The notes under the pieces: generated by a model
The model's input: only the letters and a program-made list of their open reading frames with translations
Databases searched by the model: none
What the model was told of the DNA's origin: nothing
DNA from: Streptomyces solicavernae
GTDB lineage: Bacteria > Actinomycetota > Actinomycetes > Streptomycetales > Streptomycetaceae
Direction: 5' to 3'
Assembly: GCF_029968095.1 (NCBI RefSeq)
Contig: NZ_JASCIR010000004.1
Span: 186,001 to 250,000 of the forward strand
DNA: 64,000 bases
Program-made: the position numbers and the translations under genes
Shown: positions 1 through 64,000 of the stretch, piece after piece
Position numbering within the stretch: the stretch's first letter is position 1
Layout of the letters: every line of letters begins with the position of its first letter

Positions 1-132
1 ACCGTCAAGCGCACCTTCGGCGACGACCGCGACGCCGCCCGCGTACGGCTGCTCGAACTCTTCGAGGTCGTCGGGGCGGATGATCCGCGGGTGGCCTCGG
101 CGCGCTCGGCGCTCGCCCGCGCGCTGTTCTGA
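1..132 (+). CDS. C-terminal end of a YbbN-like thioredoxin/TPR protein (partial)
   Basis: The window opens inside a reading frame (frame 1) that ends at a TGA at 130-132. The 43 visible residues are helical and finish VRLLELFEVVGADDPR then ASARSALARALF. From memory this closely resembles the tail of the thioredoxin-fold plus tetratricopeptide protein (YbbN/CnoX-like) found just upstream of the DUF6230 gene in streptomycetes. Such proteins are cytoplasmic co-chaperones. The thioredoxin domain lies outside the window, so the call rests on the tail and on gene order. The stop codon is also the first bases of a tandem repeat array. Confidence 0.55.
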   Translation, partial: TVKRTFGDDRDAARVRLLELFEVVGADDPRVASARSALARALF

Positions 133-259
133 CGGGCACACACGGCAAGGCTGACGGCCACGCACGGCAAGGCTGACGGGCACACACGGCAAGGTTGACG
201 GCCACGCACGGCAAGGCTGACGGGCACGCACCGCAAGGGCTGACGGGCACACAGCGCGG
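131..259. repeat. 22-bp tandem repeat, about five and a half copies
   Basis: Units begin at 131, 153, 175, 197, 219 and 242. The consensus is GACGGSCACRCACGGCAAGG plus CT. Copies alternate between two variants (GGGCACACAC and GGCCACGCAC), as if a 44-bp pair had been duplicated. The array starts on the last two bases of the preceding stop codon and has no gene in it. Confidence 0.9.
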
Positions 260-908
260 CGGCGCTTCACGGGCTCGTCGGCCCTCCGCGCAGGGCCAGT
301 TGGTGACCTGGCGCTAAACGGCCGGGACCGCAGCGGCCTTGTGAAAATTTGGCGACACAGCGATTCGGCGGCCGCGTTTTACCAAAACTTGGTAATCGCG
401 GCCGCTGTTACTTGGAGTAAATCGCCGGGTGGGTTCTGTCCGGTTCTGCTCATCAATTTCCGCATATGTTCCAGAGGTTGGCTGCACCGAGTGTGGCCGC
501 ACGATGTCACCCCGTCGTGGCCCGGTTATCCAGCCGTTACCAGCGGGTAACGAACCCCTTGTGCGGGCGCTCCGAATGCACCACGATCGGCCACGCTCGG
601 TCCATGCCCGCACTTCCCGACAACCAGCTCGGGGCGTCGGGCCCCTGGGTCCCCACCGAGTGGCCGGAGGCGCCGCCGACGGTCGAGGACAGGGGGGTCT
701 CCGCCGAACGGCGGGGCCTGTCCGAGAGGTTGCGTGCAGGCGCGACCAGTGGTTGTCGCTCGGGGGTGATCGCCGGTGGTGCGGGCGCGGTTGGCGTCTG
801 CGACACGGGCGCTCCTTCCCGAGGACGTAGCACTTCTCCCATCCCTGCCCGGCCGTGCCGCAAGGCGCGGTCAGAGCCGGAGATGTACGTCCGAGAAGGA
901 GGAAAGTC
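251..908. other. Long intergenic region with one strong inverted repeat
   Basis: About 650 bases without a convincing gene. At 368-405 lies an inverted repeat: GCGGCCGCG followed by TTTTACCAA, then TTGGTAATCGCGGCCGC, with its arms nearly complementary and the centre AT-rich. A further TTACTTGGAGTAA half-palindrome follows at about 407-420. The AT-rich centre suits an operator or promoter of the DUF6230 operon rather than a terminator, because no T-tract follows. Short frames in the region have no ribosome binding site and no recognisable product. Confidence 0.5.
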
Positions 909-1541
909 ATGGAATCCGTGGCTCGTGGCGGAACCAGGTGGAAGCGGTTCGCCGTGGTCATGGTGCCGAGCGTCGCGGCGACTGCCGCGATAGGCGTCGC
1001 CCTCGGGCAGGGCGCGCTCGCGGCATCGTTCAGTGTGTCGGGTCAGTCGTTCAAGGTGTCGGCCGACAAGCTCGACGGCAAGGGTCTGGTCCAGTACGGC
1101 GGTGTCGACGTCGGCGTCGACATGGAGGGCAAGAAGGCCCACCACCCCGTCTCCGTCTCCGCGTTCAAGTCCGCGGAGATCACCAACATGTGCCAGTCCG
1201 TGGTCTCCCACGTGCCGGTGCTCGGTGACATCACGCTCCAGCTGAGGGCGGGCGGCAACGGCACGCCCGTCAAGGCCGAGAACCTCTACATCGACGTCGC
1301 GCAGCTCGACGCCGACGCGGAGTTCCGCGGCCTCAACATCGGTGTCGCCGCCGGCCAGTCCACCAAGGGCCCCGGCATGAAGGGCGGCAAGGAGCAGGCG
1401 AACCCGAACGGCTTCGCGCAGGAGGCCGACCGGGCCATCCTCAAGAACATCGAGCAGACGGCGTGGGCGACCAGCGCCGGCACCTTCAAGCTGAGCGGCC
1501 TCAGCATGAAGCTGCACAAGGGCAAGAAGGAGTGCTTCTAG
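909..1541 (+). CDS. DUF6230 family exported protein
   Basis: A 210-residue protein of unknown function. The ATG at 909 is chosen because AGGAGG lies 5-10 bases upstream; the frame is open upstream but has no such site. The N-terminus is Arg/Lys-rich with a hydrophobic segment (about residues 14-39, ending GALAASF), which could be a signal peptide or membrane anchor. The rest is beta-rich and polar, with Cys near residues 98 and 209. From memory the family was often mis-annotated as cholesterol esterase; no esterase motif is visible. It heads a trio with the DUF6114 gene and the Lys/Glu-rich gene. Family membership is fairly sure; function is unknown. Confidence 0.75.
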   Translation: MESVARGGTRWKRFAVVMVPSVAATAAIGVALGQGALAASFSVSGQSFKVSADKLDGKGLVQYGGVDVGVDMEGKKAHHPVSVSAFKSAEITNMCQSVVSHVPVLGDITLQLRAGGNGTPVKAENLYIDVAQLDADAEFRGLNIGVAAGQSTKGPGMKGGKEQANPNGFAQEADRAILKNIEQTAWATSAGTFKLSGLSMKLHKGKKECF

Positions 1542-1599
1542 GCACTCGCCCTCGTCCCCGCGGCCCCCGTCAACAGGGGGTGCCCGCAGGGCAGCTGGC

Positions 1600-1653
1600 G
1601 GGGCCCTGCCGTCACTTTCCCGTCGTCCGACCGGAAGGTAACGGCAGGACCCC
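1600..1653 (+). terminator. Long imperfect hairpin between the DUF6230 and DUF6114 genes
   Basis: Arms 1600-1620 and 1633-1653 (core CCTGCCGT / ACGGCAGG) pair over 21 positions with three imperfect positions around a 12-base loop. No T-run follows. It could attenuate transcription into the DUF6114 gene or stabilise the upstream message, giving more DUF6230 product than downstream products. Confidence 0.5.
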
Positions 1654-1740
1654 GGCGGGCGCGGAGCAACGGTCTCCCCGCCCGCCACCACAGATCCGCA
1701 CTGATTTCACGTACCGCCGGTTCCAAGGAGCTGTTGTCCC

Positions 1741-2289
1741 ATGAGCGCCGTGACAGAGGGGCCGAACGACCACTTCCTCACGATCCACCGGAGGAAGTTC
1801 CGGGCCTGGCGGGGCAGCCGGCCCTTCTGGGCGGGCCTCCTCACGATCCTCGGCGGCCTGCCGATCGCCTATCTGCCGTACGGCAACATCAAGCTCGGCA
1901 ACCTGACGCTCGCCATGGCCACCACCGCCGGGGCGGGTTCACTGATCATCGGCGTTCTGCTGATCGTGCTCGGCCTGACCATGTGGTTCCAGCACCACTC
2001 GCGGGTTTTCGCGGGTGTCGCCGCGATCCTCCTCGCGCTGGTCTCCCTGGTGGTGTCGAACATCGGCGGATTCGTCGTCGGGTTCCTGCTCGCGCTGATC
2101 GGCGGCGCGCTCGGCATCTCCTGGGCTCCGGCCGGGGAGACCGGCGGCCGTGGCGCACACCGGGGCGGCAGGTCCGACGAGCCCGCCACGGACGACGACC
2201 GGGCGGAGCCTGCTGTGAACGGTGCGCTCGACGACCTGACAGGAACGGGCTCGATGAACGAGACGAACGGGAGGCACCGTGCCGGGTGA
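1741..2289 (+). CDS. DUF6114 family membrane protein
   Basis: A 182-residue integral membrane protein starting at an ATG preceded by AAGGAG. Hydrophobic helices lie at about residues 25-45, 55-80, 85-115 and 115-135. They are followed by a polar tail rich in Gly, Asp and Arg (about 140-182). The downstream gene overlaps it by 11 bases (GTG at 2279), so the two are probably translationally coupled. DUF6114 proteins accompany DUF6230 proteins in actinomycetes (from memory); no enzymatic motif is visible. It may be the membrane partner of the exported DUF6230 and Lys/Glu-rich proteins, but that is inference from gene order. Confidence 0.75.
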   Translation: MSAVTEGPNDHFLTIHRRKFRAWRGSRPFWAGLLTILGGLPIAYLPYGNIKLGNLTLAMATTAGAGSLIIGVLLIVLGLTMWFQHHSRVFAGVAAILLALVSLVVSNIGGFVVGFLLALIGGALGISWAPAGETGGRGAHRGGRSDEPATDDDRAEPAVNGALDDLTGTGSMNETNGRHRAG

Positions 2290-3517
2290 CGAGGTGAGTT
2301 ACGAGGCCACCGAGGCCGGTTCCCGTAACCGAACCGGGCCGCGGCACGCCGCCCCTAAGAAGCCGCTGATCACACGGCTGAACATGCCCGCAGGCAAGGC
2401 GATAGCCATCGCCGCCATGCCCACCAGCATCCTCATGGGCATGGGGCTGACCCCGACCCTGGCGCACGCCAAGCCGGTGCCGGACAACCCGTTCCGCGAC
2501 GGCCCCTGCGTGACGGCGCCGGACAAGGAAGCCGAGGAGGCCGAGGAGAAGGACAAGGCCGAGGCGGAGAAGGCCGAGAAGGCGGCCGAGGACGCCAAGG
2601 GCGAGGCGAAGGACGAGACTCCGTCCGAGGGCGACGAGCCCACCCCCTCCCCGTCCACCGGCGACGGCGACAAGGCAGCCGGCGGCCAGGCCGACGAGCC
2701 GGAGCCCGAGCCGTCCCCGTCCGAGTCGAAGAACCCGCTCGACCCGCTGGGCGTCGGCGACGCGATCAAGGACTTCTTCACCCCGGACGACCCGACCGAC
2801 GACAAGGAGTCCGAGGAGCCGGCCCCCGAGCCGTCCGCCTCGCAGGAACCCGCGTCCGAGGGCGGGAAGAGCGACGCCACGGACCCGGTCGAGGACACCG
2901 TCGACGGCGCGAAGGACGCCGTCGGCAAGGTCACCGACGGGGCGAAGGACGCCGCCGACAAGGCGAAGGACACCGTCGACGGTCTGAAGCCCGCGGAGGA
3001 CACCGATCCGCTCGCGCCGGACGCGGACGGCAAGAAGCCGTTCCCGTGCGTCGAGGAGAAGAAGGTCGCGGGCGACGACGAGGTCCCGCCGGCGCCGATT
3101 CCCGAGGACCCCTGGCACCTGAAGGCGAGTTCGCTGCTCCTGAAGGGCGCCGACTACGAGGGCATCGTCAACCTGAAGACGCCCAGCGGCAAGACCAAGC
3201 AGGTCATGAAGTACGTGATCAGCAAGGGCACGGACATCGGCGACCTGCACCAGACGGTCGAGGGCCCCGGCGGCGAGACGTACCACATCAAGTCCGCGAA
3301 GGGCGCTACGTCCACGATCCGCGGCGGCAAGACGATCATGTACACCGAGCGTCTCTCGGGCCACCTCTTCGGCCTGATCCCGGTCACCTTCGACCCGGAG
3401 CACCCGCCGCCGCTGAACATCCCGACGATCTACCTGACGAACGTCGAGGCGGTGCAGGCGGCCCAGTTCGGCGGCAACCTGACCGTGCCGGGCTTCCACC
3501 AGGAGATCACCGACTGA
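2279..3517 (+). CDS. Lys/Glu-rich exported protein of the DUF6230-DUF6114 cluster
   Basis: A 412-residue protein starting at GTG 2279 behind GGGAGG, overlapping the DUF6114 gene. Residues about 38-63 form a hydrophobic export signal ending LTPTLAHA. The middle (about 80-265) is low-complexity: first an Ala/Glu/Lys stretch likely to be coiled coil, then Pro/Ser/Glu linkers, then repeated DGAKDA-type segments. The last 130 residues look like a compact folded domain (containing LKASSLLLKGADYEG and TYHIKSAKGATSTIRGGKTIMY). A Cys near residue 75 and another near 258 could pair. I do not recognise the C-terminal domain. Context suggests a surface protein working with the two upstream products. Confidence 0.6.
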   Translation: MPGDEVSYEATEAGSRNRTGPRHAAPKKPLITRLNMPAGKAIAIAAMPTSILMGMGLTPTLAHAKPVPDNPFRDGPCVTAPDKEAEEAEEKDKAEAEKAEKAAEDAKGEAKDETPSEGDEPTPSPSTGDGDKAAGGQADEPEPEPSPSESKNPLDPLGVGDAIKDFFTPDDPTDDKESEEPAPEPSASQEPASEGGKSDATDPVEDTVDGAKDAVGKVTDGAKDAADKAKDTVDGLKPAEDTDPLAPDADGKKPFPCVEEKKVAGDDEVPPAPIPEDPWHLKASSLLLKGADYEGIVNLKTPSGKTKQVMKYVISKGTDIGDLHQTVEGPGGETYHIKSAKGATSTIRGGKTIMYTERLSGHLFGLIPVTFDPEHPPPLNIPTIYLTNVEAVQAAQFGGNLTVPGFHQEITD

Positions 3518-3540
3518 GCCGAGCGGGAGCGAGGCACGGC

Positions 3541-3585
3541 CGGGGCCGCGTACGCCGGGGCCGCGTACGCCGGGGCCGCATACGC
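3541..3585. repeat. Three copies of a 15-bp repeat
   Basis: The unit CGGGGCCGCGTACGC is repeated head to tail at 3541, 3556 and 3571, with one base changed in the third copy. It lies just after the stop of the preceding gene and before a terminator hairpin. Confidence 0.9.
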
Positions 3586-3586
3586 C

Positions 3587-3624
3587 GAGGGCGCCCCCTT
3601 TCCGCGAAGGAAGGGGGCGCCCTC
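3587..3624. terminator. Bidirectional terminator between convergent genes
   Basis: GAGGGCGCCCCCTT pairs with AAGGGGGCGCCCTC (arms 3587-3603 and 3609-3624, loop about 5 bases). It sits between the plus-strand Lys/Glu-rich gene and the minus-strand pyk gene, as expected for a shared terminator. Confidence 0.85.
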
Positions 3625-3645
3625 AGTGCGTGGTTGACGGCGGCG

Positions 3646-5073
3646 TCAGGCGTTCTCGCCGCCCAGGTGGTGGACCCGGACCATGTTGGTGGTGCCGGGG
3701 ACGCCGGGGGGCGAGCCGGCGGTGATGATCATGGTGTCGCCGGCGTTGAAGCGCTTCAGCTTCAGCAGCTCGGCGTCGACCAGGTCGACCATCGCGTCGG
3801 TGTTGTCGACGTGCGGGACCAGGCGGGACTCCACGCCCCAGCTCAACGCGAGCTGGTTGCAGGTGGACTGCTCGCTGGTGAAGGCGAGGATCGGCTGCGC
3901 GGCGCGGTAGCGGGACAGGCGGCGCGCGGTGTCGCCGGACTTGGTGAAGGCGACCAGCGACTTGGCGTCCAGGAAGTCGGCGATCTCGCAGGCGGCACGG
4001 GCCACCGAACCACCCTGCGTACGCGGCTTCTTGCCCGGTACGAGCGGCTGCAGGCCCTTGGACAGCAGCTCCTCCTCGGCCGCGGCGACGATCTTCGACA
4101 TCGTCCGGACCGTCTCGATCGGGTACGCGCCCACGCTCGACTCGGCCGACAGCATCACCGCGTCCGCGCCGTCCAGGATCGCGTTGGCCACGTCGGAGGC
4201 CTCGGCGCGCGTGGGGCGGGAGTTGGTGATCATCGACTCCATCATCTGGGTCGCGACGATCACCGGCTTGGCGTTGCGGCGGCACATCTCCACGAGCCGC
4301 TTCTGCACCATCGGGACCTTTTCGAGCGGGTACTCGACGGCCAGGTCGCCGCGGGCCACCATGACCGCGTCGAAGGCGGCGACGACGTCCGCCATGTTGG
4401 CGACCGCCTGCGGCTTCTCCACCTTGGCGATGACGGGGACGCGGCGGCCCTCCTCGTCCATCACCTTGTGGACGTCCTTGACGTCGTTCGCGTCGCGCAC
4501 GAAGGACAGGGCGACCATGTCGCAGCCCATCCGCAGCGCGAAGCGCAGGTCCTCGACGTCCTTCTCGGACAGGGCGGGGACGTTCACGGCCGCCCCGGGC
4601 AGGTTGATGCCCTTGTGGTCGGAGATGACACCGCCCTCGATGACGATCGTGCGGACCCGGGGGCCGTCGACGTCGGTCACCTTGAGTTCGACGTTGCCGT
4701 CGTTGATCAGGACCTGGTCCCCCTTGGCGACATCGCCGGGGAGGCCCTTGTAGGTCGTACCGCAGAGGGACTTGTCGCCCGGGACGTCCTCGGTGGTGAT
4801 GGTGAACTCGTCACCGCGCACCAGCTCTACGGGGCCCTCGGCGAAGGTCTCCAGACGGATCTTCGGGCCCTGCAGGTCGGCGAGGACGCCGACGGCTCGG
4901 CCCGTGTCCTTGGCGGCCTCACGCACCCGGTCGTAACGCTCCTGGTGCTCCGCGTGGGTGCCGTGGCTGAAGTTGAAGCGGGCCACGTTCATCCCGGCCT
5001 CGATGAGCGCTTTCAGCTGCTCGTACGAGTCGACGGCGGGGCCCAGAGTGCAGACGATTTTGGAACGGCGCAT
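3646..5073 (-). CDS. pyk: Pyruvate kinase
   Basis: A 475-residue cytoplasmic enzyme converting phosphoenolpyruvate plus ADP to pyruvate plus ATP. The start is set at the ATG giving MRRSKIVCTLGP, the usual N-terminus; an in-frame ATG 42 bases upstream lacks family similarity. The strand-1 motif RFNFSHG, the B-domain, the active-site segment MVARGDLAVEYPLEKVP and the signature around TRAEASDVANAILDGADAVML are all present at normal length. The common GDLGVE motif reads GDLAVE here. The C-terminal regulatory domain is complete. It lies 74 bases downstream of ackA on the same strand. That gap contains a GGAATATTCC palindrome (5104-5113), so pyk may also have its own promoter. Confidence 0.97.
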   Translation of the reverse strand: MRRSKIVCTLGPAVDSYEQLKALIEAGMNVARFNFSHGTHAEHQERYDRVREAAKDTGRAVGVLADLQGPKIRLETFAEGPVELVRGDEFTITTEDVPGDKSLCGTTYKGLPGDVAKGDQVLINDGNVELKVTDVDGPRVRTIVIEGGVISDHKGINLPGAAVNVPALSEKDVEDLRFALRMGCDMVALSFVRDANDVKDVHKVMDEEGRRVPVIAKVEKPQAVANMADVVAAFDAVMVARGDLAVEYPLEKVPMVQKRLVEMCRRNAKPVIVATQMMESMITNSRPTRAEASDVANAILDGADAVMLSAESSVGAYPIETVRTMSKIVAAAEEELLSKGLQPLVPGKKPRTQGGSVARAACEIADFLDAKSLVAFTKSGDTARRLSRYRAAQPILAFTSEQSTCNQLALSWGVESRLVPHVDNTDAMVDLVDAELLKLKRFNAGDTMIITAGSPPGVPGTTNMVRVHHLGGENA

Positions 5074-5147
5074 GAGGCGGATCCTATCGGTTTGTTTCGC
5101 TAAGGAATATTCCATCTGGCGGAAACTACAAATGGGCGGGGGTGCGC

Positions 5148-6374
5148 TCAGTCGTGGTGTTCTCCTGCCCGGTTCGCCACAAGTGCGTAGGTCTGCCGGG
5201 CGATCTCCAGCTCCTCGTCGGTGGGCACCACGGCGACGGCGACCCGGGCGTGCTCGGGTGAGACGATCCGCGGCTCGTCCGAGCGCACCGCGTTCAGCTC
5301 GCCGTCGACCGCGAGGCCCAGCTCCTGAAGGCCCGCGACCGCAGCCTCGCGCACCGGCGCCGCGTTCTCACCGACCCCGGCCGTGAACGCGACCGCGTCC
5401 ACCCGGCCGAGCACCGCGTAGTACGCGCCGATGTACTTCTTCAGCCGGTGGACGTAGATCTCGAAGGCGAGCCGCGCCGCCTCGTCGCCCTCGTCGATCC
5501 GCCGCCGGATCTCCCGCATGTCGTTGTCGCCGCACAGGCCGGTCAGGCCGCTCTTCTTGTTGAGCAGCACGTCGATCTCGTCCGCCGACATCTTGCCGAC
5601 GCGCATCAGATGGAAGATGACGGCCGGGTCGACATCCCCCGAACGCGTCCCCATCACCAGGCCCTCAAGCGGCGTGAGCCCCATCGAGGTGTCCACGCAC
5701 ACCCCGCCGCGCACCGCCGACGCCGAGGCCCCGTTGCCCAGGTGCAGCACGATCACGTTGACCTCCTCGGGGCGCCTGCCGAGGAGTTCGGCGGTCCTGC
5801 GGGAGACGTACGCGTGCGAGGTGCCGTGGAAGCCGTACCGCCGGATGCGGTGCTCGTCGGCGGTCGCCACGTCGATCGCGTAGCGCGCCGCCGACTCCGG
5901 CATCGTCGTGTGGAACGCCGTGTCGAAGACCGCCACCTGCGGCAGGTCCGGGCGCAGCGACATCGCCGTACGGATGCCCGTCAGGTTGGCCGGGTTGTGC
6001 AGCGGCGCCACCGGGATCAGCCGTTCCACCTCCCCCAGGACCGCGCCGTCGATCACCGTCGGCTGCGTGAACAGCTGGCCGCCGTGCACCACCCGGTGCC
6101 CGATCGCGGCCAGTTCGGGGGAGTCCAGGCCGAGCCCGTCGCGGGCCAGCTCCTCGGCGACCGCCTTCAGCGCCTCGTCGTGGTCGGCGATCGCCCGGTT
6201 CTGCTCCCGCGCCCGGCCGCCCTCGGTGAGCGGGGTGTGCTTGAGCCGGGAGGTCTCCTCGCCGATGCGCTCCACCAGGCCCACGGCGAGGCGGGCGTCG
6301 TCGCGCATGTCGAGGAGCTGGTACTTCACCGACGAGGAGCCGGAGTTGAGGACAAGGATGCGGGTCGCGGTCAC
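5148..6374 (-). CDS. ackA: Acetate kinase
   Basis: A 408-residue enzyme interconverting acetyl phosphate plus ADP with acetate plus ATP. It starts at GTG, with the phosphate-binding N-terminus ILVLNSGSSSVKYQLL. The acetate kinase signatures HRVVHGG, VAVFDTAFH, RRYGFHGTSHAYV and VLHLGNGAS are intact, and the length is normal. It follows pta by 21 bases, so the two form one transcription unit making acetate from acetyl-CoA, with pyk next downstream. Confidence 0.97.
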   Translation of the reverse strand: MTATRILVLNSGSSSVKYQLLDMRDDARLAVGLVERIGEETSRLKHTPLTEGGRAREQNRAIADHDEALKAVAEELARDGLGLDSPELAAIGHRVVHGGQLFTQPTVIDGAVLGEVERLIPVAPLHNPANLTGIRTAMSLRPDLPQVAVFDTAFHTTMPESAARYAIDVATADEHRIRRYGFHGTSHAYVSRRTAELLGRRPEEVNVIVLHLGNGASASAVRGGVCVDTSMGLTPLEGLVMGTRSGDVDPAVIFHLMRVGKMSADEIDVLLNKKSGLTGLCGDNDMREIRRRIDEGDEAARLAFEIYVHRLKKYIGAYYAVLGRVDAVAFTAGVGENAAPVREAAVAGLQELGLAVDGELNAVRSDEPRIVSPEHARVAVAVVPTDEELEIARQTYALVANRAGEHHD

Positions 6375-6395
6375 GGTGCTGCTTTCGATCGGGGG

Positions 6396-8471
6396 TCAGT
6401 GGGCGGGCGTCTGGGCCTGGATCGCCGTGATGGCGACGGTGTTCACGATGTCCCCGACGAGCGCGCCGCGGGACAGGTCGTTGACCGGCTTGCGCAGGCC
6501 CTGCAGGACCGGTCCGACGGCGATCGCGCCGGCCGAGCGCTGCACGGCCTTGTACGTGTTGTTGCCGGTGTTGAGGTCCGGGAAGATCAGCACGGTGGCC
6601 TGCCCCGCGACCTCGGACCCGGGCAGCTTGGTGCGCGCCACGGAGGGCTCCACCGCCGCGTCGTACTGGATCGGGCCCTCGATCTTCAGCTCCGGGCGCT
6701 GCCCGCGGACCAGCTCGGTCGCCGCGCGCACCTTGTCCACGTCGGCGCCCGAACCGGAGGTGCCCGTCGAGTACGAGAGCATCGCGACCTTCGGGTCCAC
6801 GTCGAACTGCCGGGCCGTGGTGGCCGACTGGACGGCGATGTCGGCCAGCTGCTCGGCGTTCGGGTCCGGGTTGACCGCGCAGTCGCCGTAGACGAGGACC
6901 TGGTCGGCCAGGCACATGAAGAAGACCGAGGAGACGATCTTCGCGTCCGGCCGGGTCTTGATGATCTCGAAGGCCGGGCGGATCGTCGCCGCCGTCGAGT
7001 GCACCGAGCCGGAGACCATGCCGTCCGCGAGGCCGTCCTGCACCATCAGCGTGCCGAAGTAGTTCACGTCGGCGACCACGTCGTGCGCCAGCTCCACGGT
7101 GACGCCCTTGTGGGCGCGGAGCGCCGCGTACTGCTCGGCGAACTTCTCGCGCAGCTCGGAGGTCTGCGGGTCGATGAGCTGCGCGTCGGCCAGGTCGATG
7201 CCGAGGTCCGCGGCCTTCTTGCGGATCGCCTCGGTGTCGCCGAGCAGCGTCAGGTCGCACACCCCGCGGCGGAGCAGGACGTCCGCCGCGCGCAGGACAC
7301 GCTCCTCGGTGCCCTCCGGGAGGACTACGCGGCGGCGGTCCGCGCGGGCCTGCTCGATCAGCTTGTGCTCGAACATCATCGGCGTGACCCGGCCGCTGCG
7401 GGACACCTCAAGGCGGCCGAGCAGCCCCGAGGTGTCGACGTACCGCTCGAAGAGACCGAGCGCGGTCTCCGCCTTACGAGGAGTCGCGGCGTTCAACTTG
7501 CCTTCCAGGGCGAAGAGTTCGCCCGCCGTCGGGAAGGAGTTGCCGGCCACCGAGACCACCGGCGTGCCCGGCGCCAGCCGGGAGGCGAGCCGCAGGATCT
7601 CCTCGCTGGGCCGCTCGTTCAGGGTGAGCAGGACGCCCGCGATGGGCGGCGTACCGGCACTGTGTGCGGCCAGCGCCCCTACCACCAGGTCGGCCCGGTC
7701 CCCGGGGGTCACGACCAGGCAGCCCGGCGTCAGCGCGCCGAGGAAGTTCGGCAGCATCGCGCCGCCGAAGACGAAGTCGAGGGCGTCCCGGGCCAGGCCC
7801 GAATCGTCGCCGAGCAGGACCGTGCCGCCGAGGGCGTGGGTGATCTGCGCGACGGTCGGGGCGGACAGGGCGGGCGCGTCCGGCAGGACGTAGCAGGGCA
7901 CCGGAAGCTGGGACGCCAGGCCCTCCGCTATCGCGTCCCGGTCGTCGGGGGCGACCCGGTTGACCGCCATCGCCAGGACCTCGCAGCCCAGCACCTCATA
8001 CGCGCGGTAGGCGTTGCGGGCCTCCGCGCGCACCGACTCGGCGGTCTGCTTCCGGCCGCCGACCACGGGCAGCACCCAGGCGCCGAACTCGTTGGCGAGG
8101 CGGGCGTTCAGGGACAGCTCGTCCGGCAGCTGGGTGTCGGCGAAGTCGGTGCCGAGGACGAGCACCACCTCGTACTCCCGTGCCACCGCGTGGAAGCGGT
8201 CGACCAGGCGGGAGACCAGCTCGGCGGTGCCGCGCTCGGCCTGCAGCGCGGACGCCTCGTGGTAGTCCATGCCGTAGCCGGACGCCGGGTCCTGGCTCAG
8301 CCGGTAGCGGGCCCGCAGCAGGTCGAAGAGCCGGTCGGGCCCGTCGTGCACGAGCGGACGGAACACCCCCACCCGGTCCACCTGACGGGTCAGGAGCTCC
8401 ATGACTCCCAGCTCCACGACCTGGCGGCCGTCGCCCCGGTCGATCCCGGTCACGTACACGCTGCGCGTCAC
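6396..8471 (-). CDS. pta: Phosphate acetyltransferase, long form
   Basis: A 691-residue enzyme converting acetyl-CoA plus phosphate to acetyl phosphate plus CoA. This is the long form. It has an N-terminal P-loop-derived BioD-like domain (about 1-230), a central DRTGG domain (about 230-340) and the catalytic PTA domain (about 370-690). Typical catalytic-domain segments such as GMVSGSVHSTAATIRPAFEI, FPDLNTGNNTYKAVQR and GPVLQGLRKPVNDLSRG are visible. In enterobacteria the N-terminal part is regulatory. It is divergent from pfkA, with 222 bases between the two starts. Confidence 0.96.
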   Translation of the reverse strand: MTRSVYVTGIDRGDGRQVVELGVMELLTRQVDRVGVFRPLVHDGPDRLFDLLRARYRLSQDPASGYGMDYHEASALQAERGTAELVSRLVDRFHAVAREYEVVLVLGTDFADTQLPDELSLNARLANEFGAWVLPVVGGRKQTAESVRAEARNAYRAYEVLGCEVLAMAVNRVAPDDRDAIAEGLASQLPVPCYVLPDAPALSAPTVAQITHALGGTVLLGDDSGLARDALDFVFGGAMLPNFLGALTPGCLVVTPGDRADLVVGALAAHSAGTPPIAGVLLTLNERPSEEILRLASRLAPGTPVVSVAGNSFPTAGELFALEGKLNAATPRKAETALGLFERYVDTSGLLGRLEVSRSGRVTPMMFEHKLIEQARADRRRVVLPEGTEERVLRAADVLLRRGVCDLTLLGDTEAIRKKAADLGIDLADAQLIDPQTSELREKFAEQYAALRAHKGVTVELAHDVVADVNYFGTLMVQDGLADGMVSGSVHSTAATIRPAFEIIKTRPDAKIVSSVFFMCLADQVLVYGDCAVNPDPNAEQLADIAVQSATTARQFDVDPKVAMLSYSTGTSGSGADVDKVRAATELVRGQRPELKIEGPIQYDAAVEPSVARTKLPGSEVAGQATVLIFPDLNTGNNTYKAVQRSAGAIAVGPVLQGLRKPVNDLSRGALVGDIVNTVAITAIQAQTPAH

Positions 8472-8579
8472 GCGTGCTCTCCCTTTCGTCGCTCGCTCAA
8501 GTTCGTCGCCCGCTCGGGGCAGTGCTGCGTCGCTCGCTCAAGGCTCTACAAAAATACTCGATGGGGCGGGAATGCCCTC

Positions 8580-8608
8580 TTGACAATACCCTTGCGGGTG
8601 GATAAAGC
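8580..8608 (+). promoter_or_regulatory. Likely housekeeping promoter of pfkA
   Basis: TTGACA at 8580-8585 is followed after 17 bases by TAAAGC at 8603-8608, a good match to the vegetative sigma-factor consensus. Transcription would start near 8615, about 80 bases before the pfkA ATG. The local sequence is more AT-rich than its surroundings. Confidence 0.65.
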
Positions 8609-8693
8609 GCCCGCCGCAAGCGTGCCCCCGAAGCGCGTGGAACAATCGAAAACCGGCTCAGGTGTACGACTACGGAGCAGGAGAAGCAGCACG

Positions 8694-9719
8694 ATGCGTA
8701 TCGGAGTTCTCACCGCAGGCGGCGACTGCCCCGGCCTGAACGCAGTGATCCGGTCGGTCGTGCACCGCGCCGTCACCAACCACGGCGACGAGGTCATCGG
8801 CTTCGAGGACGGGTACGCGGGCCTCCTCGACGGCCGCTACCAGGCCCTCGACCTGAACGCGGTCAGCGGCATCCTGGCCCGCGGCGGCACCATCCTCGGC
8901 TCCTCCCGCCTGGAGCGCGACCGCTTCCGCGCGGCCTGCGACAACGCCAAGGAGCTCATCGAGAAGAGCGGCTTCGACGCGCTCATCCCGATCGGCGGCG
9001 AGGGCACCCTGACCGCCGCCCGCATGCTCTCGGACGCGGGCGTTCCGGTGGTCGGCGTGCCGAAGACCATCGACAACGACATCTCCTCCACCGACCGCAC
9101 CTTCGGCTTCGACACCGCCGTCGGCGTCGCCACCGAGGCCATGGACCGCCTCAAGACCACCGCCGAGTCCCACCAGCGGGTGATGGTCGTCGAGGTGATG
9201 GGCCGGCATGCCGGGTGGATCGCCCTGGAGTCCGGCATGGCGGCGGGCGCGCACGGCATCTGCCTCCCGGAGCGCCCGTTCGACCCCGCCGATCTCGTCA
9301 AGATGGTCGAGGAGCGCTTCGCCCGCGGCAAGAAGTTCGCCGTCGTCTGCGTCGCCGAGGGCGCCCACCCCGCCGACGGCACCATGGACTACGGCAAGGG
9401 CGCCATCGACCCGTTCGGCCACGAGCGCTTCCGGGGCATCGGCACCGCCCTCGCGCACGAGCTGGAGCGGCGCCTCGGCAAGGAGGCCAAGCCGGTCATC
9501 CTCGGCCACGTCCAGCGCGGCGGCACGCCCACCGCGTACGACCGGGTCCTCGCCACGCGCTTCGGCTGGCATGCCGTCGAGGCCGCGCACCGCGGGGAGT
9601 TCGGGCACATGACGGCGCTGCGCGGCACGGACGTCCGGATGGTGCCGCTCGCGGAGGCCGTCACCGAGCTGAAGACGGTGCCGGCGGCACGGATGGACGA
9701 GGCGGAGTCGGTCTTCTGA
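8694..9719 (+). CDS. pfkA: 6-phosphofructokinase, actinobacterial ATP type
   Basis: A 341-residue enzyme phosphorylating fructose 6-phosphate. The ATG at 8694 (MRIGVLTAGGDCPGLN) is preceded by GGAG. The long open frame upstream of it is only antisense to pta/ackA. The nucleotide loop reads GGEGT (101-105) and the catalytic segment PKTIDND (123-129) supplies Asp127. Known from the family: Gly at the fourth position of GGEGT indicates ATP use, whereas PPi enzymes carry Asp there. Lys in PKTIDND is the PPi-like residue. The mixture is typical of actinomycete ATP-dependent enzymes. Length and order match one of the usual Streptomyces paralogues. Confidence 0.95.
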   Translation: MRIGVLTAGGDCPGLNAVIRSVVHRAVTNHGDEVIGFEDGYAGLLDGRYQALDLNAVSGILARGGTILGSSRLERDRFRAACDNAKELIEKSGFDALIPIGGEGTLTAARMLSDAGVPVVGVPKTIDNDISSTDRTFGFDTAVGVATEAMDRLKTTAESHQRVMVVEVMGRHAGWIALESGMAAGAHGICLPERPFDPADLVKMVEERFARGKKFAVVCVAEGAHPADGTMDYGKGAIDPFGHERFRGIGTALAHELERRLGKEAKPVILGHVQRGGTPTAYDRVLATRFGWHAVEAAHRGEFGHMTALRGTDVRMVPLAEAVTELKTVPAARMDEAESVF

Positions 9720-9749
9720 CCGCGGCTGGTCTCCCGTACGACGAGGCCG

Positions 9750-10451
9750 TCAGCCCTCGCGGTCGCGGACCGAGGACCAGAACTCCTCGACGATCCGCTC
9801 CAGGAACGCCGGCCCCGATGCGCCGTCCCCCGCCTCCATGCCGCCCCAGCTCAGCGTGGCCACCATCCGCGCGTGGTACTCGCCGTGCAGCCCGTCGAGG
9901 ACCGCCTCCACCGTCGCCTTCGGCAGCGGCACCAGCTTGGTCACCGGGCGGACATAGCCCTCCCAGCGCGCCGTGGCCGCGCTGCGCAGCAGGTCGGCCA
10001 GGGTCTCCTCGCGGCCCGTGACCGTGATGAAGTCCCGCAGGCCGAGACCGAGCACCTCGGCGAGCGCCGCCGACTGCCGCTCGTTGCCCCGCCACCGCCC
10101 GCTCTCCTCCATCGCCAGATACGCGCCGTGCTCGACGCCCACCTCCCGGGCCACGTCCTGCGAGGCGAGACCGCGGGTGATCCGGTGCTCCCGCAACGTC
10201 GTCGCCGCGCCCAGGAGTTCACCCGGCGCACACCACAACGCCCCGGCGAGCGCGGTCAGTTCGGCCGAGCTGGGCCGGGTCCGGCCGCGCTCCCAGTCGG
10301 CGACGGTCTCCGGGGTGACGTACGACAGTCCGTAACTGGCCCGCAGGCTGTACGCGACATGGCCGTGCGCCATCCCGAGCGCCTCACGCAGCCGCCGGGC
10401 CGCAAGGTTGTTGAAGGGCGGCGTGGCGCCTGCAGCCTGGCTCTGGTACAC
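9750..10451 (-). CDS. XRE-family DNA-binding protein with two helix-turn-helix units
   Basis: A 233-residue regulator. Residues about 17-80 form an XRE-type domain (YVTPETVADWERGRTRPSSAELTALAGAL), and about 85-140 resemble a second, weaker copy (RITRGLASQDVAREVGVEHGAYLAMEESGRW). The C-terminal 90 residues form an unassigned helical domain. It is convergent with pfkA, 30 bases from its stop. The target genes are not evident from the neighbourhood. Confidence 0.75.
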   Translation of the reverse strand: MYQSQAAGATPPFNNLAARRLREALGMAHGHVAYSLRASYGLSYVTPETVADWERGRTRPSSAELTALAGALWCAPGELLGAATTLREHRITRGLASQDVAREVGVEHGAYLAMEESGRWRGNERQSAALAEVLGLGLRDFITVTGREETLADLLRSAATARWEGYVRPVTKLVPLPKATVEAVLDGLHGEYHARMVATLSWGGMEAGDGASGPAFLERIVEEFWSSVRDREG

Positions 10452-10570
10452 GCGGTCACGCTAGGGCGCTACTCGACAGTCGCCTACGGTGCGTTCGCCC
10501 AGGATTACGGGGCGCGCATTCCTCGTAGGAACATCCAAGGATGCGGTGCCGAGGCGTGGGTCAATGCCCG

Positions 10571-10677
10571 TGCGCGGGACGGGAGTGCGCGGGACGGGAG
10601 TGCGCGGGACGGGAGTGCGCGGGACGGGAGTGCGCGGGGGCGCGCGGGACGGGAGTGCGCGGGGGCGCGCGGGAGGC
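10571..10677. repeat. G-rich 15-bp tandem repeat
   Basis: TGCGCGGGACGGGAG is repeated at 10571, 10586, 10601 and 10616, then continues as two longer units carrying an inserted GGGGCGCGCG. The array lies between the XRE gene and the response regulator and ends six bases from the latter's stop codon. The G-run spacing could allow G-quadruplex formation on the plus strand. Confidence 0.9.
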
Positions 10678-10682
10678 GGACG

Positions 10683-11396
10683 TCAGCCGCTCAGCCACCG
10701 GTAGTGCAGCTCAGGGCGGCCGACCTGGCCGTACTGCGGGCTGCGCGCCGCCCGGCCCGTCGACACCAGGTGCTCCAGATAGCGGCGGGCGGTGATCCGG
10801 GACAGGCCCGCCTCCGCCGCCGCGGCCGTCGCCGTCAGGCCCTCGGGCGCGGCCGCCCGCAGCGTCTGCGTGACCCGCTCCAGGGTCGGCGCGCTCAGCC
10901 CCTTCGGCAGCGCGGCCGGACCCGGCGAGCGCAGCGTCGCCAGCGCCCGGTCCACCTCGTCCTGGCTGTCCGCCTCCCCGGCCGCGCCCCGGAACTCCGC
11001 GTACCGCACGAGCCGGTCCCGCAGCGTCGCGAACGTGAACGGCTTCAGGACGTACTGCACCACACCGAGCGAGACGCCCTCGCGCACGACCGTCAGGTCC
11101 CGCGCCGACGTCACCGCGATCACGTCGGCCTGATGCCCGGCCGCCCGCAGCGAGCGCGCCAGCTGCAGGCCGTGCCCGTCCGGCAGGTACAGGTCGAGAA
11201 GCAGCAGGTCGACCTCGGTACGGTCCAGAACCCGGCGGGCCTCCGCGCCCGAGTGGGCCTTGCCGACCGTACGGAATCCGGGCACCCGGTCCACGTACTG
11301 GACATGCGCGTCGGCCGCGACCGGGTCGTCCTCGACCACCAGAACCCGGATCTCGGCACCCTGTCTCGCTGGTCGCGTCATACGGGCACCTCTCAT
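10683..11396 (-). CDS. CitB/DctR-type response regulator
   Basis: A 237-residue two-component regulator. The receiver domain (about 16-135) has the acidic pair VEDD, the phospho-acceptor Asp68 in LLLLDLYLPDG, and the conserved Lys in YVLKPFTF. The C-terminus (about 170-235) carries a helix-turn-helix (GLTATAAAAEAGLSRITARRYLEHL) of the CitB/DcuR kind. It overlaps the end of the kinase gene by the ATGA arrangement; an in-frame ATG five codons in is an alternative start. The nearby dctA gene is the likely target. Confidence 0.88.
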   Translation of the reverse strand: MRGARMTRPARQGAEIRVLVVEDDPVAADAHVQYVDRVPGFRTVGKAHSGAEARRVLDRTEVDLLLLDLYLPDGHGLQLARSLRAAGHQADVIAVTSARDLTVVREGVSLGVVQYVLKPFTFATLRDRLVRYAEFRGAAGEADSQDEVDRALATLRSPGPAALPKGLSAPTLERVTQTLRAAAPEGLTATAAAAEAGLSRITARRYLEHLVSTGRAARSPQYGQVGRPELHYRWLSG

Positions 11397-12964
11397 TGCA
11401 GCGGCAAACGGACCGTGAACTCCGCGCCGCCCTCCGCGGACTCCGTCACCTCGACCGAGCCGCAGTGCCGGTGCACCGCCTGCCGGACCAGGGCGAGCCC
11501 GATGCCGCGCCCCGGACCCTTGCCGGACCAGCCGCGCCGGAACACGTCCGCGCCCGCGGGGATGCCGGGACCGTTGTCGCCGACCCGGAGCAGCAGCTCC
11601 GCGTCGGCGGCGCGCGCGGTCACCGTAACCCGGCCGCCCCGCGTCCCGGTCGCCGCGTCCACCGCGTTGTCGATCAGATTGCCCAGGACCGTGACCAGGT
11701 CACGCGGCGGCAGCGAGTCCGGGAGCAGCCCGTCGTCCATCCGGCTGTCCGCGGACACCACCAGCTCGACGCCGTGCTCGTTGGCCTGCGCCGCCTTGCC
11801 GAGCAGCAGCGCCGCGAGCACCGGCTCACCCACCGACGTCACCACCTGGTCGGTCAGCGCCTGCGCCAGCTCCAGCTCCGCCGTCGCGAACTCCACGGCC
11901 TCGTCCGCGCGGCCCATCTCGATCAGCGAGACCACGGTGTGCAGCCGGTTCGCCGCCTCGTGCGCCTGCGAGCGCAGCGCCTGCGTGAAGCCCCGCTCGT
12001 GGTTCAGCTCGCCGGTCAGCGCCTGCAGCTCCGTGTGGTCGCGGAGCGTGACGACGGTGCCGCGCCGCTCGCCCCCCGACACCGGCGAGGTGTTGAGCAC
12101 GACCACCCGGTCACCGGTCAGATGCACCTCGTCGACCCGCGGCTCGGTGGCGAGCAGGGCGCCCGTCAGCGGCGCGGGCAGCCCCAGCTCGGCGATGCCC
12201 CGGCCGACCGCGCCGTCCCCGAGGCCGAGCAGCTCCCGCGCCCCGTCGTTGATCAGCGCGATCCGCCGCTGCCCGTCGAGCATGAGCAGCCCCTCGCGCA
12301 CCGCGTGCAGCGCCGCCTGGTGGTACCCGTGCATCTGCGACAGCTCGGCCGCGTTCATGCCGTGCGTGTGCCGGCGCAGGCGGGCGTTCACCACGTACGT
12401 ACCGAGCCCGCCGAGCGCCAGCGCCGCCGCGGCGACGCCGATCAGCGCGGTCAGCTGCTCCCGTACCTGCTCGGTGATCTCCTCGATGGTGATCCCCGCA
12501 CTGACCAGGCCGACGATCCGCCCACGGTCCTCGATCGGCGTCACCACCCGCACGGAAGGACCGAGCGTCCCGGTGTACGTCTCGTGGAACGTACGGCCCG
12601 CAAGGGCGGGCTTGATGTGCCCGAGGAACTCCTCCCCGATGTTGACCGGGTTGGGGTGCGTCCAGCGGATCCCGTCCGTGTCCATGATCGTCACAAAGTC
12701 CACGTCGGTCGCCCGCTGCACCTTCTCCGCGTACGGCTGCAACGTCCGGCTCGGATCCGGCCCCCGCACCGCCTCCCGCACCGACGGCGACTCGGCGACG
12801 GCCCGCGCCGTCCCCTCCGCCTGCCGCTGCGCCGCGCCCTCGGCCTGCCGGTGCGCGGTGACGTACGCGAACACCGCACACCCGGCCACGACCAGCGCCA
12901 CGAGCACGACCTGCATGGCGAACAGCTGCGCGGCGAGACTGCGGGGGCGGGGGACACGGGGCAT
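11393..12964 (-). CDS. CitA/DcuS/DctB-like sensor histidine kinase
   Basis: A 523-residue membrane kinase. The start at the ATG of MPRVPRPRSLAAQLFAMQ is chosen because a transmembrane helix follows directly (about 12-35). The longer frame upstream runs antisense through the tnpB gene. An extracytoplasmic Cache/PAS sensor domain (about 40-165), a second helix (about 168-190) and a cytoplasmic PAS (about 205-300) follow. The H-box is SQAHEAANRLH (His near 335), with N-box NLIDNAVDAA and G-boxes VGDNGPGIP and GRGIGLALV. The architecture is that of citrate or C4-dicarboxylate sensors. Only 32 bases separate its start codon from the end of an orphan tnpB, so its native promoter may be altered. Confidence 0.9.
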   Translation of the reverse strand: MPRVPRPRSLAAQLFAMQVVLVALVVAGCAVFAYVTAHRQAEGAAQRQAEGTARAVAESPSVREAVRGPDPSRTLQPYAEKVQRATDVDFVTIMDTDGIRWTHPNPVNIGEEFLGHIKPALAGRTFHETYTGTLGPSVRVVTPIEDRGRIVGLVSAGITIEEITEQVREQLTALIGVAAAALALGGLGTYVVNARLRRHTHGMNAAELSQMHGYHQAALHAVREGLLMLDGQRRIALINDGARELLGLGDGAVGRGIAELGLPAPLTGALLATEPRVDEVHLTGDRVVVLNTSPVSGGERRGTVVTLRDHTELQALTGELNHERGFTQALRSQAHEAANRLHTVVSLIEMGRADEAVEFATAELELAQALTDQVVTSVGEPVLAALLLGKAAQANEHGVELVVSADSRMDDGLLPDSLPPRDLVTVLGNLIDNAVDAATGTRGGRVTVTARAADAELLLRVGDNGPGIPAGADVFRRGWSGKGPGRGIGLALVRQAVHRHCGSVEVTESAEGGAEFTVRLPLQ

Positions 12965-12996
12965 ACCGCCATGGTGCCTGGTCGTACAAGCACGAA

Positions 12997-14247
12997 CTAA
13001 TTGGCATCGCTCGTCCCAGCGGGAGGAGACGCCCGGACTCCGCGCCGACGACCGGCGCTCCTTCCGGGCTTTCCTGCTTCGACGCCGACCGCCCGCCCGG
13101 AGAGCCTCCGCTCGGGTCCTACGTCCGCTCCACAGGCAGACACCGCCAGCCCGGCGGCCAGTGTGGTCCGTGCCGCGTTCACGTCCCGGTCGTGATGAGC
13201 CCCGCAGGCGGGACACACCCAGTTCCGGATGCGCAGCGGCAGGTCCGCGACCAGGTGGCCGCAGTGCGAGCAGGTCTTGCTGGTGGGGCAGAACCGGTCG
13301 ATCACGATCAGTTCGCGCCCGTACCAGTGGGATTTGTACGTCAGCATGAACCGCAGCCGCCCCCACGAGGCATCGGAGATCGCCCCCGCGAGCCGGGGGT
13401 TCCTCAGCATGTTCCGGACGGCAAGGTCCTCGATCACGATCGTTTGGTTCTCACGAACGAGACGCGTGGACAGCTTGTGCAGAAAGTCGTTGCGACGGTC
13501 GGCGATCCTGGCGTGTATCCGGGCGGCCTTGGCGCGGGCCTTGTCGTGGTTCCTGGAACCGGGCTGTTTGCGGGACACCGACCGCTGCGCCCTCGCGAGC
13601 CTGGCCTGCGCGTTCTTCCCGAACCGGGGATTGGGGACCTTCTCGCCACTGGAGAGGGCCACCAGTGAGTGGATTCCGGCGTCCACGCCGACCGCCGACG
13701 CCACCGGGGGCAGCGCCGCCACCTCATCGGTCATGAGGAGCGACACGAACCACCGGCCAGAGCGGTCCTGTGTGACGGTCACCGTCGTCGGGGACACGCC
13801 GGGCGGCAGGGGGCGCGACCAGACGATGTCCAGGGGCTCGGACATCTTCGCGAGCCGGAGGCGCCCGTCGCAGTAGCGGAAGCCCGAAGCCGTGTACTCC
13901 GCCGACCTCTTGGACCGCTTCCTCGACTTGAACCGTGGATGGCGGCTGTGCCCGGAGAAGAACGCCGAGAACGCGGCCTGGAGGTGCCGCAGACTCTGCT
14001 GCAGCGGCACCGAAGACACCGCGCGGAGGTAGGCGTACTCCTCCGTCTTCTTCCAGGCGGTGAGCAGAGCCGACGTCTCCTGACAGGTCACGCGCTCCCC
14101 GCGCACGGCCCAGGCCTCGCGCCGCGTCTGCAGCGCCATGTTGTAGACGCGGCGCACGCAGCCGAACGTGCGTGACAGCTCCGCCGCCTGCTCCTCGGTC
14201 GGATGGAAGCGATACCTGAAGGCGCGCTTCACCTGTTGTGTCCGCAC
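12997..14247 (-). CDS. tnpB: Orphan TnpB (IS200/IS605 superfamily RNA-guided nuclease), apparently intact
   Basis: A 416-residue TnpB/IS1341-type protein. The N-terminal helix-turn-helix and WED-like region begin RAFRYRFHPTEEQ. The RuvC triad looks complete: Asp189 (GVDAG), Glu273 (VIEDLAV) and Asp355 (HDRDVNAAR), with zinc ligands Cys326, Cys329, Cys345 and Cys348 between the last two. No tnpA lies beside it. The start is GTG 14247 or the GTG 15 bases downstream. Known for the family: the 3' end of the gene and the element's right end encode the omega RNA, and its guide comes from flanking DNA. That would place the guide in the short gap before the kinase gene. The element's ends were not resolved. 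Confidence 0.88.
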   Translation of the reverse strand: MRTQQVKRAFRYRFHPTEEQAAELSRTFGCVRRVYNMALQTRREAWAVRGERVTCQETSALLTAWKKTEEYAYLRAVSSVPLQQSLRHLQAAFSAFFSGHSRHPRFKSRKRSKRSAEYTASGFRYCDGRLRLAKMSEPLDIVWSRPLPPGVSPTTVTVTQDRSGRWFVSLLMTDEVAALPPVASAVGVDAGIHSLVALSSGEKVPNPRFGKNAQARLARAQRSVSRKQPGSRNHDKARAKAARIHARIADRRNDFLHKLSTRLVRENQTIVIEDLAVRNMLRNPRLAGAISDASWGRLRFMLTYKSHWYGRELIVIDRFCPTSKTCSHCGHLVADLPLRIRNWVCPACGAHHDRDVNAARTTLAAGLAVSACGADVGPERRLSGRAVGVEAGKPGRSAGRRRGVRASPPAGTSDAN

Positions 14248-14474
14248 AGATCACAACGTAGTGACAGCGTCGGAATTCGGGGCGGAAACGCAGAAGGTGG
14301 GCATCCGAACCTCGGGAATCGAACTCAATGAACACAAGGATGACCCCGGTCACGCCGTGATGGATATTCTCCGGGACCGCTGTCGTGACGTGAGCCGCGT
14401 TTCCGGAAGCCGGCGTGAAGCCCCCCGGGTGTCGACAGGGTCGCCAGACAGAGCCGTATGTGCGAGGAGGCACC

Positions 14475-15860
14475 GTGGCCGCCAAGCGGGACAGAACCCA
14501 CTTTCTCTATATCGCCGTCATCGGCGCGGTGCTGCTCGGCATTGCCGTCGGTTTCGCCGCGCCCGGTGTCGCGGTGGAGCTGAAGCCGCTCGGCAGCGGC
14601 TTCGTGAACCTGATCAAGATGATGATCTCGCCGATCATCTTCTGCACCATCGTCCTCGGCGTGGGCTCCGTACGGAAGGCCGCCAAGGTCGGCGCCGTCG
14701 GCGGGCTCGCGCTCGGTTACTTCATGGTGATGTCGACCGTCGCCCTCGCCATCGGCCTGGTCGTCGGCAACATCCTGGAGCCCGGCCACGGACTGCAGCT
14801 CACCGAGGCCGTACGCGGCGCGGGCGAGGCGCAGGCCGAGGGCGGCTCGGAGTCCACCACGGACTTCCTGCTCGGCATCATCCCGACGACGATCGTCTCC
14901 GCGTTCACCGGCGAGTCGGTCCTCCAGACCCTCCTCGTCGCCCTGCTCTGCGGCTTCGCCCTGCAGGCCATGGGCTCCTCCGGCGAGCCGATCATCCGCG
15001 GCATCGGGCACATCCAGCGCCTCGTCTTCCGCGTCCTCGGCATGATCATGTGGGTCGCCCCGGTGGGTGCGTTCGGCGCGATCGCCGCGGTCGTCGGCGA
15101 GACCGGCCTGGACGCCCTGAAGTCCCTCGCCGTCATCATGATCGGCTTCTACGTCACCTGCGCCCTGTTCATCTTCGTCGTACTCGGCACGCTGCTGAAG
15201 CTCTTCACGGGCATCAACATCTTCAAGCTCCTGAAGTACTTGGGCCGCGAGTTCCTGCTGATCGTCTCCACCTCGTCCTCGGAGTCGGCGCTGCCGCGGC
15301 TCATCGCGAAGATGGAGCACCTGGGTGTCAGCAAGCCGGTCACCGGCATCACCGTGCCGACCGGGTACTCCTTCAACCTCGACGGCACCGCGATCTACCT
15401 CACGATGGCCTCGCTGTTCGTCGCCGAGGCGATGGGCAACCCGCTGTCGCTCGGCGAGCAGATCTCGCTCCTTGTCTTCATGATCATTGCGTCCAAGGGT
15501 GCTGCGGGCGTCACCGGCGCCGGTCTGGCCACGCTCGCGGGCGGCCTGCAGTCGCACCGCCCCGAACTGGTCGACGGCGTCGGCCTGATCGTCGGCATCG
15601 ACCGCTTCATGAGCGAGGCCCGCGCCCTCACCAACTTCGCGGGCAACGCGGTCGCCACGGTCCTGGTCGGCACCTGGACCAAGGAGATCGACAAGGAGCG
15701 CGCCGCGCAGGTCCTCGCCGGACAGATCCCGTTCGACGAGCGCACCCTGGTCGACGACCACGCGCCGGCGACGGACGCGTCCGACGCGTCCGACGCCTCC
15801 GACGTGGAGCTGCCGGAGCAGGCGGAGGGGCCGGGGGAGAAGAAGTCCCTCAAGGTCTGA
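14475..15860 (+). CDS. dctA: C4-dicarboxylate/cation symporter (DctA, DAACS family)
   Basis: A 461-residue membrane transporter for succinate, fumarate or malate with Na+ or H+. GTG 14475 is chosen because GAGGAGG lies 5-11 bases upstream. Hallmarks are the serine-rich loop STSSSESALPRLI, the GYSFNLDGTAIYLTMA segment and SKGAAGVTGAG, plus the last-helix motif DRFMSEARALTNFAGNAVAT. The hydrophilic tail carries a short DAS repeat from the DNA unit GACGCGTCC. It is divergent from the CitA/DctR-type pair, which is probably its regulator. The orphan tnpB now separates them. Confidence 0.95.
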   Translation: MAAKRDRTHFLYIAVIGAVLLGIAVGFAAPGVAVELKPLGSGFVNLIKMMISPIIFCTIVLGVGSVRKAAKVGAVGGLALGYFMVMSTVALAIGLVVGNILEPGHGLQLTEAVRGAGEAQAEGGSESTTDFLLGIIPTTIVSAFTGESVLQTLLVALLCGFALQAMGSSGEPIIRGIGHIQRLVFRVLGMIMWVAPVGAFGAIAAVVGETGLDALKSLAVIMIGFYVTCALFIFVVLGTLLKLFTGINIFKLLKYLGREFLLIVSTSSSESALPRLIAKMEHLGVSKPVTGITVPTGYSFNLDGTAIYLTMASLFVAEAMGNPLSLGEQISLLVFMIIASKGAAGVTGAGLATLAGGLQSHRPELVDGVGLIVGIDRFMSEARALTNFAGNAVATVLVGTWTKEIDKERAAQVLAGQIPFDERTLVDDHAPATDASDASDASDVELPEQAEGPGEKKSLKV

Positions 15861-15891
15861 GCATCCAAGGTCTGAGCATCGGCCGACGGTA

Positions 15892-15925
15892 CGGCGGGCC
15901 GCCCCTGGCGTGGGGCGGCCCGCCG
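15892..15925. terminator. Bidirectional terminator after dctA
   Basis: CGGCGGGCCGCCCC (15892-15905) pairs perfectly with GGGGCGGCCCGCCG (15912-15925) around a 6-base loop. It lies between convergent dctA and the DUF4239 gene. Just before it a 15-base segment containing GGTCTGAGCATC is duplicated across the dctA stop. Confidence 0.85.
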
Positions 15926-15965
15926 TCGTCGTACCCGGATTCTCTGCGGCTGTGTGCCGCCGGGC

Positions 15966-16733
15966 TCAGCTCCCCGTCGCCCCCGGGAACAGTGACGCGA
16001 ACGGTTCCATCAGGCCCGCCGCGTCCCGTGCCGCCGGGTCGTCGAACTGCCAGACCAGGAACAGCAGGAACGAGATCAGCGCCGTGAACAGCCCGGCCAG
16101 GATCAGCTCGCGGGTGGAGCGCCGCAGCTGCAGCGCGAAGAGCATGCCGACGCTGACGAGCCCGCCGATGATGAGCCCGAACCACACCGTCCCGCCGAGC
16201 GTGGAACCGGAGTCCAGGGCCCGGGTGTTGCGTGCCTCCACGGCCGCGGTGATCTGGTCGGCGAGGGCGTAGGAGGCGCGGCTCTCGCTGTCGGTGCGGG
16301 GCTTGTGGTCGAGTACGGCTCTGCGTACGTCTCTCAGGAGCCGGTCGCCGCGGTCGGTGAGCTCGCCCGAGTCGGCGAAGGCGGGCCACTCCTTCTTGAG
16401 GGAGTGCTCGATGTACGCGTCGATGCCCGAGCGGATGCGTTCGGCGGTCGGGGCCGGGTAGTCGGTGGCGCGCTCGCGGATCTCGTGCAGCGCGAAGGCC
16501 TCGGCGCGCGCGGTGTCCTCGGCGGCGGCCTTGCCCTCCCAGACGCCGGCGATGGCGAGGCCGAGGACGATCGCGTAGACCACGCCGATCATCATCGTCA
16601 TGTACTCGATGACGTCCGGGGTGTCGTCCGGGTCCTCGTCCTCGGCGACGCGGCGGTCGCGCAGGAACGCGGTGAATACGACGGCGGCGCAGGCGGCCGC
16701 CATGGCGAGGGCGAGCGCGAGCCAGTTGCTCAA
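15966..16733 (-). CDS. DUF4239 (bestrophin-like) membrane protein
   Basis: A 255-residue integral membrane protein. Helices are visible at about residues 3-22, 42-65, 182-205 and 208-232. A soluble, charged helical segment (about 70-175) lies between the second and third helices. This layout and the N-terminal DDTPDVIEYMTMMIGVVYAIVLG region fit DUF4239, distant relatives of bestrophin channels (from memory). No catalytic motif is visible. A channel role is conjecture. It is convergent with dctA. Confidence 0.7.
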   Translation of the reverse strand: MSNWLALALAMAAACAAVVFTAFLRDRRVAEDEDPDDTPDVIEYMTMMIGVVYAIVLGLAIAGVWEGKAAAEDTARAEAFALHEIRERATDYPAPTAERIRSGIDAYIEHSLKKEWPAFADSGELTDRGDRLLRDVRRAVLDHKPRTDSESRASYALADQITAAVEARNTRALDSGSTLGGTVWFGLIIGGLVSVGMLFALQLRRSTRELILAGLFTALISFLLFLVWQFDDPAARDAAGLMEPFASLFPGATGS

Positions 16734-16829
16734 CTGAGTTCCCTTCAGGGGAAGAGTTCGGGGTGGGGCAGGTGGCCCCGGTCGTTCACGGCGTTCACGG
16801 CGCTCACGGCGGTCGCGGCGTTCACGGTT

Positions 16830-17378
16830 TCAGGAGGAACCGCCGCCGCCCGCACGGCCGATGGCGCCGCCGCCCGCGTTGGCGGCCCCGAACGCCGCGG
16901 CGATCACCGCGGGCGCGACCAGCAGCAGGGTCCGGGTGACGGGCGAACCGCCCTGCGCGTCGGCGCGCTGCGGCCGGGCGCGCGGCGGGGGCGGGAAGAA
17001 GGAGGGCGAGGCCGAGGGAGTCGGGCGCGGAGTCTTCGAGGGCTTCGGCGACTCGGGCGGAGGGGGAGGGGGCGCCGGAGTGCTGGGCGGCGGGGGCTCG
17101 GGCACGACTCGGGGCGGCCCGGGCTTCGGCTTCGGCGGCGGCTTCGGCCGGGGCTTCGGGGGCGCGGGAGGCGGCGTCGTACGACGACAGGCCCTCCGTA
17201 CGGCCTCGCCGACGCCCTGCTTCCGCGCCACCTCACCGAGCTCTTCGAGCGGCAGGTCGACACCCGCGTACGCGCAACTGTCCGCACGGGGCCGACGATC
17301 GGCGGCAGACGCGCCCCCGGGGACGGCCAGCAGGAACACGGGCAACAGAGCGGCGGCGGCCACGCGCCGGACGGTCAT
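16830..17378 (-). CDS. Proline-rich secreted or surface-anchored protein
   Basis: About 182 residues from the ATG at 17378 (MTVRRVAAAALLPVFLLAV). This start puts the signal peptide at the N-terminus; an in-frame start lies 14 codons upstream. A short conserved-looking segment with two Cys (CAYAGVDLPLEELGEVARKQGVGEAVRRAC) follows the signal peptide. Next come about 75 residues of Pro/Lys/Ser-rich linker and a hydrophobic C-terminal helix (TLLLVAPAVIAAAFGAANA). The arrangement suggests an exported domain on a wall-spanning linker held by a C-terminal anchor. No LPXTG motif is present. Function unknown. Confidence 0.6.
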   Translation of the reverse strand: MTVRRVAAAALLPVFLLAVPGGASAADRRPRADSCAYAGVDLPLEELGEVARKQGVGEAVRRACRRTTPPPAPPKPRPKPPPKPKPGPPRVVPEPPPPSTPAPPPPPPESPKPSKTPRPTPSASPSFFPPPPRARPQRADAQGGSPVTRTLLLVAPAVIAAAFGAANAGGGAIGRAGGGGSS

Positions 17379-17500
17379 GACGGTCACATGAGCAGACTGT
17401 GCAGCCGGTGGTCCCGCCATGTACCCACGGAGATCGTTTAGCCCATAGGGGGTACGGGGGCGTGCACGGGGTGGACGGAATTGAGGCGGGTGGGGCGGGT

Positions 17501-17555
17501 GGGGCGAGAAGGCGGGATGCGTGGGACGAGAAGGCGGGATGCGTGGGAGGAGAAC
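17501..17555. repeat. 22-bp direct repeat in an intergenic gap
   Basis: A 22-base unit containing GCGAGAAGGCGGGATGCGT begins at 17501 and 17523, with a partial third copy from 17545. The gap (17379-17672) also holds a more AT-rich stretch (17600-17640, GTCAATCGTTCATTTATC) that may contain the promoter of the following regulator. Confidence 0.75.
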
Positions 17556-17672
17556 AGGTCAACCGGCCCCGTTGCGCGCCCGATTCGGGGCCTGTTCGTG
17601 TCAATCGTTCATTTATCGGCATCACTTACGGTGATGGCTTCGCTCGCGTGGTGACCACGATCGGGGGACGGC

Positions 17673-18797
17673 ATGGCACTGCGTATTCACTTCACGGCGG
17701 AGGACCTTGCGCGTACGACGGTGGCCGCGCGCCCGGACGTCATGTGGGAGCTGACGCTCAGTCTCCATCAGCTCCAGGCGTCCAGACCGGCCGCCCGCTG
17801 CCGACCCTGGGTCGGCCACGTACGGGACCGGCTGCGCGGGCGCGGGCGGCCGGACCTGCGGGGCGTGCTGAACCGGCTCACCGCGCTCGTACCGCCGCGC
17901 GGCAGCTTTCCGGACTTCCTCACTCCACCGGGCCAGCCACCCTTGGAGGACGGCTTGGAGCTGATCCGGAGCACTCGGCGCCGGGCGCTCGCCGCCGACC
18001 TCGCTGCGGTGTTCCGTACCCGTGAACGTCCGCTGTGGGTACGTCAGTTGGCCGACGGCGACCGGGAGGGGAGGCGCGAGCTGGCGCGGGCGCTCGCCGT
18101 GTACCACCGTGAGCTGGTCCACCCCTGCCTGGCCGGGCTGGACGAGACGCTGTTCGCGGAGCGTGCGGCGTGCGGGCGGCGCGTCCTGGACGGCGGGGTC
18201 GGGCGGTTGCTCGGCACGCTGTCGCCGACGATGCGGTGGGCCTGGCCCGTACTCAGTGCCGACTATCCGGTCGACCGGGACCTGCGTCTCGGCGGGCGGG
18301 GCATCACGCTCGTTCCGTCCTTCTTCTGCGTGGCCCCGGTCACGCTGATCGACCCGGAGCTGCCGCCGGTGCTCGTCTATCCGGCCCGGGAGGGGGAGCG
18401 GCCGGGAGCGCCCGGGGCCGGGGCCGGGGCGGGTACCCGGGGCCGGGCGTGCGCGGCGGTCGACGGCCTGGCCCCGGTGCTCGGGCGCACGCGGGCGCTG
18501 GCGATCCGGGCGCTGACCCACCCCTGCTCGACCAGTGAACTCGCCCTGCGCATCGGGGTGTCGGCGGCAAGCGCCAGCAGGCACGCGACGGCGCTGCGGG
18601 ACGCGGGCCTGGTCACCAGCACGCGGCTGGGCGGCGAGGTGCTGCATGTGGCGACCCCGCTGGGGGCGGAGCTGGCCGGGGCGGGGGTCGGTGGCTCCGG
18701 GGTTGGCGGTGGCGGTGGCGGGGGCGGCGGTGCCGGGGTTGGCGGTGGCGGGGGCGGCGGTGCCGGAGGCGAAGGGTCCGTTTGCGCCAGGGCGTAA
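17673..18797 (+). CDS. DUF5937/ArsR-type transcriptional regulator with a Gly-rich tail
   Basis: A 374-residue protein. The N-terminal 250 residues (MALRIHFTAEDLARTTVAARPD...) match, from memory, the DUF5937 domain common in Streptomyces regulators. Residues about 265-330 form a winged helix of ArsR type (RALAIRALTHPCSTSELALRIGVSAASASRHATALRDAGLVT). The last 35 residues are almost only Gly, Ala and Val, produced by a GGGGTTGGCGGTGGC-type DNA expansion, and end SVCARA. The tail may result from slippage moving the original stop. Targets are unknown. Confidence 0.78.
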   Translation: MALRIHFTAEDLARTTVAARPDVMWELTLSLHQLQASRPAARCRPWVGHVRDRLRGRGRPDLRGVLNRLTALVPPRGSFPDFLTPPGQPPLEDGLELIRSTRRRALAADLAAVFRTRERPLWVRQLADGDREGRRELARALAVYHRELVHPCLAGLDETLFAERAACGRRVLDGGVGRLLGTLSPTMRWAWPVLSADYPVDRDLRLGGRGITLVPSFFCVAPVTLIDPELPPVLVYPAREGERPGAPGAGAGAGTRGRACAAVDGLAPVLGRTRALAIRALTHPCSTSELALRIGVSAASASRHATALRDAGLVTSTRLGGEVLHVATPLGAELAGAGVGGSGVGGGGGGGGGAGVGGGGGGGAGGEGSVCARA

Positions 18798-18878
18798 TCC
18801 CCTGGCCGGGGCCGGTGGGTCCCCTCTCCCATAGTCATGGCCACACCAAGTGGCGACCGTGAACGGGGAGGGAAAGCA

Positions 18879-20342
18879 GTGAAGAGACGCATAGCCACCG
18901 TGCTCGGCGGCATCCTGGCGGCGGGCTTGCTCAGCATGCCGACGGCCGCGGCGGAGGATCCACCGGACCGCCCGGACTTCAAGGCGCCGTTCTCCTGCGA
19001 CCAGACGTGGGCGATGTTCACGTACGGAGGGCACGGCCCTGACGACGGCAGTCAGGAGCAGAAGCGCATCGACATGCAGTGGACGGAGGGCGAGACCGAA
19101 GGGGCCGCTATCGTGGCCTCGGCAGGCGGCACGGTGTCGCACGTCGAACCGGGCGGTGTGCACATCGACCACGGCAACGGCTGGTTCACCCAGTACCTGC
19201 ACATGAAGGACCGGGTGCCGGAGGGAACCGAGGTCGGGCAGGGGGACCGGATCGGCGCCGCAAGCAATGTGGGAACCGGGGTCGTCCACCTCCACTACCA
19301 GCAGATGTACGACTTCGACGGCAACGGCTACCCCACAGAGGGGAACCAGGGCCCCGCCGAGCTCGTCTACCCCGTGATCCAGGGCAAGGAGTACCGGCTC
19401 ACCCCGGAGAACGGTGAGAACCTCAAGAGCACCAACTGCGACGGCGACGGCGGCGAGCCCGAGCCCGAGCCCGAGCCCGAGGACACCACCCTCGCCTACA
19501 CCGGCGACAAGAGCATCGCCAACGGCTCCGAGGCCACCCTCTCCGCCGAGCTGAGGACCAAGGACTCGGACGAGCCCGTGGAGGGCCGCGAGGTCTCCTT
19601 CGAGCTCGGCTCCGAGGACGGCGGCGGCGCCGTGCAGACCTGTGACGGAGAGACGGACGCCGACGGCACGGCGAGCTGCACGGTCGAGGTCGCGGACCAG
19701 AAGCTGACGGACGACGGCACGGTGCCGCTCACCGCCACCTTCGCGGGCGACGACGCGTACGTGAAGTCCAAGGCCGAGGCGGACCTCAAACTCCAGCACA
19801 TGGAGGGCCGTTCGTACGGTCTCGCCGCCGAGGTTCCGCTCCCGCTGCTCCCGCTGAGCATCGACCCGACCCCGGACACCGGCACCCTCCGCACGGCCGA
19901 GGCGGAGAGCCTGGGCCCCGAGTGCGCCGAGGGCGTCAACGCGGTGGTCCTGAACGCCGACGCGCTCTGCGCCGAGGTCGCCGCGAAGGTCGGCCCGAGC
20001 GCGGTCACGTCGACCGCGACCGTCGCCGACGTGAGCATCGGCCTGCCCGGCCTCCCGGTCGTGGGCGTCTCCGGGCTCACCTCGAAGTCGACCAGCAGCT
20101 GTGAGGCGTCGACCGGCAGCGTCGAGCTGGAACTGACGGTCGCCGGTACCCCGGTCGAGATACCGGACACGCCGGGCTTCGAGGTCGACCTCGGACTCGC
20201 GGGCAAGCTCGTGGTCAACGAGCAGATCCCGGTGGACGGCGCCGACAAGGGCCTCACGGTCAACGCCGTGCACCTGACGACCCTCGCGGGCGCGGATGTG
20301 GTGATCGGCTCCAGCACATCCAGCGCGCACGACTGCGCGTAG
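18879..20342 (+). CDS. Secreted M23/LytM-like protein with Ig-like domain, first zinc ligand missing
   Basis: 487 residues from GTG 18879, chosen for the GGGGAGGG site 7 bases upstream and because it begins a clear signal peptide (KRRIATVLGGILAAGLLSMPTAAA). Residues about 40-170 resemble an M23 peptidase domain: ASAGGTVSHVEPGG, HIDHGNGWFTQYLHM and the second zinc motif HLHYQ. At the first HxxxD motif the sequence reads QKRIDMQW, lacking the His. A Glu/Pro linker (about 183-193) is followed by a bacterial Ig-like domain (about 193-290). The remaining 195 residues form a beta-rich domain with Cys pairs that I do not recognise. It may bind cell wall rather than cut it. Confidence 0.65.
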   Translation: MKRRIATVLGGILAAGLLSMPTAAAEDPPDRPDFKAPFSCDQTWAMFTYGGHGPDDGSQEQKRIDMQWTEGETEGAAIVASAGGTVSHVEPGGVHIDHGNGWFTQYLHMKDRVPEGTEVGQGDRIGAASNVGTGVVHLHYQQMYDFDGNGYPTEGNQGPAELVYPVIQGKEYRLTPENGENLKSTNCDGDGGEPEPEPEPEDTTLAYTGDKSIANGSEATLSAELRTKDSDEPVEGREVSFELGSEDGGGAVQTCDGETDADGTASCTVEVADQKLTDDGTVPLTATFAGDDAYVKSKAEADLKLQHMEGRSYGLAAEVPLPLLPLSIDPTPDTGTLRTAEAESLGPECAEGVNAVVLNADALCAEVAAKVGPSAVTSTATVADVSIGLPGLPVVGVSGLTSKSTSSCEASTGSVELELTVAGTPVEIPDTPGFEVDLGLAGKLVVNEQIPVDGADKGLTVNAVHLTTLAGADVVIGSSTSSAHDCA

Positions 20343-20373
20343 CCGCTGCGCCGCAGCTGCAGGCACTTCGCAA

Positions 20374-20412
20374 CTTCGCCCCGCCGAGCGGAATCTGCTC
20401 GGCGGGGCGAAG
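20374..20412 (+). terminator. Strong hairpin terminator
   Basis: CTTCGCCCCGCCGAGC (20374-20389) pairs perfectly with GCTCGGCGGGGCGAAG (20397-20412) around a 7-base loop, 31 bases after the stop of the M23-like gene. No T-run follows, which is usual for streptomycete terminators. Confidence 0.9.
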
Positions 20413-20430
20413 GGGCGTTAGCGCGCATAT

Positions 20431-20493
20431 CGGGCAATAGCGCCAATAATGCCAATTGTATCAATCACGCCAATAACGCTAATTACGTCAATT
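20431..20493. repeat. AT-rich array of seven 9-bp repeats upstream of the WXG100-like cassette
   Basis: Units start every 9 bases from 20431 to 20485: CGGGCAATA, GCGCCAATA, ATGCCAATT, GTATCAATC, ACGCCAATA, ACGCTAATT, ACGTCAATT. The shared core is CAAT in a consensus of about ACGCCAATW. The array lies about 165 bases before the first gene of the cassette and is much more AT-rich than the surroundings. It may be a multi-site operator or a bent promoter region. On the minus strand it merely reads as a repetitive Ile-rich peptide. Confidence 0.85.
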
Positions 20494-20658
20494 CCGGAAT
20501 TCAGCTGATGTCTGGTGAGTTGTCGGTTGACGCTCGATATCCATCCGGCGGCCCCGGAAATCGTGGACGGTGATGTGACGTGCCATTCGGGCCATGGCAT
20601 GATCGGACGCATTCGTCGGCCGATGTGAATTCTGGTGCGCGGAAACGGGAGGGCCCAC

Positions 20659-20964
20659 GTGGGAGATCATTTCAAGACCGATATTGATCAATTGGCTGCG
20701 TTCAACAAGGACCTCACCGAGGCACATGACTCCCTCGAACAGGTCCGCCAGGCCCTCCAGCACGTCCGGTCCGACCAGGTCGGCACAGCGGAGCTGGACG
20801 AGGCGTGCGACGACTTCCAGGAGCGCTGGAAGTACGGGAACGAGCAGATCAAAGAGCGTATCGGCAAAGTCACCGAGGGCCTGCAGCAGAACACGGACAA
20901 CTACCGCGAGATTGAGACCTCCCTGGAGGAGAGCTTCAAGCGCGCCGCGGCTGCGGGGAAGTGA
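20659..20964 (+). CDS. WXG100-like small helical protein
   Basis: A 101-residue protein. GTG 20659 (VGDHFKTDIDQL) is preferred over an upstream GTG because GGGAGGG ends 6 bases before it. The length and two-helix prediction fit the WXG100/ESAT-6 fold. The turn reads WKYG (Trp57 to Gly60) instead of WXG. It overlaps the next gene by GTGA and heads a four-gene cassette. WXG100 proteins are usually exported by the type VII system, but no EccC-type ATPase lies in this window. Export is therefore inferred. Confidence 0.65.
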   Translation: MGDHFKTDIDQLAAFNKDLTEAHDSLEQVRQALQHVRSDQVGTAELDEACDDFQERWKYGNEQIKERIGKVTEGLQQNTDNYREIETSLEESFKRAAAAGK

Positions 20965-22271
20965 GCACGATGGCCCAGAACCCCTACGTACACCTCGGCT
21001 GGAATCCCGTTCCCGGTGAGGCGGGCGAAGTCGAGAAGCTCCGTACGCAGCTCACGAAATCGGCGACCGCGCTGCAGACCGCGTACCAGAAGATCGACAA
21101 ACTCCTCGGCGAGTCCAGCTTCTGGGAAGGCGACGCCGCCGTGGGCTTCCGGGAGGCCCTCGACGGCGACCTGCCGAAGTACATGAAGGACGCCCACAAG
21201 TCGCTGAGCCTCGCCGCCGGCCACCTCGGCTCCTGGCACGGCGGCCTGACCAGCCGCAAGGAGCTGGCCAAGAAGTACGACGCCGAAGCGGCCGACCACA
21301 AGGGCGACCTGAAGGCGGCCAACTCCCAGCACGAGTCGGCCAAGCAGAACCCGGACCTGAAGCTCAAGGACCAGACGTTCACCGAGGGCCCGGAGCTGGA
21401 GGCCGCCCAGGCCCGCCTCAACGCGGCCACCACCCGCCTCAACGAAGCGGTCACCGCCGTCAACAACGCGCAGGGCGCATTGGACGACGTGCTGCGCAAG
21501 GCGCGGGAACTGGAGAGTACGCACGAGTCGGACGCGCGGGACCTGGCGCGGAAGCTCAAGGACTCCACCAAGGACCTGGCGCCCGAGGAGCCCGGCTGGC
21601 TGAGCAAGGCACTCAGCTGGATCGGCGACAACCTGACGAACATCCTCAGCGTCCTTGCGGCGGTGGCGGGGCTGCTCGCGTTGCTGTGCACGGGGCCGTT
21701 CGGGATCGCCATGCTGCTCGCCGCGGGCGCGCTCAGCCTGGCCACCATGGGATCCCGGCTCGCCGACCCGAAGGTACGGGCCTCACTCGCCGACGGTTTC
21801 ACCAAGGGGGAGTTCGACTCGGACTTCTGGGCGAACTCCATCGGCCTCGCCGGTGACGCCCTCGGGGCCGTGCCCGGCGTGGGCGCCGCGACCCGGGGCC
21901 TCAACGGCGCGATCCAGTCGACCCGCTTCGCGAACGAAGCCGTCAGCGCCGGGCAGTTCCTGGGCCGGTTCGCCGACGACACGGTCACGGCCGCCGGGCG
22001 GCTGATGCCCAGCATGACCGACGCCGGTCCGATCGGGAACCTGATCGTCCGCGGCGTCGGCGGCGGCGAGGGCCTCACCAAGGGCCTGGCCCTCGCGTCA
22101 CCCATCGCCGGTGTCGGCACCGCAGGCTTCGGCCTCGCCGCCGACCAGATCGACGCGCTGAAGCCGGGCGGGGACACGGCCACGGGCATCGACGGCGGCC
22201 GCGCGGGGATCTTCGACGGACCCGGCGCTATCGCCCCGATCCAGGCGACGCTGCGGGCGGTGCTGCGATGA
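20961..22271 (+). CDS. WXG-domain protein with hydrophobic hairpin (type VII effector-like)
   Basis: A 436-residue protein starting at GTG 20961 overlapping the previous stop (ATG 20970 is an alternative). Residues about 10-90 resemble a WXG domain with FWEGDAAVGFREAL near 54-67. A long coiled-coil helix (about 95-195) follows. Next is a hydrophobic double segment (about 228-262, NILSVLAAVAGLLALLCTG and IAMLLAAGALSL). The C-terminus is Gly/Ala-rich with no recognised catalytic motif. This resembles actinobacterial T7SS-linked polymorphic proteins that carry a transmembrane domain. Whether the last 170 residues are a toxin is unknown. Confidence 0.6.
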   Translation: MSTMAQNPYVHLGWNPVPGEAGEVEKLRTQLTKSATALQTAYQKIDKLLGESSFWEGDAAVGFREALDGDLPKYMKDAHKSLSLAAGHLGSWHGGLTSRKELAKKYDAEAADHKGDLKAANSQHESAKQNPDLKLKDQTFTEGPELEAAQARLNAATTRLNEAVTAVNNAQGALDDVLRKARELESTHESDARDLARKLKDSTKDLAPEEPGWLSKALSWIGDNLTNILSVLAAVAGLLALLCTGPFGIAMLLAAGALSLATMGSRLADPKVRASLADGFTKGEFDSDFWANSIGLAGDALGAVPGVGAATRGLNGAIQSTRFANEAVSAGQFLGRFADDTVTAAGRLMPSMTDAGPIGNLIVRGVGGGEGLTKGLALASPIAGVGTAGFGLAADQIDALKPGGDTATGIDGGRAGIFDGPGAIAPIQATLRAVLR

Positions 22272-23083
22272 CGGACAACCAGGCGACGGACAACCAGGTG
22301 ACGGACAACCAGGTGACGGAAGGCCATGGGGGTGCGGGTACCGAGGGCGGCGCGGCCGACCCCTCGCTGCGCCTCGTGATCGACGACTCGGCCCGGGACA
22401 CGACCGCCAAGCTGTGGTACGCGCTGCCCGACGGCTATCTCGACGTCCCCCTCGCCGCGCTCGACCCGGCCCCGGGCACCGAGTACGAGGACCACTTCAC
22501 CAGCGTCATGGCGCTCATCCTGAGCTGCGTACCCGAGGAGCAGCGCGCTGTGTACGCGGGCGCGCTGCGGGACATGCGGTTCTTCGTCACGCAGATGCGC
22601 GCCGAGGGCGTCATCGGCTGCTCGCTCGGGATGCACTTCGCCGACGACGGCTCGTCGGCGATGTCCGTGGTCACGGCCGCCCTGAAGGACGTCGAGTGGG
22701 CGCCCCCGAAAGCCATGGCGGTGCGCGCGGCGTCCGCGCGGGAGAACGTCACGGACGTGGAACTGCTCCGGCTTCCCGGCGGGCGGCCCGGATCGTTCTG
22801 CGACACCCTCGTCACCGCGCCCGCGGTCGCTGGGATGCCCGCGCAGGACCTCTACCAGTGCGACGTGTACATCCCCGCGCCCTCCGGGTATCAGCTGGCG
22901 GTGCTGTCGCTGAGCACCACGGCCGTCGGCTCCCGCGGGCACTACCGCGACCTCTTGAAGGGCGTGGCGCACACCGTGTCCTTCCAGGATCCGCTGCCGG
23001 AGATCGAGCGGGCCGTGCAAGCCGACCGGAACGACGGGGAGTCCGGCACCATCAAGGACGGCATCACGGCCGACTTCGGCTGA
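22268..23083 (+). CDS. Conserved protein of the WXG cassette
   Basis: 271 residues, ATGA overlap with the preceding gene. The first 18 residues are a repeat (DNQ(A/V)T three times) from a 15-bp DNA repeat. The rest is a soluble alpha/beta protein. The segments DVYIPAPSGYQLAVLSLST and YRDLLKGVAHTVSF are reminiscent of the Mog1/PsbP/LpqN fold, where a C-terminal helix ends with a phrase of this kind. That comparison is tentative. Tight coupling implies it works with the WXG proteins, perhaps as chaperone or immunity partner. Confidence 0.5.
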   Translation: MTDNQATDNQVTDNQVTEGHGGAGTEGGAADPSLRLVIDDSARDTTAKLWYALPDGYLDVPLAALDPAPGTEYEDHFTSVMALILSCVPEEQRAVYAGALRDMRFFVTQMRAEGVIGCSLGMHFADDGSSAMSVVTAALKDVEWAPPKAMAVRAASARENVTDVELLRLPGGRPGSFCDTLVTAPAVAGMPAQDLYQCDVYIPAPSGYQLAVLSLSTTAVGSRGHYRDLLKGVAHTVSFQDPLPEIERAVQADRNDGESGTIKDGITADFG

Positions 23084-23100
23084 CCCGGGACGACTGAGGA

Positions 23101-23730
23101 GTGAGCGTGTACGCGAAGCAGGGCGGGCTCGAAGGACCGTTCGCCGGGCCGGTGGCCTGGGACGACCCGGGCACTCCCGCAGCCTGGTCCCGCTCCGTGG
23201 CCGGCCAGACGGCCAAGTTCGTCGGCTGGTGGGCGCTGTGGGTGGGCGTGCTGTACGTGACGGTGGGCGTGCTGCCGGAGTGGGCGGCCATTCCGGCGGC
23301 CCTGGTGCTGTGCGTGATCGCGTACAACGCCGTGATGTCCGGCGACAGGCTGGGCAAGTTCCGGCGGATGCGCCGCATCCTGAAGACCTACCCCTGGCGG
23401 CGGCAGCCGGGCGGCGTCCAGTACGACCCGCGCGGGCGCAAGGCCCAGTTCCGCCTGCCCGACCCGGACAAGCCGGAGAAGTCCGTGTCCCCGAAGCTGT
23501 CCGGCCTCTTCCTCCGCCCCTGGGACCGCATCGCCCGCAAGGGCGTCGACGAGATCGTGTACGCGGGCGACCCCCGGTTCGCATGCGTGATCGCCGAACC
23601 CGGCCCGCGCTCCCTGAGCTACGTCTCCCAGCCCACCGCGTACAACCGCCGCACCTCCCCCCGCCGCAAGGGCCTCAGCCCCGAGGCGCGGCAGCGGGCC
23701 CGGGCGATCGGGGCGCGGGTCGCGGACTGA
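23101..23730 (+). CDS. Two-helix membrane protein of the WXG cassette
   Basis: 209 residues from GTG 23101 with GAGGAG just upstream. Two adjacent transmembrane helices lie at about residues 38-58 and 60-82 (VGWWALWVGVLYVTVGVL, AIPAALVLCVIAYNAVM). The rest is a basic cytoplasmic domain (about 83-209) including RFACVIAEPG. No known family recognised. It is the last gene of the cassette; its end overlaps a convergent small gene by 56 bases. Confidence 0.6.
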   Translation: MSVYAKQGGLEGPFAGPVAWDDPGTPAAWSRSVAGQTAKFVGWWALWVGVLYVTVGVLPEWAAIPAALVLCVIAYNAVMSGDRLGKFRRMRRILKTYPWRRQPGGVQYDPRGRKAQFRLPDPDKPEKSVSPKLSGLFLRPWDRIARKGVDEIVYAGDPRFACVIAEPGPRSLSYVSQPTAYNRRTSPRRKGLSPEARQRARAIGARVAD

Positions 23731-23947
23731 CGCCCCTGCGCAGTGCGGCGGTGAGCGCTCGCGCGGTGGGGATGTTGCAGCGGCCCAACTCCACGAGGGG
23801 GACGGCGGGCTCGCCCACGTACGCGAGGGGGTCGACCCGCAGGGAGGGCAGCGTGATCCCCGCTTCCGTGAGCGCTTCGGCCAGCGCGCGGCGGGCCGCC
23901 TCGGCGTCCTCGACGGTCACATCCTGAGCTGCGCTTCGACGGTTCAC
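23675..23947 (-). CDS. Small conserved Streptomyces protein beside an XRE/DUF397 set
   Basis: 90 residues starting at GTG 23947, which overlaps the stop of the upstream small gene (GTGA). The sequence NRRSAAQDVTVEDAEAARRALAEALTEAGITLPSLRVDPL and the ending VELGRCNIPTARALTAAL match, from memory, a recurring small protein found near XRE/DUF397 pairs. The reading frame continues into the end of the convergent gene. Function unknown. Confidence 0.6.
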   Translation of the reverse strand: MNRRSAAQDVTVEDAEAARRALAEALTEAGITLPSLRVDPLAYVGEPAVPLVELGRCNIPTARALTAALRRGVSPRPAPRSPGPAAAPRG

Positions 23948-24183
23948 AGGACCTCCCCCCTGCTGCGCGCGTTCGCCCGCGCGGTGCCGGCGCGCAGGCG
24001 CTGTGCGGGGTCGGCGAGTTGTACGTCCTCGGGAGCGGCCTCCCACTCCCTCCCGCCCCGTTCGGGCCGGAGAAACCAGCGCCCGCAGCACTCGCCCCGG
24101 AACTCACCGAGCCGGTCGCGCCTTACGTCCCGTACGAGGGTGCCGATGGCTGGGGCGGGGGCGGGCATGTGGTCTGCGCACAT
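23944..24183 (-). CDS. Small conserved Streptomyces protein
   Basis: 79 residues starting at ATG 24183 behind GAGAGGAG. It contains GTLVRDVRRDRLGEF and ends TARANARSRGEVL, recalling a small family found divergent from XRE regulators in streptomycetes. The first half resembles a small SH3-like beta barrel, but that is only an impression. It overlaps the next gene by four bases and is divergent from the XRE gene, 103 bases away. Confidence 0.6.
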   Translation of the reverse strand: MCADHMPAPAPAIGTLVRDVRRDRLGEFRGECCGRWFLRPERGGREWEAAPEDVQLADPAQRLRAGTARANARSRGEVL

Positions 24184-24286
24184 AATTGCTCCTCTCTGTA
24201 GCGGAGTGGCTACCAGGAGCTTCAGGTTGGCCTAGGGTCGAAGCGTCTTCAACTTGCGTTATTTGTGCGGAGAGTTGGGTGCCCAG

Positions 24287-25117
24287 ATGGTGAACCGCAA
24301 GGAGCTCGACCCCGAGAAATCGCCGAGTGCCGCATTCGGCCAGCGTCTGCGTGAGTTACGCGACGAGCGGGGCTGGACGCAGGACGAGCTGGCGGAGCGG
24401 ATCGGTTGCTCGGGTACGCACATTTCCGCGATCGAAACTGGTCGTCGACCCCCAACTCGCCGCTTTGCGCAAGGTGCCGACAGAGCGTTCGGCACCGGGG
24501 ACAGGCTCGTCCGCCAGTGCCGCGCCGCACGGCATACGTCGCTGCTGGAGGGGTTCCCTGAGTACGTCACGCATGAAGCGCGCGCTGCGGAGATCCGGCT
24601 GTACGAGGTCGGTGTCATCCCAGGCATCCTCCAGACGCCCGGGTACGCGTCGGCGCTGACGGCACGCTCCGTCGAACGCGGCGCGATCACGCCTGAGCAA
24701 GGGGAGGAGCGCAACTCCCTTCCCGCGACGCGTCAGGCGGCGCTGGACCGGGACCCGCTCCCGCTCGTCTTCGTCGTACTGGACGAAAGCTGCTTGCGGC
24801 GACCCGTCGGGGGACCCGCGGTCATGGATGAACAGTTGGCGAGCCTGACCAAATTCGCTGCGCAACCGAACACCTTGCTCCAGGTGGCCCCGTTCGACCT
24901 GGGGGACCGCCGTCCGCTCAGTCTGCCGCTCTACGTCCTGACGATGTCGAATCGCTCCCTGATCTCCTACGCAGAGTCCGCGCACCGAGGCCAACTCGAA
25001 CAAGAAACAGCCTCTGTGGTGCCCTTGTTGACGGCATACCATCAACTCCAGGCCGAATCGCTCTCCCAGGCGGAGTCCGTGGCCATGATCAACCGGTTAC
25101 GAAAGGGCACCCCGTGA
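24287..25117 (+). CDS. XRE-family regulator with DUF5753 domain
   Basis: 276 residues from ATG 24287, chosen over an upstream TTG because CGGAGAG precedes it and the helix-turn-helix then starts at a normal distance. Residues about 18-70 are the XRE domain (FGQRLRELRDERGWTQDELAERIGCSGTHISAIETG). About 90-265 form the DUF5753 domain, with YEVGVIPGILQTPGYA. Such regulators nearly always pair with DUF397 proteins, as here. The GTGA overlap with the DUF397 gene indicates translational coupling. WhiJ is a known relative with a developmental role; the role here is unknown. Confidence 0.88.
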   Translation: MVNRKELDPEKSPSAAFGQRLRELRDERGWTQDELAERIGCSGTHISAIETGRRPPTRRFAQGADRAFGTGDRLVRQCRAARHTSLLEGFPEYVTHEARAAEIRLYEVGVIPGILQTPGYASALTARSVERGAITPEQGEERNSLPATRQAALDRDPLPLVFVVLDESCLRRPVGGPAVMDEQLASLTKFAAQPNTLLQVAPFDLGDRRPLSLPLYVLTMSNRSLISYAESAHRGQLEQETASVVPLLTAYHQLQAESLSQAESVAMINRLRKGTP

Positions 25118-25323
25118 CGACCGAATCCCCCCGCTGGTTCAAGTCCTCGTACAGCGAGAACGGCGGAGCTTGCGTCGAGGTAGCCGTGAACCTCGCCAAT
25201 ACCCACGGCACCGTCCCCGTCCGCGACTCCAAGAACCCGGTTGGCCCCATCCTGAACGTTCCCGCGGACGCGTTCTCCTCCTTCATCGAGGGCGTCAAAG
25301 GCGGAGGGTGGGGCACCGCCTGA
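25114..25323 (+). CDS. DUF397 protein, first copy
   Basis: 69 residues: RWFKSSYSENGGACVEVAVN, then VPVRDSKNP and DAFSSFIEGVK, the full DUF397 pattern. DUF397 proteins partner with adjacent XRE/DUF5753 regulators and probably modulate them. The start overlaps the regulator's stop, and the stop overlaps the second copy's ATG by one base. Confidence 0.88.
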   Translation: MTTESPRWFKSSYSENGGACVEVAVNLANTHGTVPVRDSKNPVGPILNVPADAFSSFIEGVKGGGWGTA

Positions 25324-25523
25324 TGGAACCGCAGTTCTTCAAGTCCTCGTACAGCAACAACGGCGGCGACTGCGTGGAGGTCGCCATCAACCTCGCCGGC
25401 ACCCACGGCACCGTCCCCGTCCGGGACTCCAAGACCTCCGCCGGCCCTGTCCTGAACGTTCCCGCGGACGCGTTCGCCTCCTTCGTGGCCGGTGTCAAGC
25501 GCGGGCAGCTGGGCGTCGGCTGA
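25323..25523 (+). CDS. DUF397 protein, second copy
   Basis: 66 residues: FFKSSYSNNGGDCVEVAIN, VPVRDSKTSAGPVLNVPADAF. Close to the first copy at protein and DNA level, so the two arose by local duplication. The ATG shares its A with the first copy's TGA. Two DUF397 partners for one regulator may give combinatorial control. Confidence 0.88.
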   Translation: MEPQFFKSSYSNNGGDCVEVAINLAGTHGTVPVRDSKTSAGPVLNVPADAFASFVAGVKRGQLGVG

Positions 25524-25537
25524 TCGTCCGGCCAACG

Positions 25538-25574
25538 GCCGTGCCTCGTACCCGGGTTGGGCGCGGGGCACGGC
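25538..25574. terminator. Hairpin between convergent genes
   Basis: GCCGTGCC (25538-25545) pairs with GGCACGGC (25567-25574) around a 21-base loop that contains a further CCCGGGTT. It lies between the second DUF397 gene and the minus-strand exported protein gene. Confidence 0.6.
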
Positions 25575-25592
25575 TTCCTCCCGGACTGCCGT

Positions 25593-26483
25593 TCAACGCA
25601 CCGTCACAGTCAGGGTCTTGGTGACGGAGAACTTTTCGCTCTCGGCCGTCTCGGCCTTGATGCCGTCCGTGCACCGGTAGCAGCCGAACAGCTTCACCTC
25701 GGTCGTGCCCTTGCCGGAGGCGGTGAACTTGTACCAGTCCTGGCGTACGGTCGCCGCGTCGCCGGTGGTGTGCACGCCGGACAGGTAGTCCGCCAGGACC
25801 GACTCGTCGGGTGGGCCCACGATCTGCCACGTGTAGCCCGGCTGGTTGTCGTAGTGGTTGGCGATCCGGAAGGTCTCGCCGGGGCGCACGGTGACGTCGC
25901 CGTCGAAGTCCCTTTCGAGCGTGCGGACGTTGTCCGGTGGGACGTCCTCGCCGGGGCGGCCGTACCGGTCCTCGGGGTCGTCGAGGACACCGCTCACCTG
26001 CGTGCCCTCCTTGACCTCGACCGGGTACGTCATCGTCCGCTTCCCGTCGACCTCCTCCAGGACGATCCGCGCCGTCCCCGTCTTCAGTGCGCGGAACCTG
26101 AAGTACCGCGTGCCGTCCACGTCCTTGACCCCCCGCGCGTGTACGACCCCCTCCGCCTCCCCGGACTCGGCGAGCCGCCAGTCGTCGGCGTCGCCGCCCG
26201 GCCGTACGTGGATCGAGAAGTCGTGGCCGACCAGCACTTCGGGCCGCAGGGACTGCGAGGCGATGTCGATCTCCCCGTCGGGGCCGCGCGGCACGTTGTG
26301 GAGGGGCGGGGGAAGGGCACAGCACACTGTGTCATCAGCGAACAGCACCTCGTACGCCAGGAACCCGCCACCCCCGAGCACCACGAGAGCGGCACCGGCC
26401 GCGAGCCACCGGCCCTGCTTGCCGCGCGGCAGCGCCAACTTGGGCGTCGGCTCCGGCGTCGGCTCCGGCGTCGGCGTCGGCAT
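25593..26483 (-). CDS. Membrane-anchored exported protein with chagasin-like domains
   Basis: 296 residues from ATG 26483 (GAGGAA upstream); an open frame upstream adds 37 unlikely residues. A Pro/Thr repeat (PTPEPTPEPT) precedes one N-terminal membrane helix (WLAAGAALVVLGGGGFLAYEVLF). The outer part appears to hold two beta domains. The second has DNQPGYTWQIVG and WYKFTASGKGTTEVKL, reminiscent of the NPTTGYxW and FxAxxxG motifs of I42/chagasin-type cysteine protease inhibitors. The first has the related FRFRALKTGTARIVL. The domain call is inference. Two Cys near 56 and two in GCYRCTDG may form disulfides. Confidence 0.55.
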   Translation of the reverse strand: MPTPTPEPTPEPTPKLALPRGKQGRWLAAGAALVVLGGGGFLAYEVLFADDTVCCALPPPLHNVPRGPDGEIDIASQSLRPEVLVGHDFSIHVRPGGDADDWRLAESGEAEGVVHARGVKDVDGTRYFRFRALKTGTARIVLEEVDGKRTMTYPVEVKEGTQVSGVLDDPEDRYGRPGEDVPPDNVRTLERDFDGDVTVRPGETFRIANHYDNQPGYTWQIVGPPDESVLADYLSGVHTTGDAATVRQDWYKFTASGKGTTEVKLFGCYRCTDGIKAETAESEKFSVTKTLTVTVR

Positions 26484-26601
26484 CAAGCGTTCCTCACTCG
26501 TAAGCGTCGTAAGCGTCGTATCCGTCGTACAAATGTCGCCCGATGGCATCGACATGCGTGAACGCACGAGTGGTTCCCGGGAGCGGAGATCCAAGGGCTG
26601 G

Positions 26602-26621
26602 CCTTGACGTCAGGGTCAAGG
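26602..26621. promoter_or_regulatory. MerR-type palindromic operator
   Basis: CCTTGAC (26602-26608) and GTCAAGG (26615-26621) form a perfect inverted repeat with a 6-base centre, 16 bases before the merR ATG. This resembles the operators bound by MerR-family dimers within their own promoters. It implies autoregulation of merR and the thioredoxin gene. Confidence 0.7.
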
Positions 26622-26636
26622 GTTAGCGTCGTACGC

Positions 26637-27074
26637 ATGCGCATCGGTGAACTCGCGGAGCGGGCCGGTACCAGTACGCGGACGCTTCGGTACTACGAGT
26701 CGCGCGGGCTGCTGCCCGCGCGGCGGGACGGCAAGGGGCATCGGACGTACGACGAGGGTGACCTGCGGTTGCTGCGGCAGATCCGGACCTTGCAGGACTT
26801 CGGGTTCGGCCTGGAGGAGACCAGGCCGTTCGTGGAGTGTCTGCGGGCCGGGCATCCGCAGGGCGACTCGTGTCCGGACTCGCTCGCCGTGTACCGCCGC
26901 AAGCTCACCGAACTCGACGCGCTGATCGGGGAGTTGACCTCGGTGCGCGCCCAGGTCGGGGCGCAGTTGGAGCGGGCCGAGCGGGCCCGTGCGGTGCTCG
27001 CGGCCGAGGCGGAGGCCCCGGGTGGGCCGGCGCCGCGGTGTGAGCTGACGACGACGGAGGGTGCGGAGAGATGA
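26637..27074 (+). CDS. MerR-family regulator with cysteines
   Basis: 145 residues from ATG 26637. The HTH is MRIGELAERAGTSTRTLRYYESRGLLPARR, followed by the usual RTYDEGDLRLLRQIRTLQDFGFGLEE and a coiled-coil dimer helix (about 85-130). Cys68 and Cys79 flank GHPQGDSCPDS, and a third Cys lies near the C-terminus. These are candidates for thiol or metal sensing, as in several MerR proteins. It overlaps the thioredoxin gene by ATGA, so a redox signal is plausible. Confidence 0.85.
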   Translation: MRIGELAERAGTSTRTLRYYESRGLLPARRDGKGHRTYDEGDLRLLRQIRTLQDFGFGLEETRPFVECLRAGHPQGDSCPDSLAVYRRKLTELDALIGELTSVRAQVGAQLERAERARAVLAAEAEAPGGPAPRCELTTTEGAER

Positions 27075-27457
27075 CTGAGGTGGCTGAGGTGGCTGAGGTG
27101 GCTGAGGTGACTGAGGTGACTGAGATGACTGAGCTCGTCGACGTGACCGATGAGGACTTCGCGGCGGAGGTGCTGGGTGTCGCGGACCGGGCGGTGCTGG
27201 TGCAGTTCACGGCCGAGTGGTGCGGCCCGTGCCGGCAGCTCGGGCCGGTGCTGCGGGAGCTGGCCCGGGAGGAGGGGGAGCGGCTGAAGGTCGTGCAGCT
27301 GGACGTGGACCGCAATCCGGGGACGACGGTCGCGTACGGGGTGCTGGGGACGCCGACGCTGATGGTGTTCCGGGGCGGGGAGCCGGTGCGGTCGATGGTG
27401 GGGGCGCGGCCGAAGCGGCGGCTTGTGCAGGAGCTGGCGGATGTGCTGAACCCGTAG
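27071..27457 (+). CDS. Thioredoxin
   Basis: 128 residues with the active site WCGPC (50-54), strand AVLVQFTAEW and the cis-proline loop GTPTLMVF. The N-terminus carries about 20 extra residues, EVAEVAEVAEV and variants, from a 9-bp DNA repeat (GAGGTGGCT and relatives). It acts as a cytoplasmic disulfide reductase with thioredoxin reductase. It is co-transcribed with the MerR-type gene and probably controlled by it. Confidence 0.92.
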   Translation: MTEVAEVAEVAEVTEVTEMTELVDVTDEDFAAEVLGVADRAVLVQFTAEWCGPCRQLGPVLRELAREEGERLKVVQLDVDRNPGTTVAYGVLGTPTLMVFRGGEPVRSMVGARPKRRLVQELADVLNP

Positions 27458-27518
27458 GGAATTGGCGGGCGGCGTATTCCTCGGGCTATATTGGGTGTTT
27501 CTGCGTGCGCACAGAAAA

Positions 27519-27557
27519 GGCCACCGACTCGAAGGAAATTTCCTTCTCGGGGTGGCC
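27519..27557 (+). promoter_or_regulatory. Large palindrome in the helD leader
   Basis: A perfect 16-bp palindrome GAAGGAAATTTCCTTC (27531-27546) lies inside a larger inverted repeat whose outer arms are GGCCACC (27519-27525) and GGTGGCC (27551-27557). It ends 33 bases before the helD start. It could be an operator or a leader hairpin. The local AT content is high for this genome. Confidence 0.7.
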
Positions 27558-27590
27558 AACTAAAGACACCGTAGCCCATGAGGAGTGGAA

Positions 27591-29915
27591 TTGTCAACCG
27601 GGGATTCCGTTGCATTGCACCGCGAAGTGCAGGCCGAACTGCAGGCCGAACTGCAGCGCGAGCAGCAATGCGTCGACCGCCTCTACACCCGCCTCGACGA
27701 GCTCCGGGCCGAGCGGGAGGCGGCCGCGCGCTTCGCGTTGGCGCAGCTGGGCAACGGTAGGCAGGCGAAGCTGGAGCGGGACATCACCGCCGACGAGCAG
27801 GCGCGCAGCGCCGCAGAACTCGCCGGTGTCGAATCCGGTCTCTGTTTCGGGCGAATTGACCACGCCCAAAAGGCCGGTGGTGGTCATCACCACATCGGGC
27901 GCATCGGAATCCGCGCCGACGACGAGGCGCGCACCCCGCTCCTGATCGACTGGCGCGCGCCCGTCGCCCGCCCCTTTTATCTCGCCACCGGGCACACCCC
28001 GATGGGAATCAGGCGCCGCCGCCATCTGGCCACCGAGGGCCGTACGGTCACGGAACTCCACGACGAGATCCTCGACCTCGACGACCCGACCCGTACCGGC
28101 TTCGAGGACCACAACGCGGACGCGGTGCTGCTCGCCGCCCTGAACGCGGCCCGCACCGGCCGCATGGGCGACATCGTGCAGACCATCCAGGCCGAGCAGG
28201 ACCGCATCATCCGCGCCCCGCACCGCGGCGTCATGGTCGTCGAGGGCGGGCCCGGCACCGGCAAGACCGCCGTCGCGCTGCACCGGGCCGCGTATCTGCT
28301 GTACGCGGAGCGGGAGTTGCTGGCCAAGCGGGCCGTCCTGATCGTCGGCCCGAACCCGGCGTTCCTCGGCTACATCGGCGAGGTGCTGCCCTCCCTCGGA
28401 GAGACCGGCGTACTCCTCGCCACCATCGGTGAGCTGTACCCCGGCGTGCACGCCACCGGCACGGACACCCCGGCGGCCGCGGCCGTGAAGGGGCGCGCGG
28501 ACCTGGCGGACGCGCTGGCCGCACTCGTACACGACCGGCAGTCCGTGCCCGACCCGGCCCTGGAGATCGACCACGACGACTACGGCACGCTGTACCTGGA
28601 GCGCGCCATGGCCGAGGACGCCCGCGCGCGGGCCCGGAACACGCGGTTGCCGCACAATCTGGCGCGGCCGTACTTCGTGTTCGCCCTGATCGACGCGCTG
28701 ACCGAGCAGCTCGTGGACCGGCTCGGCGGCGACCCGTACGGCGGGCCGAACCTGCTCGGGCCCGATGACGTCGCGCAGCTCGGCAAGGAGATCGCCACCA
28801 GCACCGAGGTGCACGCCGCGATCGACTCGCTGTGGCCGCCGCTCTCCCCGCAGGGCCTGGTCGCGGAGTTCCTTGAGGACCCGCGCGGGTACGTGCCGGA
28901 CGCCGACGCCGAGGCGATCAGGCGTGCGCCGGGCGCCCCCTGGACGGAGGCGGACGTGCCGCTGCTTGACGAGGCGGCGGAGCTGCTCGGCGTGGACGAC
29001 TCGGCGGAGCGCGCCGCGAAGGAGGCCGAGCGGCAGCAGCAGATCGAGTACGCGCAGGGCGTCCTCGACATGTCGTACTCCTCCCGTACCTACGAGTTCG
29101 AGGACAAGGAGGAGGCGGACGAGGACGCGGCCGAGGTCCTTTCCGCGCACGACATCATCGACGCCGAGCGGATGGCGGAGCGCCAGGAGGAGGCCGACCA
29201 CCGCACGGCCGCCGAGCGTGCCGCCGCCGACCGGACCTGGGCGTTCGGCCACATCATCGTGGACGAGGCGCAGGAGCTGTCGCCGATGGCGTGGCGGCTG
29301 CTCATGCGGCGCGTCCCGACCCGCTCGATGACCCTGGTCGGCGACCCGGCGCAGACGGGTTCGGAGGCCGGGGTCGGCCGGTGGGCGGACATCCTTTCGC
29401 CGTACGTGGAGGACCGCTGGGAGCTGGTGCGGCTCGGCGTCAACTACCGCACGCCCGCCGAGATCATGGACGTCGCGGCGGACGTGCTGCGCGCACAGTC
29501 GCCGGAGTTCGAGCCGCCGCGGTCGGTGCGGTCGACGGGCGTACGGCCGTGGGTGCGGCGCACCGACGATCTGCCTGGCGCCGTGGCCGAGGCGGTCGCG
29601 CGCGAGCTGCCGGAGGAGGGGCGGCTCGCGGTGATCGCGCCGCGCGGACTGCACGCGGAGCTCGCCGAGGTGCTCGAAGGGGTCACGGCGGGCGCGGCGC
29701 CCGACCTCACGCACCAGCTGGTGCTGCTCGACGCGCGGCAGTCCAAGGGCCTGGAGTTCGACAAGGTTCTGGTGGTCGAGCCGGCGGAGTTCCGGACGAG
29801 CGATCTGTACGTGGCGCTGACCCGGGCGACGCAGGGGCTGGGTGTGCTGCACAGCCGCGAACTGCCGTTCCCCGAAGACGGATTGTCGGTGGCGGGTGGC
29901 AGCATGCCGGTATGA
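27591..29915 (+). CDS. helD: HelD-like helicase-related RNA polymerase recycling ATPase
   Basis: 774 residues from TTG 27591 (AGGAG five bases upstream); GTG 27585 is the alternative. The N-terminal coiled coil (about 5-60) is typical of HelD and enters the RNA polymerase secondary channel in characterised homologues. Superfamily-1 motifs follow: Walker A GGPGTGKTA (near 218), Walker B IIVDEAQEL, TLVGDPAQTG, and the C-terminal QSKGLEFDKVLVVEP and LYVALTRATQGLGVLHS. HelD removes stalled RNA polymerase from DNA using ATP or GTP. The relative HelR gives rifamycin tolerance. I cannot tell which subtype this is. Confidence 0.92.
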   Translation: MSTGDSVALHREVQAELQAELQREQQCVDRLYTRLDELRAEREAAARFALAQLGNGRQAKLERDITADEQARSAAELAGVESGLCFGRIDHAQKAGGGHHHIGRIGIRADDEARTPLLIDWRAPVARPFYLATGHTPMGIRRRRHLATEGRTVTELHDEILDLDDPTRTGFEDHNADAVLLAALNAARTGRMGDIVQTIQAEQDRIIRAPHRGVMVVEGGPGTGKTAVALHRAAYLLYAERELLAKRAVLIVGPNPAFLGYIGEVLPSLGETGVLLATIGELYPGVHATGTDTPAAAAVKGRADLADALAALVHDRQSVPDPALEIDHDDYGTLYLERAMAEDARARARNTRLPHNLARPYFVFALIDALTEQLVDRLGGDPYGGPNLLGPDDVAQLGKEIATSTEVHAAIDSLWPPLSPQGLVAEFLEDPRGYVPDADAEAIRRAPGAPWTEADVPLLDEAAELLGVDDSAERAAKEAERQQQIEYAQGVLDMSYSSRTYEFEDKEEADEDAAEVLSAHDIIDAERMAERQEEADHRTAAERAAADRTWAFGHIIVDEAQELSPMAWRLLMRRVPTRSMTLVGDPAQTGSEAGVGRWADILSPYVEDRWELVRLGVNYRTPAEIMDVAADVLRAQSPEFEPPRSVRSTGVRPWVRRTDDLPGAVAEAVARELPEEGRLAVIAPRGLHAELAEVLEGVTAGAAPDLTHQLVLLDARQSKGLEFDKVLVVEPAEFRTSDLYVALTRATQGLGVLHSRELPFPEDGLSVAGGSMPV

Positions 29916-29931
29916 CGTACGGCGAGGTGTC

Positions 29932-31314
29932 CTACGGACGAGCGCCCGCCAAGCGCCGCACCGCCGACATCGGCACGGGCAGCCAGTCCGGGCGGTGCCG
30001 GGCCTCGTACAGGACCTCGTAGACCGCCTTGTCCGTCTCGTACGCCCGCAGCAGGGTCTCCTCGGCGCGCGGGTCGTGGCCGGCGGCCTCGGCGTAGCCG
30101 TCGCAGTACGCCTCCCGGCAGGCCGCCGCCCACGCGGGCGCGCGGTGGGTGTACGCGGCGTAGTCGAAGGAGCGCAGCATGCCCGCCACGTCCCGTACGG
30201 CCGGGTGCGGGCGGCGGCGCTCGGCGAGCGGGCGGGCCGGTTCCCCCTCGAAGTCGATCACGTGCCAGGTGCGGTCGGCCCCGTACAGGCACTGCCCCAA
30301 GTGCAGGTCGCCGTGGACGCGTTGGACCGTGCGCCGGGTGTCGTCGAGCGCGCGGAGCGCGGTGTACGCGGCGGCCAGGGCGGGGGCGTACGGGCGCAGC
30401 TCGGGCACGGCGCGGGCGGTGGCGTCGAGGCGTTCCGCCATGGCGGCGGCGAGGGCCTTGGTCCGGGGCCGGGCGAGCGCGGCCGTCGGCAGGGCGCGGG
30501 CCAGGGCGCGGTGCACCTCGGCGGTGGCCCGGCCGAGCGCGGCGGCCTCGCGGGTGAAGGGGGCGCCGTCGGCGAGGGCGCGCAGCGCGAGGGTCCAGCC
30601 GTCCGTCGCGCCCGCGACGAAGGGCTGCAGGAGCCCGAGCACGTACGGCTCGGCGGCACCGGGCGGCCACGCCCCCGCCCAGGCCACCGGGGTCGGCACC
30701 CGCGGGCAGTCCACGCCGGCCAGGGCGCGGGACAGCTCCAGCTCGGGGTGGGTGCCGGGGGCGACACGGCGGAACAGCTTGAGGATGTACGTATCGCCGT
30801 ACACGAGGGAGGAGTTGGTCTGCTCCACGTCGAGGACGCGCGGCGCGAGACCGTCGGGGACGGCCGGTCCGGGGGGCCGTTCGAAGGACAGCGCGCCCTG
30901 CGTCCCGGGCGTGCGCAGCAGGTCGAGCAGGTGCCCGGCGAGCAGCGGGTCGTGCAGCGCCTCGTACACGGCGAGCCCGGCGAGCGGGCCGTTGCGGGGG
31001 CGGCCGAGGAGCGCGTCCGACAGATGCGGGGGGACCGTTCGCCGTACGCCGAGCAGGAGTTGGTAGCAGTCCGTGTCCCGGCCGGGCTGCCGGGCGTCGA
31101 CGAGGAGGTGCAGCAGACCGGGCTCCGCGGCGGCCGCCCGGAGGCCCGTCACCGCGACCGGGGCGAAGCCGGTGACGGGCCGCCCCTTGCCCGCGAACCA
31201 GCGCTGACGCGGGAGCCAGTCGCGCAGCAGCGGGGCGAGGGAGTCCACCAACTGCGCGGCGCCGGTGAGGTGGTGGCGGGTGGCCGCCTGTGAGCGCGTC
31301 ACGGTTTCCGACAT
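29932..31314 (-). CDS. Maltokinase (Pep2/Mak)
   Basis: 460 residues. It phosphorylates maltose to maltose 1-phosphate, the donor for GlgE alpha-glucan synthesis. Evidence is the N-terminal RDWLPRQRWFAGKGRPV, the DVEQTNSSLVYGDTYILKLFRRV segment and the aminoglycoside-kinase-like catalytic part RVHGDLHLGQCLYG (about 340) with HVIDFEGEPARPL. In the pathway it normally sits with treS, glgE and glgB. None of these is present here, where its neighbours are helD (16 bases away, convergent) and a protease gene. Confidence 0.88.
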   Translation of the reverse strand: MSETVTRSQAATRHHLTGAAQLVDSLAPLLRDWLPRQRWFAGKGRPVTGFAPVAVTGLRAAAAEPGLLHLLVDARQPGRDTDCYQLLLGVRRTVPPHLSDALLGRPRNGPLAGLAVYEALHDPLLAGHLLDLLRTPGTQGALSFERPPGPAVPDGLAPRVLDVEQTNSSLVYGDTYILKLFRRVAPGTHPELELSRALAGVDCPRVPTPVAWAGAWPPGAAEPYVLGLLQPFVAGATDGWTLALRALADGAPFTREAAALGRATAEVHRALARALPTAALARPRTKALAAAMAERLDATARAVPELRPYAPALAAAYTALRALDDTRRTVQRVHGDLHLGQCLYGADRTWHVIDFEGEPARPLAERRRPHPAVRDVAGMLRSFDYAAYTHRAPAWAAACREAYCDGYAEAAGHDPRAEETLLRAYETDKAVYEVLYEARHRPDWLPVPMSAVRRLAGARP

Positions 31315-31515
31315 GCGTCGCGGTCCCCTTCCCGTTGCGGGCTCCGCGTCGCGGCATATTCCCTTTCCGGGCCCTCCCCGAAACCGGGCCCTGGCCCCGT
31401 GTCACGGCCGTCCGCGCACGCCACGGCGGGCGGCGCCCGGAGTTCCGGATGCCGCCCGCCGCGAGCTGACCGCCGGTCGCCCGAAGGTCGGGGACCGAAG
31501 ATCGGGGACCGAAGG

Positions 31516-33117
31516 TCAGTGCTTGTTCTTGCCCTTGGCCGCCTTGACGTTCACGCCCGCCCAGGCCGCGTCCACGCCCTTGTACTCGGCGGAGTCCGCG
31601 CCGTACAGGTCCTTGGCGGCGTCGAGCGTCGCCGTGCGGGCCTTGGCGTAGTCGGTGTTGGACGTCATGTACGTGGTGAGGGCCTTGAACCAGATCTTCT
31701 CGGCCTTGTCCCGCCCGATGCCGGTGACGGGCTTGCCGTCGGCGGTCGGCGAGTCGTACTTCACGCCGTTGATCTCCTTCGCGCCGCTGCCCTCGGACAG
31801 CAGGTAGAAGAAGTGGTTGGCGACGCCCGAGGAGTAGTGGACGTCGATCTGGCCGATGCCCCTGTACCAGCTGTCCTTGGACTTGCCGTCCTTGCTCGGC
31901 TTGTCCATGTAGCGCAGCGGGGTGCCGTCGCCGCGGATGTCGATCTTCTCGCCGATCAGGTAGTCGCCGACGTCCTCCTTGTTGTTCGCGGAGAACTCGA
32001 CGGCGGAGCCGAAGATGTCGGAGGTCGCCTCGTTGAGACCGCCGGACTCGCCGCTGTAGATCAGCCCTGCGGTGTGGGAGGTGACGCCGTGGGTCATCTC
32101 GTGCGCGGCCACGTCGATGGACGTCAGCGGCTTGGCGTTGCCCTCGCCGTCGCCGTACGTCATGCAGAAGCAACTGTCGTCCCAGAAGGCGTTGACGTAG
32201 TTGTTGCCGTAGTGGACGCGGGAGTACGCGCCGACGCCGTCGCCCTTGATGCCGTCGCGGCCGTGCACGTTCTTGTAGTAGTCCCAGGTGAGCGCGGCGC
32301 CGTAGTGCGCGTCGGCGGCCGCGGTCTCCTTGTTGGCGGGGGTGCCGTCGCCCCACTCGTCGTCGTCACCGGCCACCAGGGTGCCCTGGCCCGAGGTGCC
32401 GCCCCCGAGGTCGTACGTCTTGTGGTCGCCGCGCCCGGTGTCGGTGAGCGAGAAGCCGCTGGACTCCTGCTTGGTGCCGAGCTCCACGTCGCCGCTGTAC
32501 TGGGTGTGGCCGGCGCCGGTGCGGATGTCGTCCCACTGGAAGATCTTCTTGCCGGAGCGGGCGTCCGTGACGACGTGCAGCCGGCTCGGGGTGCCGTCCT
32601 TCTTGGTCGACTTGACGACCTTCTCGTACGCGAGGCGCGGGGTGCCGCTCGCCGCCCAGACGACGGCGCGGGCGCCCTTCGGCGCGGCCTTGGCGCGCGC
32701 GGTGTCGACCTTCAGGTCACCGGCGTGCGCCTTCGTGACGCCCTCCGTCCTGCGGGACTTGGTCTCGTGCACGACCAGGTCGCCGCCGAGGACGGGCAGT
32801 CCGTCGTACGTGCGCTCGTAGCGGGTGTGGACGCTGCCGTCGCGGTCCTTGACGACGTCGCGGACGACGAGCTTCTCGGCCGAGGAAAGGCCCAACTCCT
32901 TCGCCGTACGGGCCTTTTCGGCGTCCGCGTCGCGCAGCAGCTCGGCGCGCTGCGAGGCGGAGAGCTTGGTGGGCGACGCGCCGGGGGTCTTCTCGGCGGT
33001 GGGCGCCGCCGAGGCGGTGGTGAGGCCGGCGCCGATCAGGGCGGCGGCGACGATCGCCGTGCCGGCGGCGGTGGCGGCTCGTCTGGTGGACACGTGGCGC
33101 GTTATGTGGGGCGACAC
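31516..33117 (-). CDS. Secreted M4 (thermolysin-like) neutral metalloprotease
   Basis: 533 residues from GTG 33117. A signal peptide (about 12-38, ending TTASA) and a pro-region with an FTP/PepSY domain (about 45-195, including TRYERTYDGLPVLGGDLVV) precede the catalytic domain. Zinc ligands are His339 and His343 in HEMTH with Glu340 catalytic, and Glu363 in GLNEATSD. The C-terminal domain includes DVHYSSGVANH. The Cys pair in DSCFCMTYGD is typical of the family. It ends soon after the peptidase domain. It is upstream-neighboured by a longer paralogue with near-identical core DNA. Confidence 0.95.
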   Translation of the reverse strand: MSPHITRHVSTRRAATAAGTAIVAAALIGAGLTTASAAPTAEKTPGASPTKLSASQRAELLRDADAEKARTAKELGLSSAEKLVVRDVVKDRDGSVHTRYERTYDGLPVLGGDLVVHETKSRRTEGVTKAHAGDLKVDTARAKAAPKGARAVVWAASGTPRLAYEKVVKSTKKDGTPSRLHVVTDARSGKKIFQWDDIRTGAGHTQYSGDVELGTKQESSGFSLTDTGRGDHKTYDLGGGTSGQGTLVAGDDDEWGDGTPANKETAAADAHYGAALTWDYYKNVHGRDGIKGDGVGAYSRVHYGNNYVNAFWDDSCFCMTYGDGEGNAKPLTSIDVAAHEMTHGVTSHTAGLIYSGESGGLNEATSDIFGSAVEFSANNKEDVGDYLIGEKIDIRGDGTPLRYMDKPSKDGKSKDSWYRGIGQIDVHYSSGVANHFFYLLSEGSGAKEINGVKYDSPTADGKPVTGIGRDKAEKIWFKALTTYMTSNTDYAKARTATLDAAKDLYGADSAEYKGVDAAWAGVNVKAAKGKNKH

Positions 33118-33243
33118 TCTTTACTCCCTGGATGTGGGGGTGTCCGGGCGGCGTTGGGCCCATCCGGACGGGGAAGTACCTGGTGCTGGTGCCGTGTTGC
33201 GGCTGTGCCGTGCGGGGAGAGAGTGTCATTGGCGGCGCGTACA

Positions 33244-33270
33244 TGTCAGGGGGTGTCGCCAGGTTGACCG
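33244..33270 (-). promoter_or_regulatory. Shared upstream motif, protease gene 1
   Basis: On the plus strand TGTCAGG, 10 bases, then AGGTTGACCG. A very similar arrangement (TGTCAGG, 11 bases, AGGTTGGCCG) lies upstream of the second M4 protease gene. It is about 130 bases from the start codon. Nearby TTGACC/TTGACC half-sites overlap it. A common regulator is inferred only. Confidence 0.45.
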
Positions 33271-33362
33271 AATCTTGACCAATACTCGTGGCGCGCTGTC
33301 CGTTATGCGAACTGGGTGGCGTCCCCGGCACGTTGCCGCAACGCCACCCAGTCTGCCCCGAT

Positions 33363-33438
33363 CCGTACGGGCCGGGTTCCGTACGGGCCGGGTTCCGTAT
33401 GGGCCGGGTTCCGTATGGGCCGGGTTCCCTACGGGCCG
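33363..33438. repeat. 16-bp tandem repeat after the second protease gene
   Basis: CCGTACGGGCCGGGTT at 33363 and 33379, CCGTATGGGCCGGGTT at 33395 and 33411, then a truncated copy to 33438. The array abuts the stop codon of the minus-strand protease gene. The intergenic region 33118-33362 otherwise shows only the putative promoter motif of protease gene 1. Confidence 0.9.
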
Positions 33439-33439
33439 T

Positions 33440-35470
33440 TTACGGGAAGGTCAGCTTCCAGCCGTTGATCTGGCCCGTGTCCCGCGCCGCCCGGTCCTGC
33501 ACCCGCAACTTCCAGGTCCCGGCGGCCCGTTCACCGGAGGCGTCCACCGTGTACGTGGTCCGCACGTCGTCCGCCGAGTCCGAGGACTGGTACGGCTTCA
33601 GGCTGTACACCGACCCGTCCGGCGCGACCAGGTCGACCACCAGGTCGCCGCGCCAGGTGTGCGCGATGTCCACGCCCACCTTCAGGCCGGCCGGCGCGTT
33701 CCCCGTCCGGTCGGCCACGGAGATGGACGACGTGACCGCCGGCCCGTTGTCCGGGATGGCCACGTCGGCGGTGTTCTCGTACACCGTGCCGTCGCCCGGG
33801 GTGCCGCCGCCGGACCGCTCGCCCACGTTGACGCCCGCCCACGCGTCCTGCACCGCCTTGTACTCGGCGCTCGACGTGCCGTACAGCTCACCGGCCACCG
33901 CGAGAGTCCCGGCGCGCGCACCCGCGTAGTCCGTGCGGGAGTGGAACTTGGTCGTCAGCGCCTTGAACCAGATCAGCGCGGCCTTCTCGCGGCCGATGCC
34001 GGTGACGGGCAGCCCGTCCGAGGTCGGCGAGTCGTACGCGACGCCGTTGACGGTCTTCTTCCCGCTGCCCTCGGACAGCAGATAGAACCAGTGGTTGGCC
34101 GGGCCCGAGGAGTAGTGCACGTCGATGTTGCCGATGCCCGCGTACCAGGCGTCCTTCGACGCGCCGTCCCGGCTCGGCCGGTCCATGTAGCGCAGCGGGG
34201 TGCCGTTGCCGCGGATGTCGATCTTCTCGCCGACGAGATAGTCGCCCACGTCCTCGGAGTTGGCCGCGTGGAACTCGACGGCGGCCGCGAAGATGTCGCT
34301 GGTCGCTTCGTTGAGGCCGCCGGACTCGCCGCTGTAGATCAGGCCCGCGGTGTGGGAGGTGACGCCGTGGGTCATCTCGTGCGCGGCCACGTCGATGGAC
34401 GTCAGCGGCTTGGCGTTGCCCTCGCCGTCGCCGTACGTCATGCAGAAGCAGCTGTCCTGCCAGAAGGCGTTGACGTAGTTGTTGCCGTAGTGGACGCGCG
34501 AGTACGCGCCGACCCCGTCCCCGCGGATGCCGCTCCTGCCGTGCACATTCTTGTAGTAGTCCCAGGTCAGCGCGGCCCCGTAGTGCGCGTCGGCGGCCGC
34601 GGTCTCCGCGTGGGACGGGCTGCCGTCGCCCCAGGTGTCGTCGGCCCCGCTGAACAGGGTGCCCTGGCCCCATGTGCCGCGGTTCAGGTTGTACGTGCGG
34701 TGGTCGCCGCGGCCCGTGTCGGTGAGCGTGTAGCCGCTGCCCGACTGCGCGGTGCCGAGCGGGACTTGACCGCTGTACTGGGTGTTTCCGGTGCCGTTGT
34801 GCACGGCCTGCCGCTCGAACAGCTTCTTTCCGGTGCGGGCGTCGGTCACGACGTGCAGTTCGTTCGGCGTGCCGTCCTTCTGCAGCCCGCCGACGACGGT
34901 CTCGTACGCGAGCACCGGCTTGCCGCCGTGGCCCATCCAGACGACCTTGCGGGGCGCCTTCCGGGCCTCGGTCCGCGTCGAGCCGTCGGCCTTCGCGAGC
35001 CCGAGGGCCTGGCGTTCGGCGGCCTTCGCGGTCACCTCGGCCCGGGTGTCGACACCGCTCAGCCGGGCCCGGCTCGCCTTCGCCACGGCCTCGGTGCGGC
35101 CGGCCTCGCTCTTGCTCACGACCAGGTCGCCGCCGAGGACGGGGAGTGAGTCGTACGTGCGCTCGTAGCGGGTGTGGGTGGTGCCGTCGCGGTCCTGGAC
35201 GACGTCCCGGACGACGAGCCGCTCCTTCGCGCCGAGTCCCAACTCCTTGGCCGTACGGGCCTTTTCGGCGTCCGCCTCGCGCAACAGCTCGGCGCGCTCG
35301 GACGGGGAGAGCTTGGCGGGCAGCGCGCCCGGGTCGGCCTTGCCCGCGGCCGCGGCGGGCCCGGACTGCAGGCCCACGGAGAGCAGGGCGGCGGTGGCGA
35401 GCAGCGCGCCGACGGCGCCGGTGCGTCTGCGGCGGGCGAAGGGGGAGGTGCGTGGGGAGGTGCGTGTCAC
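33440..35470 (-). CDS. Secreted M4 metalloprotease with C-terminal P domain
   Basis: 676 residues from GTG 35470, chosen for AAGGAG eight bases upstream; the frame is open further but no signal peptide would fit. Signal peptide (about 15-42, ending GPAAAA), FTP/PepSY pro-region, and M4 catalytic domain with HEMTH, GLNEATSD and DVHYSSGPANH follow. It ends with a P/proprotein-convertase beta domain of about 115 residues (ADVAIPDNGPAVTSSISV to INGWKLTF). The catalytic core DNA is almost identical to the neighbouring protease. The P domain probably aids substrate or wall binding. Confidence 0.94.
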   Translation of the reverse strand: MTRTSPRTSPFARRRRTGAVGALLATAALLSVGLQSGPAAAAGKADPGALPAKLSPSERAELLREADAEKARTAKELGLGAKERLVVRDVVQDRDGTTHTRYERTYDSLPVLGGDLVVSKSEAGRTEAVAKASRARLSGVDTRAEVTAKAAERQALGLAKADGSTRTEARKAPRKVVWMGHGGKPVLAYETVVGGLQKDGTPNELHVVTDARTGKKLFERQAVHNGTGNTQYSGQVPLGTAQSGSGYTLTDTGRGDHRTYNLNRGTWGQGTLFSGADDTWGDGSPSHAETAAADAHYGAALTWDYYKNVHGRSGIRGDGVGAYSRVHYGNNYVNAFWQDSCFCMTYGDGEGNAKPLTSIDVAAHEMTHGVTSHTAGLIYSGESGGLNEATSDIFAAAVEFHAANSEDVGDYLVGEKIDIRGNGTPLRYMDRPSRDGASKDAWYAGIGNIDVHYSSGPANHWFYLLSEGSGKKTVNGVAYDSPTSDGLPVTGIGREKAALIWFKALTTKFHSRTDYAGARAGTLAVAGELYGTSSAEYKAVQDAWAGVNVGERSGGGTPGDGTVYENTADVAIPDNGPAVTSSISVADRTGNAPAGLKVGVDIAHTWRGDLVVDLVAPDGSVYSLKPYQSSDSADDVRTTYTVDASGERAAGTWKLRVQDRAARDTGQINGWKLTFP

Positions 35471-35803
35471 GGCTGACTCCTTCTGCGGGCCGCGGATCGC
35501 GCGGCCGACGGGAACGGACGGTGGGTGGCCGCCCGGGCAGAACAAGGCAGTGCACGGTGCACGTGGGGGGTGCGCGACGAACGCGCCGGCGGTGAAGTGC
35601 CGTGAAGCGTGGGGGTGCTGACACGTTCGGTGCAGGGGAAGCGTGCCAGCGCAGCGGTGACGTGTCAGGACCGCGTCACAAGGTTGGCCGGAAATGGTCC
35701 GTTGGGCGGTGGAGGATGTTCGGTATGCGGACGTGCGCACGTGGCGCCACGAGAGCTTCCCCTACCCGCCCCCCCCTACCCGCCCCCTGCCCGGCCGGGC
35801 ACG
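35471..35803. other. Promoter region of the second protease gene; no gene seen
   Basis: 333 bases between the protease start and the response-regulator remnant. It contains the TGTCAGG (35663-35669) and AGGTTGGCCG (35681-35690) motif shared with protease gene 1. A C-rich stretch near 35762-35780 follows. No open frame with a ribosome binding site is convincing. Confidence 0.5.
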
Positions 35804-36021
35804 TCAGCCGAGAATCCCCCGGTCGTACGCCGTGGCCACCGCCGCCGCACGGTCCTTCACGCCCAACTTGCCGTAGATGTGCGTCAGATGCGTCTTGACC
35901 GTGGCCTCGCTGATGAACAGCTCCGCGGCGATCTCCCGGTTCGGGGTGCCCTTCGCGACCAGGGCATCCGGCCCCGGTCGATCACCGCGATCCGGTCGCA
36001 GAGGCGCTGCGCCTCCTCCAT
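35804..36021 (-). pseudogene. Fused remnants: ABC ATPase 3' piece joined to a LuxR response-regulator C-terminus
   Basis: Reading the minus strand, 36021 to about 35971 encodes MEEAQRLCDRIAVIDRG, the continuation of the ABC ATPase that breaks off at 37847. From about 35967 to the TGA at 35804 a different frame encodes ALVAKGTPNREIAAELFISEATVKTHLTHIYGKLGVKDR..., the DNA-binding end of a NarL/LuxR response regulator. The junction near 35963-35971 is out of frame. The simplest reading is a deletion that removed the rest of the ATPase gene, the permease, the sensor kinase and the receiver domain of a four-gene operon. Confidence 0.8.
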
Positions 36022-36042
36022 CCGATAGCTAGCGGGGGGGGA

Positions 36043-36062
36043 CCCGTGCCTTTAGGCATGGG
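36043..36062 (+). repeat. Left-end hairpin of the IS605-type element
   Basis: CCCGTGCC pairs with GGCATGGG (one G-T pair) around a TTTA loop, 21 bases inside the left boundary. It matches the position expected for the structure recognised by the Y1 transposase. Confidence 0.8.
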
Positions 36063-36144
36063 GGGAATCGCTTCTCAGGGCTGCTCTGACCTCAACTGTG
36101 CCCACGGGTCTGCACTGTTGACCCGAGCCAACTAGATACATGGC

Positions 36145-36600
36145 ATGTGTATAGTGATCGTCATGGCCGTGGCCAGGAAGGTTCGCCGGTACTCCGGCGG
36201 TGTGTATGACTTGGGGCTCCACGTGGTGTGGTGCCCCAAGTACCGTCGTCGCGTGCTCGGTGGCCGGGTCGCGGTCCGCCTGGACGAGCTGATCCGGCAG
36301 AAGGCGGCAGAGAAGGGCTGGGAGATCATCGCTCTTGAGGTGATGCCCGATCACGTGCACCTGTTCGTCAAGCACGAGCCGAAGGCTTCCGCCTCCTACG
36401 TGGCGAACCAGTTCAAGGGCTTCACCTCCCGCGTGCTCCGCTCGGAGTTCCCGCATCTCAAGAGCCAGATGCCTACCCTGTGGTCCTCTTCGTTCTTCGT
36501 CGCCTCGGTCGGCGCGGTCAGCGCCGACACGGTGGAGAAGTACATCAACACCCAGTGGGAACGCCCCTGGACGAAGAAGCAGAAGGAGGGACAGGCGTGA
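36145..36600 (+). CDS. tnpA: IS200/IS605 Y1 transposase TnpA
   Basis: 151 residues (or 145 from ATG 36163). The HUH motif is MPDHVHLFV, and the catalytic Tyr is in VEKYINTQW near the C-terminus. YDLGLHVVWCPKYRRRVL is a typical N-terminal strand. Length and motifs are normal, so it appears functional and could still move the element. It ends with GTGA overlapping the tnpB start. Confidence 0.93.
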   Translation: MCIVIVMAVARKVRRYSGGVYDLGLHVVWCPKYRRRVLGGRVAVRLDELIRQKAAEKGWEIIALEVMPDHVHLFVKHEPKASASYVANQFKGFTSRVLRSEFPHLKSQMPTLWSSSFFVASVGAVSADTVEKYINTQWERPWTKKQKEGQA

Positions 36601-37798
36601 TACGCGCATACAAGTTCCTCCTTCGCCCCACCACCCGCCAGGCGCAGGCCCTCGGCGAGATGCTGCGGGATCACTGTTCCCTCTATAACGGGGCCTTGCA
36701 GGAACGCCGCGACGCCTGGCGGCACGCCTCGAAGGCGAGCATCAAGTACGGGCAGCAGTCGGCGCAGCTCAAGGACGTTCGCGCCTTCGATCCCGAGCGG
36801 CAAGGCCGCTGGTCGTTCAGCTCGCAGCAGGCGACGTTGCGCCGCCTGGACAAGGCGTTCCAAGCCTTCTTCCGACGCGTGAAGGCCGGAGAAAAGCCCG
36901 GCTATCCCCGCTTCCGGGGCGTCAACTGGTTCGACACCGTGGACTTCCCCAAGGACGGCGACGGCTGCCGCTGGGACTCCACCCCGCACGACCCCGTCAC
37001 CCGCGTGCGCCTGCAAGGCGTCGGGAATGTCCGCGTGCACCAGCACCGACCGGTGAAGGGTCGCGTTAAGACCGTCAGTATCAAGCGTGAGGGCCGACAG
37101 TGGTATGTCGTCCTCGCCTGCGACAACGTCCTCGCCGAACCACTCCCGGCCACGGACGCGGTCACCGGCATCGACATGGGTGTCACGCACTTCCTCACCA
37201 CATCTGAGGGTGTACACGTCGCCAATCCACGGCATGGCAAGCGCAACGCCGATGCCCTCGCCCAGGCTCAGCGGGCCCTCAAGGCGTTTGGCCGCCGGAA
37301 GCGGGAGAACCGCACCGCAAAGCACCGCCGGGCCGTGGAGAAGGTCGCCGCGCTGCACCGCAAGGTACGGCGCCAGCGCACCGACCACGCACACAAGACC
37401 GCGCTTGCCCTGGTCCGCGACTACGACCAGATCGCACACGAGCGGCTGAACATCGCGAACATGGTCCGCACCCCCAAGCCGAAGCCCGACCCCGAGATCC
37501 CCGGCACGTTCCTGTCGAACGGTGCCGCCTCGAAGGCCGGGCTCAACCGCAGCATTCGGGTTGGGGGGTGTTCCTGGGCATCCTCGCGCAGAAGGCTGAA
37601 AGCGCCGCTCGTGTACTAATCCCGGTGGATCCCCGCAACACCTCCCGCACCTGCCCCGAATGCGGGCACGTGGACGGCGAGAACCGCGACGGCGAAAAGT
37701 TCCAGTGCACCGCCTGTGACCACCGCGACCACGCGGACCGGGTAGGCGCCTGGAACGTCGCACTCAGGGCCGGGCTGGTCCTTCCCGACGTGGCCTAG
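36597..37798 (+). pseudogene. tnpB: tnpB of the IS605-type element, frameshifted
   Basis: Starts at GTG 36597 behind GAAGGAGGG. The first frame runs to a stop at 37617-37619 and includes the RuvC Asp in GIDMG and Glu in IAHERLNI. After LNRSI (about 37555) the frame is lost. The correct continuation GVFLGILAQKAESAARVL plus the zinc-finger CPECGH / CTACDH and third RuvC Asp (HADRVGAWN) is read in another frame to 37798. The shortfall around ATTCGGGTTGGGG is explained by a loss of about seven bases (inference from the usual family sequence). The encoded protein would lack its zinc finger and last catalytic Asp. Confidence 0.88.
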
Positions 37799-37814
37799 CC
37801 ACCGACAGGAGAAG

Positions 37815-37836
37815 CCCCCCGGATTTATCCGGGGGG
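37815..37836 (+). repeat. Right-end hairpin of the IS605-type element
   Basis: CCCCCCGGAT pairs with ATCCGGGGGG around a TT loop, ten bases from the right boundary. It is followed by GGAGGAGTCAC at the junction. In this family the right end is also the 3' end of the omega RNA scaffold, so the guide would be read from the ABC gene flank. Confidence 0.8.
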
Positions 37837-37846
37837 GAGGAGTCAC

Positions 37847-38410
37847 GAAATGTGTGACGAGCAGGACGGTCACACCACTCGCCCGCACCTCCTCGATCAG
37901 CTGCCAGGTGTCCCGGCGGGCCCGCGGGTCGAGGCCCGTGGTCAACTCGTCGAGGACGACCACGCGGGGCCCGCCGATCAGGGCGAGCGCGATGAAGAGC
38001 CGCTGCTTCTGGCCGCCGCTGAGCTTCCCGAACCGGGCGCCCAGCTTCTCGTCGAGCCCGAGCCGCTCGGCCAGCGGCCGCCAGTCGGCCGGCTTCTCGT
38101 AGAACGCGCTGTACAGCTCAAGCGCCTCGCGCACGGTGAGCTTCGCCTGCAACTCGCTCTCCTGCAGCTGGGCGCCGAGCAGCTGGGTGACTTCGCGGTG
38201 GTCCGCGACCGGGTCGAGTCCGGCGACGCGCACGGACCCGGCGTCGGGGACGCGCAGCCCCTCCACGCACTCGACAGTGGTCGTCTTGCCCGCGCCGTTC
38301 GGGCCGAGCACCCCGAAGATCTCCCCCTCCTCCACGGCGAACGACACCCCGTCCACGGCGGGCCTGCCCCCGTAGACCTTCCTCAGGTCCCTCACTTCGA
38401 TGACTGCCAT
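37847..38410 (-). pseudogene. ABC transporter ATPase, interrupted 5' part
   Basis: From ATG 38410 (MAVIEVRDLRKVYGG) the frame has Walker A GPNGAGKT, signature LSGGQKQR, Walker B VVVLDELTTGLDP and the H-loop VTHF, then enters the insertion sequence. It resembles daunorubicin-resistance-type (DrrA/CcmA-like) ATPases of drug or lipid exporters. The remaining piece continues at 36021. Without it and without the permease (absent) the system cannot work. The frame continues artificially about 230 bases into the element. Confidence 0.85.
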
Positions 38411-38486
38411 ACCCCGAGCGTCCCGGCCGGCCCGCCCCCGGAACATCGGCCATCACGCTCGAACCGGGATCAGCCGATCGGTTGAC

Positions 38487-38565
38487 GGGGCGGTACGACG
38501 GTGTTCTCGGGGCGGTACGACGGTGTGACGGGGCGGTACGACGGTGTGACGGGGCGGTACGACCG
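38487..38565. repeat. 21-bp tandem repeat, four copies
   Basis: GGGGCGGTACGACGGTGT plus GAC repeats at 38487, 38509, 38530 and 38551 (the first 22 bases long, the last diverging after GACC). It lies between the ABC ATPase start and the L,D-transpeptidase gene, where promoters of both divergent genes would be expected. Confidence 0.9.
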
Positions 38566-38608
38566 TGCGGTGACGTTTCCCCCGGACCGCACTCGTCGTT
38601 GTACACGC

Positions 38609-39862
38609 GTGACACAGCTTGCGACACGCGCCCGGCGCGCACCGGCCCGTAGGGCCGCCGTACTGACATGGGTGGGCCTCGCCGCCCTCCTCGCCGCCCT
38701 CACCGGCTGCTCCGGCAGTGGGACCGGCTCGCTCGACGCGATGTTCGGCAAGGGCACCGCCGAGGACGCGATCCGGATCAGCCCCGGCCACGGCGAGCGC
38801 AGCGTCAGCGCCGACCAGAAGCTGGAGGTCGAGGTCCCGGCCGGGCGGCTTGAGTCCGTCAAGGTGGTCAAGTTCCAGGACGCGCAGGACAGCGCCGTAC
38901 CGGGCGAGATCTCCGAGGACGGCCTGAGCTGGGAGCCGAAGGACCAGCGGCTCGCCCTCGCCGCCAAGTACACGGTGGACGCGGTCGCCCTCGACGGCCA
39001 CGGTCGGCGGCACGCCCGGCACGTCACGTTCACGACGTACGTACCGGACGAGCGGTTCGTCGCGTACGTGAAGCCGGAGAACCGCTCCACCGTCGGCACC
39101 GGAATGATCGTCTCCCTGGAGTTCAACCGGGAGATCGAGAACCGCGAGGCCGTCGAGCGCGCCGTGCGGGTGACCGCGGACCCGCCCGTGAAGATCGCCG
39201 GGCACTGGTTCGGCAAGACCCGCCTGGACTTCCGCCCCGAGGACTACTGGCAGCCGGACACCCGGGTCACCGTCGACCTCGGCCTGCGCGACGTGGAGGG
39301 CGCGGAGGGCGTGTTCGGGCTGCAGCAGAAGCAGTTCGGCTTCACCGTCGGCCGCAGCCAGGTCTCCCGCGTCGACGCCGCCGAGCACACCATGGAGGTA
39401 CGCCGGGACGGCAAGCTCCTGTCGACCCTGCCGATCACCGCGGGCGGCGGCAAGAACACCACGTACAACGGCAAGATGGTGATCTCCCAGATGCTCGACG
39501 TGACCCGGATGAACGGCGCCACGGTCGGCTTCACGGACAGCGACGGCAAGGGCGAGTACGACATCCCGGACGTGCCGCACGCCATCCGCCTCACCACCTC
39601 CGGCACGTTCCTGCACGGCAACTACTGGACTCCGGCCGCCACGTTCGGCAACGAGAACGTCAGCCACGGCTGCGTGGGCCTGCGGGACATCAAGGGCGGC
39701 AGCTCGGACACCCCGGCGGGCTGGTTCTTCGACCGGAGCCTGATCGGGGACGTGGTGGAGGTCGTCAACTCCAAGGACGAGAAGGTCGATCCGGACAACG
39801 GGCTGAGCGGCTGGAACATGGACTGGAAGAAGTGGAAGGCGGGCTCGGCGCTGCACGGCTGA
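38609..39862 (+). CDS. Lipoprotein L,D-transpeptidase, copy 1
   Basis: 417 residues from GTG 38609 (VTQLATRARR); no clear ribosome site, so leaderless translation is possible. A longer frame upstream only encodes the tandem repeat. The lipobox is LTGC at about residue 36. Two Ig-like domains (about 45-250) precede a YkuD catalytic domain (about 250-400) with HGNYW and the active-site SHGCVGLRD (Cys near 355). Such enzymes make 3-3 cross-links between meso/LL-DAP residues of peptidoglycan. A close paralogue follows directly. Confidence 0.92.
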   Translation: MTQLATRARRAPARRAAVLTWVGLAALLAALTGCSGSGTGSLDAMFGKGTAEDAIRISPGHGERSVSADQKLEVEVPAGRLESVKVVKFQDAQDSAVPGEISEDGLSWEPKDQRLALAAKYTVDAVALDGHGRRHARHVTFTTYVPDERFVAYVKPENRSTVGTGMIVSLEFNREIENREAVERAVRVTADPPVKIAGHWFGKTRLDFRPEDYWQPDTRVTVDLGLRDVEGAEGVFGLQQKQFGFTVGRSQVSRVDAAEHTMEVRRDGKLLSTLPITAGGGKNTTYNGKMVISQMLDVTRMNGATVGFTDSDGKGEYDIPDVPHAIRLTTSGTFLHGNYWTPAATFGNENVSHGCVGLRDIKGGSSDTPAGWFFDRSLIGDVVEVVNSKDEKVDPDNGLSGWNMDWKKWKAGSALHG

Positions 39863-40018
39863 CCCCTCCCGCAAGCCCCCGCCCCTCGCCCCCACTTGGG
39901 ACCGAACGGTGACAATCCGGAGAGGTCGTCGTCGCAGGTCGTGCCGGTAATCTTGTGGTGTGCGCGAGTTGCGCGAGGGGTGCGGGGCCCGCTCGGGCCT
40001 GGCGAGGGGAGACACATC

Positions 40019-41257
40019 GTGAACGGGCGACCGATATCGGGGGCATCGGTGGGCGCGCGGGGGCGCCGGGGCAGCGGGCGGGCGCGGGCCGGCCTGACCG
40101 CCGTACTGACCGCGGCCCTGTTCGCCGTCACCGCCTGTGGGGGAGCGGGCGGCGAGGGGGAGGGCGGCGCGGGCCGGGCGAGGGCCAACGAGCCCTCGAA
40201 GGCCGTGGTGACGATCGCGCCCAAGGACGGCGCGAAGTCCGTGGCCACCAGCGGCGCCCTGAAGATAACCGCCGACGACGGCAGGCTGACCGAGGTCGAG
40301 GTCGCCGACACCAAGGGCAACGAGATACCGGGCGAGATCACCGCCGACGGCTCCGCCTGGAAGCCCGACCACCACCTCGCCGCCGCCACGAAGTACACGG
40401 TCCACGCCACGGCGAAGGACTCCGCGGGCCGCGCGTCCGCCAAGGACACCACGTTCACGACGCTCACCCCGCAGAACACGTTCATCGGCTACTTCACCCC
40501 CGAGGACGGCTCCGAGGTCGGGGTGGGCATGCCGTTCTCGGTCAACTTCACCCGCGGCATCACGAGCCCCGAGGCGGTCGAGAAGGCCATCGAGGTCACG
40601 GCCGAGCCGAAGGTCGAGATCCGCCACAAGTGGCACGGCAACGACCGGCTCGACTTCCGCCCGGAGAACTACTGGAAGCCGGGCACCGAGGTCACCGTGA
40701 AGCTCAACCTCGACGGCGTCGAGGGCCGCCCCGACGTCTACGGCAAGCAGGCCAAGACCGTCTCGTTCACCGTCGGCCGCAGCCAGGTCTCCACCGTCGA
40801 CGCCAAGTCGAAGAAGATGACGGTCGAGCGCGACGGCAAGCGCATCAAGACCATCCCGATCAGCTCCGGCGCCCCGGCCACTCCCACGTACAACGGCCAG
40901 ATGGTCATCACCGAGAAGCACAAGGTGACCCGGATGAACGGCGACACGGTCGGCTTCGGCGGCGAGTACGACATCAAGGACGTGCCGCACGCCATGCGCC
41001 TGTCCACCTCCGGCACCTTCATCCACGGCAACTACTGGACGGCGCCCTCCACGTTCGGCAGCACCAACGTCAGCCACGGCTGCGTCGGCCTGCGCGACCA
41101 GCGCGGCGGCGGCGACAGCAAGACGCCCGCGGCCTGGTTCTACGACCAGTCCATGATCGGCGACGTGGTCATCGTGAAGAACTCCAAGGACAAGCAGATC
41201 CAGTGGTGGAACGGCCTCAACGCCTGGAACCTCGACTGGGACGAGTGGGAGAAGTAG
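40019..41257 (+). CDS. Lipoprotein L,D-transpeptidase, copy 2
   Basis: 412 residues from GTG 40019 behind GAGGGGAG. The lipobox is VTAC, followed by a Gly/Glu linker, two Ig-like domains, and a YkuD domain with HGNYWT and SHGCVGLRD (Cys near 355). The C-terminal NGLNAWNLDWDEWEK matches NGLSGWNMDWKKWK of copy 1. The two genes clearly share ancestry but have diverged in DNA, so this is an old duplication, likely giving differently regulated enzymes. A 156-base gap allows a separate promoter. Confidence 0.93.
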   Translation: MNGRPISGASVGARGRRGSGRARAGLTAVLTAALFAVTACGGAGGEGEGGAGRARANEPSKAVVTIAPKDGAKSVATSGALKITADDGRLTEVEVADTKGNEIPGEITADGSAWKPDHHLAAATKYTVHATAKDSAGRASAKDTTFTTLTPQNTFIGYFTPEDGSEVGVGMPFSVNFTRGITSPEAVEKAIEVTAEPKVEIRHKWHGNDRLDFRPENYWKPGTEVTVKLNLDGVEGRPDVYGKQAKTVSFTVGRSQVSTVDAKSKKMTVERDGKRIKTIPISSGAPATPTYNGQMVITEKHKVTRMNGDTVGFGGEYDIKDVPHAMRLSTSGTFIHGNYWTAPSTFGSTNVSHGCVGLRDQRGGGDSKTPAAWFYDQSMIGDVVIVKNSKDKQIQWWNGLNAWNLDWDEWEK

Positions 41258-41264
41258 CTTTTTG

Positions 41265-41294
41265 GGGGGTTCGGAGCCGACGCCCCGGACCCCC
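41265..41294 (+). terminator. Terminator after the second L,D-transpeptidase gene
   Basis: GGGGGTTCGG (41265-41274) pairs with CCGGACCCCC (41285-41294) with one G-T pair and a 10-base loop. It is eight bases after the stop, preceded by CTTTTTG. Confidence 0.7.
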
Positions 41295-41323
41295 ACGGGT
41301 GAACGCCCGTTAGCCTCCCTCCC

Positions 41324-42091
41324 ATGACCGTGAATCTCGAAGTCTCCGCAGGCGTAGGCACGATCCGCCTGGACCGCCCCCCGATGAACGCCCTCGACAT
41401 CGCCACCCAGGACCGGCTCAAGGAGCTCGCCCAGGAGGCGACCGACCGCGACGACGTGCGTGCCGTGATCCTTTACGGCGGCGAGAAGGTGTTCGCGGCC
41501 GGCGCGGACATCAAGGAGATGCAGAACATGGACCACGCGGCCATGGTGCTGCGCTCCCGTGCCCTGCAGGACTCCTTCACCGCCATCGCCCGGATCCCGA
41601 AGCCCGTCGTCGCCGCCGTCACCGGCTACGCGCTGGGCGGCGGCTGCGAGTTGGCGCTCTGCGCGGACTACCGGATCGCCGCCGACAACGCCAAGCTCGG
41701 CCAGCCGGAGATCCTGCTCGGCCTGATCCCGGGCGCGGGCGGCACCCAGCGCCTGGCCCGCCTGGTCGGCCCCTCCAAGGCCAAGGACCTGATCTTCACC
41801 GGCCGCATGGTGAAGGCCGAAGAGGCCCGGGAGATCGGCCTGGTGGACCGCGTCGTGCCCGCCGCGGAGGTGTACGAGCAGGCGCAGGCGTGGGCCGCGA
41901 AGCTCGCCCAGGGCCCGGCGCTCGCGCTGCGCGCCGCGAAGGAAGCGGTGGACACCGGCCTGGAGACCGACATCGACACCGGCCTCGCCGTCGAACGCAC
42001 CTGGTTCGCCTCTCTGTTCGCCACCGAGGACCGCGAGCGCGGCATGCGCAGCTTCGTGGAGGAGGGCCCGGGCAAGGCCAAGTTCCTCTGA
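41324..42091 (+). CDS. Enoyl-CoA hydratase/isomerase family protein (crotonase)
   Basis: 255 residues. The oxyanion-hole segments are FAAGADIKEMQ and GYALGGGCELAL. The catalytic Glu pair are in GGCELAL and GQPEILLGLIPGAGGTQRL, as in true hydratases. It hydrates trans-2-enoyl-CoA in beta-oxidation or related acyl-CoA pathways; the substrate is not evident. It is monocistronic with a short leader. Confidence 0.93.
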   Translation: MTVNLEVSAGVGTIRLDRPPMNALDIATQDRLKELAQEATDRDDVRAVILYGGEKVFAAGADIKEMQNMDHAAMVLRSRALQDSFTAIARIPKPVVAAVTGYALGGGCELALCADYRIAADNAKLGQPEILLGLIPGAGGTQRLARLVGPSKAKDLIFTGRMVKAEEAREIGLVDRVVPAAEVYEQAQAWAAKLAQGPALALRAAKEAVDTGLETDIDTGLAVERTWFASLFATEDRERGMRSFVEEGPGKAKFL

Positions 42092-42388
42092 GCCACTTCC
42101 GCCCCTGGAGCATCAACAGCTCCACGTTCCTGAGGAGTTGACACTCTCGGGGGAATGGAAGTGGTGCGGCTCCGGCTTGTCCGTTCCTTGAGGCAGCCTT
42201 GAGCGCTGGGCGTCCGTTGACGGGTTCGTACGACCGCCAACTGCCGGTCAATGCAGGTCAGATGGGTCGTACCGGCATCATGTGTGCCTTAGGCATATGC
42301 CGGTGCGTACCCCTGGAATTGGTGGTTCCGGGGGGCGTATTCCGCAGGAACGGCCCCGGAAGGCGCTCCGGCCCGCCATGATGGGTGC
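42092..42388. other. Intergenic region, nothing clear
   Basis: 297 bases with no convincing small gene. TGGAGCATCAACAGCTCCA (42103-42121) forms a short hairpin after the crotonase stop that may act as terminator. GTTGACACTCTCGG (42138-42151) contains a possible -35 element. Confidence 0.4.
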
Positions 42389-42892
42389 ATGGCGGGGCTT
42401 GAGGGCAGTGAACGACCGCGGCGGCACGGTGCTGTGACCGCCATGCGGTGGACCCCGGCCGTGGAGGACGAACAGGCCCTGAAAGCCCTGGAGTTGTTCG
42501 GCAACCCCACGGACGAGGAAGTGCCGCTGCCGTCCCGGCCGGAGTCCGCGGGTACCGCGCGCCGGCTCGCGCAGGTCGTGGTGCTCCGCAAGTGGGGGCT
42601 CACCCCGCAGGTCGCGGAGGTCGTCGTGCTGCTGGTCTCGGAGCTGGTCGGCAACGCCGTACGGCACACCGGCGCCCGGGTGTTCGGCCTGAAGATGGGG
42701 CGCAGGCCCGGCTGGATCCGGGTCGAGGTGCGGGACCCCTCGCGGGGGCTGCCCTGCCTGATGCCGGTGCAGGCGATGGACACGAGCGGGCGCGGCCTGA
42801 TGCTGGTCGACAAGCTCTCCGACCGCTGGGGCGTGGACCTGCTCCCGCGCGGCAAGACGACATGGTTCGAGATGCGCATCACCGAGCGCTGA
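42389..42892 (+). CDS. RsbW/SpoIIAB-like ATP-binding protein
   Basis: 167 residues. The GHKL ATPase fold is shown by the N-box VSELVGNAVRHTGA (about 89-102) and GRGLMLVDKLSDRWG (about 135-149). These single-domain kinase-like proteins act as anti-sigma factors or phospho-switches on anti-sigma antagonists, and are very numerous in Streptomyces. No sigma factor or antagonist gene is adjacent, so the partner is unknown. ATG 42443 is an alternative start. Confidence 0.85.
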   Translation: MAGLEGSERPRRHGAVTAMRWTPAVEDEQALKALELFGNPTDEEVPLPSRPESAGTARRLAQVVVLRKWGLTPQVAEVVVLLVSELVGNAVRHTGARVFGLKMGRRPGWIRVEVRDPSRGLPCLMPVQAMDTSGRGLMLVDKLSDRWGVDLLPRGKTTWFEMRITER

Positions 42893-42964
42893 ACGCGCCT
42901 CTGCCCGCTGAACGCACCCCGTACGCACTGAATGCACCCCGTACGCGCTTGATGCGCCCCTGTA
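42888..42964. repeat. Degenerate 18-21-bp tandem repeat over a stop codon
   Basis: CGCTGAACGC-, CGCTGAACGCACCCCGTA, CGCACTGAATGCACCCCGTA and CGCGCTTGATGCGCCCCTGTA follow each other. The first unit includes the end of the ATP-binding protein gene (GCTGA), so the stop codon is repeated. Confidence 0.8.
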
Positions 42965-42966
42965 CG

Positions 42967-43014
42967 CACAGAAGCCCCCTCGCGCCGTGTTGCGGCGCCG
43001 TGGGGGCTTCTGTG
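42967..43014 (+). terminator. Terminator hairpin
   Basis: CACAGAAGCCCCC (42967-42979) pairs perfectly with GGGGGCTTCTGTG (43002-43014). The loop itself can fold (CGCGCCG with CGGCGC). It ends the ATP-binding protein transcript. Confidence 0.88.
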
Positions 43015-43379
43015 TGGTGCGCCGCGGATCTTCGGGGGGTGTGATCCACGGCCGCAGAGACGACCTGGCCCGGGTCAATGGGGGTCGTTGCATTCAATGA
43101 TGACAGACCCGCGGCTCGTGAACAAATGAATCCATGGTGACGCGCGGCACTCACCTTGTAAACGCTGGTTAAGTGCGGACTGTGCGGACTGTGCGGGCTG
43201 TGCGGGCTGTGCAGGGCGGCCGCCCGAGCCCCGACCCATAAACGTCCTAATTTGGGTGAATCATTACCCATTGGCCTGCCCCGCCCTTAAATAGCGGAGT
43301 GACGTCAACGGACCGCCGCACGTCCTGTCGTACGACACCGCGGCCTCGGCGCGGTGACCACCACGGAGCTGCTGACCAC
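43015..43379. promoter_or_regulatory. Intergenic region with an operator-like palindrome
   Basis: 365 bases before the beta-propeller gene. It contains a 9-bp repeat run (GCGGACTGT, GCGGGCTGT) at about 43173-43214 and an inverted repeat TGGGTGAAT / CATTACCCA (43253-43270). An AT-rich TTAAATAG at 43286-43293 could be a -10 region. A regulator binding the palindrome near the promoter is plausible. Confidence 0.5.
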
Positions 43380-44585
43380 ATGAACCCCCACCCGAAGTCC
43401 CTGCCCCTCACTCGGCGCACCCGCGTCCTGATGTGCGCCGCCCTGTTCGCCGCGAGCGCCGCCCTCGCCGCCTGCGGCGCCCCCGACGACCAGACCTCGA
43501 AGGCCGCCCTCGGCGAGAAGAAGCCCGCCAAGCCCAAGGAGGTCGAAATCGACGGCCTCCCCGGCATGCCGCCCGTCCTCGACCCCAAGGACGTCTACGC
43601 CGCCGACCGGCCGAACAAGCTCTCCCCGGTGGTCAAGGACTTCCCCTCCCGGGTGTACGTCCCCAACACCAAGTCCAACACCGTCTCCGTGATCGACCCG
43701 AAGAAGTTCAAGGTCGTCGACACCATCGAGGTCGGTACGCGGCCCCAGCACGTCGTCCCCTCCTGGGACCTCAAGACGCTCTGGGTCAACAACAACCGCG
43801 GCCACACCCTCACCCCCATCGACCCCGCCACGGCCAAGCGCCGCGGGCCCGACGTCGAGGTGCACGACCCGTACAACCTGTACTTCACGCCCAACGGCAA
43901 GCACGCCGTCGTCATGGCCTCCCTCGACCGCGAGCTGGTCTTCCGCGACCCGCAGACCATGAAGCGCGTCCACACCGAACCCGTCAGCTGCTACGGCGTG
44001 AACCACGCCGACTTCTCGATGGACGGCCGCTACTTCATCGTGTCCTGCGAGTTCTCCTCCGAACTCCTCAAGGTCGACACCCAGAAGATGAAGGTCATCG
44101 ACCAGCAGAAGCTGCCCTTCGAGGGCGCCATGCCGCAGGACGTGAAGATCTCCCCGGACGGCAAGACCTTCTACATCGCCGACATGATGGCCCACGGCGT
44201 CTGGGTCCTCGACGGCGAGAAGTTCACCACCCCCAAGCTGATGCCCACCGGCAAGGGCGCCCACGGCCTGTACATCAGCCGCGACTCCAAGGAGATGTAC
44301 ATCCCCAACCGGGGCGAGGGCTCCATCTCCGTCTTCAACTTCGAGAAGAACAAGCTCACCAAGAAGTGGTGGCTCCCCGACGGCGGCAGCCCCGACATGG
44401 GCGGCGTCTCCGCCGACGGCAAGGTCCTCTGGCTGTCCGGACGGTACGACTCCGAGGTGTACGCCATCGACACCCGCACCGGCGTCCAGCTCGCCAAGAT
44501 CCCCGTCGGCGACGGCCCCCACGGCCTCGCCGTCTACCCGCAGCCCGGCCGCTACTCCCTCGGCCACACCGGCGTCTTCCGCTGA
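43380..44585 (+). CDS. YVTN/YncE-type beta-propeller lipoprotein
   Basis: 401 residues from ATG 43380 (GGAG 12 bases upstream). The signal peptide ends with lipobox LAAC (about residue 31). A repeat of about 40 residues fills the rest: VYVPNTKSNTVSVIDPKKFKVVDTIEVG, FIVSCEFSSELLKVDTQKMKVI, IPNRGEGSISVFNFEKNKL, WLSGRYDSEVYAIDTRTGVQLAKIPVG. These are seven-bladed propeller units. Located on the outer membrane face, probably as a binding protein. No ligand can be inferred. Confidence 0.85.
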   Translation: MNPHPKSLPLTRRTRVLMCAALFAASAALAACGAPDDQTSKAALGEKKPAKPKEVEIDGLPGMPPVLDPKDVYAADRPNKLSPVVKDFPSRVYVPNTKSNTVSVIDPKKFKVVDTIEVGTRPQHVVPSWDLKTLWVNNNRGHTLTPIDPATAKRRGPDVEVHDPYNLYFTPNGKHAVVMASLDRELVFRDPQTMKRVHTEPVSCYGVNHADFSMDGRYFIVSCEFSSELLKVDTQKMKVIDQQKLPFEGAMPQDVKISPDGKTFYIADMMAHGVWVLDGEKFTTPKLMPTGKGAHGLYISRDSKEMYIPNRGEGSISVFNFEKNKLTKKWWLPDGGSPDMGGVSADGKVLWLSGRYDSEVYAIDTRTGVQLAKIPVGDGPHGLAVYPQPGRYSLGHTGVFR

Positions 44586-44641
44586 ACCGCCCCCGATTAA
44601 TCTGACCTCCGTCAGTAACGCACCAAGAAGGGGTGGCCCCA

Positions 44642-44857
44642 GTGGCGGACATCGAGGCAGCACGCGCGCAGTTCCAGCGGATCGACACGGACGGTGACGG
44701 TTTCATCACCGCGGCCGAGTTCAAGCAGGCCCTCGCGCAGGGCGGCGACTGGAACGTGACCGACTCCGTCGCGGAGGCCGTGATCGGCGCGCAGGACACC
44801 AACCAGGACAAGGCCCTCTCCTTCGACGAGTTCTGGGCCCACCTCAGCAAGGCCTGA
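44642..44857 (+). CDS. Small EF-hand calcium-binding protein
   Basis: 71 residues from GTG 44642. Two 12-residue EF loops are intact: DTDGDGFITAAE (15-26) and DTNQDKALSFDE (52-63), each flanked by helices. It is a calmodulin-like cytoplasmic Ca2+ buffer or sensor of the type seen in streptomycetes. The short gap from the propeller gene (56 bases) allows cotranscription. Confidence 0.9.
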   Translation: MADIEAARAQFQRIDTDGDGFITAAEFKQALAQGGDWNVTDSVAEAVIGAQDTNQDKALSFDEFWAHLSKA

Positions 44858-44963
44858 GCCCCGCCCACCGTGGGCCCGCACCTCCGTGGCGCGGGCCCAC
44901 GGCCGCGTTCGGCCCGCCGTGCGCACCGGCTCGCCGCCGTACGGATGTCCTGCCCTCAGCTGC

Positions 44964-45518
44964 TCAGTCGATAGTCGCCCAATTCCGCATCGCCGTTCGG
45001 CTGGAAAAGTCTGCGACGTTCTTGTCGAGCGGCGTCGAAGTGTATTGGTGGATGCGCCACTTGGCCTGGATGCGGGGCTTTCCTGCCGTGACGTAGTCGG
45101 CTATCCAGAGGGCGTCCCCTGCGTAGGAAGTTCGGTCGACGTTCAACCAGAAATCCCGATTGCAATAGAGAATAGACCGGTTCAAAGGCCGAAGGCGTTT
45201 CACCTCTCTGATGAACTCGTCCTTCTGTGCATTACTCGCATTAGTCCCTTCCCCTGTCCTCTCCCAGTCGCAAGCCAGAATGTCGCCCTGTCTCTCCGCC
45301 GCCTTCGAGACGAAGTACTCCGCCTGCGCCTTGATGTTGTGCGGCCACAGGAAGTGGTAGAAGCCCACCACGCAGCCGGCCTCGCGGGCCTTCTTCACCT
45401 GGGCGTTCATGCGGGGGTTGACGTAGGAGCGGCCCTCCGTCGCCTTGACGATGACGAAGTCGACGCCCTCGGTGCTGAAGTCGGACTGGTACGAACTGAC
45501 GTCTATCCCGCGGATCAT
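44964..45518 (-). CDS. GH25-family lysozyme without signal peptide
   Basis: 184 residues from ATG 45518 (MIRGIDVSSYQ). The GH25 muramidase pattern is clear: Asp6 in GIDVSSYQ, FVIVKATEG, VGFYHFLW and the catalytic Asp84/Glu86 in ACDWER. It would cleave the beta-1,4 bond between MurNAc and GlcNAc. No signal peptide is present in this frame, as for phage endolysins that need a holin. It may act on lysis, or leave by another route. No phage genes are nearby. Sequence composition is slightly less GC-rich near its 3' end. Confidence 0.85.
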   Translation of the reverse strand: MIRGIDVSSYQSDFSTEGVDFVIVKATEGRSYVNPRMNAQVKKAREAGCVVGFYHFLWPHNIKAQAEYFVSKAAERQGDILACDWERTGEGTNASNAQKDEFIREVKRLRPLNRSILYCNRDFWLNVDRTSYAGDALWIADYVTAGKPRIQAKWRIHQYTSTPLDKNVADFSSRTAMRNWATID

Positions 45519-45720
45519 GAAGCCGCCTTCCGGTGGTCGGGCCGGGTGCCGTGGGTCTGAGAAAGTGCCCGGCCGCCTCAGGCCCGAAACCCGGCCGCCC
45601 CGTTCGTCCACAGGGTCGGCACAATGCGAGCCGCGGGGCGAGCGCGGCGCCGCTGTGGCCGGAGTCACCGCTCTGACCTGCACGGGTTGTGCGATTCTGG
45701 AGGCAGAGCCCGACCGGCTC

Positions 45721-45760
45721 CCGGACGAGGTGCGCCGTACCCGGTATTGACGACGGCGCC
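45721..45760 (+). promoter_or_regulatory. Guanidine-III riboswitch (ykkC-III class)
   Basis: CCGGACGAGG at 45721-45730 continues with TGCGCCGTACCCGGT, and ACGGCGC lies at 45753-45759. GCGCCGT (45732-45738) can pair with ACGGCGC to give the class's pseudoknot, within a GGT...ACC hairpin, and CCGG...CCGG forms the outer helix. From memory this nearly matches the crystallised Thermobifida fusca guanidine-III aptamer. The ribosome site GAAGGGAG follows immediately, then the SMR gene, so guanidinium probably controls translation. Confidence 0.9.
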
Positions 45761-45778
45761 GAAGGGAGCCGTTCCGTC

Positions 45779-46093
45779 ATGGCTTGGATCGTTCTGGTCG
45801 TCTCCGGTGTCCTGGAGGCCGTGTGGGCGACCGCGCTCGGCAAGTCCGAGGGCTTCAGCCGCCTCTGGCCCACCGTGGTGTTCGGTGTCGGCCTCACCCT
45901 GAGCATGGCCGGCCTGGCCTTCGCGCTGCGCACGCTGCCGGTGGGCACCGGGTACGCGGTGTGGGTGGGCATCGGTGCCGTGCTGACCGTCGTGTACGGG
46001 ATGGTGTTCGGCGGCGAGCCGGTGTCGCTGCTGAAGCTGGCGCTGCTCTCGGGGATCGTGGGCTGCGTGATCGGCCTCAAGGCGCTGCACTGA
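45779..46093 (+). CDS. SMR-family guanidinium exporter (Gdx/SugE type)
   Basis: 104 residues, four transmembrane helices. Glu13 in VSGVLEAVWATALGK is the proton/substrate-binding Glu of the family. GFSRLWP and TLPVGTGYAVWVGIGAVLTVVYGM fit the Gdx subclass rather than the multidrug EmrE subclass. It works as a dual-topology dimer exchanging guanidinium for protons. The guanidine-III riboswitch directly upstream strongly supports this role. Confidence 0.92.
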   Translation: MAWIVLVVSGVLEAVWATALGKSEGFSRLWPTVVFGVGLTLSMAGLAFALRTLPVGTGYAVWVGIGAVLTVVYGMVFGGEPVSLLKLALLSGIVGCVIGLKALH

Positions 46094-46110
46094 GCGGGTA
46101 GTTGGTACGT

Positions 46111-46153
46111 ACGAGGAGGGCGCCGTGGTCGTGGACCGCGGCGCCCTCCTCGT
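46111..46153. terminator. Bidirectional terminator between gdx and sdaA
   Basis: ACGAGGAGGGCGCCG (46111-46125) pairs perfectly with CGGCGCCCTCCTCGT (46139-46153) over 15 bases with a 13-base loop. It serves both convergent genes. Confidence 0.9.
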
Positions 46154-46167
46154 ATGCACGATGTGCC

Positions 46168-47538
46168 TCAGCACTCGATGATGTTCACCGCGAGCCCGCC
46201 CCGCGCCGTCTCCTTGTACTTGACGCTCATGTCGGCGCCGGTGTCCTTCATGGTCTTGATGACCTTGTCGAGGGAGACCTTGTGGGAGCCGTCGCCGCGC
46301 AGCGCCATCTTGGCCGCCGTCACGGCCTTCACCGCCGCCATGCCGTTGCGCTCGATGCACGGGATCTGCACGAGCCCGCCGACCGGGTCGCAGGTCAGGC
46401 CCAGGTTGTGCTCCATGCCGATCTCCGCGGCGTTCTCCACCTGCGAGGGGGAGCCGCCCATGACCTCGGCGAGCGCGCCCGCCGCCATCGAGCAGGCGGA
46501 GCCGACCTCGCCCTGGCAGCCGACCTCGGCGCCGGAGATGGAGGCGTTCTCCTTGAAGAGCATGCCGATCGCGCCCGCGGAGAGGAGGAAGCGGACCACG
46601 CCGTCCTCGTCCGCGCCGGGCACGAAGTTCATGTAGTAGTGCAGGACCGCCGGGATGATGCCCGCGGCGCCGTTCGTCGGGGCGGTGACGACGCGGCCGC
46701 CCGCCGCGTTCTCCTCGTTCACCGCCATCGCGTACAGCGTGATCCACTCCATGGCGTGGGCCAGCGGCTCGCCCTCGGCGCGCAGCTTGCGGGCCGAACC
46801 CGCCGCGCGGCGGCGGACCTTGAGGCCGCCGGGGAGGATGCCCTCGCGGGTCATGCCGCGCGAGACGCAGGACTGCATGACGCGCCAGATGTCGAGCAGG
46901 CCCTCGCGGATCTCGTCCTCGGTGCGCCAGGCCTTCTCGTTCTCCAGCATCAGCGCGGAGATGGACAGGCCGGTCTCGTCGGCGAGGCGGAGCAGCTCGT
47001 CGCCGGTGCGGAAGGAGTACTTCAGGACGGTGTCGTCCAGGACGAGGGGGTTCTCCCCGGCCACCGCGTCCTCGTCCACGACGAAGCCGCCGCCCACCGA
47101 GTAGTACGTCTTCTCCAGGGCGAGGGCGCCCTGCTCGTCGTACGCGTGGATCGTCATGCCGTTGGCGTGGTACGGCAGGGCCTTGCGGCGGTGCAGGATC
47201 AGGTCCTCGTCGAAGTCGAAGCCGATCTCGTGGGCGCCGAGGAGGTTGATGCGGCCGCTCTGCTTGATGTGCTCGAAGCGGTCGTCGGCGTGCTCCACGT
47301 CGACGGTGCGCGGGGAGTCGCCCTCCAGGCCGAGGAGGACGGCCTTGGGGGTGCCGTGGCCGTGGCCGGTGGCGCCGAGGGAGCCGAAGAGCTCGGCGCG
47401 GACGGCGGTGGTGTGGGCGAGCAGCCCCTCGTTCTTGAGGCGGCGGGCGAACATGCGGGCGGCGCGCATCGGGCCCACCGTGTGGGAGCTGGACGGGCCG
47501 ATACCGACCGAGAACAGGTCGAAGACCGAGATGGCCAC
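46168..47538 (-). CDS. sdaA: L-serine dehydratase, iron-sulfur type
   Basis: 456 residues from GTG 47538 ([18 protein letters not shown]), with TTGGAG upstream. A single-chain [4Fe-4S] enzyme deaminating L-serine to pyruvate and ammonia. Cluster and active-site Cys lie in [17 protein letters not shown] and LTCDPVGG...[11 protein letters not shown]. The protein ends IIEC. In the single-chain enzyme of Legionella a C-terminal Cys of this kind reaches into the active site as a cluster ligand; the same is likely here. It lies 241 bases after glyA on the same strand, behind a repeat array. Confidence 0.95.
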
Positions 47539-47692
47539 GGGAACTCCAAGGGTGATTGGTAGACGCCGTTGTCTGCCGGGGTGACGCAGAGAAACAAAGG
47601 CGGTGCAGGACGTGCGGGGCGTGCGTACGTGGGGCGGGGCACCTCGCGCACTGTTCACTGTCCAGTGTGCGGGGTGCCCCGACCTTTCGTAC

Positions 47693-47764
47693 GTACGAAC
47701 TAAAGGTTGCGTACGATCTAAAGGTTACGTACGCACTACAGGGTACGTACGCACTAAAGGGTAC
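47693..47764. repeat. 18-bp tandem repeat between glyA and sdaA
   Basis: Four contiguous units at 47693, 47711, 47729 and 47747 with consensus GTACGNACTAAAGGKTAC. Each contains a GTAC palindrome. The array is AT-richer than its surroundings and lies within the minus-strand gap between glyA and sdaA, where it could hold or disrupt an sdaA promoter. Confidence 0.92.
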
Positions 47765-47779
47765 GAAAAAGCCCCGGTT

Positions 47780-49042
47780 TTACTTCAGGCCTGGGTAGAG
47801 CGGGTGCTTCTCGGCCAGAGCGGTCACGCGGGCCTTCAGCGACTCGGAGTCGTACGACGGCTTGAGGGCCTCGGCGATGATGTCGGCGACCTCGCGGAAG
47901 TCCTCGGCGTCGAAGCCGCGGGTGGCGAGGGCCGGCGTGCCGATGCGCAGGCCCGAGGTGACCATCGGGGGGCGCGGGTCGTTCGGGACGGCGTTGCGGT
48001 TGACCGTGATGCCGACCTCGTGCAGGCGGTCCTCGGCCTGCTGGCCGTCCAGGTCGCTGTCGCGCAGGTCGACCAGGACGAGGTGGACGTCGGTGCCGCC
48101 GGAGAGGACGTTCACGCCTGCGGTGCGGGCGTCGTCCGAGGTCAGGCGCTCGGCGAGGATGCGGGCACCCTCGATCGTGCGCTCCTGGCGCTCCTTGAAC
48201 TCCTCGCTCGCCGCGACCTTGAAGGAGACGGCCTTGGCGGCGATCACGTGCTCCAGGGGGCCGCCCTGGAAGCCGGGGAAGACCGCGGAGTTCAGCTTCT
48301 TCGCGAAGTCCTTGTTGCGGGCCAGGATGATGCCGCCGCGCGGGCCGCCGAGCGTCTTGTGCGTGGTGGAGGTCACCACGTCCGCGTACGGCACCGGGTT
48401 CGGGTGCAGCCCGGCGGCGACGAGGCCCGCGAAGTGCGCCATGTCGACCCACAGCTTCGCGCCGACCTCGTCGGCGATGCGGCGGAACTCGGCGAAGTCC
48501 AGGTGGCGCGGGTAGGCCGACCAGCCCGCGATGATCACCTTCGGCTGGTTCTCCTTGGCGAGGCGCTCGACCTCGGCCATGTCGACCAGACCGGCGTCGT
48601 CCACGTGGTAGGCGACCACGTCGAACTGCTTGCCGGAGAAGTTCAGGCGCATGCCGTGGGTGAGGTGGCCGCCGTGCGCCAGGTCCAGGCCGAGGATCGT
48701 GTCGCCGGGCTGGGCGATCGCGAACAGGGCGGCCTGGTTGGCGGAGGCGCCGGAGTGCGGCTGGACGTTGGCGTACTCGGCGCCGAACAGGTCCTTGATC
48801 CGGTCGATGGCGATCTGCTCGGTGACGTCGACGTGCTCACAGCCGCCGTAGTAGCGCCGGCCCGGGTAGCCCTCGGCGTACTTGTTGGTGAGGACGGTGC
48901 CCTGGGCCTCCATGACGGCGACCGGAGCGAAGTTCTCCGACGCGATCATTTCGAGGGTGGACTGCTGGCGGTGCAGCTCGGCGTCGACGGCGGCGGCGAC
49001 GTCGGGGTCGAGCTCGTGGAGAGGGGTGTTCAGCACAGACAT
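47780..49042 (-). CDS. glyA: Serine hydroxymethyltransferase
   Basis: 420 residues. PLP enzyme interconverting serine plus tetrahydrofolate with glycine plus methylene-tetrahydrofolate. The N-terminal [17 protein letters not shown] and [15 protein letters not shown], and PLP-Lys motif [14 protein letters not shown], are intact, and length is normal. It is 12 bases downstream of gcvH, so it belongs to the glycine riboswitch operon. It consumes the methylene-tetrahydrofolate produced by glycine cleavage. Confidence 0.97.
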
Positions 49043-49054
49043 GGGTACGGCGCC

Positions 49055-49432
49055 TCAGCTTCCGGAGAACTCGGTGTACTCGTCGGCGGACATCAGGTCC
49101 TGCTGCTCCTCGGAGACGCGGACCTTGAAGAGCCAACCACCCTCGAACGGGGCCGAGTTGACGAGCGACGGGTCGTCCACGACGTCCTGGTTGGCCTCGA
49201 CGACCTCACCGGTGACGGGCGAGTACAGCTCGCTGACCGACTTGGTCGACTCCAGCTCGCCGCAGGTCTCGCCGGCGGTCACGGTCGCGCCGACCTCCGG
49301 GAGCTCCACGTAGACCACGTCGCCGAGAGCGTTCGCCGCGTGCTCGGTGATGCCGACCGCGGACACACCGTCGGCGGCGGCCGACAGCCACTCGTGTTCC
49401 TTGCTGTAACGCAGTTCCTTGGGGTTGCTCAT
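49055..49432 (-). CDS. gcvH: Glycine cleavage system H protein
   Basis: 125 residues. The lipoyl Lys64 is in [11 protein letters not shown], with the domain's EHEWLS start and [12 protein letters not shown] strand. It carries the aminomethyl group between GcvP, GcvT and the lipoamide dehydrogenase. It lies 75 bases after gcvT and 12 before glyA. Confidence 0.97.
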
Positions 49433-49507
49433 GGCCTGAATTCTCCTGTACGCGGGGGAGTGGTGATGCGGAAGGGGGTACGGGGACTGCTGCTGCCGCT
49501 GAGGGGG

Positions 49508-50638
49508 CTACTTCTGCCGCTGGTAGAAGGGCAGCGCGACGACCTCGTACGGCTCGTGGCTGCCGCGGATGTCCACGCAGACACCCGTCGAGGAAGCAGG
49601 GCCGGGCTCGGCGTGCGCGGCGTCGACGTACGCCATCGCGATCGGCTTGCCGAGGGTCGGGGACGGGGCGCCGGAGGTGATCTCGCCGATGACCTCGCCG
49701 TCGGCCACCACAGCCATGCTGGCGCGGGGCACCCGGCGGCCCTCGGCGATCAGGCCGACGAGCTTGCGCGGCGGGTTCTGCTCGGCGCGCTCGGCGGCGG
49801 CCTCCAGGGCGGCGCGGCCGACGAAATCAGCGGCCTTCTCGAACTTGACGACACGGCCGAGCCCGGCGTCGAACGGCGTCAGCCCGGTGCTCAGCTCGTG
49901 CCCGTACAGCGGCATGCCCGCCTCCAGGCGCAGGGTGTCGCGGCAGGACAGACCGGCCGGGACGAGGCCGTACTCCTGGCCGGCCTCGGTGAGCGCCTGC
50001 CAGACCTGCTCGGCGTGCTCGGGCTTGATGAACAGCTCGAAGCCGTCCTCGCCGGTGTAGCCGGTGCGGGCGATCAGGGCGGGGGCGCCCGCGACGGTGC
50101 CGGGCAGGCCCGCGTAGTACTTGAGGCCGTCCAGGTCGGCGTCGGTGACCGCCTTGAGGATGGCGGGGGAGTGCGGGCCCTGCACGGCGAGCAGCGCGTA
50201 CGCGTCGCGGTCGTCGCGGACCTCGGCGTCGAAGCCGGCGGCGCGCTCGGTGAGGGCGTCCAGGACGGTCTGGGCGTTGGAGGCGTTGGCGACGACCAGG
50301 TAGGTGTCGGCCTCCAGGCGGTAGACGATCAGGTCGTCGAGGATGCCGCCGTCCGCGCGGCAGATCATGGTGTAGCGGGCGCGGCCGGGCTTGATGGAGC
50401 CCATGTTGCCGACCAGGGCGTGATCGAGGAGGTCCGCGGCCTGGACGCCGGTGACGGTGATCTCGCCCATGTGGGACAGGTCGAAGAGGCCGGCGGCGGT
50501 ACGGACGGCGTTGTGCTCGTCGCGCTCGCTGCCGTAGCGCAGGGGCATGTCCCAGCCCGCGAAGTCGGTCATGGTCGCGCCGAGCGAACGGTGCAGCGCG
50601 TCGAGCGCGGTCAGGCGCGGCGATACGGATTGGCTCAT
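49508..50638 (-). CDS. gcvT: Glycine cleavage system T protein (aminomethyltransferase)
   Basis: 376 residues. It releases ammonia from the aminomethyl-lipoyl H protein and passes the one-carbon unit to tetrahydrofolate. GWDMPLRYGS, HMGEITVTG, the catalytic-loop region RYTMICRADGGILDDLIVYR and YTGEDGFELF are all present. It is the first gene behind the tandem glycine riboswitch. GcvP is not encoded in this window. Confidence 0.97.
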   Translation of the reverse strand: MSQSVSPRLTALDALHRSLGATMTDFAGWDMPLRYGSERDEHNAVRTAAGLFDLSHMGEITVTGVQAADLLDHALVGNMGSIKPGRARYTMICRADGGILDDLIVYRLEADTYLVVANASNAQTVLDALTERAAGFDAEVRDDRDAYALLAVQGPHSPAILKAVTDADLDGLKYYAGLPGTVAGAPALIARTGYTGEDGFELFIKPEHAEQVWQALTEAGQEYGLVPAGLSCRDTLRLEAGMPLYGHELSTGLTPFDAGLGRVVKFEKAADFVGRAALEAAAERAEQNPPRKLVGLIAEGRRVPRASMAVVADGEVIGEITSGAPSPTLGKPIAMAYVDAAHAEPGPASSTGVCVDIRGSHEPYEVVALPFYQRQK

Positions 50639-50719
50639 GTGTGTGGCTCCCGGGGCATGACTGCGAGGTCGTCCTCCCCATCTGTCATCGGAACCCGCGG
50701 TTTCACAACCGGGGATTCA

Positions 50720-50925
50720 CAACCTGAGAGGTTCGCCGGGAGCCCGGCTTGCACCTTGGGTGGAGCCACACAGCGCGGCTCGCTTTTCAGATCTGCCTCG
50801 CCCGCGCGGTAACTGGGCCTGAGAGATTCAAGGGAGGATCTTGCTCCTTCGGCGCCCCGAGGTTGCGTCGTATGAGTTGCATGCGTACGACGCCGGCCGG
50901 GGGCTCTCCCGCGCGGATTCAAGCG
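50720..50925 (-). promoter_or_regulatory. Tandem glycine riboswitch upstream of gcvT
   Basis: Read on the minus strand, the first aptamer has GGGAGAG (50904-50910), the core GGCGCCGAAGGAGCAA (50841-50856) and the closing CTCTCAGGC (50817-50825). The second has ACCCAAGGTGCAAGCC (50746-50761) and closes AACCTCTCAGGTT (50721-50733). Two joined aptamers are the usual glycine arrangement. It ends about 80 bases before the gcvT start and would turn on the operon when glycine is high. Confidence 0.92.
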
Positions 50926-51073
50926 GCCGGTATGGAGTTGGCCCGCACATCATTGCACGCCGCCGCCCGGAGTGGTCGGGGCGCTGCGGATCTGTGACCC
51001 GGCCCGTGGTGGAACCGGTTCCGGTGTGGTGGGAGTCCTCTGGAGGAGAGCGGGTGAGGAGGGCTGTGCCACA

Positions 51074-51106
51074 GGTAATGCCGTAATCCGCTTGTGCCGC
51101 ATTACC
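51074..51106. promoter_or_regulatory. Palindrome before the P-loop gene
   Basis: GGTAATGC (51074-51081) and GCATTACC (51099-51106) form a perfect inverted repeat with a 17-base centre. It is AT-rich for the region. The rest of the gap 50926-51162 is presumably the back-to-back promoters of the gcv operon and the P-loop gene, with this palindrome as possible operator. Confidence 0.55.
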
Positions 51107-51162
51107 GTCTCTTTACAGTGGGCGGAGAAGAGTCGTGTGACCGAACGGGGAGGACGATCACG

Positions 51163-51858
51163 GTGCACAAGGCGAGCGCGTATCCGGCGATGACCGCGAC
51201 GAGCGGCGTCACGGTGCCCGAGCAGCCGGGCGCTGCGGCAGCGAAGGCGCTCGGGCCTGTCCGGGGGGCCGCGCTCGGTCCGGCGCCGGTGGTCCGTGAC
51301 CTGCGGGACCGGGCGGGGCGGGCGCCGCGGCAGCTGTGCTTCGGCGCGGGCGACGTCGTCGTGGTCTCCGGGCTGCCGGGCAGCGGCAAGACGACGCTCA
51401 TCGACCGTGTGGTGGCCTCGCCCCGCTTCGACTCCCAGGACGCCCGCGACCGCTGGGCCCGCCGCATGCCGGGCTTCCTGCCGTACGCGCTCTACCGCCC
51501 CCTGGTCCGCCTCGCGCACTACACCGGCCTGCGCCGCGCCCTGCGCTCCGGCGCGAGCGTCGTCGTGCACGACTGCGGTACGCAGTCCTGGGTGCGCAGC
51601 TGGCTCGCCCGCGAGGCGCGGCGCCGGGGCCGGGGACTGCATCTGCTGCTGCTCGACGTCGACCCGGACACGGCCCTCGCGGGCCAGCGCTCGCGCGGCC
51701 GCGGCGTCTCGCGGTACGCGTTCGCGCGGCACCGCAGGGCCGTCGGCCGGCTGGTGCGGGACGCGGAGCGGGGCCGTATCCCGGCGGGCTGCGCCTCGGC
51801 GGTGCTCCTCGACCGGGACGCGGCGGACCGGCTGCGGGGGATCGGGTTCGGGCGCTGA
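51163..51858 (+). CDS. P-loop NTPase/kinase-like protein
   Basis: 231 residues from GTG 51163 (GGGGAGG nine bases upstream). Walker A is VVVVSGLPGSGKTTLIDRV (about 66-84). LHLLLLDVDPDTALAGQRSRGRG looks like the strand and lid of a small-molecule kinase of the Zeta-toxin/APS-kinase/gluconate-kinase type. An acid in VVVHDCGT may be the second motif. The substrate is unknown. The 9-bp repeat starts on its stop codon. Confidence 0.7.
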   Translation: MHKASAYPAMTATSGVTVPEQPGAAAAKALGPVRGAALGPAPVVRDLRDRAGRAPRQLCFGAGDVVVVSGLPGSGKTTLIDRVVASPRFDSQDARDRWARRMPGFLPYALYRPLVRLAHYTGLRRALRSGASVVVHDCGTQSWVRSWLAREARRRGRGLHLLLLDVDPDTALAGQRSRGRGVSRYAFARHRRAVGRLVRDAERGRIPAGCASAVLLDRDAADRLRGIGFGR

Positions 51859-51934
51859 GCGTGCTGAGCGTGCTGACCGGGCTGAGCGTGCTGACCGGGC
51901 TGAGCGGGCTGAGCGTGCTGACCGGGCTGAGCGT
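51854..51934. repeat. 9-bp tandem repeat, nine units, starting over a stop codon
   Basis: GCTGAGCGT, GCTGACCGG and GCTGAGCGG alternate in nine contiguous units from 51854. The first contains the TGA of the P-loop gene, so stop codons recur every nine bases. Confidence 0.95.
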
Positions 51935-51989
51935 TAGGGTCTGTGGCGCAGGTTGGACACACAGCTGAGCAGGGCGGCAGAGGGACGAG

Positions 51990-52790
51990 ATGGACATTCC
52001 GGTACAGGGTGCACAGGAGCCCCAGGGGCATCCGTACGGAGGCTGGCCCGCGAACGAGCTGGAGGAGGTCCTCGCGGCCTCGCTCGGCACGCCGGCCGAG
52101 CCCGGACCCGCATCGGCGGGCGGCCGGATTCTGCAGGTCCTCGGCCGCAGCCGGGTCTGGGTGCCGCTGCCCAACGGCGGCAGCCGGGACAGCACCGACC
52201 TCGACCTGCCCACGATGGACATCGGCGGCGCCGCCTACGTGCCGGTCTTCAGCTCCGAGGAACAGCTCCGCCGCGTCGCCGGCGCGCACATGCCGTACAC
52301 CGTGGCGCCCGCCGTGGAGTTCGCCCGCGGCCTGCCGCCGAAGCTGGGCATCGCCGTGAACCCGGAGGGCACGGTCGGGGTGCCGCTGCCGCCGCCCGCG
52401 GTGGCCGAGCTGTGCCGCACCGGCCGTACCGAGCTGGACGGGCCGACGACCGGCGGCCGGGTCCGCCTCTTCGAGCCGGACTGGCAGGACGACCCGGTCG
52501 ACTTCCTGGCCGCGGCCGGCGAGGAGTTCGCGGCGACGGGCGTGGTGCGCAGCGCGCGCCGGTGTCTGGCCAGCATCGAGGGCGAGAGCCCGGTGATGTT
52601 CGTGGGCGTCGAGCTGTCCGCCCTGGAGGGCGACCGCAACCCGGCGATGGACGCGCTCGGCCGTGCGCTGGGCCGCGTACCGGTGGCGTGGCCGGTGAAC
52701 CTGGTCCTGCTCGACGTGGCCCAGGACCCGGTGGCGGACTGGATGCGGGAGCGGCTGCGGCCGTTCCACGCGGACGGCAACTACTCCTAG
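51990..52790 (+). CDS. SseB-like protein, copy 1
   Basis: 266 residues. It appears to have an N-terminal SseB domain (about 40-140: RILQVLGRSRVWVPL, AAYVPVFSSEEQLRR) and an SseB C-terminal-like domain (about 165-255: VRLFEPDWQDDPVDFLAAAGEEF and PVNLVLLDVAQDPVADWM). SseB was named for enhanced serine sensitivity in E. coli, and its biochemical role is unclear. Its nearness to the glycine/serine operon is suggestive only. A second SseB-like gene follows. Confidence 0.78.
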   Translation: MDIPVQGAQEPQGHPYGGWPANELEEVLAASLGTPAEPGPASAGGRILQVLGRSRVWVPLPNGGSRDSTDLDLPTMDIGGAAYVPVFSSEEQLRRVAGAHMPYTVAPAVEFARGLPPKLGIAVNPEGTVGVPLPPPAVAELCRTGRTELDGPTTGGRVRLFEPDWQDDPVDFLAAAGEEFAATGVVRSARRCLASIEGESPVMFVGVELSALEGDRNPAMDALGRALGRVPVAWPVNLVLLDVAQDPVADWMRERLRPFHADGNYS

Positions 52791-52857
52791 TCCCTCGCCG
52801 TCCCTCGCCGTCCCTCGCCGTCCCTCGCCGTCCCTCGCCGTCCCTCGCCGTCCCTCG
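52791..52857. repeat. 10-bp tandem repeat, almost seven units
   Basis: TCCCTCGCCG repeats six times from 52791, then a seventh unit breaks off at 52857. It starts right after the stop codon of copy 1. Downstream (52858-52915) the phrase CACGCGGACGGC from the 3' end of the gene occurs twice more, so the gene end was also duplicated. Confidence 0.95.
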
Positions 52858-52994
52858 TCACGCGGACGGCGACTGGGCCGGCGACCGGCCCCTCGCCACG
52901 CGGACGGCAACAGCCCCTCGGGGCCGGAGCCTTGCGTTCCTTTTGTGCGCGGGATGTTGGCTGTGGAGCGCCGCTGCGAACCGCGACGCATAAG

Positions 52995-53010
52995 CTGGTT
53001 TCATAACCAG
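52995..53010. promoter_or_regulatory. Operator-like palindrome before the second sseB-like gene
   Basis: CTGGTT TCAT AACCAG is a perfect inverted repeat with a 4-base centre, 57 bases before the start codon. Confidence 0.55.
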
Positions 53011-53066
53011 GGCGTCCCCGTCGCGGCTCGGGTGCCCGGGCCGGGGAATTACGGGGACGGCAGTCG

Positions 53067-53912
53067 ATGCGTACGGGGCGAAGGGGCGGTCAACTAGTGA
53101 GTGCGTCGGGCACGGCTGCGGGCAGTGGGGCCTCCCCTGTTCGAGCGGAGCCGAGAACTCGGGGACAGGTCGAGCACATGCTGCGCCAGGTCACACCCGG
53201 GCGGTACGACGCGTACGAAGCGCTGCTCGGCGCGATCGCCGAGGGCCAGGTGTGGATGCTCCTCTGGCACGGCCAGGCGGGGTCCCCGGACGCCCAGTAC
53301 GGGAACATGGACGTGACGGGCCTCGGCTACGCGCCCTGCGTGACCTCCGCCCAGGAGCTCGCCGCCTCCGGCTGGAACCGGGCGCACGAAGTCGTCACCG
53401 GGGCCGACGTCGCCCGCACGCTCTTCCCCGACCACTACGGCCTCTGGCTCAACCCGCACGCGCCCGGCGGCGGGGTCGGCATCCCGTGGCTGGACCTCCG
53501 CCGCATCGCGACCGGCCTGGACAAGGCCCCCGCCGGTCCCCTGCGGCTGTCCGAACCCGCCGTGGAAATCCCGCAGTTCTACGCCCACTTGACGCAGAAC
53601 GCCCACCGGACGCCGGTCGTCCGCTCGCTGCGCCGCGCCTGGGTGCAGCCCGCGGTGGGCGCGCCGTATCTGGCGATCGGCCTGGATGTGTACGGCACGG
53701 ACGCGGCGTCCGTCGACGCGGTCCGGGCGATGATGCAGCAGTCCATCGCGGCGGTCCCGGAGGGGCTGCCGGTGTCGACGGTCGCGCTGTCCGACGCGTA
53801 CGACCCGGTCGCGATGTGGCTCCGCGCGAACGCGCGCCCGTTCTACGACCGCGAGGCACAGGTCGCCCCGGGCGGCGCGGGGTACGGCTACCCGCACCAG
53901 GGCACGTACTGA
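53067..53912 (+). CDS. SseB-like protein, copy 2
   Basis: 281 residues from ATG 53067; GTG 53097 is a possible start (MSASGTAAG). N-terminal SseB-like region (about 40-145: GQVWMLLWHGQ, NMDVTGLGYAPCVTSAQEL) and C-terminal part (about 155-265: IPQFYAHLTQNAHRTPVVRSL, VSTVALSDAYDPVAMWL) align by eye with copy 1 in architecture, though sequence has diverged widely. Tandem SseB-like genes of this type recur in streptomycetes. Confidence 0.72.
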   Translation: MRTGRRGGQLVSASGTAAGSGASPVRAEPRTRGQVEHMLRQVTPGRYDAYEALLGAIAEGQVWMLLWHGQAGSPDAQYGNMDVTGLGYAPCVTSAQELAASGWNRAHEVVTGADVARTLFPDHYGLWLNPHAPGGGVGIPWLDLRRIATGLDKAPAGPLRLSEPAVEIPQFYAHLTQNAHRTPVVRSLRRAWVQPAVGAPYLAIGLDVYGTDAASVDAVRAMMQQSIAAVPEGLPVSTVALSDAYDPVAMWLRANARPFYDREAQVAPGGAGYGYPHQGTY

Positions 53913-54273
53913 CCCGCCCGCACCACAGGCGAGTTGACCAAACCCCCTCGCCCACGGAGTGGGAATCACTCACAACTTAGGCCCATCTGCTGCCAGTTGG
54001 CCGAATTTGCACCCCCGCGATCCCGCTCTCGGCGTTCGCATAACGGAAGCCTGCTGGCCACATCACGGTTGCGCATCCATTCCCGGACAGGGCTGGCGGG
54101 TGATCGCGGACACATTGAAGACTCCCCGGATGTACGGCCATTCGGGCCTGTGTGCGAGCTGCCTGAGACCAACCGGCGAACCATGCCGGTGCCGCTCGCG
54201 CCACGCATAGGAACCAGTCGCTACAGCGGCAAGTGTGGGCCGGTCACCACCGGTTGAGAGGGGTCCCTGCACG
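53913..54273. other. Promoter region of the opp operon; no gene seen
   Basis: 361 bases, less GC-rich than average. Overlapping short frames on both strands have no ribosome site or family similarity. One encodes a short Cys-rich stretch (LCASCLRPTGEPCRCR), which I do not accept as a gene. Confidence 0.4.
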
Positions 54274-55278
54274 ATGACGGCGCCAATGCATGACACACCC
54301 ACGGACACGGCGAAAGCCGTGCCCGGCGAGGCCGCGGGCGGGTCCGGGGCCACGAAGGTCGAAGGGCGCTCCCTCAAGCAGATCGCCTGGAACCGCCTCA
54401 AGCAGGACAAGGTCGCGCTGGCCGGTGGCATCGTTGTCGTGCTCCTGGTCGTGGTGAGCGTCTTCGCCCCGGTCATCGTCGGCCTCCTCGGCCACCCGCC
54501 GAACGTGGGCGACCTCGACACCCTGGAAGACCTCACCAACCTGCCCAAGGGCGTGCTCGGCGGCATCAGCGGGGACCACCTCTTCGGCGTCGAACCCAAC
54601 ACGGGCCGCGACGTGTTCAGCCGGATCGTGTACGGCGCCCGCATCTCGATGCTCGTCGCCGTGCTCGCCGCCCTCGTCGCCGTCGTCCTCGGCACGCTCT
54701 TCGGCATCGTCGCCGGCTACTTCGGCGGCTGGGTGGACGCCGTGATCAGCCGCGCGATGGACGTACTGCTCTCCTTCCCGCAGCTGCTCTTCATCATCGC
54801 CCTGGTCTCGGTGCTCCCGGACGACCTGTTCGGCCTCTCCGGCAGCGGCGTGCGCATCGTCACGCTGATCATGGTGATCGGCCTCTTCGGCTGGCCGTAC
54901 ATCGGCCGGATCGTGCGCGGCCAGACGCTCTCGCTCCGGGAGCGGGAGTACGTGGAGGCGGCGCGCAGCCTCGGCGGCGGCAGGCGGCACATCCTGTTCC
55001 GCGAACTGCTGCCCAACCTGGTCGCCCCGATCACCGTCTACACGACCCTGATGATCCCGACCAACATCCTCACCGAGGCGGCCCTGAGCTTCCTCGGCGT
55101 GGGTGTCCGCCCGCCGACCGCCTCCTGGGGCGGCATGCTCAGGGACGCGCTCCAGGTCTACGAGCACGACCCGATGTTCATGGTCTTCCCCGGCCTGGCG
55201 ATCTTCGTGACCGTACTGGCCTTCAACCTCTTCGGTGACGGGCTGCGTGACGCCCTGGACCCCAAGGGAACCCGATAG
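54274..55278 (+). CDS. Oligopeptide ABC transporter permease (OppC type)
   Basis: 334 residues from ATG 54274 behind GAGAGGGG. An N-terminal cytoplasmic stretch and first helix (about 51-73) are followed by the extracytoplasmic domain. Five C-terminal helices carry the EAA motif (EYVEAARSLGGGRRHILFRELLPN). It forms the channel with OppB. It is placed first in the operon, before the binding protein. Confidence 0.92.
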   Translation: MTAPMHDTPTDTAKAVPGEAAGGSGATKVEGRSLKQIAWNRLKQDKVALAGGIVVVLLVVVSVFAPVIVGLLGHPPNVGDLDTLEDLTNLPKGVLGGISGDHLFGVEPNTGRDVFSRIVYGARISMLVAVLAALVAVVLGTLFGIVAGYFGGWVDAVISRAMDVLLSFPQLLFIIALVSVLPDDLFGLSGSGVRIVTLIMVIGLFGWPYIGRIVRGQTLSLREREYVEAARSLGGGRRHILFRELLPNLVAPITVYTTLMIPTNILTEAALSFLGVGVRPPTASWGGMLRDALQVYEHDPMFMVFPGLAIFVTVLAFNLFGDGLRDALDPKGTR

Positions 55279-55380
55279 ACCTCATCTGACCGGCCCCTGC
55301 CGCACCGTCAGGTGGCTTCTTCCCCAAGGCTCCTAGGCCGCCAGCGCCAGGACCCGAGAATCCCGGAGGATGCGAGACAC

Positions 55381-57144
55381 ATGCCCAGAGGTTCCACGAA
55401 ACGAAGGTTCACCGCAGGTGCGGCCCTGGTCGTCGCCGCGCTCATGACCGCCACGGCCTGCGGTGGCGGCGAGAGCGAGACCGAGAGCGAGGGCGCCGGC
55501 TACAACGCGGGCATCAACAAGGTCGCCAACCCGTCGAAGAAGAAGGGCGGCACGCTCCGGTTCATCGCGAAGCAGCCCATCGACTCGGCCGACCCGCAGC
55601 GCGCCTACTACGGCATGACCTGGGACTTCATGCGCTTCTACACGCGCACCCTGGTCACGTACGACACCAAGCCGGGCGAGGCCTCCAACAACCTGGTCCC
55701 CGACCTGGCCAAGGAGAAGGCCAAGATCACCGACGGCGGCAAGACGTACACGTACAAGCTGCGTGACGGGCTGACGTGGGAGGACGGCTCGAAGCTGACC
55801 TCCAAGGACATCAAGTACGGCATCGAGCGGATCTGGGCCACCGAGGTCATCACCGGCGGCCCCGCCTACCTGAAGAACGTGCTCGACCCCAAGGGTGAGT
55901 ACGAGGGCCCGTACAAGGACAAGTCCAAGGACAAGCTCGGCCTGAAGGCGATCGAGACGCCCGACGACCAGACGATCATCTTCAAGCTCCCGAAGCCCAA
56001 CAGCGACTTCGAGTACATGCTGGCCATGCCCTCCGGCTCGCCCGTGAAGCAGGAGAAGGACACCAAGGCCAAGTACGCGAACATGCCGTTCTCGTCCGGC
56101 CCGTACAAGTTCGAGTCGTACCGCCCCGGCAAGTCCCTGACGCTCGTGCGCAACACCGAGTGGAACGAGTCCTCCGACCCGGTCCGGCCCGCCCTGCCGG
56201 ACAAGGTGACGGTGACGTTCTCCACCAACAAGGAGGAGAACGACAAGAAGTTGATGGAGGGCAAGTACGACATCGACATGAACGGCACCGGTATGACCCA
56301 GTCGGGCCGTATCACCGCCATGCAGGACCACAAGGCCAATGTCGACAACATGGAGACGGACTTCATCCGGTACGTCGCCCTGGTCACGAAGGCGGAGCCC
56401 TTCGACGACATCCACTGCCGCAAGGCCGTCTTCTACGGCACGGACTTCGCCGCCCTGCAGAAGGTCCGCGGCGGCAAGCTCGCCGCCGGTGACATCGCGG
56501 TCAGCCCGCTGCCCAAGTCGATCGAGGGTTCGGACCCCACGTACGACCCGTACGGGATCCTGGAGCGCAAGGGCAAGCCGGACGTCAAGAAGGCCAAGGC
56601 CGAGCTGAAGGAGTGCGGCAAGCCCAACGGCTTCTCCACCAAGATCAGCGCGCGCAGCGACCAGCCGCACGAGAAGGAAGCGGCCACGCAGCTGCAGCAG
56701 GACCTCGCCAAGGTCGGCATCAAGGTGGAGGTCGACACCATCGTCGGCTCCGAGTCCGCCAGCATCACCGGCTCGCCCTCCGTCGTCGAGAAGCGCGGCT
56801 ACGGCATGATCATGGCCGGCTGGGGCCCGGACTTCCCGTCCGGCCAGGGCTTCGGCCAGCCACTGTGGGACAGCCGCTTCATCTTCGAGAACGGCAACTA
56901 CAACGAGTCGCAGATCAGCGACCCGAAGATCGACAAGATGTTCGACGAGGCCATTGCCGCCGAGTCCCCCGAGGCCGCCGCGAAGATCTACAAGGACCTG
57001 AGCCACCGCATCATCGACCAGGCCGTGTGGATGCCGTTCATCCAGGAGAAGAACATCACCTGGCGCGGTTCGCGGGTGACCAACGTCTACACCTCCGCCG
57101 CCTACAGCGGTCGCTACGACTACATCTCGCTCGGCGTGAAGTAG
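55381..57144 (+). CDS. Oligopeptide-binding lipoprotein (OppA type, SBP family 5)
   Basis: 587 residues from ATG 55381 (GGAGG upstream). The lipobox is TATAC with Cys27. The family-5 signature region (TDGGKTYTYKLRDGLTWEDGSKLTSKDIKYGIER) is present, and the length is typical for peptide-binding members. It captures extracellular oligopeptides for the OppBC channel. The C-terminal IIDQAVWMPFIQEK is usual for the family. Confidence 0.95.
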   Translation: MPRGSTKRRFTAGAALVVAALMTATACGGGESETESEGAGYNAGINKVANPSKKKGGTLRFIAKQPIDSADPQRAYYGMTWDFMRFYTRTLVTYDTKPGEASNNLVPDLAKEKAKITDGGKTYTYKLRDGLTWEDGSKLTSKDIKYGIERIWATEVITGGPAYLKNVLDPKGEYEGPYKDKSKDKLGLKAIETPDDQTIIFKLPKPNSDFEYMLAMPSGSPVKQEKDTKAKYANMPFSSGPYKFESYRPGKSLTLVRNTEWNESSDPVRPALPDKVTVTFSTNKEENDKKLMEGKYDIDMNGTGMTQSGRITAMQDHKANVDNMETDFIRYVALVTKAEPFDDIHCRKAVFYGTDFAALQKVRGGKLAAGDIAVSPLPKSIEGSDPTYDPYGILERKGKPDVKKAKAELKECGKPNGFSTKISARSDQPHEKEAATQLQQDLAKVGIKVEVDTIVGSESASITGSPSVVEKRGYGMIMAGWGPDFPSGQGFGQPLWDSRFIFENGNYNESQISDPKIDKMFDEAIAAESPEAAAKIYKDLSHRIIDQAVWMPFIQEKNITWRGSRVTNVYTSAAYSGRYDYISLGVK

Positions 57145-57203
57145 TAGCCACCACCTCCCAACCGCCGAACCCCGCCAGTCCGAAGGGCAGGTGATGGCCC
57201 CGG

Positions 57204-57244
57204 CCGGCGGCCGGAGCTCCGCGACCCGGAGTTCCGGCCGCCGG
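57204..57244 (+). terminator. Hairpin between the binding-protein and permease genes
   Basis: Eighteen bases (57204-57221, CCGGCGGCCGGAGCTCCG) pair with 57227-57244 with one G-T pair and a 5-base loop, 59 bases after the binding-protein stop and ending 13 bases before the next gene. It may attenuate transcription or protect the upstream message so that OppA is made in excess. Confidence 0.75.
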
Positions 57245-57257
57245 CGGGCCGCGCACA

Positions 57258-58259
57258 GTGCTTGCTTATCTCATCCGGCGCCTGGGCGCCGTCATCGTGA
57301 TGCTGCTGGTCGTCATCCTGACGACCTTCTTCATCTTCTACGTCTTGCCCAAGTGGTCGGGCCAGGACATCGCCGTGCTCTTCGCCGGCAAGAACTCCGG
57401 CGCCGAGCAACTGGAGGGCATCCGGCAGAAGCTGGGCCTGAGCGATCCCCTGCTCGTGCAGTTCTGGGAGTTCGTCAAGGGCATCCCGCTCGGCCGGGAC
57501 TACGGCAGCGGGGACGACGTCACGCACTGCGGTGCACCCTGCCTCGGCTACTCGTTCCGTACGGAACTTCCGGTCTGGGAGACCGTCAAGGACGCCCTGC
57601 CCGTCACCCTGGCGCTGGCCGGCGGTGCGGCCGTGCTCTGGCTCATCGGCGGTGTCACCGTCGGTGTCGTCTCCGCGCTCAAGCGGGGCAGCTTCTGGGA
57701 CCGCGGCGCCATGATCACCGCCCTCGGCGGTGTCTCCATGCCGATCTTCTTCACCGGCATGATCGCGATGGGCGTCTTCGTCCACAGCCTCGGCTGGATC
57801 AGCATGGACGACTCGCTCACCACGAAGGACTCGATCGGCACCTGGGTGGAGACCATGATCCTCCCCTGGATCGTGCTGGCCTTCCTGCAGGCCGCGATGT
57901 ACGCGCGCCTCACCCGCGCCACCATGCTCGAAGTGCTCGGCGAGGACTACATCCGTACCGCCCGCGCCAAGGGCGTCACCGAGCCCGTGGTCATCCGGCG
58001 GCACGCGCTGCGCTCCACGATGACCCCGATCCTCACCGTCTTCGGCCTGGACCTCGGCATCCTCATCGGCGGCGCCATCCTCACCGAGACCACGTTCAAC
58101 CTGCCGGGCCTCGGCCAGGAGGCGGTCAAGGCGATCCAGGGCAAGGACCTGCCGATGATCCTCGGCGTCACCCTGTGCACGGCCCTTGCCATCGCGCTCG
58201 CCAACCTCGTCGTAGACCTGATGTACGCCGTCATCGACCCGCGAGTGAGGCTCGGATGA
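57258..58259 (+). CDS. Oligopeptide ABC transporter permease (OppB type)
   Basis: 333 residues from GTG 57258 (LAYLIRRLGAVIVMLLVVI). Six helices; the EAA motif is EDYIRTARAKGVTEPVVIRRHALRS. A Cys-containing insertion (VTHCGAPCLGYSF) lies in the large extracytoplasmic loop. It overlaps the next gene by ATGA. Confidence 0.92.
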   Translation: MLAYLIRRLGAVIVMLLVVILTTFFIFYVLPKWSGQDIAVLFAGKNSGAEQLEGIRQKLGLSDPLLVQFWEFVKGIPLGRDYGSGDDVTHCGAPCLGYSFRTELPVWETVKDALPVTLALAGGAAVLWLIGGVTVGVVSALKRGSFWDRGAMITALGGVSMPIFFTGMIAMGVFVHSLGWISMDDSLTTKDSIGTWVETMILPWIVLAFLQAAMYARLTRATMLEVLGEDYIRTARAKGVTEPVVIRRHALRSTMTPILTVFGLDLGILIGGAILTETTFNLPGLGQEAVKAIQGKDLPMILGVTLCTALAIALANLVVDLMYAVIDPRVRLG

Positions 58260-59356
58260 GCGACCTGAAGAAGACCGGAGCCGCCGTCGGCGAGCCGGTC
58301 GCGACCGACTCTCCCGCACCCTCCGCGTTCCTCGAAGTACGCGACCTGAAGGTGCACTTCCCCACCGACGACGGCCTGGTCAAGTCCGTGGACGGCCTCA
58401 GCTTCCAGCTGGAGAAGGGGCAGACCCTCGGCATCGTCGGCGAGTCCGGCTCCGGCAAGTCCGTCACCTCGCTCGGCATCATGGGCCTGCACACCGCCGG
58501 CCAGTACGGCAAGCGCAAGGCGCAGATCTCCGGCGAGATCTGGCTGGACGGGCAGGAGCTGCTCTCCACCGACCCGGACGAGGTGCGCCGACTGCGCGGC
58601 CGCGAGATGGCGATGATCTTCCAGGATCCGCTCTCCGCGCTGCACCCGTACTACTCGATCGGCAAGCAGATCGTGGAGGCGTACCGCGTCCACCACGACG
58701 TCGACAAGAAGACCGCACGCAAGCGGGCCATCGAGATGCTCGACCGGGTCGGCATCCCGCAGCCCGACAAGCGCGTGGACGCCTACCCGCACGAATTCTC
58801 CGGCGGCATGCGCCAGCGCGCGATGATCGCGATGTCGCTGGTCAACAACCCCGAACTCCTCATCGCCGACGAGCCGACCACCGCGCTCGACGTGACGGTG
58901 CAGGCGCAGATCCTGGACCTGATCCGCGATCTGCAGAAGGAGTTCGGCTCGGCCGTCATCATCATCACCCACGACCTCGGCGTCGTCGCCGAGCTCGCGG
59001 ACAACATCCTGGTGATGTACGGCGGCCGCTGCGTCGAGCGAGGTCCCGCCGAGAAGGTCTTCTACGAGCCCCAGCACCCGTACACCTGGGGCCTGTTGGG
59101 CTCGATGCCGCGGATCGACAAGGAGCAGACCGAGCGGCTGATCCCGGTCAAGGGCTCCCCGCCCTCGCTGATCAACATCCCCTCCGGCTGCGCCTTCAAC
59201 CCGCGCTGCCCGTACGCGGACCTGCCCAAGGACAACGTGACCCGCGAGGTACGCCCCGAGCTGGCCGAGAGCGACCCGGGCCACTGGAGCGCCTGCCACC
59301 TCTCGCCAGAACAGCGGGAACGTATCTGGACCGAAGAGATTGCGCCCAAGCTGTGA
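58256..59356 (+). CDS. Oligopeptide ABC transporter ATPase (OppD type)
   Basis: 366 residues from ATG 58256. Walker A GESGSGKS, signature FSGGMRQR, Walker [14 protein letters not shown] and H-loop ITHDLGVV are intact. The C-terminal oligopeptide-permease domain carries [12 protein letters not shown] and SACHL. Related DppD/OppD proteins have four Cys here, which hold a [4Fe-4S] cluster in a characterised mycobacterial transporter. This one shows three, while the partner ATPase has four. Confidence 0.94.
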
Positions 59357-60618
59357 GCGAAGAGCGAAGCGAAGAGCGAAGCGAAGACAGTGAACTCCGC
59401 GAACTCCGCGAGATGCGCGAGAACAACGAGGACCGTCCGGCCGCCGCGGACGCCTCAGCGGCGGACGCCCCCGCGCCCGCTGGCGGCTCGGTGAGCTCGG
59501 TGAGCTCGGTGAGCTCGGTGGCGACCGTGGAGAACCCCGCCCCGGGCGAGGTGCTGCTCAAGGTCTCCGGCCTGCAGAAGCACTTCCCGATCCGCAAGGG
59601 TGTCCTGAAGCGCCAGGTCGGCTCGGTCAGGGCCGTCGACGGCATCGACTTCGACGTCCGTTCGGGGGAAACCCTGGGCGTCGTCGGCGAGTCCGGCTGC
59701 GGCAAGTCCACGATGGGCCGGCTGATCACGCGGCTGCTCGAACCCACCGCGGGCAACGTCGAGTTCGAGGGCCGGGACATCACGCACCTCGGCGTGCGCG
59801 GCATGCGCCCGATGCGGCGCGACGTCCAGATGATCTTCCAGGACCCGTACTCGTCGCTGAACCCGCGGCACACGGTCGGCACGATCGTCTCGGCGCCGTT
59901 CAAGCTGCAGGGCGTCACGCCCGAGGGCGGCGTCAAGAAGGAGGTCCAGCGGCTCCTTGAGGTGGTCGGCCTCAACCCCGAGCACTACAACCGCTATCCG
60001 CACGAATTCTCCGGCGGCCAGCGCCAGCGCATCGGCATCGCGCGGGCGTTGGCCCTGAAGCCGAAGCTGGTCGTCGCCGACGAACCGGTCTCGGCGCTCG
60101 ACGTCTCCATCCAGGCCCAGGTGGTCAACCTCCTGGCCGACCTGCAGGACGAGCTGGGTCTCACGTACGTGATCATCGCCCACGACCTGTCGGTCATCCG
60201 GCACGTCTCGGACCGGATCGCGGTGATGTACCTCGGCAAGATCGTCGAGCTGGCGGACCGCAAGTCGCTGTACGAGTCGCCGATGCACCCGTACACGAAG
60301 GCGCTGCTCTCCGCCGTGCCGGTGCCGGACCCGCGGCGCCGCGCGGCGAAGAGCGAGCGCATCCTGCTCCGCGGCGACGTGCCGTCCCCGATCGCCCCGC
60401 CCAGCGGCTGCCGCTTCCACACCCGCTGCTGGAAGGCGACGGAGATCTGCAAGACGGCCGAGCCCCCGATGCGCTCCCTGGCCACCGGCCACCAGGTCGC
60501 CTGCCACCACCCGGAGAACGCGGACGACCAGGCCCCGCAGGACACGGTCCTGCTGACGGCGGCGGTCGCGGCCGCGGAGGCGGCGGGGGTGGAGGTGCCG
60601 GAGCCGACGAAGGAGTAG
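59353..60618 (+). CDS. Oligopeptide ABC transporter ATPase (OppF type)
   Basis: 421 residues, GTGA overlap with the previous gene. An N-terminal extension of about 60 residues contains two DNA-repeat-derived stretches ([10 protein letters not shown] from GAGCGAAGCGAA units, and SSVSSVSSV from a 9-bp unit). Walker A GESGCGKST, signature FSGGQRQR, Walker B LVVADEPVSALDV and H-loop IAHDLSV follow. The C-terminus has four Cys in the GCRFHTRCWKATEIC ... ACHHP pattern. It forms a heterodimer with the OppD-type ATPase. Confidence 0.94.
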   Translation: MSEERSEERSEDSELRELREMRENNEDRPAAADASAADAPAPAGGSVSSVSSVSSVATVENPAPGEVLLKVSGLQKHFPIRKGVLKRQVGSVRAVDGIDFDVRSGETLGVVGESGCGKSTMGRLITRLLEPTAGNVEFEGRDITHLGVRGMRPMRRDVQMIFQDPYSSLNPRHTVGTIVSAPFKLQGVTPEGGVKKEVQRLLEVVGLNPEHYNRYPHEFSGGQRQRIGIARALALKPKLVVADEPVSALDVSIQAQVVNLLADLQDELGLTYVIIAHDLSVIRHVSDRIAVMYLGKIVELADRKSLYESPMHPYTKALLSAVPVPDPRRRAAKSERILLRGDVPSPIAPPSGCRFHTRCWKATEICKTAEPPMRSLATGHQVACHHPENADDQAPQDTVLLTAAVAAAEAAGVEVPEPTKE

Positions 60619-60698
60619 TCGACGGAGGAGCAGCAGACAAAGAGCAGCAGACGAAGGAGTGGCCGACGCAGGAGTAGTCGACGCAGGAGTCGGGGGCA

Positions 60699-60746
60699 CC
60701 TCAATCGCCGGACGGGCTGAGCACTCGGCCCGTCCGGCGATTGAGG
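60699..60746 (+). terminator. Strong terminator after the opp operon
   Basis: CCTCAATCGCCGGACGGGC (60699-60717) pairs perfectly with GCCCGTCCGGCGATTGAGG (60728-60746). A second small hairpin, GGGGGC GGA GCCCCC, lies at 60807-60821. Both resemble widespread Streptomyces intergenic hairpins (from memory). The stretch before them (60619-60690) contains degenerate GACGCAGGAGTAGTC repeats. Confidence 0.92.
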
Positions 60747-60864
60747 ACGAGCGCGGAGCGCGAAGAGGAAGCCCCTCCGGCGTTCGAGGAGCGAGTGCCG
60801 GGGGCCGGGGGCGGAGCCCCCTGGGGCGGACGAGTTCGGCCCGCACCCGCCCGCACCGGGCACA

Positions 60865-61542
60865 ATGCACCCCGTGTTCCAGGAACTCTTCACACCCTCC
60901 GTCCTGCACAGCCTCGATCTGGTCGGAATCTTCGTGTTCGCCATCTCGGGCGCGCTTCTCGCGGTACGCAAGAACTTCGACGTCTTCGGCATCGCCGTAC
61001 TCGCCGAGGTCACCGCGCTCGGCGGCGGCATCTTCCGGGACGTGATCATCGGCGCCGTCCCCCCGGCCGCCTTCACCGACCTCGGCTATTTCCTCACCCC
61101 GCTCTTCGCCGCCGCCCTGGTCTTCTTCCTGCACCCGGAGGTGGAGCGGATCAACCGCGCGGTGAGCGTCTGCGACGCGGCGGGCCTCGGCCTGTTCTGC
61201 GTCGCGGGCACCGTGAAGGCGTACGAGTACGGCCTCGGCCTCACCTTTTCCGCCGTGCTCGGCCTCGCCACGGCCGTCGGTGGCGGCGTGCTGCGCGACG
61301 TACTCGCCAACGAGGTGCCGTCGCTGCTGCGCTGGGACCGCGACCTGTACGCGGTTCCGGCCATGGTCGGCGCGGGCATCGTGGTCCTCTGCATCCACTT
61401 CGACGCCCTCAACGCCTACACCAGCGGCCTCGCCGTCGTCACCGCGTTCGTGCTGCGGCTGCTCGCCATCGCCCGGCACTGGCGGGCCCCGCGCGCCTGG
61501 AACCGGCGGTCCGCCGTCGACGAAAAAGCTACCGCTCAGTAG
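60865..61542 (+). CDS. TRIC/UPF0126-family cation channel-like protein
   Basis: 225 residues, seven predicted helices in two homologous halves (three helices each plus a last one). Each half has the glycine-rich motif: VTALGGGIFRDVIIG and ATAVGGGVLRDVLANEVP. Bacterial TRIC proteins form trimers conducting K+ or other monovalent cations. No ribosome binding site is obvious before the ATG. Confidence 0.88.
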   Translation: MHPVFQELFTPSVLHSLDLVGIFVFAISGALLAVRKNFDVFGIAVLAEVTALGGGIFRDVIIGAVPPAAFTDLGYFLTPLFAAALVFFLHPEVERINRAVSVCDAAGLGLFCVAGTVKAYEYGLGLTFSAVLGLATAVGGGVLRDVLANEVPSLLRWDRDLYAVPAMVGAGIVVLCIHFDALNAYTSGLAVVTAFVLRLLAIARHWRAPRAWNRRSAVDEKATAQ

Positions 61543-61564
61543 TTTCCTGTTGTACCGTGCAGCC

Positions 61565-62488
61565 ATGACTCAGGGCACGCAGGCCGCACAGGCCACGGCA
61601 CAGTCCGCGACGCAGGCCGCGACACAGGCCGCGACGCAGTCCACGGCACGGGCCGCCGTCGGCGACAGCGAGTTCGACCGCGACACCGTGGTGGTGCGCC
61701 GCGCGGACGGCGTCTACGACACGGAACTCTCCGCCGGCTGGACCATCATCAACGCCGTCAACGGCGGCTATCTGCTCGCCGTCATCGGCCGTGCCCTCGC
61801 CGACGCCCTGCCGCACCCCGACCCGTTCACCATCTCCGCGCACTACCTCACCGCATCGAAGCCCGGCCCTGCCGTGATCCGCACGGACACGGTCCGCGCC
61901 GGCCGCACCCTCTCCACCGGCCAGGCCTCCCTCTTCCAGTACGAGGAAGACGGCACCGAGGTGGAACGCATCCGCGTCATAGCCTCGTACGGAGACCTGG
62001 ACGCCCTGCCGGACGACGTCCGCACCTCGGCCGAGCCGCCGACCATCCCGCCCGTCGACCAGTGCTTCGGCCCGCAGGACGCGCCCGACGACGCCCCCGT
62101 GCAGGGCAGCACCGCGATCGCCGAGCGGCTCTGGCTGAAACTGGACCCCGCCACCCTCGGCTGGGCCCTCGGCGCGCCCTCCGGCAAGGGCGAGATGCGC
62201 GCCTGGTTCGGCCTCGCCGACGGCCGTGACGCCGACCCGCTCTCCCTGCTCCTCACCGTGGACGCCCTCCCGCCGACCGCCTTCGAGCTGGGCCTCTCCG
62301 GCTGGGTGCCGACCGTCGAACTGACCGTGCACGTGCGCTGCCGCCCCGCCCCGGGCCCGCTGCGCGTCGCCATCGCCACCCGCAACCTGGCCGGCGGCTT
62401 CCTGGAGGAGGACGCCGAGGTCTGGGACAGCGCGGGCCGACTCGTCGCCCAGTCCCGCCAGTTGGCCCGTACGGTCCTGGCCCGCTGA
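61565..62488 (+). CDS. TesB-like acyl-CoA thioesterase family protein
   Basis: 307 residues from ATG 61565. The first 30 residues are Ala/Thr/Gln repeats from a short DNA repeat. Two hotdog domains follow (about 40-130 with INAVNGGYLLAVIGRAL and ISAHYLTASKPGPAVIRTDTV; about 200-300 with TVELTVHVRCRPAPGPLRVAI and DSAGRLVAQSRQLA). This is the double-hotdog arrangement of thioesterase family protein YbgC/TesB-like enzymes. It lies 22 bases after the TRIC gene. The acyl substrate is unknown. Confidence 0.82.
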   Translation: MTQGTQAAQATAQSATQAATQAATQSTARAAVGDSEFDRDTVVVRRADGVYDTELSAGWTIINAVNGGYLLAVIGRALADALPHPDPFTISAHYLTASKPGPAVIRTDTVRAGRTLSTGQASLFQYEEDGTEVERIRVIASYGDLDALPDDVRTSAEPPTIPPVDQCFGPQDAPDDAPVQGSTAIAERLWLKLDPATLGWALGAPSGKGEMRAWFGLADGRDADPLSLLLTVDALPPTAFELGLSGWVPTVELTVHVRCRPAPGPLRVAIATRNLAGGFLEEDAEVWDSAGRLVAQSRQLARTVLAR

Positions 62489-62524
62489 TCCCCGTACGCC
62501 TGTCGGTGGGCGATCCTGGAGGGC

Positions 62525-62808
62525 GTGAAGTCCGAACGGCTGCTCGCCATCCTGCTGCTGCTCCAGACCCACGGCCGCGTCCCGGCGCCTGAACTCGCCG
62601 AGCGCCTCGAAGTCTCCGTACGCACCATCTGCCGCGACGTCGAGGCGCTCTCCGGCAGCGGCGTCCCGGTGTACGCGGAGCGCGGCCGGCGGTCGACCTG
62701 GAGGTTCTGCAGGACGCGGTGTTCAGCGACCGCCGCATCGACGTGCGCTACCGGCACAGCGGCCGGTCGGCGGCGTCGGTCGTCGGGCTCTACGCGGACG
62801 ACGGCTGA
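62525..62808 (+). pseudogene. Remnant of a WYL-domain regulator
   Basis: The GTG frame begins KSERLLAILLLLQTHGRVPAPELAERLEVSVRTICRDVEALSGSGVPVYAERGR, the intact HTH of a YafY/WYL regulator. The following frame then degenerates. In a neighbouring frame VDLEVLQDAVFSDRRIDVRYRHSGR appears, which is the beginning of the WYL domain, ending at TGA 62808. So an internal segment was lost with a frameshift, and the end of the WYL domain is missing. The convergent TetR gene overlaps its end by 19 bases. Confidence 0.75.
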
Positions 62809-63446
62809 CCCTCGTCGAGCCAGTGCTCGCTGCCCACATTGATCAGGCGCAGCCTGCGGCGGGCGGTACGCGTGATGCGGGCGGTCTCTGCCGTGTCGTC
62901 CGGCCCGGCCTCCAGGAGCGCGGCCGCGGTCATCACCATCTGGTCCACGTACATGCCCGCCAGCATGCGCAGGTCCTCGGGCTGCCAGCCGCGCAGCTCG
63001 GACTCTGCGGCCAGCACCTCGGTCAACTCTTCGGAGAACAGGTCGAGTTGGGTCGCGATGGCCCGGCGCACCGGGGCCACTCCGCCGGTCCGCTCGCGTA
63101 CCAGAAAGCGGAAGTAGGCGGGCTGCTCGGCGACATGGCGGGCGATCAGCTCGACGGTGTGCGCGATGCGCCGCTCGGTGTCGCCGGTCTCGGCCAGGAT
63201 CGTGGCTATCAGGGTGCGCAGGCTGCCCAGGGTCTCCTCGACCAGGGCCACGCCGAGCTCCGGGATGCCGCAGAAGTGGCGGTAGAAGCCCGCGGGGGAG
63301 ATGCCGACCGCCCGGGCGACCTCACGCAGGCCGAGGCTGCTGAGGCTCTGCTGCTCCAGGAGTTCCAGGCTCGCGGACATGAGGGCCTGGCGGGTCCGCA
63401 ACTTCTGGGCCTGGCGGGGGCCCGGGGCGCCGGGGGTGTGACTCAT
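62790..63446 (-). CDS. TetR-family transcriptional regulator
   Basis: 218 residues. HTH at about 20-65 (LMSASLELLEQQSLSSLGLREVARAVGISPAGFYRHF). The ligand domain includes YFRFLVRERTGG and a C-terminal TARITRTARRRLRLI. It resembles FabR/DesT-type regulators of fatty acid metabolism, which fits the thioesterase nearby, but that is inference. Its last codons overlap the WYL remnant, so its C-terminus may have changed. Confidence 0.88.
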   Translation of the reverse strand: MSHTPGAPGPRQAQKLRTRQALMSASLELLEQQSLSSLGLREVARAVGISPAGFYRHFCGIPELGVALVEETLGSLRTLIATILAETGDTERRIAHTVELIARHVAEQPAYFRFLVRERTGGVAPVRRAIATQLDLFSEELTEVLAAESELRGWQPEDLRMLAGMYVDQMVMTAAALLEAGPDDTAETARITRTARRRLRLINVGSEHWLDEGQPSSA

Positions 63447-63540
63447 GGAACTCAGTAAACAACTGTTCTCGGTCGCGAGGGACCTCGCGCACCCTTTAGA
63501 CTCAGGAGTCAGTGAACAGTCGTACTCTGAAAATCCGAGA

Positions 63541-63599
63541 AATCTGAGAATCAGCGAATCTGAGAATCAGCGAATCTGAGAATCAGCGAATCTGAGAAT
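63541..63599. repeat. 16-bp tandem repeat, AT-rich
   Basis: AATCTGAGAATCAGCG repeats at 63541, 63557 and 63573, with a fourth partial copy to 63599. The preceding GAAAATCCGAGAA may be a diverged unit. It lies between the TetR gene promoter and a small membrane protein gene and is notably AT-rich. Confidence 0.95.
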
Positions 63600-63613
63600 C
63601 TGCGAGGCGCATC

Positions 63614-63772
63614 GTGATCGCACTGGTCGCCGCACTGCTGCTGTTGGGCGTGCTGCTCGGCTCCGTCGCCCAACTCCCGTTCTCCGTGTCCCTCGTGGCC
63701 GCCGCCGTCATCGCGGGCTGGCTGGCCGTCTTCGCCGTGCGCGAGCAGCTCGCGCGCCGCCGTTCGGAGTGA
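63614..63772 (+). CDS. Small two-helix membrane protein
   Basis: 52 residues from GTG 63614 (GAGG seven bases upstream): two hydrophobic helices (about 2-19, IALVAALLLLGVLLGSVA; about 24-42, VSLVAAAVIAGWLAVFAV), ending EQLARRRSE. Too short for most gene finders. It is followed after 5 bases by another membrane protein gene, so the two are probably cotranscribed. Function unknown. Confidence 0.65.
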   Translation: MIALVAALLLLGVLLGSVAQLPFSVSLVAAAVIAGWLAVFAVREQLARRRSE

Positions 63773-63777
63773 GTTCC

Positions 63778-64000
63778 GTGACCTCTTCCCTGCTCGCCGA
63801 CCGTGCCGGCCCGTCGCGTGACGCGACCCGCCGCCCCGACTCCATGGCCGTCGCGTCCTTCGTCCTCGGCCTGCCCGGACTGCTCGTCCTGAACGTCGTC
63901 CTCGGGCCGATCGCCATCGTCCTCGCCTGCCTCGCCCTGCGCGGCGGCACCGCCCGCCGCGGCCGCGCGTTCCTCGGCCTCGGCCTGGGCGTCGCCGACC
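63778..64000 (+). CDS. DUF4190-like membrane protein (partial, runs off the window)
   Basis: Starts at GTG 63778 and is open to the window edge. A hydrophilic stretch of about 22 residues (ending RRPDS) is followed by MAVASFVLGLPGLLVLNVVLGPIAIVLACLALRGGTARRGRAFLGLGLGVAD. The pattern of helix, G-P, helix, then basic RGRAFLGLGLGV fits the DUF4190 domain. Function unknown. Confidence 0.6.
   Translation, partial: MTSSLLADRAGPSRDATRRPDSMAVASFVLGLPGLLVLNVVLGPIAIVLACLALRGGTARRGRAFLGLGLGVAD

Follow-up and report, generated by a model that had tools for sequence, protein, structure and literature searches.

Our data indicate that one segment of the Streptomyces solicavernae genome (positions 35804-38410 of the window, i.e., the whole 64,000-nucleotide stretch of contig NZ_JASCIR010000004.1 analyzed here) is very probably the remnant of a four-gene operon broken by two separate lesions. 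The original operon would have encoded a DrrA-like ABC ATPase, an ABC-2-type permease, a sensor histidine kinase, and a NarL/LuxR response regulator. One lesion appears to be an internal deletion of ~2.92 kb that runs from the 3' part of the ATPase gene to the helix-turn-helix (HTH) region of the regulator gene, and the other appears to be the insertion of an IS200/IS605 element beside a CCAT tetranucleotide within the codons for the ATPase H-loop. The operon is presumably nonfunctional now. The features of the locus are as follows:

33440-35470, minus strand: M4 metallopeptidase gene (Pfam Peptidase_M4 and M4_C), a flanking locus marker
35804-35965, minus strand: 3' end of a LuxR/NarL-type response regulator gene, i.e., the last 53 codons and stop, with the HTH (Pfam GerE 6.7e-16, match 35965-35808; 96% identical to the intact locus L059)
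35965-35969, no strand: deletion junction, from the alignment to L059
35966-36021, minus strand: further ATPase codons (MEEAQRLCDRIAVIDRGR) to the deletion junction, the first 53 bases equal to the L059 ATPase gene
36018-36021, plus strand: CCAT target tetranucleotide adjoining the left end of the insertion sequence (IS), from alignment to L059 and other IS loci
36022-37846, plus strand: IS200/IS605-family element of 1825 bp in the ATPase H-loop codons, its ends set from relatives at other loci and from the empty site in L059
36145-36600, plus strand: tnpA, Y1 HUH transposase (Pfam Y1_Tnp 2.6e-38, match 36145-36597)
36600-37798, plus strand: tnpB, frameshifted near 37555 (OrfB_IS605 and Cas12f1-like TNB domains in different frames)
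37847-38410, minus strand: 5' part of an ABC exporter ATPase gene, 188 codons, to the H-loop (VTHF) (Pfam ABC_tran 2.7e-26, match 38410-37856; 92% DNA identity to the intact L059 gene)
38600-39862, plus strand: L,D-transpeptidase (YkuD) gene (Pfam YkuD and Big_10), a flanking locus marker

An earlier note on this DNA described the minus strand as the 5' part of an ATPase gene, an IS, the next ATPase codons, and an out-of-frame LuxR-type end, and both the Pfam matches and the translations bear out this layout. The regulator tail and the adjoining ATPase codons occupy different frames, and the translations MEEAQRLCDRIAVIDRG and ALVAKGTPNREIAAELFISEATVKTH...GILG* were both found. The window keeps parts of the operon's first and last genes only, and the four-gene order is therefore not seen in the window itself. 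The ATPase remnant and the regulator tail are each still an open segment, from which a short product is possible on sequence grounds. In addition, a short GGGGCGGTACGACGGTGT-like unit was seen by eye in tandem at window positions 38487-38567, 5' of the L,D-transpeptidase gene.

The intact form of the operon can be found in near relatives. When the flanking M4 peptidase gene was compared with 392 genomes of the genus, the closest match was in genome G289 (92%), the next match listed being 81%. At the corresponding locus in G289 (L059), the M4 peptidase and L,D-transpeptidase genes that flank the window remnant enclose a complete set of minus-strand genes, i.e., the ATPase (15291-14383), a 260-aa permease (end at 13604), a 454-aa kinase (start set by us; end at 12213), and the regulator (12223-11591). 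All four genes are also present in Streptomyces sp. B-S-A6 (L074) and S. boluensis (L075), for which the ATPase part shows 95% and 92% protein identity, respectively. The order ATPase, permease, kinase, regulator, which the earlier note had supposed from what is usual in such operons, occurs in L059, L074, and L075 near the same flanking genes, and the alignment with close relatives that it proposed as a check thus located an intact operon at the same locus in all three. We rejected an unrelated origin of the LuxR piece, since L059, L074, and L075 carry this piece as the 3' terminus of the operon, in keeping with the operon origin first assigned to it.

The surroundings of the operon vary. Among 72 loci with a matched L,D-transpeptidase gene, this gene lies beyond the regulator and on the same strand in 66; in six (L059, L074, L075, L085, L086, and the window), it precedes the ATPase gene and is on the other strand (i.e., relative to it the operon is flipped). 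A gene at ~31516-33070, adjacent to the M4 peptidase gene at lower coordinates, resembles it (window 31516-35731), and in a cross-comparison either gene matches the L059 counterpart of the other at 77-78%. The gap between the M4 peptidase and regulator genes measures ~2.8 kb in L059 (8750-11591), where methyltransferase-like and WXG-like ORFs were seen by eye, and also in L075; it measures ~500 bp in L074 and ~73 bp in the window (35732-35803). Given ~73 bp in the window versus ~2.8 kb in L059 and L075, a further stretch was probably lost here.

Comparison of the window's own genome (G000) with the 3701-nt L059 operon defined the deletion. At the locus, matches covered operon nucleotides 1-567 (92%), 565-617 (100%), and 3540-3701 (96%). 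Because only nucleotides 1-617 and 3540-3701 are kept, ~2.92 kb is missing relative to L059, in good agreement with the loss of about 3 kb that the earlier note had considered probable; the missing part comprises the 3' part of the ATPase gene, the permease and kinase genes, and ~three quarters of the regulator gene (its 5' part). Identity to the L059 ATPase gene ends at position 35969 and identity to the L059 regulator gene begins at position 35965, which places the junction at 35965-35969, within the previously proposed interval of about 35963-35971. The earlier note recommended looking for microhomology where the deletion ends meet, and the picture is mixed: TCGCC stands at both ends in L059 and L075 but is absent from L074, and the window junction is not a simple joining product. 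Therefore, perfect microhomology cannot be claimed, and a clean microhomology-mediated deletion was rejected.

The inserted element belongs to the IS200/IS605 family, as it has a Y1 HUH TnpA, TnpB domains, no target duplication, and a fixed short target. It is like other IS200/IS605 elements with tnpA and tnpB in its Y1 transposase, its TnpB domains, its lack of duplication, and the fixed tetranucleotide at its left end, but differs in having a frameshifted tnpB. The OrfB_IS605 (1.2e-18) and Cas12f1-like_TNB (5.9e-18) domains are in two frames, which marks a broken copy, and near 37555 the gene is 7 nt shorter than in four relatives (alignment to L155-L158). The right end of the IS is GAGTCAC, and inverted repeats were seen by eye near both ends. 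CCAT stands to the left of IS relatives in 8 of the 9 loci with a readable left end (L155, L157, L158, L161, L162, L164, L165, and L168; the exception is L156), a count that leaves out L159, L160, L163, L166, L167, L257, and L288, where the left end is not readable. L059 represents the empty site, with its sequence undisturbed and the IS accounting for no target duplication. Since at least 53 L059-ATPase-identical bases lie between the IS and the deletion junction, and since the IS site in L059 is undisturbed, we take the insertion and the deletion as separate events, as had been proposed from the window sequence. A single IS-caused event was rejected, the junction being 53 bases or slightly more from the IS end.

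The same insertion site has been used twice. A comparison of the window IS with 250 fetched loci (some of which overlap, and some of which lack the operon) revealed relatives in two others, L257 (genome G228) and L288 (genome G254), at 75-76% identity. At these two loci, GAAGTGGGTGAC or GAAGTGGGGGAC comes after the right end GAGTCAC, i.e., the IS ends at the same ATPase nucleotide (codons 188/189) in the same orientation as for the window IS. No match to the permease, kinase, or regulator was found near L257 and L288. The sister genomes G228 and G254 are ~96% identical at the locus and share one event. When 13 IS-bearing loci were compared with the window copy, the window IS grouped with L155-L158 (82-90%) and the G228/G254 IS with L161, L162, and L164-L168 (82-87%), with 75-78% identity between the groups; because the two IS fall in separate groups, the insertions look independent.

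CCAT occurs at 21 sites on both strands of the L059 operon, of which 3 are in the ATPase gene, and its density in the window scales to ~34,500 sites per 8 Mb. Coincidence is plausible, given that the IS family appears to require CCAT and that such sites number only 21 in the L059 operon. If this dispensable operon takes two insertions, their falling on one site would amount to a ~1-in-20 coincidence, which was noticed post hoc and is suggestive, not compelling. Given that TnpB is described as an RNA-guided nuclease (PMC8612924), homing is a testable alternative, in which a TnpB guide matching the conserved ATPase H-loop site would favor gain or retention of the IS at the same nucleotide across species. 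In favor of homing, G228 and G254 carry a different IS200/IS605 lineage that ends at this very nucleotide with matching orientation, at 75-76% identity to the window IS and in a separate identity group. Nevertheless, we consider it improbable: with an apparent need for CCAT and only 3 of the 21 operon sites in the ATPase gene, it would be no great surprise for two insertions to meet at one site of such a dispensable operon, tnpB in the window carries a frameshift, the G228/G254 element is known by its right end only, and a search of 392 genomes listed no exact match to the junction pattern except in this gene. With at most 1 mismatch allowed, the pattern matched in 17 of these genomes, exactly only in the window's own genome and G228; the remaining 15, G254 among them, had 1 mismatch. 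A reversed control pattern gave 12 matches in 11 genomes. The window IS was matched at 3 of the 17 junction-pattern loci, i.e., L313 (the window's own site), L320 (G228), and L321 (G254). With the IS at 3 of 17 pattern loci and 12 matches for the reversed control, we rejected the idea that these IS target the H-loops of ABC ATPases in general.

It could also be argued that the cell has an intact operon, of which the assembler skipped 2.9 kb near the IS. The genome is a draft (7.04 Mb, 96 contigs, 89% complete), so that an operon copy in unassembled DNA is possible, and the junction is only ~53 bp from the IS. However, the junction does not coincide with the IS end, and a search of the own genome with the window IS at E<=1e-60 returned one match, itself; without a second copy at this threshold, repeat-driven misassembly is unlikely. 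In addition, a search with the L059 operon found no second copy of the operon in the draft genome, the missing 2.9 kb being on no other contig; the remaining matches were 64-93% identical over at most about 640 bp, as would be expected of paralogues. Similar collapses are also present in the single-contig genomes G044, G151, G170, G228, and G254. Collectively, these data leave an assembly artefact very unlikely and favor the reading of the region as an operon broken by a deletion and an insertion.

The fate of the operon was surveyed across the genus. The ATPase (E<=1e-60) was found in 155 of 310 sampled Streptomyces genomes, the own genome included (78/150, 36/80, and 41/80). We examined 155 loci from 154 other genomes in sets of 78 (to which G126 contributes two), 73, and 4, with a kinase coverage cut-off of 0.80 in the set of 78 and 0.75 in the set of 73; L059, L060, L065, and L068 were judged by four-gene presence and order only. 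This analysis uncovered that 141 of the 155 loci are intact (71, 66, and 4), 9 are collapsed (L047, L173, L222, L224, L249, L256, L257, L288, and L299), and 5 are unclear. The unclear loci are L192 (kinase match 75%; probably intact if the 0.75 kinase cut-off is applied), L225 (no nearby regulator), L227 (a 59% relative without a permease match), L276 (contig end), and L286 (kinase match interrupted by a stop). Apart from L257 and L288, which have theirs in common, the collapsed loci have different breakpoints. We regard the loss in the window as one of several independent losses. G126 carries an intact copy (L223) and a collapsed copy (L224) in one genome. In L299 (G252), the ATPase gene after residue 149 runs into what by eye resembles an IS5/IS4-like transposase gene, i.e., a different IS type.

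Because sampling was by the ATPase, loci lacking its 5' part are missed. The regulator HTH end was found in 81 of 150 genomes, five of which had no ATPase match. One of these five, L302 (G013), is a collapse in which ATPase residues 1-26 are followed by the whole regulator; L303 and L304 are only 52-54% regulator relatives, and in L305 and L306 a contig end falls inside the operon. Among loci from named strains, which partially overlap with the main genome sample, 72 of 80 are intact. The others comprise L140 (S. swartbergensis), which is collapsed; L112, L120, and L121, with contig ends; L134, with no kinase or regulator in the remaining 3.9 kb; L132, with no regulator found; L108, whose kinase match contains a stop; and L115, with the regulator in two pieces.

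The remnants in the window show few nonsynonymous changes. Counted at positions on which L059, L074, and L075 concur, 13 synonymous and 4 nonsynonymous changes in the ATPase remnant are specific to the window, and the same comparison gave 9 and 5 own changes for L059 and 7 and 4 for L074. For the regulator remnant, synonymous and nonsynonymous differences number 6 and 1 relative to L059, 9 and 0 relative to L074, and 10 and 4 relative to L075. Since these numbers, small as they are, reveal no relaxed constraint in the remnants, we place the loss late on the window branch. The operon loss looks recent from the mostly synonymous change in the remnants, and the few nonsynonymous changes in the ATPase and regulator pieces sustain the recent loss that the earlier note had suggested; both lesions postdate the split from the nearest relatives found here. 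That the truncated ATPase or an HTH-only protein is still active is extremely unlikely, for although the remnants have no nonsynonymous excess (a pattern equally expected from recent loss) and the regulator HTH end is kept in 6 of the 9 collapsed loci (L047, L173, L222, L224, L249, and L256), the examined stretch yielded no regulator in the other 3 (L257, L288, and L299), the ATPase and HTH pieces are out of frame, the IS splits the ATPase pieces, and the permease and kinase are gone. An always-kept regulator end as a sign of function was likewise rejected, as the regulator was not found in L257, L288, and L299.

As to what was lost, the L059 ATPase had drrA (TIGR01188) as its best NCBIfam model at 238.6 bits, below the curated cut-off of 312.45 and hence outside DrrA membership, and the L059 permease had weak DrrB-type matches below the cut-off (146.9 for the DrrB family TIGR00025). 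The best models for the intact kinase and regulator were MadS and NarL, respectively, both below cut-off. The operon therefore resembles the DrrA/DrrB daunorubicin-type ABC exporters in its best ATPase model and weak DrrB-type permease match, but differs in that it scores below the curated cut-offs, and for this reason no family membership is claimed. Judging from its gene content, its most likely role was that of an exporter under its own two-component system; it may have exported a membrane-active or toxic compound, with induction via that system.

Judging from its neighborhood position, the SCO5454/SCO5455 pair of Streptomyces coelicolor may be the operon's counterpart. The pair has the same kinase-then-NarL-type-regulator order. 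A published table gives it as a kinase/NarL pair without a name (PMC9739842), and in a predicted regulatory network SCO5454-SCO5455 ranks among the top four hubs (PMC3224704). Excerpts of the literature, looked up by the locus tags SCO5451 to SCO5455 only, yielded no tested function for this pair. In Bacillus subtilis, LnrJK-LnrLMN is described as an amphotericin/linearmycin-related two-component system and ABC transporter (PMC7472640); here too a two-component system acts with an ABC exporter, a likeness by analogy.

Collectively, the sequence comparisons characterize this region as an ordinary, well-supported recent gene loss of a kind that is recurrent in the genus, and the loss may have been neutral or mildly favored. 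It provides a clear case of a recently lost exporter-sensor operon, and the survey reveals that the same operon decays repeatedly across Streptomyces via deletions and insertion sequences. This repeated decay offers a handle on the exporter's role, since species that keep the operon can be compared with close relatives that have just lost it. In addition, the use of one site by two IS lineages makes it possible to test concretely whether IS are directed to the same host site by TnpB.
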